A stretch of 42,220 bases of DNA from Candidatus Parcubacteria bacterium (GCA_023128895.1 JAGMDC010000007.1:1-42220); one strand, 5' to 3'. Positions 1-42,220 are shown, counted from the first letter of the stretch. Notes: generated by a model from the letters alone, not told the origin. A program made the numbers and translations.

Positions 1-63
1 GATAAATAAATTGGGATATCTGAGAATAAGGGTTAGTGCTGAATTTAAATTAAAAATCAAAAG

Positions 64-90
64 GGACGAGAACATTTCTCGTTCTTTTTG
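64..90 (+). terminator. Rho-independent terminator of an upstream gene
   Basis: ACGAGAA-CAT-TTCTCGT hairpin followed by TCTTTTTG. Confidence 0.65.
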
Positions 91-139
91 ATTTAAGTTT
101 GCTATTTCGCGAAAAATTAGGTAAAATTTAGGTATAATC

Positions 140-2569
140 ATGAGAAAGAGGTATCCTAAAAATTTGAAAAAATGGCAGGAATTTTGGGAAAAAGAAAAAA
201 TCTACAAATTTGACGAAAAAAGTAACAAACAGATTTACAGCGTAGACACTCCCCCTCCAACCGTGAGCGGCAAGATGCATATAGGCCATTTATTCTCGTA
301 CACGCATCAGGATGTTATTATCAGGTTCCATCGGATGAAAGGCGAAAATATATTTTATCCCTTTGGAACTGATGACAACGGTCTGCCAACAGAAAGATTT
401 GTTGAAAAGCAAAAAAGAGTTAAAAGCGCGAGAATGAAAAGAAGCGCGTTTGTCAATCTCTGCCAGCAAACAGTAAAAGAATTAAAACCCAAATTTATTC
501 AAAATTGGAAAGACATTGGCTTGTCCGCTGATTTTGATTATTCTTATTCCACAATTGACAAGCATTGCCAAAAAATAAGCCAATCAATGTTTATTGAACT
601 TTACAATAAAAAGCGTGTTTATAGAAAACAAGCGCCTATAATGTGGTGTCCTACCTGTCAAACAGCCATTGCCCAGGCAGAATTAGAGGACAGGGAAAGA
701 GAATCGTTTTTAACCTATGTTAAGGTTAACGTCATTGATACAGATACACACATTATATTTGCAACAACAAGACCAGAATTATTGCCGGCCTGCGTTGGCA
801 TCAGTGTCCACCCTACGGACAAAAGATATAAAAAATTAATAGGGAAAAAGGTCAAAATGCCTATCACTGGCGCGGAAATTGCTATCACCGCAGACGAAAA
901 AACAAATAAAAATTATGGTTCCGGGGTTGTATATTACTGCTCTTACGGCGGAGTTGAGTGTATTGACTGGCTCGCGCGCCATCCAAAAGTAAAACCAATC
1001 AATATAATGGGCAAGGATGGGAAGTTTAACGAGAGCGCGGGCAAATACGCTGGGATGACCTCTCTGCAGGCGCGTGAAAAAATAGTGCTGGACTTAATAA
1101 AACTTAACGCAATAACAAAACAACAAAAAATAAAACACATAGTCAATACACACGATCGGTGCGGAACAGATATAGAATTCATTGCCACAAAGCAATGGTT
1201 TATTAAATATTTAGACCTAAAACAGGAATTTATTGAACTGGGAACAAAAATAAATTGGCATCCAAAATATATGAGAATCCGTTTTGAGAACTGGGTTAAA
1301 GGCCTTCAATGGGATTGGTGCATATCAAGACAAAGGTTTTTCGGAGTTCCCTTCCCTGTTTGGTATTGTAAAAAATGCGGAAAACACAAATTAGCTGATA
1401 TTAAGAATTTGCCTGTTGACCCATTGAAACACAAGCCCAAAACAAAATGTTCCTGCGGCAGTAATAAATTTATCCCCGAACAAGATATTTTAGACACATG
1501 GGCAACCAGTTCTTTAACTCCGCAAATCGCTGTTGAATTATTAAAAAACAAAAAACTGGGCAAAAATATTTTCCCGATGTCTTTGCGCCCGCAGGCGCAC
1601 GACATCATAAATACCTGGCTTTTCTACGCGCTCGCGCGCGGCAAACTGCATTTTAATAAAATTCCGTGGAAAAATATTTTAATCTCCGGGTTTGCGCTTG
1701 ACCCAAAAGGGGAAAAAATGTCAAAGTCGAAGGGAAATATTGTGGAGCCGCCAAAAGTTATAAAAAAATATCCTGTTGATGCTTTGCGATATTGGTCCGC
1801 GGAAGCAAGTTTGGGCAGAGATTTAAGATACGACGAAGAAGAACTAAAAAACGGGCATAGGTTAATGACCAAATTATGGAACGCGTCTCGCTTCTCATTC
1901 TCCCGTCTCAAAAATTTTAATGGCAGCAAACCGGATAAATTAGAGCCATTGGACAAATGGCTATTTTCCAAGTTGCAGACAACTATTAAAAACAGTACTG
2001 ATTATTTTGAAAAATACGAATTCGCGAAAGCCAAAAAAGAAATTGAGGATTTTTTCTGGAAAACTTTTTGCGACAATTATCTGGAATTAGTAAAATATCG
2101 CCTTTATTCGCGCAAAAACAAGCAGGCAAAACAATCCGCGAGATATACTTTATACACAACGCTCTTTGCTATATTAAAATTATGGGCGCCAATAATTCCC
2201 TACATTACTGAAGAAATTTATCAATCAAATTTCAGGAAACTGGAAAAAACAAAAAGTATTCACATAACCAAATGGCCTGAATATAACAAAGAATTAGTTG
2301 ATAAAGAGATAGAAAGAAAAACACAGACCTTGATTGATTTAATCGCAATAATAAGAAAAGAAAAATCAAACAAGGGTTATTCTCTGAAAAAAGAGATTAG
2401 AAATCTTACAATTTCCGCCGACAAAAACATTATTCAATCCCTAACTGATTTTCTGGAGGACTTAAAAGCAATCGGCAATATATCTTTTATTGGATTTGGA
2501 AATTTCACATTAGCAGACCAAAACATTATAACCGTAAACCCTAATCTAAAAGTCAAAATTGTCTTTTAG
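140..2569 (+). CDS. valS: Valyl-tRNA synthetase, archaeal/Rickettsia-like subtype by motif
   Basis: PPPTVSGKMHIGH and KMSKSKGN class I signatures; FGTDDNGLPTERFVEK block. Confidence 0.92.
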   Translation: MRKRYPKNLKKWQEFWEKEKIYKFDEKSNKQIYSVDTPPPTVSGKMHIGHLFSYTHQDVIIRFHRMKGENIFYPFGTDDNGLPTERFVEKQKRVKSARMKRSAFVNLCQQTVKELKPKFIQNWKDIGLSADFDYSYSTIDKHCQKISQSMFIELYNKKRVYRKQAPIMWCPTCQTAIAQAELEDRERESFLTYVKVNVIDTDTHIIFATTRPELLPACVGISVHPTDKRYKKLIGKKVKMPITGAEIAITADEKTNKNYGSGVVYYCSYGGVECIDWLARHPKVKPINIMGKDGKFNESAGKYAGMTSLQAREKIVLDLIKLNAITKQQKIKHIVNTHDRCGTDIEFIATKQWFIKYLDLKQEFIELGTKINWHPKYMRIRFENWVKGLQWDWCISRQRFFGVPFPVWYCKKCGKHKLADIKNLPVDPLKHKPKTKCSCGSNKFIPEQDILDTWATSSLTPQIAVELLKNKKLGKNIFPMSLRPQAHDIINTWLFYALARGKLHFNKIPWKNILISGFALDPKGEKMSKSKGNIVEPPKVIKKYPVDALRYWSAEASLGRDLRYDEEELKNGHRLMTKLWNASRFSFSRLKNFNGSKPDKLEPLDKWLFSKLQTTIKNSTDYFEKYEFAKAKKEIEDFFWKTFCDNYLELVKYRLYSRKNKQAKQSARYTLYTTLFAILKLWAPIIPYITEEIYQSNFRKLEKTKSIHITKWPEYNKELVDKEIERKTQTLIDLIAIIRKEKSNKGYSLKKEIRNLTISADKNIIQSLTDFLEDLKAIGNISFIGFGNFTLADQNIITVNPNLKVKIVF

Positions 2570-2591
2570 AATACATTTTCTTGTTTGCTCT

Positions 2592-2625
2592 GACCGAAGC
2601 ACTCAATGTTTTGAGGGCTTCGGTC
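2592..2625. repeat. Intergenic stem-loop between valS and gyrA
   Basis: GACCGAAGC-a-CTCAA-tgtt-TTGAG-g-GCTTCGGTC, two nested perfect arms; no good U-tract follows. Confidence 0.6.
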
Positions 2626-2679
2626 GCTCGCTTCACTGCGAAAATTGAATTTTGATGAAAAAAATGATATGGTAATTTA

Positions 2680-5163
2680 ATGGATAATAATAAATCAAAT
2701 AACAATTCAGAAAAAGAAAAAAAACAAACACAGGAAATTGGGTACATAAAACCCAGAGAAATTGTTGAAGAAATGAAGGACTCATATATTGACTACGCAA
2801 TGTCAGTGATTGTTTCGCGTGCTTTGCCGGATGTCCGAGACGGATTAAAACCAGTCCACCGCAGAATTTTATTCGCGATGACGGAAATGGGATTAAAACA
2901 TAATGTCAAGTTCAGAAAATCCGCGACAGTCACTGGAGAAGTAATGGGCAAATTCCATCCGCATGGGGATATGGCTATCTATGATTCAATAGCCAGAATG
3001 GCGCAAGATTTTTCTTTAAGATACCCATTGGTCCAGGGCCAAGGCAATTTCGGGTCAATCGATGGAGACCCTGCGAGTGCAATGAGATATACAGAGTGCA
3101 GATTGTCAAAAATCGGGGAGGAGATGCTGAAAAATATTGAAAAAGAAACAGTGGATTTCAGGGATAATTACGACGCGACAAGAAAAGAGCCGGTTGTTCT
3201 GCCCTCGCCTGTTCCGCAACTTTTGCTTAACGGCACGCTTGGCATTGCTGTTGGTATGGCTACCAATATCCCCCCGCATAATTTAACAGAAGTTGTGGAC
3301 GCAACAATTTATCTGGTTGACAATCCAAAAGCCGACACTCCTGAATTGTTCAAAATCATTAAGGGTCCTGATTTTCCAGGGGGCGGAATGATTTATAATC
3401 AAAAAGAAATCATGGAAGCGTATTCTGTTGGCAAGGGACCCATAGAAAGCCGCGGCAAAGCGGAAATTATTGAAGATAAAAAAGGCAGGAACAGTATTTT
3501 AATCACGGAAATTCCTTATCAGGTCCAAAAATCCGGATTGGTCCAGCAAATCGCTAATTTAGTCCAGGACAAAAAAATTGTTGGGGTAAAAACCGTGCGG
3601 GACGAATCAGACCGCGAAGGAATGAGAGTTGTGATTGAACTGCAGAGAGACGCTTTCCCTCAAAAAATCTTGAACCGCCTCTATAAATTTTCCGACCTTC
3701 AAAAAACATTTCACTTAAATATGCTTGCTTTGGCAGACGGGATCCAGCCAAAGGTCTTGTCATTAAGCGAGGTTTTAACTTATTTTGTTGAACATAAGAA
3801 ACAAGTAGTAATAAGAAGAACTCAATTTGACTTAAAAAAAGCGCAGGAAAGGGCGCATATACTGGAAGGGCTGCATAAGTGTTTGTCAAAAATTGACGCT
3901 GTGATTAAAACAATCAAAGCGTCAAAAAACAGGGAAGACGCGCAGAAAAATTTAATGAAAAAATTCAAACTCACGGAAATTCAGGCAACCGCGATTTTGG
4001 AAATGAAATTAGCGAATTTAGCGAAACTGGAAAGGCAAAGAATAGAAGACGAACTAAAGGAAAAGGAAAAAATGATAAAAGAATTTACAGAACTTTTAAA
4101 AAGCCCTAAAAAAATAAAGGATTTGATGAAAAAAGAATTAAGAGAAGCAAAAGAAACATTTGGCGATGAAAGAAGAACCAGGGTTTACGCCCAAAAAATA
4201 GGAGAAATAGCGGAAGAGGATTTAATCCCGCAGGAAGAAACAGTGATAACTTTGACTCGCGGCGGATATATTAAAAGAGTTAATCCAGATATTTACAAAA
4301 TACAAAAAAGAGGCGGTAAAGGAATTATGGGAATGAAAACTTTGGGAGAAGACGTAATAGAACATTTTATTTCCTGTCAAACCCATGACTCTCTGCTGTT
4401 CTTTACTGATTCCGGAAAAGTGTTCAAAGTGCCTGCTTATGAAATCCCAGAGGGCTCCCGCGTGGCAAAAGGCCGCGGCATTCTGAATTTCCTGGAGATC
4501 ACGATTCAGGAAAAAATCCTGTCTGTTTTTTCATTAGGGAAAGAAGACGAGAAACTGGGGATAAAATATTTAGCAATGGCGACAAAAAATGGTATAATAA
4601 AAAGGACGGAATTAAATGATTTCAAAAATGTGAGAAAAAGCGGATTAATAGCGATTACCCTTAAAAAGGGCGATTCTCTCCGAACTGTGTGTAAAAGCGC
4701 TGGAAAAGATGAAATTATTTTAGTGACAAAGCAGGGCCAATCCATTAGATTCCTTGAGAAAAATATAAGGCCTATGTCAAGAATTGCTGCTGGAAATATA
4801 GGGATAAGATTAAAAAAAGGAGATGAGTTGATAGGAATGAACGTGATAAAAGAAAAAACAGAAAATTACTTGCTGGCGCTTATGGAAAACGGATATGGGA
4901 AAAGAACTAATTTGAAAGAATACCGTTTACAGGGCAGAGGCGGTTCCGGCATTAAAGCAGCAAATGTCACTGAAAAAACAGGTGAAATAAAAACGACAAA
5001 AATTTTAACAGGTGAAGAAGAGGATTTAATAGTTATTTCGCAAAAAGGCCAGGTTATCAAAACTCCAATTTCATCTGTTCCTAAATTAGGCAGGCCCACG
5101 CAAGGGGTTAAAATAATGCGTTTAGATAAAGGCGACAAAATAGCGTCAGCGGCATGTATGTAA
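2680..5163 (+). CDS. gyrA: DNA gyrase subunit A
   Basis: [30 protein letters not shown] catalytic region; GyrA-box-like QKRGGKG. Confidence 0.95.
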
Positions 5164-5179
5164 ATATAATAATTTTTCA

Positions 5180-5767
5180 ATGAATCAATTTTCAAACAAC
5201 AAAGGGTTTACGCTGATAGAAGTTGTGGTTTCTATTTTTATGTTTTTTTCAATATTTGTAGTGATTTTAGGATTTTTCGGATATGCTGTTAAGGGACAGA
5301 AAAAAGCGCTTGCCTCGCAAGAGATTTCTGACCAAATAAGTTATGTTATGGAATATATGAGCAGAAGCATAAGAATGGCAAACAAGGATGTGGGAGGAAC
5401 TTGTATCGCGGCTGGAAAAAATTATGAAATCACAACCCCTATGGCAGGATATTCTTGCATAAGATTTTTGAATTATGACAATAAATGTCAAGAATTTTGT
5501 TTTGATTCAAACAACAATCAATTAAAAAGACGTAAATCTGGTGATGGCGGCTCTGGAGGACTTGTCGGCTCTGAAGTGGACATAACCTCATCCAAACTCA
5601 AAGTAAATTCCGCTCAATTCAACATTATTGGCAACGGAATTGGGGATAATATTCAGCCAAAGATAACTATTTCTCTTGATGTGGAAAAAAATGCTGAAAA
5701 GCCGGAATACAACGCCCAAATCAAAATCCAATCCACAATTTCGCAAAGAAACCTTGATACGAACTAA
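5180..5767 (+). CDS. Type IV pilus/type II secretion pseudopilin (GspJ/PulJ-like)
   Basis: N-terminal NNKGFTLIEVVVS prepilin peptidase site plus hydrophobic helix. Confidence 0.78.
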   Translation: MNQFSNNKGFTLIEVVVSIFMFFSIFVVILGFFGYAVKGQKKALASQEISDQISYVMEYMSRSIRMANKDVGGTCIAAGKNYEITTPMAGYSCIRFLNYDNKCQEFCFDSNNNQLKRRKSGDGGSGGLVGSEVDITSSKLKVNSAQFNIIGNGIGDNIQPKITISLDVEKNAEKPEYNAQIKIQSTISQRNLDTN

Positions 5768-5853
5768 CGGCTGCAGCCGTCACCCTGAACGATAGCGAAG
5801 GGTCTCGTCCCAACAGTGATACAAAGAGACTCTTCGCTCCGCTCAGAATGACA
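5767..5853. repeat. REP/MITE-like imperfect inverted repeat
   Basis: ACGGCTGCAGCCGT palindrome (5767-5780), then TCACCCTGAACGATAGCGAAGGGTCTCGT facing AGAGACTCTTCGCTCCGCTCAGAATGACA (arms ~29 nt). Confidence 0.65.
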
Positions 5854-5862
5854 ATAAAAACA

Positions 5863-6267
5863 ATGAAACAATTTTCAAACTCTCAAAAAGGCGTAGCATT
5901 GTATGTTACTTTAATCGTCACATCCATAGTTCTGGCGATTGCTTTGGGCATAAGCTTGATTTTAGTTGGACAATTAAAAATGACAAGGGAAATCGGAGAT
6001 TCGACAAAAGCGTTTTTTGCCGCAGACGCCGGCATGGAAAGGGTGCTTGATCAAAGTATATCTGAAATTGAAACAAACAACGGTTATTATTCCGCTTCTT
6101 TTGACGGAAACCCTGATTATGGTTACGAAGTTTGGGTATACAGCAGTCCTAGTTGCGCTATCTGCGGGACCATACCAGTTGACGCTGCTTGTACCGGACA
6201 ATATCTTTGCTACAGGTCAAAAGGATTTTATAAAAGCATTAATAGGGCAATAGAGATTGTGAGGTGA
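5863..6267 (+). CDS. PilX-like minor pilin/pilus assembly protein
   Basis: MKQFSNSQKGVALYVTLIVTSIVLAIALGISLI; FFAADAGMERVL typical of PilX/GspK-like proteins. The ORF-track start at 5848 lies in the upstream repeat. Confidence 0.65.
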   Translation: MKQFSNSQKGVALYVTLIVTSIVLAIALGISLILVGQLKMTREIGDSTKAFFAADAGMERVLDQSISEIETNNGYYSASFDGNPDYGYEVWVYSSPSCAICGTIPVDAACTGQYLCYRSKGFYKSINRAIEIVR

Positions 6268-6282
6268 AGTGCGCATAATATT

Positions 6283-6360
6283 GCGGCTATGCCGCATAAT
6301 TACTCGCTCGGAATAAATACAAAAACAAGCTTTTGTATTTATTCCTCGCTCATAATTATG
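6283..6360 (-). repeat. Modular palindromic element, copy A
   Basis: GCGGC-TAT-GCCGC hairpin + CATAATTACTCGCTCGG + 15-bp perfect stem GGAATAAATACAAAA/TTTTGTATTTATTCC + TCGCTC; same layout as copy B in inverse orientation. Confidence 0.75.
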
Positions 6361-8355
6361 AATAGAATACAGGCGAAAAAGAGAATTGAAAAACTAAAAG
6401 CGGTGATTTCTTATCACCGTTATTTATATCATGTGTTAGACAAGCAGGAAATCTCTGACGAGGCTTTGGATTCCCTGAAACACGAACTCTATAAACTGGA
6501 ACAGCAATATCCGGATTTGCTCACTCCTGATTCTCCGACTCAGCGCGTAGGCGGCGAGCCCTTGAAGGAATTCAAAAAAGTAGAGCATAAAACGCCTATG
6601 CTTTCTATGGAGGATATTTTCTCGCAAGAAGAATTAAAAGATTGGGAAAACTATCTGAAACGGCTTTTGCCCGGGACATCGTTTAATTATTTTTGCGAAC
6701 CGAAAATAGACGGTTTTGCCATTAGTTTAATTTACAAAAATGGTGTTTTAATTCAGGGATCCACGCGCGGGGACGGAAAAATCGGAGAAAATGTGACGCA
6801 AAATTTAAAAACTATTGAAAGCATCCCATTAAAATTGAAATTGAGTCAAGACCCGAGATTGACAAAAGAGGTTGACATCAGGGGCGAGGTCTATATGGAA
6901 AAAAAGGATTTTGAAAAATTCAACAAAAAAAGAAAACAACTGAATGAACAGCCCTTTGCCAATCCCAGAAATTTGGCTGCCGGTTCTATCAGGCAGCTTG
7001 ACTCAAAACTTATGGCTTCCCGCCCTTTGAAATTTTTGGCTTATGATATTGCGAGCGACCTCGGACAAACAACACACTCTCAAGGGCACCAAATACTGCT
7101 CTCTTTGGGATTCAAAACCGAACTCGGCAAAAAATGCGCGAATTTACAAGAAATACAAAAATACTGGCAAAAAGTATCACAAAAGAGAAAAAATCTCGCT
7201 TTCCAAATTGACGGCATAGTGATCAATGTTGAAAATAATTCGTTTTTCAAAAAATTAGGAACAGCGGGAAAAAGCCCAAGAGGCGCGAGGGCTTTCAAAT
7301 TTTTTCCGGAACAAGCGACAACTATTATTGAAGATGTAAAATTCCAAATTGGAAGAACAGGCGCCATAACTCCGGTTGCTTTGTTAAAACCAATAAAAAT
7401 AGGGGGAACAACTGTGTCAAAAGCAACATTGCATAACGAAGACGAAATCAAGCGATTAGGAGTAAAAATAGGAGACACGATAATAGTTGAAAGAGCAGGA
7501 GATGTAATCCCTGCAGTGGAAAAAGTCCTGCCAGAACTGCGCGACGGAAAAGAAAAAAGAATTCAAATGCCAACTATCTGCCCTGTATGTAAGACCCCTT
7601 TAATTAAACCAAAAGGAGAGGTTATATGGAGGTGCCCGAATAAAAATTGTTTTGCCGTAAAAAGAGAATTATTAGAGCATTTTGCTTCCAAAAAGGGCTT
7701 TAATATTGACGGATTGGGACCGAAAATTATAAACAAACTATTGGAGGAAAATTTAATATGGTCTCCTTGCGATTTCTTTCATCTTTCCAAGGGAGATTTA
7801 TCTCCTTTGGAAAGATTTGCGGAAAAGTCAGATGAAAATTTAATACAAGCAATCCAGAAAAGCAAGACAATTCCTTTATCCAGATTTATTTATGCCTTGG
7901 GCATCCGTTTTGTGGGTGAAGAAACAGCAATTGTGCTTGCGCAATATTTCGGCTCTCTAAAAAAAATCATGGAAGCAAACAAACAGGAATTATCAGCAGT
8001 GCCGGATGTCGGACCTCGGGTCTCCAACAGCATCTTTAATTGGTTTCGAGAAAAAGACAATCAAAAATTAATTACTGATTTGATAAGCGCGGGAATAAGA
8101 ATTCTTGCTCCGGCAAAAATATCGCGAAAATTATCCGGAAAAACATTTGTTTTGACAGGGACATTAAATTCAATGACACGGGAGCAGACAAAAAACAAAA
8201 TTCGGTTTTTGGGAGGCGATGTCCCGAATTCAATTTCTCAAAAAACTATGTTTCTGGTTGTTGGCAAAAACCCTGGGGAGACAAAAACAAAAAAAGCCAA
8301 AAAAGTTGGTATAAAAATCATACACGAAAAAGAATTTCTAAAAATGATCAAGTGA
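6358..8355 (+). CDS. ligA: NAD-dependent DNA ligase
   Basis: CEPKIDGFAISLIY active site (K of KIDG), SIRQLDSK, C4 zinc finger CPVCKTP...CPNKNC, HhH and C-terminal BRCT. Start moved to ATG 6358 (MNRIQAKKRIEKL) because the 6289 start reads through a repeat. Confidence 0.95.
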   Translation: MNRIQAKKRIEKLKAVISYHRYLYHVLDKQEISDEALDSLKHELYKLEQQYPDLLTPDSPTQRVGGEPLKEFKKVEHKTPMLSMEDIFSQEELKDWENYLKRLLPGTSFNYFCEPKIDGFAISLIYKNGVLIQGSTRGDGKIGENVTQNLKTIESIPLKLKLSQDPRLTKEVDIRGEVYMEKKDFEKFNKKRKQLNEQPFANPRNLAAGSIRQLDSKLMASRPLKFLAYDIASDLGQTTHSQGHQILLSLGFKTELGKKCANLQEIQKYWQKVSQKRKNLAFQIDGIVINVENNSFFKKLGTAGKSPRGARAFKFFPEQATTIIEDVKFQIGRTGAITPVALLKPIKIGGTTVSKATLHNEDEIKRLGVKIGDTIIVERAGDVIPAVEKVLPELRDGKEKRIQMPTICPVCKTPLIKPKGEVIWRCPNKNCFAVKRELLEHFASKKGFNIDGLGPKIINKLLEENLIWSPCDFFHLSKGDLSPLERFAEKSDENLIQAIQKSKTIPLSRFIYALGIRFVGEETAIVLAQYFGSLKKIMEANKQELSAVPDVGPRVSNSIFNWFREKDNQKLITDLISAGIRILAPAKISRKLSGKTFVLTGTLNSMTREQTKNKIRFLGGDVPNSISQKTMFLVVGKNPGETKTKKAKKVGIKIIHEKEFLKMIK

Positions 8356-8364
8356 AATTGTTTT

Positions 8365-9459
8365 ATGTCTTTTTTTTCTTATCTAAAAAGGTTTGATTGG
8401 ATTTTAATTAGCGCGGTGATTTTGCTCGCTGGCATTGGATTGGTTTCTCTTTACAGCTCCTCTCTGGCAAAAGGGGATTTTTCTAATTTTAACAAACAAA
8501 TTGTGTTTTTAATAATAGGGATATCCTTGATGTTTTTATTTTCTTTTTTTGATTACAGAATATTAAAAAACAATCCTTATCTCATTTTATTTTTATATTC
8601 TCTTTGCTGTTTTGCTTTATTGGGATTATTCTTTTTCGCTCCTGAAATCAGAGGAGTGAAATCCTGGTATAAAGTAGGGGGCTTGTCTATAGACCCTATA
8701 GAATTTACAAAAATTGTGTTAATAATCTTACTGGCAAAATATTTTTCCGCGCGGCATATTGAAATGTATAAAATAAAACATATTCTTGTGTCCGGCCTCT
8801 ATGTTTTAATACCCTGTGTTTTAATCTTTTTCCAGCCAGACCTTGGTTCTACTCTGATTTTGGGTTTTATTTGGCTGACAATTTTAATAATTTCCGGAAT
8901 AAAAATACGGCATTTTTTGATTTTGTGCTTGTGCGGTGTTCTGATTTTCAGTCTGGGATGGTCATTTTTAATGAAAGATTATCAAAAACAAAGAATTTTA
9001 AGTTTTGTAGCGCCAACAGTTGACCCATTGGGCGCTGGCTGGTCCCAGACCCAGTCGAAAATTGCTATTGGTTCCGGAGGAATCTTTGGCAAAGGCATAG
9101 GACAGGGATCCCAAACCCAGTATGGATTTTTACCTGAACCGCAAACCGATTTTATTTTCGCGGCAATTGCCGAAGAAACTGGCTTTATCGGCGTTAGCGC
9201 CCTGCTTATTTTATTTTTAATACTGGTTTGGCGGGTTATAAAAAAAGCTCTGGTTTGCTCTACTAATTTTTCCCGATTATTCGCTACTGGATTAGCAGCG
9301 CTTTTTTTCTGTCAAATTTTCATTAATATTGGAATGAATCTCGGACTCCTGCCTATCATTGGAATATCTCTGCCATTTGTTAGTTACGGCGGCGGCGGAT
9401 TAATCCTCAACCTTATCGCTCTCGGACTTTTGCAGAACATCCATTCCAGTCGCGGGTAA
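8365..9459 (+). CDS. rodA: SEDS-family peptidoglycan polymerase (RodA/FtsW)
   Basis: Multi-TM; QPDLGSTLIL, GIGQGSQTQYGFLPEPQTDFIFAAIAEETGF, LPFVSYGGGGL. Confidence 0.88.
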   Translation: MSFFSYLKRFDWILISAVILLAGIGLVSLYSSSLAKGDFSNFNKQIVFLIIGISLMFLFSFFDYRILKNNPYLILFLYSLCCFALLGLFFFAPEIRGVKSWYKVGGLSIDPIEFTKIVLIILLAKYFSARHIEMYKIKHILVSGLYVLIPCVLIFFQPDLGSTLILGFIWLTILIISGIKIRHFLILCLCGVLIFSLGWSFLMKDYQKQRILSFVAPTVDPLGAGWSQTQSKIAIGSGGIFGKGIGQGSQTQYGFLPEPQTDFIFAAIAEETGFIGVSALLILFLILVWRVIKKALVCSTNFSRLFATGLAALFFCQIFINIGMNLGLLPIIGISLPFVSYGGGGLILNLIALGLLQNIHSSRG

Positions 9460-9495
9460 AAAACACATAAATGAAATTTAATAATAATTAAAAAT

Positions 9496-9987
9496 ATGAA
9501 AAATAATTTTGAAATTAGAAAAGCGAATATCAAAGATTTAGAACATATTCTTAGATTATATCATGAATTGCTCAAAGAAGAATTCAAAAAGTTTGACAAA
9601 AGCTTAAATCCGAATTGGGCATATAGCAAGTTAACGAAAAAATATTTCCAAGAAAGAATTACGAAAAAAAATGGATTTATAGAGGTTGTGGAAAACAACA
9701 AAAAAATAATTGGATATTTATGCGGAGGAATATCAGAGCAATCATTTTATTTATATCGTCAAAAAGCAAAATATGCTAGATTAGACGAAATGCTAATTGA
9801 CAAAAAATTCAGAGGCAAAAATTTAGGAACTAAATTAGTTAAAGATTTTGTGAAATGGTGCGAAAAAAATAAAGTTGATTATATTTCTGTTACCGCGTCG
9901 GTTGGAAATAAAAAATCCTTAAATTTTTACAGAAAACTCGGGTTTAAGGATTACGATTTAACTTTAGAGATGAAAATGAAAAAATGA
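9496..9987 (+). CDS. GNAT family N-acetyltransferase
   Basis: EIRKANIKDLEHILRLY; LIDKKFRGKNLGTKLVKDF acetyl-CoA site; ASVGNKKSLNFYRKLGFKDY. Confidence 0.88.
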   Translation: MKNNFEIRKANIKDLEHILRLYHELLKEEFKKFDKSLNPNWAYSKLTKKYFQERITKKNGFIEVVENNKKIIGYLCGGISEQSFYLYRQKAKYARLDEMLIDKKFRGKNLGTKLVKDFVKWCEKNKVDYISVTASVGNKKSLNFYRKLGFKDYDLTLEMKMKK

Positions 9988-9996
9988 AAAACCCTG

Positions 9997-10048
9997 CAAC
10001 CTTATCGCCCTCGGACTCCTGCAGAACATAAGTTTTAGTCGCGGGTAA
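9997..10048 (+). pseudogene. Displaced remnant of the rodA 3' end
   Basis: 52 nt matching 9408-9459 with 8 mismatches; still reads NLIALGLLQNISFSRG-stop versus NLIALGLLQNIHSSRG-stop. Confidence 0.8.
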
Positions 10049-10075
10049 TCTATTTTTCTTTTCATTATAAATTAT

Positions 10076-10084
10076 TTATCCACA
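10076..10084 (+). promoter_or_regulatory. Perfect DnaA-box consensus TTATCCACA
   Basis: Exact 9-mer, intergenic, 44 nt upstream of a predicted extended -10. Confidence 0.45.
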
Positions 10085-10125
10085 GGTTAAGGAAAACACG
10101 CTGGTATACATACATCCTGTTATTG

Positions 10126-10134
10126 TGATATAAT
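10126..10134 (+). promoter_or_regulatory. Extended -10 promoter TGATATAAT of the VirB6-like operon
   Basis: TGn-TATAAT in intergenic DNA; no good -35. Confidence 0.5.
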
Positions 10135-10137
10135 TAG

Positions 10138-10206
10138 GAGCGAGGGAGAAGTACAAAAATTCATTTTTGTATTTTAACCGAGCGAGTAATTATGCGGCTT
10201 TGCCGC
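10138..10206 (+). repeat. Modular palindromic element, copy B
   Basis: GAGCGAGG + TACAAAAAT-TC-ATTTTTGTA + CCGAGCGAGTAATTAT + GCGGC-TTT-GCCGC. Confidence 0.75.
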
Positions 10207-10218
10207 AATAATAGTTTA

Positions 10219-12120
10219 ATGTTTGAAACCCGAAAATTGAAAAAATTTTTGCTAAGTTTCGCATCTGTCAAAAAAACAACTTCATTGCTGATTTTGTTTT
10301 GCGTTATCGGCGGCATAATGGTTCCAATCTATCCTGCCAATGCCTGGCCTTCCTGGTGGGACGCGGTAGTCGTGGGCACTTTACCTGTTACTGCCCCGCT
10401 TCTTGGCGCAATAGCAGGCGCAAAATTTTTAAAAAGCAAATTGGACGAAGGCGGAATAAATATTTTTGAGGGAATGCTTTCTGTAGGCATTACTGGCTTA
10501 GTATCAGTCAGCTCTGTTTTTCTGTCACTTGGCCAAGGGGCTTTGGGCTGGGTGACCAGCCCTGGTTTTGTTAATGTGAGTTTTACAGGCGATGACAATA
10601 CAATCGTCGCAGAGGGATGGAAGATTGTCAGAAATCTTGTGAATATGTTTATTGTTCTAGGCTTTGTTATTGTTGCCCTTGCCACTATTATCGGCATACA
10701 AGAATACAACGCGCAAAAACTTTTGCCCGGTTTAATCGCAATAGCGCTTTTAATCAATTTCACGCCGGTAATCTGCGGTTTAATGATTGACGCTTCAAAC
10801 ATAGCGATGAATCATTTTTTATCAGGCGCGACATTGAATAGGGGTTTTATTGAAACTATAGATTACCAAACAGGCGCGATACTTGAAAAAGAGGGACTTG
10901 AATTGACAGAGAAACTCGGATTAGCAGCGGGCTTGGCTGGTTTTAATATTCTTGGAGGAATTATTTTCATGCTTTTCGCTCTTTTGTTCGCCGTAAGATA
11001 TGTCGCGCTCTGGATTTTAGTTATTTTGTCGCCTTTGGCGTTCTTTTGCTATATTTTTCCAAAAGCAAAAGGGGTATGGTCTGCCTGGTGGACGCAATTT
11101 TTTCAATGGTGCATTATTGGAATACCAGCGGCTTTCTTTATCTATTTATCAAACAATCTCACAGCTGAAATGATGAGAGGAAGTATGCTTGGCAAACCAA
11201 CTGGCGAAATCAGTGTAACCGGGTTCAGCGCTTTATTTATGTTTATGGTGCCTATGATGTTTATGGTTGTTGGATTGTTCGCTTCCTTAAAGACCGGCGC
11301 AATGGGCGCGAATATGATAACCGCATACGCGCAGACAACAGGAAAGCAAGCCACTACAAGAGTAAGCAAATGGGCTGGTGGGAAAGCCAAAAAACAAGTT
11401 GGTGAAATCGGCGAAAATCCTTGGGTTAGGAGAAGAATAGAAGGCGCGGGAAGAAGAGCTGAATGGCTTGATAAATACAAACACCCGACTGAAAGAGGGA
11501 GAGTTTTGGCAGACGCGACGCAAAGAGAAAAGAGAAACCAAGAAATAGAGGCAAGTAAAAAACGAATAATTCACTTATCCGCGGATGAAAGAGAAAAAGT
11601 GGCTGGAACAAATATTGAGAAAATAGGTAAATTCAGAGCAGACACTGAACAAGATATGCTTAGCGACCACGATAAGAGAAATATAAATGTTGTAAGAAAA
11701 TATGGAACGGGTAAAGATATAGGCGACGCGGAAAAGAAACGACCTGACTGGGCAGGGGATTTAGATACGGAAAAGGTTCAAAAAATTATGATGGCTGATA
11801 GCGTATCCGAGGAAGTGGCAAAAAAAAGAGTTGTCAGAAAAAAAATAGAAGGAATAACTCCGTTAAAACTGAGACAGGAAATACAACCAGAGGCATTGGA
11901 AAATGTTGATGTGTTTACTGCTATGAGTAAACAGCAATACGAAGAAATAAAAAATAAAGGCAAGAAAAAACACAGAGAAGCAATGAAAAAAAATATTACT
12001 AAAAATATACACGCGATAAGGCAGACAATTAATGAAATAGAAGATACCGGGCAATATGAGAGAGCGTCTGAATTAATGGATAGAGTAATAGAAATAGATT
12101 CCAGCCCGGATTTTGCTTAA
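10219..12120 (+). CDS. VirB6/TrbL-like multi-TM conjugation/secretion channel protein with long charged C-terminal tail
   Basis: Signal-like N-terminus, multiple TM helices, cytosolic-looking tail; neighbours PrgI- and VirB4-like genes. Start moved from 10192 because the first 9 codons are repeat copy B. Confidence 0.68.
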   Translation: MFETRKLKKFLLSFASVKKTTSLLILFCVIGGIMVPIYPANAWPSWWDAVVVGTLPVTAPLLGAIAGAKFLKSKLDEGGINIFEGMLSVGITGLVSVSSVFLSLGQGALGWVTSPGFVNVSFTGDDNTIVAEGWKIVRNLVNMFIVLGFVIVALATIIGIQEYNAQKLLPGLIAIALLINFTPVICGLMIDASNIAMNHFLSGATLNRGFIETIDYQTGAILEKEGLELTEKLGLAAGLAGFNILGGIIFMLFALLFAVRYVALWILVILSPLAFFCYIFPKAKGVWSAWWTQFFQWCIIGIPAAFFIYLSNNLTAEMMRGSMLGKPTGEISVTGFSALFMFMVPMMFMVVGLFASLKTGAMGANMITAYAQTTGKQATTRVSKWAGGKAKKQVGEIGENPWVRRRIEGAGRRAEWLDKYKHPTERGRVLADATQREKRNQEIEASKKRIIHLSADEREKVAGTNIEKIGKFRADTEQDMLSDHDKRNINVVRKYGTGKDIGDAEKKRPDWAGDLDTEKVQKIMMADSVSEEVAKKRVVRKKIEGITPLKLRQEIQPEALENVDVFTAMSKQQYEEIKNKGKKKHREAMKKNITKNIHAIRQTINEIEDTGQYERASELMDRVIEIDSSPDFA

Positions 12121-12141
12121 TATTTAATTTTGAATACTTTA

Positions 12142-12558
12142 ATGAAATATAATACAAATATAAAAATAATTTTTCCAGAAAACACTGTTTTAATTATCGC
12201 TAAAATTATGAAAAAATATGGGGTAGCAGAGAAAAGAGAAACGATATTTGAAAAATTAGAAAAACAAGAAACAACTAATGCAAAAAAAATAGCAAAAATC
12301 ATCAAAAAAGCGGCTGAAGAAAAAGCGCCTATCAAAACAATTTCTTCTAATATCCAAAAACATTTAAAGATTCCGACAAAACAAGCGAAAAAAATGGCTC
12401 AAGAGATTCAGAAAAATATCTTAAACCTTGTAAAAGAAACTCTGGTTAAAGGCGAAGAAATAAACGAGAAACCAATCAAAACAATACCAAATAAATTTTC
12501 AATAAAAAAATCAAAAGAAGAACAAAATCCAGACGCATATAGAGAAACAATTAAATAA
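12142..12558 (+). CDS. Small Lys-rich helical hypothetical protein
   Basis: ORF of ~139 aa, coding-like, same strand as operon. Confidence 0.5.
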   Translation: MKYNTNIKIIFPENTVLIIAKIMKKYGVAEKRETIFEKLEKQETTNAKKIAKIIKKAAEEKAPIKTISSNIQKHLKIPTKQAKKMAQEIQKNILNLVKETLVKGEEINEKPIKTIPNKFSIKKSKEEQNPDAYRETIK

Positions 12559-12582
12559 ATTGAATAAAAAGAAAAATAAAAC

Positions 12583-12608
12583 GGGGATTTACTCCCCTTT
12601 TTTTATTC
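12583..12608. terminator. Terminator between convergent genes
   Basis: GGGGA-TTTAC-TCCCC followed by a T-run on + and T-rich DNA on -. Confidence 0.65.
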
Positions 12609-13835
12609 ATATTTTTTGGCTACCTGTTCAAATTTTTCTTTCTTATGCTTATATGTATCTCCTGTCGCCTCTGTTTTTTCTGTCGCCTCTGTTTTTTCTG
12701 TTTTCTCCGTTTTTCCCGCGCTGCCGGCGATGATCTGTTGAGCCGCCGCACCTGCTACGAGCGCTTCGGCTATATTGCCAGCGATAGTGCTGCTCCCGCT
12801 ACTCGTCTGAAACCGTATCAATTTCACGACTTCTTTTCCTGTATCTACTTGCAATCCTTTAGACACCTGTAACTCGTAAATGCTATGCGCTATTTGGTCG
12901 GCGTTCATTGGATCAAATCCTCCCTCAACAAGTTTCTTTCTGATAGCCCCAACTACCTCTGTCTCCCTTTGCAGTCTTCGCGCTTCATATTTCGCTCCTT
13001 GCGCGAATAATTTCTCTTTGTCTGGCTGGGAAATCGCTTTTTTAAGGTCCTTGTCTTCCAAATCCACTACTCTTAATGCTACATCTGTTTTATCTGTATT
13101 CAAACCGCCTAATTTGAAGGGGCTATTTTTACCTGTAATTCTCTCATTTACTATATCTAGTATCTTTGCTCTGCCGTCTTTTTCTGTTGCTATGCCCCAA
13201 GTCATTGACCCTATTGCTTCCCTAAAAGCGCTGTCTATTTCTCCGACTACATAATCTCTCAGCCCTTCTTCTGTGGTAGGAGTCCCTCTTTCTATGGCAT
13301 TTTTCACGCTTTGAAAATCTCTATTAAACTCTGTGTATATCACGGCGTCAACGACTATCATTTGTTTCCCAAACTCTTCTTCGTTTTCTCCTTTTCCTTC
13401 TTTGCCTTTCTTTGAAATGGCTAATCGCGGGTCAAAATTTAATTTCAACCGCGTTTTAGGAATTTTCACTAATCCGCAATGAGGTAATCGCGGCACCAAA
13501 CAAGGGCCTGAATCACGATAACCCACTATCTTTTCAAAGAAAATAACTGCTGCAATGTGCTTTTTGTCCACCATCCGTATCCATGTGGCAAGCCATATCG
13601 CTGTCAAAAACGCCAACGCTACTATCACTGTTACCATTGAAATTTTTAGCAACGCGCTTAAAATCCCTGACAGCGCAAAAAATGCCGCAGTTGCTCCTAT
13701 AATTATTCCTATTGTCTTTGATTCATTCCATTCGCCTCCTCCATCGCTCGACACCTGCGCTTGCTGACTGCTCTGACCTGTTGGTGTTGCCGTGTTCTCC
13801 GATGTATCGTTCCCTAAAATATCTCCTAAAGTCAT
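12603..13835 (-). CDS. SPFH/Band-7-like membrane protein
   Basis: Two TM helices, then VIFFEKIVGYRDSGPCLVPRLPHCGLVKIPK and a helical C-terminal half (YEARRLQRETEVVGAIRKKLVEGG); TEKTEKTEATEKTEA tail. Confidence 0.6.
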   Translation of the reverse strand: MTLGDILGNDTSENTATPTGQSSQQAQVSSDGGGEWNESKTIGIIIGATAAFFALSGILSALLKISMVTVIVALAFLTAIWLATWIRMVDKKHIAAVIFFEKIVGYRDSGPCLVPRLPHCGLVKIPKTRLKLNFDPRLAISKKGKEGKGENEEEFGKQMIVVDAVIYTEFNRDFQSVKNAIERGTPTTEEGLRDYVVGEIDSAFREAIGSMTWGIATEKDGRAKILDIVNERITGKNSPFKLGGLNTDKTDVALRVVDLEDKDLKKAISQPDKEKLFAQGAKYEARRLQRETEVVGAIRKKLVEGGFDPMNADQIAHSIYELQVSKGLQVDTGKEVVKLIRFQTSSGSSTIAGNIAEALVAGAAAQQIIAGSAGKTEKTEKTEATEKTEATGDTYKHKKEKFEQVAKKYE

Positions 13836-14076
13836 TTTTTCTTTTTTTCACCTCCTTTTTATACCCTCATTTCTAAATTCTATATTCTAAATTCTATATT
13901 CTATTTTAAGGGTGCTGATATAATCATAGCATTTGTTTTGATTTTGTCAAGGTTAATAATTTTATCAACAAACCCTATTTCCCCTATTTCTCTATTTATG
14001 GTAAAATAAATAAAATAATTTTGACATTTGCTAATTTTACATTTTAATTTGTCATTTTACACTTAGCGAAGCGATT

Positions 14077-14478
14077 ATGGAGTTTACTGTTCCAAAATTT
14101 ATTGAGAAAGAAGCGAAAATCATAGGGCCTTTGACTTTTAAACAATTTTTATGTTTGCTCATACCAGGAGCCACTGTGTTTCTCGCTTATTATACTTTGC
14201 CTCTTGCCATTGCTATTCTTCTCGCTATTGTTTTAATGGGCGGCGGTATTGCTCTTGCTTTTTTGAAAATCGGGGGCAGGAGTTTTCCTGTTGTTATGAA
14301 AAATTTTGTAACCTTTTATCCTTCTGTAAAATTATATGTCTGGAAAAGAAAAGCCATACCGCCGAAAATAATAAAAAAAGAAGAAGTAAAACAAAAGAAA
14401 AAAGAAATTGCTATTTCTCCAAAGGTTACCGAGAGCAAACTGAAAAATTTATCCAGTAGAATTGAAACCTTTAGATAA
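14077..14478 (+). CDS. PrgI family protein (T4SS-associated small membrane protein)
   Basis: FTVPKFIEKEAKIIGPLTFKQFLCLLIPGATVFLAYY. Confidence 0.75.
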   Translation: MEFTVPKFIEKEAKIIGPLTFKQFLCLLIPGATVFLAYYTLPLAIAILLAIVLMGGGIALAFLKIGGRSFPVVMKNFVTFYPSVKLYVWKRKAIPPKIIKKEEVKQKKKEIAISPKVTESKLKNLSSRIETFR

Positions 14479-14488
14479 ATATAAAATT

Positions 14489-15133
14489 ATGGCGCAGCCA
14501 TCCACACAAAGTTTTTTAGAAATCGGACAAATCAAAGAAGGCGTGCTTATTCTGAAAAGCAACGCGTTAAGGAGCATATTAATGGTCTCGTCTTTGAATT
14601 ACGCGCTGAAATCAAACGAAGAGCAAACCGCGATTATTTATCAATTCCAAAATTTCCTGAATTCTCTGGATTTTACCTGCCAGATTATTGTTCAGTCCAG
14701 ACGGTTAAATATTACTGGCTATCTTGAAAAATTGCGCAAAGCAGAGGAAAAACAAACCAATGATTTGTTAAAAATTCAAATATCCGGATATATAGAATTT
14801 ATAGAAAGTTTAGTTGGCACTGGAAGCATTATGAATAAATCGTTTTTCGTAATAGTGCCTTTTAGTTTGTTTGACGAGCGAAAACAGCAGCCAAAAGATG
14901 GAATAAAACTGCAAGCCCCGAAATTCCCAATCCTAACTGAAGAAACTTTTAAGCGATGCAAATCCCAATTAATGCAAAGAACTAATTTTATAATGATGGG
15001 ATTGGCAAGATGCGGATTAAAAGCCACGCCGCTAAATACTTCTGAAATAATTGAATTATTCTGGTCATTGCACCACCCAAAAAGAGCCGAAGTCGGCTAT
15101 TATCCTGAAATGCCGCCAGAATTAACCCTATAA
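14489..15133 (+). CDS. VirB4 N-terminal/TraC-like companion protein
   Basis: FLEIGQIKEGVLILKSNALRSILMVSSLNYALKSNEEQ; directly upstream of VirB4 ATPase. ATG 14489 preferred over TTG 14462. Confidence 0.55.
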   Translation: MAQPSTQSFLEIGQIKEGVLILKSNALRSILMVSSLNYALKSNEEQTAIIYQFQNFLNSLDFTCQIIVQSRRLNITGYLEKLRKAEEKQTNDLLKIQISGYIEFIESLVGTGSIMNKSFFVIVPFSLFDERKQQPKDGIKLQAPKFPILTEETFKRCKSQLMQRTNFIMMGLARCGLKATPLNTSEIIELFWSLHHPKRAEVGYYPEMPPELTL

Positions 15134-15149
15134 TTTATTTTCAAGTAAA

Positions 15150-15300
15150 GCGAGGGAAGTCCAAGCGAGCTTGCTCGCTTGGACTTCCGAGCGAACGCGA
15201 AAATGTAGCCCAGACATACATTTTCTAATACCCCACCGCTCTGCGGTGGGGTAAAATACAAACCTTTAGGTGGGATTTGATACCCTGCCCAAAGTCTGGG
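15150..15300 (+). promoter_or_regulatory. Structured leader upstream of virB4, including palindromic element copy C
   Basis: Perfect 16-bp stem with TT loop (15155-15188), 9-bp stem with loop GCCCAGACA (15199-15225), 11-bp stem with TCT loop (15229-15253), and GTCTGGG (15294-15300) complementary to loop CCCAGAC (15209-15215). Confidence 0.5.
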
Positions 15301-15310
15301 ATTCATTAAT

Positions 15311-17098
15311 ATGAAATTTCCTTTTTTTAAAAAACCAAAACAAAATATCGTAGAAAAATTGTTTGAAAAAGAAACACTAAGAGCCGCGGACATTATTGCC
15401 CCTGCTTCTATTAAAGTAGAACAAAGCCGATTACAGATAGGAGATGAACGGTTTGCTAAAACATTTTTTATTTTTTCCTACCCGCGTTATCTAAACTCCG
15501 GCTGGCTGTCGCCGATTATAAACTTAGACGTTCCAATGGATGTTTCTTTTTTTATCCACCCTATCGCGAGCGGGATAGTGTTAAAACAATTAAGAAAACG
15601 GCTCACAGAAATTCAGGCAGAACTTTTAACAAGAGAGGAGAAAGGACTTATTCGGGACCCGACTTTGGAAACAGCGTTAAATGATATTGAAAATTTAAGA
15701 GACCAGCTTCAAACAGCCCAGGAAAGAATGTTTAAGTTTGGGCTTTATATCACTGTTTACGCAAACCAGGAAAAAGAACTCGCGGAAACAGAGACAGAAC
15801 TGCGTTCTATTTTAGAATCACGGTTGATTTATATCAAACCCGCGTTATACCAGCAAAAACAAGGATTTACTTCCACCTCCCCTTATGGGCTGGACCAATT
15901 AGGAGTGCACAACACTGTAAACACTGAACCATTGTCCAGTATTTTTCCTTTTATCTCTTTTGATTTGTCTTCCAACGAAGGCATCTTATACGGAATTAAC
16001 AAACACAACAATTCTTTGGTTTTGTTTGATAGATTTACCATGGAAAATTCAAACTTCACAATTTTCGGAAAATCCGGTTCCGGAAAGTCATTTTTGGTGA
16101 AAATTGAGGCGCTTCGGTCGTTAATGCTCGGCACTGATGTAATTATTCTTGACCCTGAAAACGAATATAAAGCGCTGGCAAACAGCGTCGGCGGCGCGTT
16201 TTTCAGCATTTCTTTGTCTTCTCCGCATCATATCAATCCTTTTGACCTTCCAGCGCCCCGGGAAGACGAAAGGCCTGAAGATGTACTACGTTCCAATATT
16301 ATTAATTTAGTAGGATTGTTCAGAATTATGTTCGGTGGATTAACGCCCGAAGAAGACGCGATTATGGACAGAGCGATAACAGAAACATACGCGGCAAAAG
16401 ATATTTCTGCGGACACCGATCCAAAATTATGGAGCAAAAACTTTCCTTTAATGCAGGATTTGGAAGCAGTGCTGGAAACAATGGACGGAGCGGAATCATT
16501 AGTAAGGAGGACAAGAAAATTCACCAAAGGAACTTTTGCAAAATTCTTTAACCAGCCGTCCAACATTTCCGTGAATAAAAGATTCGTAGTGTTTGGAATC
16601 AGGGATATGGAAGATGAATTAAGGCCTATAGCAATGTTTATGGTAATGAGATATATTTGGAACTCCGTCCGAGCGGAAATTAAAAAAAGAATATTAGTGG
16701 TGGATGAGGCATGGTGGATAATGCAGTCGGAAGACGGAGCTTCATTTTTGTTCGGCATCTGCAAGAGAGCCAGAAAATACTGGCTTGGCGTAACAACTAT
16801 TACGCAGGATGTGGCTGACTTTATGAAATCTCCTTATGGAAAACCAATTCTCACTAATTCGTCTCTGCATCTTTTAATGAAACAATCGCCTGCTTCTATT
16901 GATATAGTCCAAAAGACCTTTAATTTGACTGATGAGGAAAAATATATGCTTTTAGAGGCGGCTATTGGAGAAGGATTGTTTTTCGCTGGAATGAAACATG
17001 TGGCAATGAGGGTTGTCGCGTCTTACGCCGAAGAGCAAATCATCACCACAAACCCTGAAGAACTGCAAAAAATCAAATTGGCAAAAGAAACACAATAA
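15311..17098 (+). CDS. VirB4-like T4SS ATPase
   Basis: Walker A FGKSGSGKSFLVK, Walker B RILVVDEAWWIM, TTITQDVADFM. Confidence 0.88.
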   Translation: MKFPFFKKPKQNIVEKLFEKETLRAADIIAPASIKVEQSRLQIGDERFAKTFFIFSYPRYLNSGWLSPIINLDVPMDVSFFIHPIASGIVLKQLRKRLTEIQAELLTREEKGLIRDPTLETALNDIENLRDQLQTAQERMFKFGLYITVYANQEKELAETETELRSILESRLIYIKPALYQQKQGFTSTSPYGLDQLGVHNTVNTEPLSSIFPFISFDLSSNEGILYGINKHNNSLVLFDRFTMENSNFTIFGKSGSGKSFLVKIEALRSLMLGTDVIILDPENEYKALANSVGGAFFSISLSSPHHINPFDLPAPREDERPEDVLRSNIINLVGLFRIMFGGLTPEEDAIMDRAITETYAAKDISADTDPKLWSKNFPLMQDLEAVLETMDGAESLVRRTRKFTKGTFAKFFNQPSNISVNKRFVVFGIRDMEDELRPIAMFMVMRYIWNSVRAEIKKRILVVDEAWWIMQSEDGASFLFGICKRARKYWLGVTTITQDVADFMKSPYGKPILTNSSLHLLMKQSPASIDIVQKTFNLTDEEKYMLLEAAIGEGLFFAGMKHVAMRVVASYAEEQIITTNPEELQKIKLAKETQ

Positions 17099-17113
17099 AA
17101 AAATTATTAAATT

Positions 17114-17518
17114 ATGTCAGATCTTATGAGTCCAGAGGGGGTTGTAATGCTTGCTCTGGCAGTAATGTTAGATATAATAGGGATAATTTGTTTGATTTTA
17201 GACCTTGTTTTTGGAATAGGTGAAGTTCTTTCTTATATCCCTGATTTTATAGGTATTGGATTTTTTGGACTTTGGATTTTAATGCGTTCGCAAGAGGAAA
17301 AAACCTATAAACAAGCAAGAGGGGAAGTGGCAAGCGCAGTTGCTGAACATAAAAGAAAAGTCCAAGCAGCGAAAAAAGCGTTCAAAAAAGGCGCTAAAAG
17401 AGCTGGCAAAAGAGGATTTAAATTTTTATTCGCTATGGTTGGAGAACTTATCCCATTACTTGGCGCCCTGCCGTTTTGGACCATATTTGTACTTCTTGAA
17501 TTGAGAGGGGATAAGTGA
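17114..17518 (+). CDS. Small membrane protein with basic central segment
   Basis: TM helices flanking a Lys/Arg/Ala-rich segment; operonic. Confidence 0.55.
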   Translation: MSDLMSPEGVVMLALAVMLDIIGIICLILDLVFGIGEVLSYIPDFIGIGFFGLWILMRSQEEKTYKQARGEVASAVAEHKRKVQAAKKAFKKGAKRAGKRGFKFLFAMVGELIPLLGALPFWTIFVLLELRGDK

Positions 17519-17555
17519 TGTTTGTTTTTTCCAAAAAATAAAGTAAAATAAAATA

Positions 17556-18941
17556 ATGATTAACAATCAAAAAATTCTTTTAATACTTATCCTTATAGGA
17601 GTTTTTGGATTGTTCTGCGCTAGCAATTTTGTATTAGCCCAGGAAATCACCGATTATCCAACAATATCGGGCGCTGACACGCCTGGACCAGACACCACTC
17701 TGCCTCAGTATATCAAATATTTATTTAATTTCGGCATAGCGCTGGGAGGAATTTTGGCTTTTGTTGTTTTTGCTTTTGGAGGCGTAATGTGGGTTATGTC
17801 TGCCGGCAACCCGGTAATAATCGGTATTGCAAAAGCAAAAATGCTCAAAGGAATTATGGGTCTGGCTCTCCTGCTCGCCTCATACCTGATTATTGTTGCC
17901 ATAAATCCTGATTTAACTGTTTTAACTTTGGAAGATTTAGATTGGAAAGAATATACCGGTCGTAAATATGTTCCGGCAGACATAGACGCGAAAACTTATA
18001 AAGAAATGCCTATTGGCCTTTTAATTGAAGATATTTTGGCGAAAAATATCAGTTGTTTTGACAAAGACGGCAATTTAATTAACTGCAGAACTCAGGAAAT
18101 TATCCAGCACGCCAAAGAGGATATCTTTGCTCCTGATACACATTATAATTACTGCTATAAATATGATAATCGGGGCAATAAAAAAGAGTTAATGGATTAT
18201 CGCGACCGAATGGACTGCATAAAAAGACTTTTAGTCGCGATTAAAATAAAAAGCAATGAATTAAAACAAATATCTAAAAAATTAGAGATAGCGCTTAAAC
18301 AATGTAAATGCACAAACTGTGACCATGGCTATTGCATAGATGGATTTTGCAATGGTCGATGTAAATGTATTCCTTGTAAAAATCACTGCCATTGCTGCGG
18401 CAGTCCAAGAGAAGAACGGATATCCTGTTCAGGCAATCCTCCTTTCACGCTTTATACAGACCCCTGCCCCAACAGAAAGGAAATAGATGATATAAGAAAT
18501 GAAATTCACCAAATAATAAATGGAACTAAGAAAAAAATTGACGGCGCAAATATAATAGATGATCCATTGCATGACACAAAATTTTTATATCTTAAAGAAG
18601 CTCAAGAAAGGTTAAATGGCTTAAAACAAGAATTAAATAAAGACTTAGACGAGTTAAAAGAAGTAGAAGAACTAACAAAATTTCCTTACGGCAAGCGATT
18701 AAGTTTGGCAGAATATTTTGACAAAAAATTAAAAAGAAACATAAACAAACAAATGTTCAAACACTTCTATATCCCTGAATACGACAGTATTTCAAGATAC
18801 TGTAAGATATTTAACTGCAAAGATTTTGATAGTGATGTTTGTCACGGATACAGACTTAATGACAAAGGCATATTATGCAATTTATTCAATTTTGACGGCG
18901 ATCCAGCCACTTTCTATTATCCTAAAAAAGAATATGAATAG
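17556..18941 (+). CDS. VirB2/TrbC-like two-TM module fused to a coiled-coil, Cys/His-rich exported domain
   Basis: Signal peptide; TLPQYIKYLFNFGIALGGILAFVVFAFGGVMWVMSAGNP...AKAKMLKGIMGLALLLASYLIIVAINP; then CKCTNC...CNGRCKCIPCKNHCHCC. Confidence 0.65.
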   Translation: MINNQKILLILILIGVFGLFCASNFVLAQEITDYPTISGADTPGPDTTLPQYIKYLFNFGIALGGILAFVVFAFGGVMWVMSAGNPVIIGIAKAKMLKGIMGLALLLASYLIIVAINPDLTVLTLEDLDWKEYTGRKYVPADIDAKTYKEMPIGLLIEDILAKNISCFDKDGNLINCRTQEIIQHAKEDIFAPDTHYNYCYKYDNRGNKKELMDYRDRMDCIKRLLVAIKIKSNELKQISKKLEIALKQCKCTNCDHGYCIDGFCNGRCKCIPCKNHCHCCGSPREERISCSGNPPFTLYTDPCPNRKEIDDIRNEIHQIINGTKKKIDGANIIDDPLHDTKFLYLKEAQERLNGLKQELNKDLDELKEVEELTKFPYGKRLSLAEYFDKKLKRNINKQMFKHFYIPEYDSISRYCKIFNCKDFDSDVCHGYRLNDKGILCNLFNFDGDPATFYYPKKEYE

Positions 18942-19863
18942 CCATAATCATAAAATTATTTTCATTATATTGGCTCTGCCTTTAATCGGCGCCTTGACAT
19001 ATTCATTCTATAATTCCTATAGTAATGAAAATGCAAAGGTTTTTGCTTTTCTTGGAAAAGAAACAAAGTGCGTTGTTGACCCGGTTATAGAAAAAAAATT
19101 CTTGGGAACGGAAAGAGGCAAAATCCCGATTGGCGAAGCAGTTGACGAAGCAGAGGACTTTGCCCAAAAAATAATAGATGAAATGAACATTATAAATAGC
19201 AATCTTACAAATGAGATAAATGCTGGGAATGAATTAGTTTGGCTTCCTGAACAATGCGAATGTAAAAGGTGCACAAGCAGTATGGAAACAGATATTCTAA
19301 GGTGCCAATGGGAATGGACTACAGGTTCTGGATTAAACGAAAAAACGCATTCTTGCTCTTGCATTACTCAACATAATTGTAAATGTGTTTGCTCGGGCGA
19401 TGTCTGCCCGTTTGGCGAAATTGAAGGAAAAATAGATATAATCCAAGAAGCAGATTCAAATATTCAAAAATCTTTGGAAAGAATAATAGATTTAATTGAT
19501 GCGAAGAATTTATTGCCTGGTGACCCTGATAGATGGAATGTTTTGAATAAATTATTAAATTCGCGGGTAAAAATGGAGGAATGCATTATTGGCTATGACT
19601 CTGCGCTTGACGCGCCAAGAGCAAAAATGAATCTCTTGAGCTGCAGGATTGCCTTAGACAGAATATACTTGCATAAACTCAACATTGCCGGATATTTTGA
19701 AGATAATATATCTCCTTTCCCCCATTGTTATCCTTTTATTGCTGACAATACAATAAAATCTATTTGTATAGAAAACAAAGACAGCAAAGAATGCCGAGAA
19801 GCAATTAAGGATTATATGGATAACTATTTCTGCGCCGGCTATGTCGGCCTTGGCGATAAATAA
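18934..19863 (+). CDS. Membrane-anchored Cys-rich coiled-coil protein
   Basis: N-terminal TM MNSHNHKIIFIILALPLIGALTYSF; QCECKRC...SCSCITQHNCKCVCSGDVCPFG. ATG 18934 overlaps the previous stop by 8 nt; the track start at 18826 is inside the previous gene. Confidence 0.6.
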   Translation: MNSHNHKIIFIILALPLIGALTYSFYNSYSNENAKVFAFLGKETKCVVDPVIEKKFLGTERGKIPIGEAVDEAEDFAQKIIDEMNIINSNLTNEINAGNELVWLPEQCECKRCTSSMETDILRCQWEWTTGSGLNEKTHSCSCITQHNCKCVCSGDVCPFGEIEGKIDIIQEADSNIQKSLERIIDLIDAKNLLPGDPDRWNVLNKLLNSRVKMEECIIGYDSALDAPRAKMNLLSCRIALDRIYLHKLNIAGYFEDNISPFPHCYPFIADNTIKSICIENKDSKECREAIKDYMDNYFCAGYVGLGDK

Positions 19864-19871
19864 ATGAATAT

Positions 19872-21248
19872 ATGAAAACCAATCAAAAAATCATTTTAAT
19901 ATTTATTCTTGTTGGATTTATGGCGCTGGTTTGCGCAGGAGATTTTGCTCTCGCGCAAAGGGATTTGGAAGTTATTGATTATCCCGATGTGCCTGGCGCT
20001 GTTACGCCCGGCAAAGACACTGAATTGCCCCAATATGTTAAGTATTTGTTTAATTTCGCCATTGGCTTAGGCGGAATTTTGGCGTTTGTTATTCTTATTT
20101 TTGGAGGAATTAAATGGATGACATCTGCCGGGGACCCGACAAAAATTAACGAAGCAAAAACAAAAATGCTCGGCGGCATTATTGGTTTAATACTGTTGTT
20201 AGGCGCTTGGTTTATTATTGACGCTATAAACCCAAAATTGCTCTCTCTGAAAAAAATGGATAAATTGGAACCAAACACAGGAATTTATGTTACCGGCGAT
20301 TTTACAGACAACGAAGGCAATGTATATCAAGAAAAAAGATGGTATGTAGGAGATATTCAAAGTTTCACAAATTTTGTTCCAACATCAATGGAATTCATCA
20401 GCGAACCATTGGAATTGCTTTCTGTTTTTGAACATACTCAAGAAGAATTTAAAGGCAGTATAGAAGAAATAGAAAACACGGGCAAAGGCAGCGGCGCCAA
20501 CATTTCAGGAAAATCAATTTCTTTCCAATGGGCAAAATCAGGATTTTACTTGTATGAAGAACCTGATTTTGATGTTTTACAGAAAAAGCCGGAATATCTT
20601 TCCGGGTCCGCGGCTGTTCTTAAGGAATGGGACAATATGACAGAATCCATAAAAATCAAGCATCCTTCAAAACAAATTATTAAAATGGGGGTCGCTTTCA
20701 CGGAACCGAATTTTAACGGAAAGTGTGAATTGGTTCTTGAAGGACTATATGAATTTTTTGATGATAAAATAAGCAATGATCTCATCACAAGGCTGCCAGA
20801 TTTTCCAACTTCTCATCCTGGGGCAGGCAAAGACCTGTCTTCTATGCATATATTTACTCTTGATACTGACAAAGAGCAAAAGGGCGAAGTAATCTTTTAC
20901 GACGAAATCAACTGCCAGGGAAACAGTTTTACAACAACCCTTGAAAGAGAAAGAGGCGCGACAGGAGTAGTAACGGGAAACATTATAGGTTCGGGTAGTT
21001 TTGTAAGTCATAACTTCGGGGCAAATACCGCTGACGAACGCGTTATGTCTTTCAAAATCAACGGGCCTTATGTTGTTGTTATTATGACAAAAGGGCTGGG
21101 CGTAGACAAATCAAACCGAATATGCCAGCGCTTCCTTAAACCAAACGACACAAATTGCTACGGCACTCTTAAAGGAAGCAATGTTTTTGACCCTGACCCA
21201 AACAGCGACTTGAAACCGCGCGGATTCTTTATAGTTGGTTCGAACTAA
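19872..21248 (+). CDS. VirB2/TrbC-like two-TM module fused to betagamma-crystallin-like repeats
   Basis: Shared DYPDVPGAVTPG..LPQYVKYLFNF module; motifs VFEHTQEEFKGS, YLYEEPDFDV, AFTEPNFNGKCELVLEG, VIFYDEINCQGNSFTTT with downstream S-x-x-F/I strands. Confidence 0.62.
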   Translation: MKTNQKIILIFILVGFMALVCAGDFALAQRDLEVIDYPDVPGAVTPGKDTELPQYVKYLFNFAIGLGGILAFVILIFGGIKWMTSAGDPTKINEAKTKMLGGIIGLILLLGAWFIIDAINPKLLSLKKMDKLEPNTGIYVTGDFTDNEGNVYQEKRWYVGDIQSFTNFVPTSMEFISEPLELLSVFEHTQEEFKGSIEEIENTGKGSGANISGKSISFQWAKSGFYLYEEPDFDVLQKKPEYLSGSAAVLKEWDNMTESIKIKHPSKQIIKMGVAFTEPNFNGKCELVLEGLYEFFDDKISNDLITRLPDFPTSHPGAGKDLSSMHIFTLDTDKEQKGEVIFYDEINCQGNSFTTTLERERGATGVVTGNIIGSGSFVSHNFGANTADERVMSFKINGPYVVVIMTKGLGVDKSNRICQRFLKPNDTNCYGTLKGSNVFDPDPNSDLKPRGFFIVGSN

Positions 21249-21257
21249 ACAACCAAT

Positions 21258-22931
21258 ATGGCTCAAAAAAAACAAAAAATCATTTTAATACTTATCCTTG
21301 TTGGATTTATGGCGCTGGTTTGCGCGGGGGATTTTGCTCTCGCGCAAAGGGATTTGGAAGTTATTGATTATCCTGATGTGCCTGGCGCCGCAGCGCCCGG
21401 CAGAGACACCACCCTGCCCCAATACATTAAATATCTGTTTAATTTCGGCATAGCCCTTGGAGGAATTTTGGTTTTTTTGGTCTTTGTATCCGCTGGAATT
21501 CGCTGGTCAACCTCTGCAGGCGACCCAACAAAAATCGCTCAGGCAAAATCAAGAATGCTGGCTGGAATAATCGGCTTGGCGCTGTTACTCTTCTGCTATC
21601 TTATAATCACTGCGATAAATCCCAATTTAAAAACATTTCAAGATGTGAAAGAAATGCCTCAAAGCGTTGGCATTTATATCACCGGCGATGTAACAGATAA
21701 CGAAGGAAACATATATCAAGAAGAAAGATGTTATCAGGGCAGTATTCCCGGCTTCACAAATTTTACTCCGACATCAATAAAATTTATCAGCAATGAAGAA
21801 GAGCTGCTTGCTATATTTGTTTACAGCCAGGAAGAATATAAAGGGACATCTACAAGGATTGAGAATAAAGGAAAAGGAACGGGGGACAACATTTCAGGAG
21901 AATCAATTGATTTCCTTTGGAACAAGCCCGGCACTTATTTATATGAAAAAACTAATTTTGAAATTCATAACAGGCAGCCAAAATTTTGTACAGGACTTTA
22001 CCAAGACCTAAGCAAAGATAACTGGGATAATAAAACGCAATCCTTGAAATTCAACAATATACCCGGAGCAGGCTTAAATTTCGGCGCTGTCTTATTCTCT
22101 GAAAATGATTTTGAGGGCAGCAAATGCGGATACGCGTTTGAAAAAGATGTTGCAGACCTGTCTCTTGGCAGCAATAATTATCTCTGGCCCATAGAAAAAG
22201 ACAACCTCTCTTCAATGATTGTGTTGAATACTTCAAAAACAGGCGGAACTGTAACTTTTTACGATTCAATCAACTGCCAGGGCAGAGAAAAAACATACAC
22301 GACTTCAGATGTTCTGGCAATAAACGACCTTACCAAGGACAATTGTTCGTTTGGGGATTGTCTCTTTGGTAGATTAAACGCGGATGATATAGAAAAAGAA
22401 TTGCATAGAAACATTATGTCTATGCGAATAGAAGGAGATATGTACGCGCTTCTTAAGTCGCAAGAGGGAGAAGAATATGTTCCTCCGCCTTGGGATGAAG
22501 AAAAAATTGAGTTTCCTCCCGGTATCCCAGTCAGCGAATGCACTACACGAGTGTTAGCAGCGCTTGCGAATGGAACTGAATTTGACATTGTCCGCCCAAC
22601 AAAAAAGGATTTAAGGTCAAGATTTCCCGAAACCAGAGGGGGTTGGCACGGCGAAACTCCGACTAATTTTAGTTGCGATGAAGTTTGCGCAAATCGAGGC
22701 CAGGATTGCCTAGGCATAGGATTATATAATGTAGAAAAGACTTTTTGCAGATATATAATACATAATATAGGATCGAATTGCCAGCTGTCAGCAAATTTAG
22801 AATGGGGAGAATGCGGAATGGGCTTTAGGTATGGATCCGGCTTCTGCGAAGAATCCTCTCCTGTCTGGGCATCATGGGGATATGCCGATACTGGCTGTTA
22901 TTGTGTGAATAAAGGAATCCTTGAAAAATAA
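21258..22931 (+). CDS. VirB2/TrbC-like two-TM module fused to betagamma-crystallin-like repeats and a Cys-rich C-terminal domain
   Basis: Near-identical N-terminus to 19872 gene; IFVYSQEEYKGT, YLYEKTNFEI, LFSENDFEGSKCGYAF, VTFYDSINCQGREKTY; Cys-rich tail from SCDEVCANRGQDCLGIG. Confidence 0.62.
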   Translation: MAQKKQKIILILILVGFMALVCAGDFALAQRDLEVIDYPDVPGAAAPGRDTTLPQYIKYLFNFGIALGGILVFLVFVSAGIRWSTSAGDPTKIAQAKSRMLAGIIGLALLLFCYLIITAINPNLKTFQDVKEMPQSVGIYITGDVTDNEGNIYQEERCYQGSIPGFTNFTPTSIKFISNEEELLAIFVYSQEEYKGTSTRIENKGKGTGDNISGESIDFLWNKPGTYLYEKTNFEIHNRQPKFCTGLYQDLSKDNWDNKTQSLKFNNIPGAGLNFGAVLFSENDFEGSKCGYAFEKDVADLSLGSNNYLWPIEKDNLSSMIVLNTSKTGGTVTFYDSINCQGREKTYTTSDVLAINDLTKDNCSFGDCLFGRLNADDIEKELHRNIMSMRIEGDMYALLKSQEGEEYVPPPWDEEKIEFPPGIPVSECTTRVLAALANGTEFDIVRPTKKDLRSRFPETRGGWHGETPTNFSCDEVCANRGQDCLGIGLYNVEKTFCRYIIHNIGSNCQLSANLEWGECGMGFRYGSGFCEESSPVWASWGYADTGCYCVNKGILEK

Positions 22932-22950
22932 ATATTACTTTTGTAAAATT

Positions 22951-24672
22951 ATGAATATATTTGAAAAACTTCATTATAAACTCCAATATATTGATAAAAG
23001 GATTTTAATTATTTTGGCTATTGCAGCTGTTGTTTTACTAATAGCAATAATTTGTATTGTTTTTTTGGGAAACAAAGAAAAGCCGCTAACGCCACAGGAA
23101 AAGCAAGAGCAAGAACAAGAGCAAGAACAAGGAGAAACTGAAGAAGATGTGTATCATTACACGCCTTTGACTAAAACAGATTGTGAAAATACAACGAATA
23201 AACAAGAAAAACAAAAGTGTTTTGATAGATTAGAACACATAAATATTCTTATGCGAAACAATTATATAAAATGTTTGGATATTACTACATTGGAAGTTAG
23301 AGACGATTGTTTGTTAAATTTTGCTTATTCTATTCTTCTAAACGATAATTTATGTTTTGCTATTTCAGACCCCCAAAAAAGACATTTGTGCGTAGACAGA
23401 ATAATTATAACAAACAGAGACAAAAACGCTTGTAAAAAGCATTTTGGGGACGAACCATTTGAGTGTCAGGAATGTATGGACAGGATTTCAGCGTTTAATA
23501 TAGGGGAAGACAAAAATCCAGAAAAAATATATGAATGTCAAAAAATTAAAAGTTTGGAATATCCGAGATTATGCCTTTGGATGTCTTTTAAGAATACATT
23601 TAAGGATAATTGCGAATTAGTGCCTTTGGAGTTCAGGCCTTATTGTATTGCTTACTATACTATTCATAGCGCAAGCACAAAAGAGCATTGTTCAGCAATA
23701 GCATTAGAGCAATACAAAGATTTTTGTTTGGCTAAGGTTGAAGCAGGGGGATGGAGAGGAGTTGCATCTCTTGATTCAGACAATGACGGTATTACAGACT
23801 GGAACGATTTATTTATGGGATTAGATCCTAAAAATCCTGATACAGACGGAGACGGATTATCAGACGGGGATGAGATGTCTGAATATCATACAAATCCTAC
23901 AGAAAAAGACACTGATAATGACGGCTTGACTGATTATCAAGAAATAAAGATTTATCATACCAATCCTCAAAAGCCGGACACTGATGGAGATGGAATACTG
24001 GACGGAAAAGAGATCAGAAGCGGAAGCAATGCTTTAAGCGGAGATAGAGATAAAGACGGACTTTTAGACGAGATTGAAAAGAAAATTGGTACAAATATCA
24101 ATAAAAAGGACACTGATGGAGATGGAATGACTGACGGCGATGAATGGAAACGAGGGTTAAATCCTTTAAAACCAGGCGCTGTTTTATCTGATACTGATAA
24201 AGACGGGTTAAAGGATTTGGATGAGATTTTTTACGGAACAGACAGATTAAATCCTGATACAGACGGAGATGGAATTTTAGACGGGGAAGAGATAAAAAGA
24301 TTGACTAATCCATTAGGAAAGGGATATATGGATTTTGACAATGACGGAATAACTGATAAACAAGAAATAGAGCGCGGAACAAATCCTGTTTTGCCGGACG
24401 CCGGAGACAGCCATAGCAATATCGCGCCAACCAATGCTTCCGCCGCTATTCCAGATTCTGAGTATTCTTCTGATTGGCTTGCCAGTATTTTAAATCCTTT
24501 TCTCTCTTTAACCGCAAGCCAGGATCCAGACACAGACACAGGATGCCAGCTATTCAAAAAACCTAAAAGAAAAGACGGTTGTATCAACACCTTAAAAGGG
24601 AGCGCTGTATACAGCCCTGATTTTTCTGGAAAAAAAGTTGAGTCCTTAATGCTCATTCCAGCGAAATACTAA
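22951..24672 (+). CDS. Membrane-anchored protein with thrombospondin type 3-like calcium-binding repeats
   Basis: N-terminal TM; about nine D-x-D-x-D-G-[LI]-x-D repeats (e.g. DTDGDGLSDGDE). Confidence 0.82.
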   Translation: MNIFEKLHYKLQYIDKRILIILAIAAVVLLIAIICIVFLGNKEKPLTPQEKQEQEQEQEQGETEEDVYHYTPLTKTDCENTTNKQEKQKCFDRLEHINILMRNNYIKCLDITTLEVRDDCLLNFAYSILLNDNLCFAISDPQKRHLCVDRIIITNRDKNACKKHFGDEPFECQECMDRISAFNIGEDKNPEKIYECQKIKSLEYPRLCLWMSFKNTFKDNCELVPLEFRPYCIAYYTIHSASTKEHCSAIALEQYKDFCLAKVEAGGWRGVASLDSDNDGITDWNDLFMGLDPKNPDTDGDGLSDGDEMSEYHTNPTEKDTDNDGLTDYQEIKIYHTNPQKPDTDGDGILDGKEIRSGSNALSGDRDKDGLLDEIEKKIGTNINKKDTDGDGMTDGDEWKRGLNPLKPGAVLSDTDKDGLKDLDEIFYGTDRLNPDTDGDGILDGEEIKRLTNPLGKGYMDFDNDGITDKQEIERGTNPVLPDAGDSHSNIAPTNASAAIPDSEYSSDWLASILNPFLSLTASQDPDTDTGCQLFKKPKRKDGCINTLKGSAVYSPDFSGKKVESLMLIPAKY

Positions 24673-24698
24673 AAAACCGCGCTTAAGCGCGGTTTTTT
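24673..24698. terminator. Bidirectional terminator shared by TSP3-repeat gene and jag
   Basis: Perfect palindrome CCGCGCTTAAGCGCGG flanked by A4-6 and T6; jag TAA lies at its centre. Confidence 0.88.
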
Positions 24699-25159
24699 AT
24701 AACAATTCTTCTATTTTCCCGCTCGCCTATGCTTTCTGTCTCAACATCTCCCCTTGCTTGCAATTCCAAATGCACAATTCTTCTTTCATAAGCGGTCATT
24801 GGAGGAAGAATTTTTTCTTTTTTAGACAAAGACACCTCGTCCGCTATTGACCGCGCCAAATCCTTCAAATACTCGTTCTTTTTCTTTTTATAATCCTGAA
24901 TATCCAAATCAATATAAAATATATCTTCTTTTTTCTCACAGCGAATATTTTTTCTCAAAATAGCGGTTAATAAATGCTGAATTTCCGTTAAAGTGCGGCC
25001 GCCTTCTCCTATTAAAATCTGAGGCTCGTCTATTTTCAAATCAATGGGAATGGTTGAGTCAATCACATCATTAAACAAAATTTCCGGGTCAAAATCGGTT
25101 TTTTTAAAAAACTCTTTTGTTATTTTTTTAATTTTTTCTAAATTCTCTTTTGAAATCAT
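24683..25159 (-). CDS. jag: Jag/SpoIIIJ-associated KH-R3H RNA-binding protein
   Basis: LIGEGGRTLTEIQHLL KH motif; MTAYERRIVHLELQARGDVETESIGERENRRIVI R3H motif. Confidence 0.88.
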   Translation of the reverse strand: MISKENLEKIKKITKEFFKKTDFDPEILFNDVIDSTIPIDLKIDEPQILIGEGGRTLTEIQHLLTAILRKNIRCEKKEDIFYIDLDIQDYKKKKNEYLKDLARSIADEVSLSKKEKILPPMTAYERRIVHLELQARGDVETESIGERENRRIVIKNRA

Positions 25160-25163
25160 AAAT

Positions 25164-25910
25164 CTATCTTGTTGTTTCTTGCGGCTTCATAACAAAGTGT
25201 TGTTGGGCAATGGCGAACAAAGTAAATGTTATCCAATACAAGCCGATTGCCGCGGGAAATTTCCAAAGTATTACAACAGTGAAAATCGGAAAAAAGTAAA
25301 GCATCTGTTTCTGCATCATATTGGAAAATCCCGCCATAGGGTCTTTAGGGTCAATATTTTTCTTCTGCTGTGTCTTGCTCATTACTGGCGTAAGCATTTT
25401 TGTCTGAAAAAACTGAAAAATTCCTGCCAAAATCGCTAAATAGATACAGGGCTCGGCTAAATTAATTATTCCTAAAAAAAACGGGTTAATTACTTCAGGC
25501 GCGGAAACAAAACTGTAAAGATTATTCATCCGTTCCGGTTCAAGCCCTTTCCAAAAAACCCTGTAAAGCGCGATTAAAATCGGAAGCTGGATTAACAAAG
25601 GCAGGCATCCAGAGAAAGGATTTATCTTTTCTTTTTTGTAAAATTCCATCACTGCTTTCATTTGCTGCTCTTTATTGTGCTTGAACTTTCTTTCAATTTC
25701 CTTTATTTTTGGCTGAATTTCCGCCAATGCCTTCTGCATTTTAATGCCTTTGGCTCCTAACGGATATAGCATCACTTTTATTAAAACAGTCAAAGCAATT
25801 ATTGCTATTCCAAAATCCTGACCGGGCAAGTGCTTGTATAATAAAATCAAGCCGTTAAACAATGGCTGATATAAAACAATATCAAAAAAAGAAACAAATA
25901 GTTCAATCAT
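25164..25910 (-). CDS. yidC: YidC/Oxa1 membrane protein insertase
   Basis: [66 protein letters not shown]. Confidence 0.93.
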
Positions 25911-26491
25911 TTGGTTTTAATCACTTGGTCAATAAGGCCGTATTCTTTTGCTTCCTGGGCTGAAAGATAAAAATCCCTGTCAGTGTCTTTTTCTAATTTT
26001 TTCAACGGCTGGCCAGTGTGTTTTGCTAAAATTTTATTTAATTTATCTTTAATCCTTACAATTTGGCGCGCGGTAATTTCAATTTCCACTGCTTCGCCTG
26101 ATATGCCGCCGGTGGCAACCTGATGAAGCAAGATTTCGACATTAGGCAAAGCAAACCTTTTTTTCTTGGCTCCTGCAGCCAACAAAATCGCGCCCATAGA
26201 ACCGGCAAGACCAACGCAAACAGTGGAAATCGGGGCCTTTACATACTGCATAGTGTCATAAATCGCCAAACCAGCGGTAACAATGCCGCCCGGGGTATTA
26301 ATATAAAGTTGGATATCTTTGTTCGAGTCTGCTGAAGACAAAAACAACATCTGCGCGATAATTGAATTCGCGACAGCGTCGGTTACCGGTCCCGCGAGAA
26401 AGATAATCCTTTCTTTCAACAAGCGGGAATAAATGTCATACGCCCGCTCCCCATATGGAGATTTTTCAATAACTGTTGGTATAAGATTCAT
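25907..26491 (-). CDS. clpP: ATP-dependent Clp protease proteolytic subunit
   Basis: [14 protein letters not shown] (Ser), [10 protein letters not shown] (His), [20 protein letters not shown] (Asp). Confidence 0.94.
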
Positions 26492-26511
26492 AATAGTAAA
26501 ATTTTTAATTT

Positions 26512-27708
26512 TTAATCAATTTTTTTGGCTTTTGTTGTTTTTTTCTTCGATGTTTTTTCTTTTTCTTTCTCTTCTTTCTCTTCTTTCTCTTCTTTGCCGC
26601 CTGTCTCCTCGCCGCTTCTTACATCTATTTTCCAGCCGGTTAATTGCGCGGCTAACCGAACATTCTGTCCCTCTTTCCCTATTGCCAGAGAAAGCTGGTC
26701 TTCGGGGACAATAACCATTGCCTTATTTTTAGGCATAATTCTCACTTCCATTACTTTGGCTGGGGACAAAGAATTACTAATATACTTTTCCGATTTGTCA
26801 GAATATTCAATAATATCAACTTTCTCGCCTCCTAACTCGTTTATTACTGCCATAACTCTTGTGCCTTTCTGCCCCACCATGGCGCCGATAGGGTCAACGC
26901 CGTCTGCTTTGGCTGATACAGCTATTTTGGAACGCGACCCCGGTTCCCGGGCAATTGATTTAATCACCACATCTCCTGCTTGAATCTCCGGAACTTCCAG
27001 TTCAAATAATTTGGAAAGCATTTTAGGATAAGAACGAGATAAAATTATCAAGGGACCTTTTGCTCCTTCGTCCACTTTCATAACATATAATTTGAACCTC
27101 TGTCCATATCTGTAAAATTCTCCTTGAATTTGCTCCTCTCTCGGCAGAATTCCCAAACCCTTGCCAATGTCTAAAAAAACTTTTCCTTCCTCAATCCGCT
27201 GGACTATGCCTGAAATTATCTCCCCTTCTTTGTCTTTATATTCTTCAAAAATAGTGTTTCTTTCTGCTTCTCTTATTCTCTGCAAAATTACCTGTTTGGC
27301 CGTCTGAGCAGCAATTCTGCCGTAATCCTGTTTTGTCTCCAATCTAATTTCCAAATCTTCCCCTTTTTTTATTTTGGAATCTATTTTTTTCGCGTCTTTT
27401 AATAAAATATGCTTTTCAGGGTTAAAACGAATTTTTTCATCTTCTCTTTCTTCTTCTTGATTTTTTAATTCTTCTAATTCCTGTTCGGAATAAATTTCAT
27501 CTTCTGCAACCACTAATTTTATCTGCCAAAACTTAACATCTCCTGTTTTGGAAGATAATTTTGCTTTAATTATTTGGCCCTTTTTACCGTAATCTTTTTT
27601 ATACGCCGCGGCAAAGGCCTGCTCAATAATTTCAACAACTTTTTCCTTGCTAATACCCTTTTCTTCGCTTATTTGCGTAATTGACGATGTAAAAATTTTT
27701 AAATCCAT
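26512..27708 (-). CDS. nusA: Transcription termination/antitermination protein NusA
   Basis: [21 protein letters not shown]1 domain; [16 protein letters not shown] and [25 protein letters not shown]. Confidence 0.94.
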
Positions 27709-27721
27709 AACTGCAAAAATT

Positions 27722-27919
27722 TTATGGTTGGTCTACCCCGCCCGGGTTCCACGGGTTGCACCTTAATATTCTTTTAATTCCTAAAAACAATCCTTTGATT
27801 GTTCCATATTTTTTTATTGCCAAACAGCAATATTCTGAACAACTCGGGTGAAACCTGCAATGATGCCCTAAATAAGGCGAAATAAATATTTGATAAAATT
27901 TAATAATTTTTATAAACAT
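27722..27919 (-). CDS. yidD: Membrane protein insertion efficiency factor YidD
   Basis: IKFYQIFISPYLGHHCRFHPSCSEYCCLAIKKYGTIKG...RILRCNPWNPGGVDQP. Confidence 0.94.
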   Translation of the reverse strand: MFIKIIKFYQIFISPYLGHHCRFHPSCSEYCCLAIKKYGTIKGLFLGIKRILRCNPWNPGGVDQP

Positions 27920-28248
27920 ACACCTGCGCGTAAAAAAGATTGTTCAACACATTTGTCAATTTCATTAAATTTTTTATTTTTTATATCCGACAAAGCAACA
28001 ACAACAATATCCATTCCTTTTTCTATTTTCTGTTCTCTGCTGTTAATCGCCTCTCTCAAACGCCTTTTTATCTGATTTCTTTCAACTGCTTTATTGGAAA
28101 TTTTTTTACTCACTATAATGCCAAATCTTGAAAAACCCAAATCATTATTTCTAACCTTTAAGTATAAAAAATCTTTTCTATATCCTCTGCCCCGCTTAAA
28201 CACTAATTCAAAATCTTTCTTTTTTGTAAGGAAATTTTGTTTTTTCAT
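27910..28248 (-). CDS. rnpA: Ribonuclease P protein component
   Basis: RFGIIVSKKISNKAVERNQIKRRLREAI; between rpmH and yidD. Confidence 0.93.
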   Translation of the reverse strand: MKKQNFLTKKKDFELVFKRGRGYRKDFLYLKVRNNDLGFSRFGIIVSKKISNKAVERNQIKRRLREAINSREQKIEKGMDIVVVALSDIKNKKFNEIDKCVEQSFLRAGVCL

Positions 28249-28277
28249 TTACATTAAAAAACCCAAAAACAACTCGG

Positions 28278-28412
28278 CTATACCGTAAGTTTTTCTCTTC
28301 CTTTCGCGCGGCGGCGGGATAACACTTTTTTCCCTGGCTTGGTCCTGTTTCTTTGTAAAAAACCGTGTGTACGCGCCCTTTTTCTTTTTTTAGGTTGATA
28401 AGTAATACTCAT
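28278..28412 (-). CDS. rpmH: 50S ribosomal protein L34
   Basis: My translation: [44 protein letters not shown] (44 aa; below ORF-track cutoff). Confidence 0.94.
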
Positions 28413-28446
28413 AATAAATAGAATATAGAATAATTTTTCCATATTC

Positions 28447-28468
28447 CCTGCCTACCGGACAGGCAGAT
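28447..28468. repeat. Short palindromic intergenic sequence
   Basis: CTGCCT-ACCGGAC-AGGCAG upstream of rpmH. Confidence 0.45.
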
Positions 28469-28570
28469 AAATTCCAGATTCTTACATTTAAGGATAGCAT
28501 ATTGATTTTCAATAGTCAAATTTATAGGGCTACGCTGGAATTAAAATCAGAAAAGGTTTAAGATGAGATA

Positions 28571-29281
28571 ATGAACAGCGAACAGCGAACAGCGAACAAT
28601 CTAAAAAAGCAAAGAATTAAAATCCAGGGTAAAAATTGGGAGCGTTGTCTTGTCAAAACGCATTTTATCACTAAGGATGACAATTTAGAGAACATTATTG
28701 AAAAATATGCTCTGCGCGAGGCAAAAAAATCAGACATCGTAGCGTTATGCCAAAAAATCGTTTCCATCACTCATAAAAAAATTATTTATAGAAAAGATAT
28801 AAAATTAGGATTTTGGGCGAAATTTTTGTCTAAATTTGTTAAAAAAACGCCTTATGGATTTTCAGTTGGCAACCCATTGAAAATGCAGGTAGCGATAAAT
28901 TTAGCAGGACTTCCCAGAATTTTATTCGCAAGTATTTGCGCTATATTCGGAAAAATCGTAGGGATTAAAGGAATTTTTTACAAAATAGCCGGACATCAAA
29001 TTAACCAAATAGACGGATTTTACGGAGAAGCGTTTCCGCAATATAATGATATGGCGATATTGGGATTAGACAGAAAATTCAGTAATAATCTCTGCGGCAA
29101 ATTAAAAGAAAAATACAATCTTTCGTTTGCTATCGTGGATATAAACGACATAGGCGGGAACATATTAGGAACAAGCGCTGATATAAAAGAAAAAACAAAA
29201 TTGATATTGGAATTATTAAAAGACAACCCGGCAGGCCAGTCAAACCAGCAAACTCCGATTATTATCTTAAAAAAATGCTAA
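28571..29281 (+). CDS. Coenzyme F420-0:L-glutamate ligase-like (CofE/FbiB-like) protein
   Basis: VKTHFITKDDNLENIIEKYA..SDIVALCQKIVSITHKKI; family-like fold features; overlaps murJ by 7 nt. Confidence 0.55.
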   Translation: MNSEQRTANNLKKQRIKIQGKNWERCLVKTHFITKDDNLENIIEKYALREAKKSDIVALCQKIVSITHKKIIYRKDIKLGFWAKFLSKFVKKTPYGFSVGNPLKMQVAINLAGLPRILFASICAIFGKIVGIKGIFYKIAGHQINQIDGFYGEAFPQYNDMAILGLDRKFSNNLCGKLKEKYNLSFAIVDINDIGGNILGTSADIKEKTKLILELLKDNPAGQSNQQTPIIILKKC

Positions 29282-30666
29282 AAATTTTTGACAAAAAAAC
29301 AAAAAGCATTAATTGGGCTGCTTTTATATTAGCCACAGCGTTTTTAATAAGCGCGGTTTTAGGGCTAATAAGGGACAGATTATTAGCAAGCAGTTTCGGC
29401 GCTGGCGATGAATTAGACATATATTATGCCGCGTTCAGAATACCTGATTTTATTATTATGGTTTTGCTGATGGGCGCTATTTCAGCCGCAATAATCCCGA
29501 TTTTTACAGAACAGTTAATCAAGTCCAAAGAAACCGCGTGGAAATATTTTTCCAACCTGTTAAATTTATTTTTAATTATTTTAATAATATCCTGCGGAAT
29601 TTTGTTTATATTCGCGCCGCAAATTATTTCTATTATTGCCTCTGGATTTTCTGAAGATAAAAAACTTCTTACCATCGCGCTTACAAGAATTATGCTTATA
29701 AGCCCGATTCTCTTGGGGATGAGTAATATCATTTCCGGAATTTTAAGGGTTTTTAACAGATTTTTAATCACAGCCCTGTGCCCTATTATGTATAACTTGG
29801 GAATTATTTTTGGAATTATGTTCTTTGTCCCTTATATGGGGCTCAAAGGCCTTGCCTGGGGCGTGGTATTAGGCGGCGGACTGCATTTGCTGATACAAAT
29901 TCCTATTTTATGCAAACTCGGATTTGCTCCCGGTAAAATTCTTAACTTTCGCGAACCAAATTTTATTAAAACAATAAAATTAACAATACCCAGATCTATT
30001 GGATTAATGGCTAACCAGATTAATCTTATAGTGGTAACTGTTATCGCGTCCGGCTTAGCAAAAGGAAGTTTAGGTATTTTCAATTTGGCGGAAGGATTGA
30101 GCCGCCCTATTCTTAGTTTAATAGCTGTTTCTTTTTCTGTTGCGGCTTTCCCAGCGCTAAGTTTGTCATTTTCCAAGAACAACCAGAAAAAATTCCAAAA
30201 GATATTTAATTCTGTATTCTATAAAATCCTATTTTCAAGTTTAGGCTTAAGCGCGCTTCTCTTTATATTCAGACAGGCAATAGTGGATATTATTTATCAT
30301 ACTGGAAAATTTGAAGCAATGCACAGCGCTCTTTGTTCCGCTTGCTTGGGAATGTTTTGTATCGGGATTTTCGCGCAAGGACTGGTTCTTTTATTGGCAA
30401 AAGCATTTTACGCGCGGCAAAACACTAAAATTCCGGCTTTTGCGAGCATTATGGCGGCATTAATAAATATTATTCTCTGCTTTTACTTTGTTCATTTGCT
30501 TTCATTTGCTAATAATTTCCAGCAAGGAATAATAAAATTTTTGGATATACAGGGCCTGCAGAATATTGAAATCATTGGACTTCCATTAGCCCTGTCTATT
30601 TCAAGCATATTCCAATTCTGTCTGCTTTTAATCTTTTTCAAATACAAACAAAAACAACCACAATAG
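29275..30666 (+). CDS. murJ: Lipid II flippase MurJ/MviN
   Basis: Multi-TM; LGLIRDRLLASSFGAGDELDIYYAAFRIPDFI, AFYARQNTKIPAFASI. Confidence 0.92.
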   Translation: MLKIFDKKTKSINWAAFILATAFLISAVLGLIRDRLLASSFGAGDELDIYYAAFRIPDFIIMVLLMGAISAAIIPIFTEQLIKSKETAWKYFSNLLNLFLIILIISCGILFIFAPQIISIIASGFSEDKKLLTIALTRIMLISPILLGMSNIISGILRVFNRFLITALCPIMYNLGIIFGIMFFVPYMGLKGLAWGVVLGGGLHLLIQIPILCKLGFAPGKILNFREPNFIKTIKLTIPRSIGLMANQINLIVVTVIASGLAKGSLGIFNLAEGLSRPILSLIAVSFSVAAFPALSLSFSKNNQKKFQKIFNSVFYKILFSSLGLSALLFIFRQAIVDIIYHTGKFEAMHSALCSACLGMFCIGIFAQGLVLLLAKAFYARQNTKIPAFASIMAALINIILCFYFVHLLSFANNFQQGIIKFLDIQGLQNIEIIGLPLALSISSIFQFCLLLIFFKYKQKQPQ

Positions 30667-30675
30667 GTTATTTCT

Positions 30676-30750
30676 TGGAGCGGGTGATGGGAATCGAACC
30701 CACATCGCAACCTTGGAAGGGTTGTGTAATAACCATTATACAACACCCGC
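30676..30750 (-). tRNA. tRNA-Gly (anticodon TCC), CCA encoded
   Basis: Complement folds: GCGGGTG...CACCCGC-T-CCA; loop CTTCCAA; T-arm with GGTTCGATTCC. Confidence 0.93.
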
Positions 30751-30802
30751 CTTCGTCCCTTCGGGACTTCGGCGTAGCAAGCCCGCATATCACTATATTT
30801 TG

Positions 30803-30873
30803 TCGGGGTACTCAGATTCGAACTGAGATTAAATCCTCCCAAAGGACTCGTGCTGCCGTTGCACTATACCCCG
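30803..30873 (-). tRNA. tRNA-Pro (anticodon TGG), CCA not encoded
   Basis: Complement: CGGGGTA...TACCCCG-A; D stem GTGC/GCAC; loop TTTGGGA; T-arm CTCAG-TTCGAAT-CTGAG. Confidence 0.9.
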
Positions 30874-30933
30874 TGTTTAAATAACTTGTTGTTATTCTTT
30901 TATAATATAGTATAATAAAATATAATATACAAG

Positions 30934-31920
30934 ATGTTTTTCAAAAAAAATCTAAGCCAATTGAATATCGCCGCGCAATGCAGAAAAAACGGGCTTCCTT
31001 TACACCAATGTCCCCAAATTATTTTTCTCATTATGGGAATAATAATAATCGGGACAATGATTTCCTTTTACGCTATTGGAATGCATTGGATAGAAGACCC
31101 CGCAACAGTTGCTTTAATTATTTCAATAATCACCATTGTTTTGTTAATACTAAGTTTTATTATCACTCGAAGCTTTGAACGGTTAGCAGAAGCATCGCGG
31201 ATGAAAACAGAATTTATCAATATTGTTTCCCACCAGCTCCGCTCCCCTTTGACAAACTTAAAATGGGCGACTGATTTTTTGAAAACAGCGACATTAAACA
31301 AATTAGACGAATCAGAAACAGAATTTTTCTATGTTTTGGAAGAAAACTGCAAAAGAATGAATGAATTAATAAATAACCTGTTGACTGTTTCCAGAATTGA
31401 GCAAAAGCGGTTAATAGAAAATAAAAAAATTGTTTCTCTGCCAAGATTATTAAAAGAAATAATTAAGGAAAGCAATGCTTTTGCGATTGCGTCAAATGTG
31501 ACAATAAAAACAGAAATTGAAGAAAAAATTCCTGAAATTTACTGCACACGCTCTCTTATTAAGACAGTGATAGAGAATCTTATAAACAACGCTATTCACT
31601 ATTCTTCTGCTAAAGACAACTCTGAACCGCAAAAAAAAATAGTAGAAATAAAATTAAATAAGAGAGGCAAGAATATTTATCTTGAGATACAAGATTATGG
31701 CATAGGCATTCCGGAAGAAGATAAAAAATTTATTTTTGAAAAATTTTTCAGGTCTAAAAATGTTTCAAAGCATCAAACCAGGGGAAGCGGGTTAGGACTT
31801 TTTATTGCCAAATCCATAGTAAAAAAAATGAACGGAAAAATAGGATTTCAATCAAAACAAAATCAGGGAACAACTTTTTGGTTCACATTGCCAATTAAAA
31901 AATTAAAACTTGAAACATAA
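30934..31920 (+). CDS. Sensor histidine kinase
   Basis: Two TM; FINIVSHQLRSPLTNLKW H box; VIENLINNAIHYS N box; DYGIGIPEEDKKFIFEKFFRS; GSGLGLFIAKSIV. Confidence 0.93.
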   Translation: MFFKKNLSQLNIAAQCRKNGLPLHQCPQIIFLIMGIIIIGTMISFYAIGMHWIEDPATVALIISIITIVLLILSFIITRSFERLAEASRMKTEFINIVSHQLRSPLTNLKWATDFLKTATLNKLDESETEFFYVLEENCKRMNELINNLLTVSRIEQKRLIENKKIVSLPRLLKEIIKESNAFAIASNVTIKTEIEEKIPEIYCTRSLIKTVIENLINNAIHYSSAKDNSEPQKKIVEIKLNKRGKNIYLEIQDYGIGIPEEDKKFIFEKFFRSKNVSKHQTRGSGLGLFIAKSIVKKMNGKIGFQSKQNQGTTFWFTLPIKKLKLET

Positions 31921-31989
31921 AACTTGAAACATAAATCCCTGTTTATACTATTTATATTTTAAGTTCCAAGTTCCAAGTTTCAAAAATTG

Positions 31990-32358
31990 ATGAAAACAAT
32001 ATTATTTATTGAAGACGAATCCGCTCTTCAAAAAACTTTTGGAGAAATTTTAAAGAGGGAAGGGTATAAAATGATTTCCGCGTTAGACGGAGAAACCGGC
32101 TTAAAATTATGTAAAACGGAAAAACCAGACCTGGTTATATTAGACCTCATACTGCCCAAACTCCATGGGTTTGAAATTCTGAAAAAAGTCAAAGCAGATG
32201 AAGAAATAAAAGATATCCCTATTATTGTTTTGACTAATTTAGAAACAATGGCGGATGTGGAAAAAGCCATTGAATTAGGGGCAATGACTTATTTGGTAAA
32301 AGCGAATTACAGTCTGGAAGAAGTGATAAACAAAGTCAAAAAAGCGTTGGGAGCATGA
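31990..32358 (+). CDS. CheY-like response regulator receiver protein
   Basis: ILFIEDE, PDLVILDLILPKLHG, IPIIVLTN, YLVKANY. Confidence 0.93.
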   Translation: MKTILFIEDESALQKTFGEILKREGYKMISALDGETGLKLCKTEKPDLVILDLILPKLHGFEILKKVKADEEIKDIPIIVLTNLETMADVEKAIELGAMTYLVKANYSLEEVINKVKKALGA

Positions 32359-34109
32359 GAGTTGAACCGCAACAATTAAAAGCTTTTTTATTAGATGCTG
32401 GACTGGTGAGCGAAGAACAATTTAAAAAAGCTTTAAAAAAAGCAAAAGACGCTAATAAAAAAATTGGCGATTTTTTAGTTTCAGACGGGCTAATTTCTGA
32501 AAATAATTTAATAAAATTAGAAGCGTATATATTGGGAATTCCTTTTGTAAATTTAGAAAAAGAAACAATAATTCCCGAAATTTTAAAAATTATTCCTGAA
32601 CCAATTGCTCGATCGCATAATATTGTTGCTTTTAGAAAAAAACAAGGTGTTCTTGAAGTGGCTATGCTTAACCCGGAGGATCTGTCAACTATTGAATTTA
32701 TAAAGAAGAAAACGAATCTGAAAATTTTGCCCCGATTGACAACAACTGAAAGTATTAAGCATATCCTGCGCCAATATCAAAAAAGCTTAAAAGCGGAATT
32801 TGGAGAAATTATTAAAAAAGAATCAAAAACCGCAGCATCTATAAAACTTAAAAAAGAAGGGGAAAAAGAGCGGGGTGATTTAAGAAAAGTAGCTGAAGAA
32901 CTGCCGGTAATAAAAATCGTTGATACTCTTGTCAAACACGCTATTCTGCAAAAGGCGTCGGACATCCATATTGAACCCTGTGAAAAAGAAATTATTGTCC
33001 GTTATAGGATTGACGGGATTTTGCGCGACGCTATGACTCTGCCCAAAAAAGCCGCGTCCGGGATTGTAGCGAGAATTAAGGTTCTATCTAAATTAAAATT
33101 AGACGAACACCGCCTGCCCCAGGACGGCAGATTTAAGATTGAAAGCCAGGATTTTAAATATTCTATCAGGGTGTCTATCTTGCCTGTGTTTAACGGCGAA
33201 AAAATTGTAATGCGGCTTTTGTCTGAAAATTCCCAATCCCACAATAATTTAGAATCTCTGGGTTTGAGGGGCGATGCCCTGGAAGAGATACAAACAAATT
33301 TAAGAAAGCCGGTAGGAATGATTTTAGTCACGGGGCCTACTGGAAGCGGCAAAACAACTACTCTGTATTCTGTTTTAGATATATTAAACACTCCAAAAGT
33401 TAATATTTCCACAGTGGAAGACCCTGTGGAATATAGAATGCCAAGAATCAACCAGACACAAATCAAGCCAAAAATCGGGTTAACTTTTGCCGCCGGGCTT
33501 CGCTCGTTGGTAAGACAGGATCCTGATATTATTATGGTCGGAGAAATAAGAGACAAAGAAACAGCCGGCTTGAGCATTAACGCGGCGCTCACCGGCCATC
33601 TAGTTTTGTCCACATTGCATACCACTAACGCCGCCGGAGCCATCACCAGGTTAATAGATATGGGAGCCGAGCCGTTTCTGATATCCTCCACCTTAAATGT
33701 AATTTTAGCCCAGCGATTAGTGCGGCGCTTGTGCGATGAAAAAGAGAAATATTATCTAACCAACACAGACATAAAAAACCTTGGGAAACACTGTAATACT
33801 GATGACATTTTACGAATTTTAAAACTGGAAAAAATAATAAAGCAAAACCAAACTTTGAGAAAAACCGCGTTTTACAAACCAAAACCTTCTAAAAACTGTG
33901 CTGACGGGTATAAAGGCAGAATAGGAATTTATGAGGTTTTGCCTGTTACTGAAGTGATAAAAGAACTAATTATAAAAGGAACTGATTCCAACGAAATCCA
34001 GAAGCACGCGCGAAAGCAAGGAATGAGAACAATGATAGAGGACGGGTTTGTTAAAGCGGCGCAGGGTATGACAAGTATTGAAGAAGTCCTGCGCGTAATC
34101 GTAGAATGA
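32355..34109 (+). CDS. pilB: Type IV pilus assembly/type II secretion ATPase PilB/GspE
   Basis: GPTGSGKTTTLYSVL Walker A, STVEDPVEYRM, LRSLVRQDPDIIMVGEIRD, STLHTTNAAGAITRL. Confidence 0.93.
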   Translation: MRVEPQQLKAFLLDAGLVSEEQFKKALKKAKDANKKIGDFLVSDGLISENNLIKLEAYILGIPFVNLEKETIIPEILKIIPEPIARSHNIVAFRKKQGVLEVAMLNPEDLSTIEFIKKKTNLKILPRLTTTESIKHILRQYQKSLKAEFGEIIKKESKTAASIKLKKEGEKERGDLRKVAEELPVIKIVDTLVKHAILQKASDIHIEPCEKEIIVRYRIDGILRDAMTLPKKAASGIVARIKVLSKLKLDEHRLPQDGRFKIESQDFKYSIRVSILPVFNGEKIVMRLLSENSQSHNNLESLGLRGDALEEIQTNLRKPVGMILVTGPTGSGKTTTLYSVLDILNTPKVNISTVEDPVEYRMPRINQTQIKPKIGLTFAAGLRSLVRQDPDIIMVGEIRDKETAGLSINAALTGHLVLSTLHTTNAAGAITRLIDMGAEPFLISSTLNVILAQRLVRRLCDEKEKYYLTNTDIKNLGKHCNTDDILRILKLEKIIKQNQTLRKTAFYKPKPSKNCADGYKGRIGIYEVLPVTEVIKELIIKGTDSNEIQKHARKQGMRTMIEDGFVKAAQGMTSIEEVLRVIVE

Positions 34110-34136
34110 TGATTTTTCACAAATTATGAATTAAAT

Positions 34137-34163
34137 AAAAACAGGGGAATTCCCCTGTTTTTT
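34137..34163. terminator. Bidirectional terminator between pilB and pilin copy 1
   Basis: ACAGGGGAATTCCCCTGT perfect palindrome flanked by A- and T-runs. Confidence 0.85.
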
Positions 34164-34190
34164 AATCTGAAATAATCGCTGAAACCATTT

Positions 34191-34655
34191 TTACCAACAA
34201 TCAAGACCAGTAACGCTAGGCGAAGTAGTTAAATCCATTCTTGCTCCTTTATGGGAAGCGGCATAATATGTCCCATCCTCTTTATCATTTTTCGCCCAAA
34301 CACAAAATCTTTGGTCAGCGCCCGCAGCAGTATTATCTACCCAATTATAAGCCCTCCCGCTAGTTGGATCGTCTGGCATTCCTGACGCCGGCATATAGGT
34401 GCCAATACCGCCTGCTTTAGCGGCGGTATAGTTTAAATATGCGGGATACTTATCATTAGCAACATCGCTGTAAAATAATTCACAGGCAGTTCCCATCTGC
34501 CTCATATCCGACTGCCTTCGCGCGTCTCGCGCTTTTGCTCTGGCTCCTCCCATTGAAACCAGCACAATTGACGATAAAATTCCAATAATGGAAATAACAA
34601 CCAATAATTCAATCAATGTGAAACCTTTATGTTTTCTAGCAAATATTTTTAACAT
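34191..34655 (-). CDS. Type IV pilin, copy 1
   Basis: [38 protein letters not shown] near C-terminus. Confidence 0.93.
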   Translation of the reverse strand: MLKIFARKHKGFTLIELLVVISIIGILSSIVLVSMGGARAKARDARRQSDMRQMGTACELFYSDVANDKYPAYLNYTAAKAGGIGTYMPASGMPDDPTSGRAYNWVDNTAAGADQRFCVWAKNDKEDGTYYAASHKGARMDLTTSPSVTGLDCW

Positions 34656-34779
34656 AATTAGATTGTCAATGATTAATGCTCAATAATCAGTGACAAATAA
34701 TAAATTATTAATTTTGTCCGACCTTTGATTATATTATTTTTAATATATTTTATAATACCATGTTCTAAAAAAAAGTTGT

Positions 34780-34788
34780 TGTGGATAA
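34780..34788 (-). promoter_or_regulatory. Perfect DnaA box upstream of pilin copy 1
   Basis: TGTGGATAA on + = TTATCCACA on -. Confidence 0.4.
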
Positions 34789-34820
34789 CTTTTTAGTTTC
34801 CGCGGGCTGTAAATTAAATA

Positions 34821-34846
34821 AAAACAGGGGAATCCCCCTGTTTTTT
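34821..34846 (-). terminator. Terminator downstream of pilin copy 2
   Basis: ACAGGGG-AATC-CCCCTGT with T6/A-run flanks; diverged copy of 34137-34163. Confidence 0.75.
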
Positions 34847-34873
34847 AATCTAAATAAATAAACTATATCAATT

Positions 34874-35338
34874 TTACCAGCAAGCGCAAGTCGTTGGAAC
34901 GGTGGTTAAATCCATTCTCGCTCCTTTATGAGAAGCGGCAAACCATGTTGCGCCATCATCTGATTTCGCAAAAACGCAAAATTTTTGATCATCATTGCAA
35001 CCACCAATACCAGCAGTATTATCTATCCAGACATAAGTATTACTGCCGGGATCAGCTGGCATTCCTGACGCTGGCATATAAGTGCCAATACCTCCTGCTT
35101 TAGCAAGTGCATAGGTTGCGTATTGAGGATACTTATCATTAGCAACGTCGCTGTAAAATAATTCACAGGCAGTTCCCATTTGCCTCATATCTGACTGTCT
35201 CCGCGCGTCTCTGGCTTTTGCTCTTGCTCCTCCCATCGAAACCAGCACAATTGACGATAAAATTCCAATAATGGAAATAACAACCAATAATTCAATCAAT
35301 GTGAAACCTTTATGTTTTCTAGCAAATATTTTTAACAT
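34874..35338 (-). CDS. Type IV pilin, copy 2
   Basis: First ~70 aa identical to copy 1, C-terminus diverged. Confidence 0.93.
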
Positions 35339-35481
35339 AATTAGATTGTCAATGATTAATGCTCAATAATCAGTGACAAATAATAAATTATTAATTTTGT
35401 CCGACCTTTGATTATATTATTTTTAATATATTTTATATTGTTCTACACTCTCATAATACCATGTTCTAAAAAAAAAGTTGT

Positions 35482-35490
35482 TGTGGATAA
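35482..35490 (-). promoter_or_regulatory. Perfect DnaA box between divergent pilin and small-ORF promoters
   Basis: TGTGGATAA on + = TTATCCACA on -. Confidence 0.45.
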
Positions 35491-35505
35491 CTTTTTGCTA
35501 AAGGG

Positions 35506-35533
35506 TTGACAAATATGATTAAAAAAATATAAT
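35506..35533 (+). promoter_or_regulatory. Consensus sigma-70-type promoter
   Basis: TTGACA, 16-nt spacer, TATAAT: both hexamers perfect. Confidence 0.82.
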
Positions 35534-35590
35534 GGTGGTATATCCTGAAAAGGTCGAATATAATTAGATAATGAATTTTAAAAAAATAAT

Positions 35591-35716
35591 ATGGAATACG
35601 AAACTTTAATTAGTCAGGCCCCAGTCGAAGGTGAAGGCGAAGAAACTCCTGCAACTCCTGAAACAGGAGAAGAGGGAGAAAAAAAAGAGGAAGGAACTTC
35701 TGACAACGACCTGTAA
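35591..35716 (+). CDS. 41-aa acidic small protein
   Basis: My translation: MEYETLISQAPVEGEGEETPATPETGEEGEKKEEGTSDNDL; lies between a consensus promoter and a strong terminator. Confidence 0.5.
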   Translation: MEYETLISQAPVEGEGEETPATPETGEEGEKKEEGTSDNDL

Positions 35717-35727
35717 ATCTCAAATTC

Positions 35728-35750
35728 AAAAACCCCCATTGGGGGTTTTT
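35728..35750 (+). terminator. Rho-independent terminator
   Basis: AAACCCCC-ATT-GGGGGTTTTT. Confidence 0.88.
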
Positions 35751-35810
35751 GATTACTATATTATATGTTTATATGCTAAAATATTTATATATTAATATGA
35801 TTTCATAATT

Positions 35811-37754
35811 ATGGTTCAAAGAAAATTCCACAGAGAAATATACAAAGAAAGTAAAAAAAAGAAAGGTGCAAAAATATTAGTGAAATTTTTTTTCTCCTGT
35901 TTTTTTATTTTTGTTTTCAGTATCCTCGCATTATTTGTCTATTATGCGAAAGAGCTTCCAAGGCCTGAAAAATTCACGGAAAGGCAATTTAATGAATCCA
36001 CAAAAATATACGACAAAACAGGCGAAATTCTTTTATACAAGATATACGGCGAAGAAAAAAGAACAATAGTTCCTTTGAACGAAATTTCCGAGAATTTAAA
36101 AAACGCTGTAATAGCAATAGAAGACAAAAATTTTTATAATCATCACGGGATTGATTTCAAAGGAACAATGCGCGCCATATCTGTGAACTTAAAATCAAAA
36201 AAACCGAGCCAGGGCGGGTCAACTATCACGCAGCAGCTTATCAGGTCAACGTTTTTAACCAGAACAAAGACAATTGAAAGAAAAATAAGGGAAATTATTT
36301 TAACAATAGAAATTGAAAAAAAATATTCCAAAGACCAGATATTGGAATGGTATCTTAATCAGGTTCCGTTTGGGAGTAATGCTTACGGCGCGGAAGCCGC
36401 GAGCCAAACATATTTCAAAAAACCGGCAAAAGACCTCACAATAGAAGAATCAGCTGTTTTGGCCGGCTTAATACGCGCCCCAAGTTATCTGTCGCCTTAT
36501 GGAAAAAATAAAGATGAATTGCTAATCCGCAAAAACCATATTCTGAAAAAAATGGCTGAACGTAACTATATTTCAGAAGAACAAGCGAACCAAGCCATAG
36601 AAAAAGAAATCATATTTGCTCCGAATATAACAGAAATCAAAGCCCCGCATTTCACGCTTTATGTGAAAAAACTTTTAGAGGAAAAATACAGCGAAAGTTT
36701 CTTAAAAGAAAAGGGGTTAAAGGTCTATACTTCATTAAACTGGAATTTGCAGAAAATAGCAGAGCAAGTGATAGAACAAGGTGTTGAAACCAATGTAAAG
36801 TATTATAACGCGCATAACGCGGCTTTAGTTGCCATAGACCCGAATACCGGCGAAATCATGGCTATGAAGGGCTGCAAAGATTATTTTGGCAACGTAGAAC
36901 CAGAGGGATGTATTGCCGGAAAAAATTGCTTGTTTGAACCAGAAGTAAACATAGCGATTTACGGCATAGGCAGACAGCCCGGCTCAACCTTCAAGCCGTT
37001 TGCTTATGTAACTGCTTTTAGCAAGGGCTACACAAAGAATACAATAGTTGTGGATAGAAAAACTAACTTTGGAAAATATGGGACTAATAAAAATTATATT
37101 CCGCAAAATTACGACGGACTTTTCAGGGGGCCCGTTACATTAAAAACAGCGCTTGCCCAATCGTTAAATGTGCCCGCGGTAAAGGTTTTGGTAAATTTGG
37201 CTGGGATAGGCGACAGTATTAAAACAGCGCAAAATTTAGGCATCACAACATTAAAGCCGCCTTATGGCGCTTCTATTGTATTAGGCGGCTGGGAAGTAAG
37301 ATTATTGGAGATAACCTCGGCTTATGGAGTTTTCGCCGCTGACGGGCTAAAAATACCGCCTGTGAGTATCTTAAAAATTGAGGACAGCAAAGGAAATATT
37401 ATTTTTGAAAATGAAAAAACCCCTCAAAGGGTTTTAGGAACTAAAGAAACAAGAACCTTGAACAGTATTTTATCAGACAATAAAGCGAGGTCTCCTATGT
37501 TTGGGTCTAATTCTAATTTATATATAAGAGATTATCAAGTTGCGGGCAAGACAGGGACAACAGAGGAGTATAAAGACGCTTGGACATTAGGATATACGCC
37601 TTCTCTGGTATGCGGGGTCTGGGCAGGGAACAATAACGGAACTGTTATGGCTAAAAAACCCGCTGTCACTATTGCCGGGCATATTTGGAAAAATTTTATG
37701 ACCCAAACCCTTCCATTATTTCCCAAACAAAATTTCCCGCCAATAAATAACTAA
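35811..37754 (+). CDS. Class A penicillin-binding protein (PBP1A family)
   Basis: GT51: AIEDKNFYNHHGIDFKG, GGSTITQQLIR; TP: RQPGSTFKPF (SxxK), SLN, KTGTT. Confidence 0.94.
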   Translation: MVQRKFHREIYKESKKKKGAKILVKFFFSCFFIFVFSILALFVYYAKELPRPEKFTERQFNESTKIYDKTGEILLYKIYGEEKRTIVPLNEISENLKNAVIAIEDKNFYNHHGIDFKGTMRAISVNLKSKKPSQGGSTITQQLIRSTFLTRTKTIERKIREIILTIEIEKKYSKDQILEWYLNQVPFGSNAYGAEAASQTYFKKPAKDLTIEESAVLAGLIRAPSYLSPYGKNKDELLIRKNHILKKMAERNYISEEQANQAIEKEIIFAPNITEIKAPHFTLYVKKLLEEKYSESFLKEKGLKVYTSLNWNLQKIAEQVIEQGVETNVKYYNAHNAALVAIDPNTGEIMAMKGCKDYFGNVEPEGCIAGKNCLFEPEVNIAIYGIGRQPGSTFKPFAYVTAFSKGYTKNTIVVDRKTNFGKYGTNKNYIPQNYDGLFRGPVTLKTALAQSLNVPAVKVLVNLAGIGDSIKTAQNLGITTLKPPYGASIVLGGWEVRLLEITSAYGVFAADGLKIPPVSILKIEDSKGNIIFENEKTPQRVLGTKETRTLNSILSDNKARSPMFGSNSNLYIRDYQVAGKTGTTEEYKDAWTLGYTPSLVCGVWAGNNNGTVMAKKPAVTIAGHIWKNFMTQTLPLFPKQNFPPINN

Positions 37755-38875
37755 ATTCCCTTAATGGGCATTACTACATAAAGGTAATTTTCATCTCCTT
37801 TTGGCTTTAATATTGCGGGGCCTTCTTCGCTGCTCAATTTTATAACCACTTCAGAACTGCTAAGATGCGCGAGCCCGTCTAATAAATACTTCCAATTAAA
37901 GGAAATTATCATATCTTTCCCTTTTATTTTTGATTTAAGAATAGATTGATTTTCCCCTAATTCCGTGTTTTGTGAAAAAATTTCCATTTCTTGTTCTTTT
38001 TCTTTTACTTTTATTTTCACTTCATTTGTATTTCCTGAAAATAAAGAGGCAGTTTTAATTTGATTTAAAAATTCATCTCTTGAAACAATAATTTCTGTTT
38101 TATATTCTTTCGGAATAATTTCCTGATAATTTGGATATTGCCCTTCTATTAAACGGGAAATAATTTGAATTCTTGGTTTTGAAATTTCTAAAAACGGTTC
38201 TTCAAATAAAACCTGATTAGAAGAAAAATATACTTTCATTTTTGTGTTTTTCTGGGAAAAAATATTCACAACAGTATGCGCTGTTTTTTGAGGAAGTATA
38301 AAAGAATTATTTTTTTGTATCTCTTTTTCAAAATAAAGAATTTTTTCAGCCAAACGGAAACTGTCCGTGCTTGCTAAATTTACTTTATTTTTTTGGAAAT
38401 TAAAATATATTCCTGAAAATTCCGGTTTAGTTTGATTAAGTGTTGTAAAATCAACTACTTGGGATATTCCCTGCGAAAAAGGAGAACTATTTATTTCAAT
38501 AAAATTTTCTGTTTCTATTTTTGGGATAATAGGAAAATCTTCTACTGAATCCCCTTTTATTTGAGTTTTGTAATTTTTACACTCAATATACAGCGCTTTA
38601 TTTTTAACCTCTAATTGGATTTTTTCATCCGGGAGTGAACTAATAAAACTGTATAAAAATTTTGCCGGAACAGTTATTCCTCCTTGTTTTTCAACTTTAC
38701 ATAAAGCCCAATAATTTATTCCTATTTCCAAATCAGTTCCTGATAATTTTAATAAATTTTCCTCTGTGGAAATTAAAATATTATTTAATATAGGTAAAGT
38801 TAAATTTCTTCCTATTATTTTTTCTATAATCTCCAAACCTTTTTTTAAATTTTCTTTTAGAATTATTATTTTCAT
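37751..38875 (-). CDS. dnaN: DNA polymerase III beta subunit (sliding clamp)
   Basis: Clamp-like sequence (NILISTEENLLKLSGTDLEIGI; YLYVVMPIKGI C-terminus); next to dnaA. Confidence 0.92.
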   Translation of the reverse strand: MKIIILKENLKKGLEIIEKIIGRNLTLPILNNILISTEENLLKLSGTDLEIGINYWALCKVEKQGGITVPAKFLYSFISSLPDEKIQLEVKNKALYIECKNYKTQIKGDSVEDFPIIPKIETENFIEINSSPFSQGISQVVDFTTLNQTKPEFSGIYFNFQKNKVNLASTDSFRLAEKILYFEKEIQKNNSFILPQKTAHTVVNIFSQKNTKMKVYFSSNQVLFEEPFLEISKPRIQIISRLIEGQYPNYQEIIPKEYKTEIIVSRDEFLNQIKTASLFSGNTNEVKIKVKEKEQEMEIFSQNTELGENQSILKSKIKGKDMIISFNWKYLLDGLAHLSSSEVVIKLSSEEGPAILKPKGDENYLYVVMPIKGI

Positions 38876-38879
38876 TTTT

Positions 38880-39121
38880 TATATTTTTCCCCTCACTCTT
38901 AATTATAATAAATTAATATATTATATTTATTATAATTATTATGAAAGTATTATTTTATATTTTTATTCTTATTTAAGATTGAATGAATTGTGGATAAATA
39001 TGTGAAGAGAATATTTAATAATTTGTTAATAATTTTATTATTTTATAGTTATATATTTTTATAGTTATTTTATCTATATTGTTATCCTCTTTTAATCCCC
39101 ATTTTATTCCCATATTTTTCC
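38880..39121. other. Candidate replication origin (oriC) in the dnaA-dnaN intergenic region
   Basis: 44-nt run with no G/C (38899-38942) and perfect DnaA box at 38989-38997 between dnaN and dnaA. Confidence 0.6.
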
Positions 39122-40513
39122 TTACGACTGGTAGTATAATCTTTGTTTTATTATATTAATTTCTTCATTTAATGTCTCATTTTCTTGTATTTCTTTTGAG
39201 ATTTTTGAGCAAGCGTATATTGTTGTTGTATGGTCTTTGCCTTGGAATTTTCTGCCAATAAAAGGAAATGAACATTTTAATAAATCCCTTAGAAGATACA
39301 TTGCTATTTGCCTTGGTTTTACAATTTCTTTTTTTCTAGTTGAAAGAAAAAGGTCTTTTTCTTTCAAATCATAAAAATTTGCCACAATAGTTATTATTTT
39401 TTTAGGATTAATTGGTTTTTGCGGCGCTAAAATTATATTTTTCAAGATTTTTTTAATTACATTAAGGTCAATATCTTGATTGCTTATTTTTTTATGAATA
39501 GCAATTTTATTTATCGCGCCTTCTAATTCACGGATATTTTTTTGAATATTTTCGGCAACATATTCCAATACTTCGTCAGATAAATCAATTTTTCTTTCTT
39601 TTGTTTTTACTTTTAATATAGCGATTCTTGTTTCAATATCGGGAATTCCCACATCAACAATCATTCCGCCTTCAAATCTTGACCTTAACCGTTCTTCCAT
39701 AGAGGGAATTGCTTTTGGCAATCTGTCTGAAGAAATAATCATTTGCTTGTTGTTTTGGTATAAAGTGTTGAAAATATGGAAAAATTCTTCCTGGGTTTTC
39801 TCTTTTCCAGCCAGAAATTGTATGTCATCAATTATTAAAACATCAGTTTTTTTGAAATCATTTTTGAAATTTTCAATATTATGCTCTCTTATAGAATTTA
39901 CCACTCCGGAAATGAATTTTTCAGAAGAAATATATTTTATTCTTTTTTTAGGGAATTTTTTATTAACTTCATTCCCTATTGCCTGAATAAGATGCGTCTT
40001 ACCCAAGCCAACGCCGCCGTACACAAACAAAGGATTATAGACCAATCCAGGTTTTTTACAAATAGCCTGCGCCGCGGCGTGCGGAAGTTCGTTAAAAGAT
40101 CCGACCACAAAATTTTCAAAAATATAGCGCGGATTTAAGTTGGTTTCTTTATTTATCTTGAATTCCTGGAAGTCTAATTGGTTTTCGTTAAATACGTTTT
40201 GCTGGGGAATCTCTTTTTTGGTTTCAAGGACTGTCTTCGCGATGTCATATTTGATTTCCTTAATTTCTTGGTCTAAATCGCGCAGAATTTTTAAAATAGA
40301 TTTATTGTATTTATTTTCCAACCATTCTTTGGAAAAATTATTTGGTACAGAAACAATAACTTTCTCTCCTGTTTTATCTAAAATTTTAGTGTTCTTAAAC
40401 CAGGTGGCGAAATTTGCAGGAGACATATTAAATTGGACCTGGGCAAGCACTGCCTGCCATAATTCTTCCTTAGTCATTAGTGCCATTATATCATTTCCAA
40501 GAGACAATGGCAA
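39122..40513 (-). CDS. dnaA: Chromosomal replication initiator DnaA
   Basis: NPLFVYGGVGLGKTHLIQAIGNE, VLIIDDIQFLAGKEKTQEEFFHIFN, C-terminal GRKFQGKDHTTTIYACSKI. Start likely internal (MTKEELW). Confidence 0.96.
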   Translation of the reverse strand: MPLSLGNDIMALMTKEELWQAVLAQVQFNMSPANFATWFKNTKILDKTGEKVIVSVPNNFSKEWLENKYNKSILKILRDLDQEIKEIKYDIAKTVLETKKEIPQQNVFNENQLDFQEFKINKETNLNPRYIFENFVVGSFNELPHAAAQAICKKPGLVYNPLFVYGGVGLGKTHLIQAIGNEVNKKFPKKRIKYISSEKFISGVVNSIREHNIENFKNDFKKTDVLIIDDIQFLAGKEKTQEEFFHIFNTLYQNNKQMIISSDRLPKAIPSMEERLRSRFEGGMIVDVGIPDIETRIAILKVKTKERKIDLSDEVLEYVAENIQKNIRELEGAINKIAIHKKISNQDIDLNVIKKILKNIILAPQKPINPKKIITIVANFYDLKEKDLFLSTRKKEIVKPRQIAMYLLRDLLKCSFPFIGRKFQGKDHTTTIYACSKISKEIQENETLNEEINIIKQRLYYQS

Positions 40514-40661
40514 AATAAATACAAGGCAGATAAATATGTTAATAACCTGTGGAAAACCTGTGAGAATAATTTTTTACTTTCAAATTTTTTTTCAAACATA
40601 ATTTTTGAAGCAGGACCTTAAAAATCTTGAAAATTTAGGGATTTGCTGATATTATGAAATA

Positions 40662-41111
40662 ATGCTGTCAAGTCTTAAAAATTCTTCTATACTAGCGCTT
40701 GCTGTGTCGTTTGCCGCGGTTTTTTTATTGGTTTGGGGTCTGAGCTGGCAGTATCATAAAATAGCAGAGCAAAATCAAGGGAAAATTGAAACAATTGAGC
40801 AAATAATGGAAAAAAATTCAGCAAAAGAGATGTTGAACAAATTTATGGACGCGCGTATTGTTAAACAAGAAGACCAGGCAAAAATTTATTTCACTGAAAA
40901 CGCGATGGAACAATATATCCAGAATAAATTTGTTTTAATAAACGATTTCAAAAGTTTTAAAATATCAAATACAGAGAGATTAGAGGATGAAAAATTTAGA
41001 TTTGTTGTTAAAATTCAAGAAAACAATAATATTAATGAGGTAATTGAAATAATTGCTATTATTAAAATTTCAGACCAATACTACATCAATTCTGTAGAAA
41101 TCGCTGGATGA
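40662..41111 (+). CDS. Small single-TM hypothetical protein
   Basis: ORF with N-terminal TM helix and soluble domain; followed by a terminator. Confidence 0.55.
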   Translation: MLSSLKNSSILALAVSFAAVFLLVWGLSWQYHKIAEQNQGKIETIEQIMEKNSAKEMLNKFMDARIVKQEDQAKIYFTENAMEQYIQNKFVLINDFKSFKISNTERLEDEKFRFVVKIQENNNINEVIEIIAIIKISDQYYINSVEIAG

Positions 41112-41146
41112 CGCGAATTAAGAATTAAGAAAAAACCGGGAAATTA

Positions 41147-41175
41147 AAAAATCGGAAGTTCGTTTTCCGATTTTT
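41147..41175 (+). terminator. Rho-independent terminator
   Basis: AAAATCGGAA...TTCCGATTTTT. Confidence 0.78.
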
Positions 41176-41226
41176 AGTTTGTAAAAGAAAAAAAAATTCC
41201 TAATTTGATTGTGGCGCTAAACCAAA

Positions 41227-42135
41227 TCAGGATATTTTTAGGATATGTGAGAAAAAGGTAGCTAGAACTGCTTTCAATATGCAAAACAGAAAAATAATGT
41301 TATCAGAAGTTTTTGCGTAATTTTTTCTCAAATAATAATCGTCTTTTACTATGCGTCCAAGATAAAATTCGTATTTGGCGAGAAGTATTTCAAACGCTAT
41401 TTTGTGCCGCAATAAATGAGGATTTTTGTAGAAATCATTTTTTGTGATAGCAAATTGCGACTTTGCAAAGGATATTTTGCCCTTGACCCACTTTCTGAAA
41501 TTAGGACTATTTATCTCTGTCTTCAGCGAGTTCGCTATGCCAAATTTTTCCATATCTTCTTTACTGATATTGATAATTCCAACATTGAGGTCTGAAATAA
41601 AGTCCCTTAAAGTATGGCTCCATTTTGAGCCTATGCCTCCTTGGAACTTTATAACATTATTGCTTAGGCCGCAAAAATAATTGAAAACTTTTATGCAGTT
41701 TTTGGCTTCAATTTCAAAATAATAATTCAAGTTTTTCTCTGTTTGAATTGTCTCTTTTCTCCCTAAATCCTGTTTAATGCAAAAAAGTATTTCATAAATC
41801 GTTTTCAATAATTTGTTGTTTAACGGCGTTAAAAACAATTCTCCGTATTCTAAATTTTTGAATTCATTCGAGTTGTTTGTCTTTTGATATGTTTGAGCCG
41901 CTTGGACTAAATTTATTTGTCTTTTCAAAAATTCTGTTTTTCTTTTTTCGGGATATTCTATATTTATAGAATCAATAATGTCATCCACCCAACGAAGATA
42001 CGAATACCAGCAAAAGAAATACTTTTTTGTACTTTTTCCAAAAAACAATCGCGCCACCCAAAACGTAAATTTACTTTTTTTTGTTATTTTTTCTGCCTTC
42101 CGAAATAATTCCTTTTTTGGATTTTTTTTCATCAT
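41227..42135 (-). CDS. Phytoene/squalene synthase-family (trans-isoprenyl diphosphate synthase) protein
   Basis: YSYLRWVDDIIDS first Asp-rich motif; LRDFISDLNVG second, partly degenerate motif; all-helical. Confidence 0.65.
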   Translation of the reverse strand: MMKKNPKKELFRKAEKITKKSKFTFWVARLFFGKSTKKYFFCWYSYLRWVDDIIDSINIEYPEKRKTEFLKRQINLVQAAQTYQKTNNSNEFKNLEYGELFLTPLNNKLLKTIYEILFCIKQDLGRKETIQTEKNLNYYFEIEAKNCIKVFNYFCGLSNNVIKFQGGIGSKWSHTLRDFISDLNVGIINISKEDMEKFGIANSLKTEINSPNFRKWVKGKISFAKSQFAITKNDFYKNPHLLRHKIAFEILLAKYEFYLGRIVKDDYYLRKNYAKTSDNIIFLFCILKAVLATFFSHILKIS

Positions 42136-42220
42136 TCTCTCCTTTTTTTATTTAATTTGATATGTACTATATGCCAATATTACTTTTCTATTCCCAAAAG
42201 TCAACAGTATGTACTGGTCC

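What the first reader, a model, noticed from the sequence alone, without database searches (positions are those of the whole stretch)
17556..22931. Three VirB2/TrbC-like paralogues carry different exported domains, two with betagamma-crystallin-like repeats
Seen in sequence: 17556, 19872 and 21258 share a signal peptide, a DYPxxxGAxxPGxDTxLPQYxKYLFNF block and two TM helices ending in xAINPxL. Their long C-terminal domains then differ. In the 19872 and 21258 products I read four motifs each that look like Greek-key starts (YLYEEPDFDV, AFTEPNFNGKCELVLEG, VIFYDEINCQGNSF; LFSENDFEGSKCGYAF, VTFYDSINCQGREKTY). Knowledge: VirB2/TrbC pilins are normally short, so a pilin-like membrane module with a large tandem crystallin-like ectodomain would be unusual. 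Inference: one T4SS-like apparatus with interchangeable surface domains, perhaps for host or partner-cell contact.
Basis: partly seen in the sequence, partly recalled or inferred. Interest (0 to 1): 0.82.

Follow-up and report, generated by a model that had tools for sequence, protein, structure and literature searches.

The report
T4SS pilins carrying large surface domains
Next to its type IV secretion genes, a tiny Patescibacterium encodes pilin-like membrane proteins that carry large outer domains, two of them built like eye-lens crystallins; relatives keep the same set of proteins, which makes them good candidates for the surface parts with which these bacteria touch or open a partner cell.

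Summary
Genes 17556, 19872 and 21258 share a signal peptide and a two-helix VirB2-like module (Pfam T4SS_pilin; 61-73% identical to each other), then diverge. The ectodomains of 19872 and 21258 are betagamma-crystallin: a 37-sequence profile finds only crystallins in the PDB (best Protein S, E=1.5e-7), and an AlphaFold2 model (pLDDT 82) matches only crystallins. There are about six Greek-key motifs, not four. They sit in one operon with PrgI and the genome's only VirB4.

Related genomes change the interpretation. The domains are not freely interchangeable in the core: relatives repeat a fixed layout, virB4 - A (helical, Cys-rich, like 17556) - C - one to three B (crystallin). B occurs in 72 of 147 genomes of the order. 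Elsewhere the same module carries peptidoglycan hydrolases (M23, VanY, M15), Ig-like or beta-helix domains. One true swap is caught in place: about 2.06 kb is inserted inside the last crystallin motif of 21258, bringing a Cys-rich tail plus a TSP3 partner gene that elsewhere sit together on other pilin genes.

Best reading: 'extended pilins' that anchor host-contact and wall-opening domains at the Patescibacterial T4SS. Published surveys found here discuss VirB2-like pilins but not these domains. Pilus incorporation is unproven.

The parts
10192..12120 (+). VirB6-like polytopic protein of the T4SS locus
   Evidence: polytopic membrane protein, homologues in 58 of 119 loci compared, beside prgI/virB4 in many; VirB6 assignment by position and topology, no significant Pfam hit
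14077..14478 (+). PrgI (VirB3-like)
   Evidence: PF12666 35.4 bits vs cut-off 27
14462..15133 (+). VirB4 N-terminal part (TrsD-like), separate gene
   Evidence: NCBIfam VirB4_plasma 3.7e-9, TrsD 2.4e-5; same split in relatives
15311..17098 (+). VirB4 ATPase
   Evidence: NF045971 368.9 bits vs cut-off 325; only VirB4 of the genome
17114..17518 (+). small membrane protein between virB4 and A
   Evidence: homologues in 32 loci
17556..18941 (+). A: extended pilin; module to about 17921, ectodomain 17925-18938 helical/Cys-rich
   Evidence: AF2 pLDDT only 64, no PDB fold match
18934..19863 (+). C: signal-anchored Cys-rich helical protein without pilin module; fused to the C end of A in other genomes
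   Evidence: phmmer A and C hits on one ORF in L083, L065, L074, L064, L092
19872..21248 (+). B1: extended pilin with betagamma-crystallin ectodomain (module 19872-20247, ectodomain 20250-21245)
   Evidence: PF18895 1.2e-11; PDB profile; AF2/Foldseek
21258..22931 (+). B2: extended pilin; crystallin ectodomain 21639 to about 22469, then acquired Cys-rich tail to 22928
22470..24528 (+). inferred ~2.06 kb insertion inside the last crystallin motif of ancestral B2: Cys-rich tail of B2 plus TSP3 gene
   Evidence: B2 and the end of the TSP3 ORF both match the same relative (L060 5276-6592), the two parts 2 residues apart there; tail and TSP3 are paired elsewhere
22951..24672 (+). TSP3-repeat membrane protein, ending in the displaced C-terminal crystallin motif of B2 (24529-24669)
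   Evidence: PF18884 9.1e-41; C-terminal 44 aa 57% identical to a B protein, E=6.5e-12
24670..24699 (.). perfect 15-bp inverted repeat, probable bidirectional terminator ending the operon before jag-yidC
   Evidence: I8

Best explanation
The three proteins are 'extended pilins' of the Patescibacterial T4SS. Sec inserts them. The cleaved N-terminus and the C-terminus lie outside, and the two helices and the SAGDPxKI loop are in the membrane like VirB2. The large C-terminal domain is therefore on the outer face. The pilin module holds that domain at the VirB4/VirB6/PrgI machine, either as a minor or tip subunit of a pilus whose bulk is made of the short pilins encoded elsewhere, or as a static collar around the channel. 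A+C and B act as a fixed set for envelope passage and partner-cell contact, and B's crystallin array is the candidate binding or stiff spacer element. New ectodomains are acquired by recombination inside the operon. Shown: sequence, fold of B (predicted), synteny, insertion. Inferred: topology, incorporation into the T4SS, adhesion.
For: Module matches T4SS_pilin over its cut-off for two genes and the mycoplasma ICE pilin-like family Mbov_0395 just under its cut-off (39.5 vs 40); 17556 joins by 61-64% module identity. One tightly spaced operon with prgI/virB4. Only VirB4 in the genome, no PF03432 relaxase. Layout repeated in relatives. 38 of 39 genomes examined have at least one module protein with a long extension. 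In other lineages the same module carries M23, VanY, M15 wall hydrolases or Ig, InlB-like or beta-helix domains, as expected if the module is an address label for the secretion site. Five short pilins lie on another contig. The Tn-seq essentiality of the T4SS and its pilin array in a cultivated relative is published (PMC10633639).
Against: No direct evidence of pilus assembly or of contact between these proteins and VirB4/VirB6. No PDB pilin was found with the module profile. The longer ectodomains of relatives (up to over 1,000 aa) would be awkward in a polymer. 17556 alone does not reach the Pfam pilin cut-off. The canonical crystallin calcium motif is absent from both window proteins.
Confidence: 0.55

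Rival explanations
1. The pilin module has become a plain membrane anchor. The proteins are ordinary surface proteins (adhesins, wall-binding or wall-cutting) that merely sit in the T4SS operon and are not part of the machine.
For: Very long and varied extensions on either side of the module; C has a Cys-rich helical domain on a single ordinary anchor; no PDB pilin match.
Against: Module conservation is higher than that of the ectodomain (B1/B2 73% vs 42%), more than a mere anchor needs; tight synteny with virB4 in many genomes.
Confidence: 0.25
2. They form the envelope-spanning part of the channel (a functional substitute for VirB8/VirB1 and the outer core) in a monoderm cell wall rather than a contact organelle.
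For: Wall hydrolases on the same module in relatives (L097, L113, L115, L122); fixed A-C-B set; VirB8 and VirB1 are often missing in Patescibacteria (PMC12102498).
Against: Crystallin and tail domains are fast diverging and partly swapped, which fits contact better than a conserved channel.
Confidence: 0.17
3. The shared N-terminal module is an unrelated membrane family and the pilin similarity is chance.
For: 17556 scores only 7.4 bits with PF18895, and TrbC PF04956 is not significant.
Against: 44.9 and 32.8 bits for the two paralogues against a cut-off of 26.6; same loop motif as the short pilins; T4SS operon.
Confidence: 0.03

Closest known systems
VirB2-like pilins and pilin arrays of Patescibacteria (PF18895 T4SS_pilin; PMC12102498, PMC10633639, PMC12857230)
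   Same: same module, two TM helices, signal peptide, near virB4/prgI/virB6, tandem divergent copies
   Different: those reports treat VirB2 as a small protein and describe arrays of 2-11 pilins; here the module carries 330-430 aa (up to about 1,000 in relatives) of extra domain in conserved A and B classes, which I did not find described
betagamma-crystallin superfamily (Protein S of Myxococcus, lens gamma-crystallins)
   Same: paired Greek-key motifs; PDB profile and Foldseek matches are all of this fold
   Different: about six motifs in a row on a pilin-like anchor; canonical calcium motif missing in the window proteins, present in a few relatives
Mycoplasma ICE pilin-like protein Mbov_0395 (NF045849)
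   Same: module similarity 39.5 bits (cut-off 40); its VirB4 partner family also matches
   Different: the NCBIfam model is only 80 positions long, so no ectodomain is part of it
PrgB-type adhesins of Gram-positive conjugation systems
   Same: proposed role: contact with partner cell
   Different: no sequence relation tested; PrgB reported absent from Patescibacteria (PMC12102498)

Membership tests
T4SS_pilin (PF18895) | profile score above curated cut-off | tested here: met
   19872 44.9 bits, 21258 32.8 bits vs 26.6; 17556 7.4 bits, linked only through 61-64% module identity
T4SS_pilin (PF18895) | signal peptide and two TM helices with short charged loop | tested here: met
   hydropathy segments, two long helices in AF2 models, alignment with short pilins; signal cleavage read by eye
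VirB2/TrbC (PF04956) | profile score above cut-off | tested here: not met
   12.7 bits vs 27.9 for 19872
VirB2 pilin | small mature protein made mostly of the two helices | tested here: not met
   458-557 aa
VirB2 pilin | polymerises into a pilus | not testable with these tools
   needs experiment
T4SS locus | VirB4 and PrgI/VirB3 in the same operon | tested here: met
Conjugative T4SS | relaxase | tested here: not met
   no PF03432 in the genome; other relaxase classes not tested, genome 96.6% complete
betagamma-crystallin | Greek-key fold | tested here: met
   profile vs PDB: all 38 hits crystallins, best 1.5e-7; AF2 pLDDT 82, all 47 Foldseek hits at E<=0.001 crystallins, target TM up to 0.70
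betagamma-crystallin | single-sequence Pfam score above cut-off | tested here: not met
   13.9 bits vs 25 for 19872; 9 of 37 relatives reach E<=1, best 9.9e-6
calcium-binding betagamma-crystallin | (N/D)(N/D)xx(S/T)S | tested here: not met
   none in the window proteins; 9 in 37 relatives vs 2.1 expected
TSP3 repeat protein (ORF 22951-24672) | PF18884 repeats | tested here: met
   9.1e-41, 8 repeats

The most novel reading that the evidence does not exclude
Patescibacteria have turned the T4SS pilin into a general display platform: a family of extended pilins whose outer domains (crystallin arrays, helical Cys-rich stalks, wall hydrolases, beta-helices) are mounted on the secretion machine as a composite tip or collar, and are renewed by insertion of foreign ectodomain-plus-partner cassettes, thereby setting which partner cells the epibiont can use.
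Probability: 0.35. Interest if true: 0.85.

Novelty: new variant of a known kind. Interest (0 to 1): 0.68.

Why it matters
How Patescibacteria, a very large part of bacterial diversity, attach to and exploit partner cells is an open question, and their T4SS is essential in the one cultivated member tested (PMC10633639). These genes name concrete surface parts of that machine, with a predicted fold, a conserved gene order and a natural domain-swap, which can be tested. They also show the pilin module joined to peptidoglycan hydrolases in relatives, which could explain why separate VirB1 homologues are often missing (inference).

Tried and rejected
Single-sequence search of genome contigs with 21258 found nothing; an alignment was needed. 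Single-sequence PDB searches found no crystallin; the profile did. Fold of the A ectodomain: AF2 pLDDT 64 and no significant Foldseek hit, so no fold is claimed. The A profile gives no crystallin in the PDB, which serves as a negative control. The module profile has no solved pilin relative by sequence. Idea that A and C are duplicates: hhalign finds only a 50-column Cys-rich hairpin (probability 89%), which composition could mimic; left open. Idea that the crystallins bind calcium canonically: motif absent here. Idea of free shuffling of ectodomains in the core: rejected, A and B sets do not overlap. Promoter scan is close to background (46 found vs 33 expected) and not used. Literature searches for crystallin with CPR T4SS, and for C-terminal domains of CPR pilins, found nothing relevant; only open-licence papers were searched.

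Full report
What is there. The window is contig 9 of a 741-kb, 96.6%-complete genome. The nearest named relatives are Candidatus Nealsonbacteria and other Parcubacteria. The operon runs prgI (14077), virB4 in two genes (14462, 15311), a small membrane gene (17114), A (17556), C (18934), B1 (19872), B2 (21258) and a TSP3 gene (22951), with gaps or overlaps of a few to about 40 bases from virB4 on, and ends at a perfect 15-bp inverted repeat (24670-24699) before jag and yidC. It holds the only VirB4 of the genome.

Shared module. The first ~125 residues of A, B1 and B2 are 61-73% identical: signal peptide, extracellular linker DYPxxxGA..LPQYxKYLFNF, helix, SAGDPxKI loop, helix, AINPxL. PF18895 T4SS_pilin is matched over its cut-off by B1 and B2. 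The loop and second helix align with five short pilins encoded on contig 8, which end at or shortly after the second helix. A two-helix hairpin with a cleaved N-terminus puts the C-terminal domain outside; this topology is inferred from VirB2 knowledge.

Crystallin ectodomains. From 37 homologous B ectodomains a profile was searched against the PDB: all 38 chains at E<=10 are betagamma-crystallins, Protein S first at 1.5e-7. The AF2 model of B1, from an alignment with 31 relatives, has pLDDT 81.8; all 47 Foldseek matches at E<=0.001 are crystallins, target TM-score up to 0.70. The A profile, as control, finds none. From strands and alignment I count six motifs (about residues 138-175, 182-220, 224-263, 269-331, 339-397, 400-456 of B1). 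The canonical calcium motif is absent in both window proteins though above chance in relatives.

A fixed set, not free shuffling. In 39 genomes of the order with neighbourhoods in hand, 38 have at least one module protein with a long extension, 30 have B, 22 have A, 20 both. Ectodomain profiles of A and B never hit the same protein. A precedes B in 56 of 58 pairs; the 2 exceptions are one genome fetched twice (some loci were fetched from two collections, so pair counts are inflated). C is a separate gene here and in the near relatives but fused to A in others, so A and C likely work together. B occurs in 72 of 147 genomes of the order but 7 of 380 across the phylum. Outside this group the same module bears other domains: Peptidase M23 (L097 1.4e-24, L113 2.1e-12), VanY below the Pfam cut-off (L115, L122), M15 on the N side (L128), Big_7 (L141), InlB-like repeat (L128), and, in a Nealsonbacterium, a NosD beta-helix before A (L081). 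In a phylum-wide sample most of the best-scoring PF18895 matches are short, with a minority of long ORFs.

A domain swap caught in place. B2 follows its relatives up to ...LLKSQEG (residue 404) and then changes to a Cys-rich tail. The missing end of the crystallin domain is found at the C-terminus of the next ORF: 44 residues, 57% identical, E=6.5e-12, to the same relative protein (L060 5276) that B2 matches, where the two parts lie two residues apart. So about 2.06 kb (22470-24528) was inserted in an ancestral B2. The tail is rare: besides B2, a search of 144 genomes of the order found it only in two genomes of one genus, two copies each, always on a pilin-module protein and next to a TSP3 gene. 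All eight strong members of this TSP3 family lie beside a pilin-module gene. The cassette is therefore the ectodomain and partner of another extended pilin. An assembly join cannot be fully excluded without reads, but the exact junctions within coding frames and the matching partner pair speak against it.

How it may work. I favour extended pilins that place outer domains at the T4SS (0.55): A+C and B as a contact or envelope-spanning set, hydrolase versions as wall openers in other lineages. That the proteins are part of the machine, or of a pilus, is inferred. Rivals are a plain membrane anchor (0.25) and a channel-wall part (0.17).

What is known. Published work reports the Patescibacterial T4SS, its VirB2-like pilins in arrays of 2-11, and essentiality in Saccharibacteria (PMC12102498, PMC12857230, PMC10633639). 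VirB2 is treated there as small, and no C-terminal ectodomain was mentioned in the passages I read; PF18895 is named in only one paper of the library. I therefore rate this a new variant of a known kind.

Noticed in passing
window 14462-15133 and 15311-17098: VirB4 is split into an N-terminal (TrsD-like) and an ATPase gene; the same split is present in about 60 related loci.
   Followed up: partly
L038 3930-7871 (contig 8 of the same genome): Array of five short T4SS pilins, interrupted by a large membrane protein gene (5413-6951, glycosyltransferase-like by eye), near type IV pilus genes; candidate major pilins for the same T4SS.
   Followed up: partly
L102, L100, L128, L107, L099, L111 (first module gene): Proteins of 620-1481 aa with the pilin module at the C-terminus and a large N-terminal domain (M15 peptidase in L128), i.e. 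the reverse arrangement.
   Followed up: partly
L081 717-3815 (G001): A-type extended pilin with a NosD/beta-helix domain placed before the pilin module.
   Followed up: partly
L139, L143: T4SS_pilin-module genes on contigs labelled Methanoperedenaceae and Methanophagales archaea, one in a 392-aa ORF; true archaeal genes or binning errors.
   Followed up: no
window 12603-13835 (-): 410-aa membrane protein on the opposite strand between the VirB6-like gene and prgI; SPFH/band-7-like by eye, no significant Pfam hit, seen in 3 loci including this one.
   Followed up: no
G000 contig 4, 94300-95256 (-): T4SS-DNA_transf (VirD4-like) match, 34 bits, in an 822-aa frame far from the T4SS operon.
   Followed up: no
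window 23170-23730: N-terminal part of the TSP3 protein has many regularly spaced Cys residues; weaker relatives of this region occur in 30 of 141 genomes of the order.
   Followed up: partly
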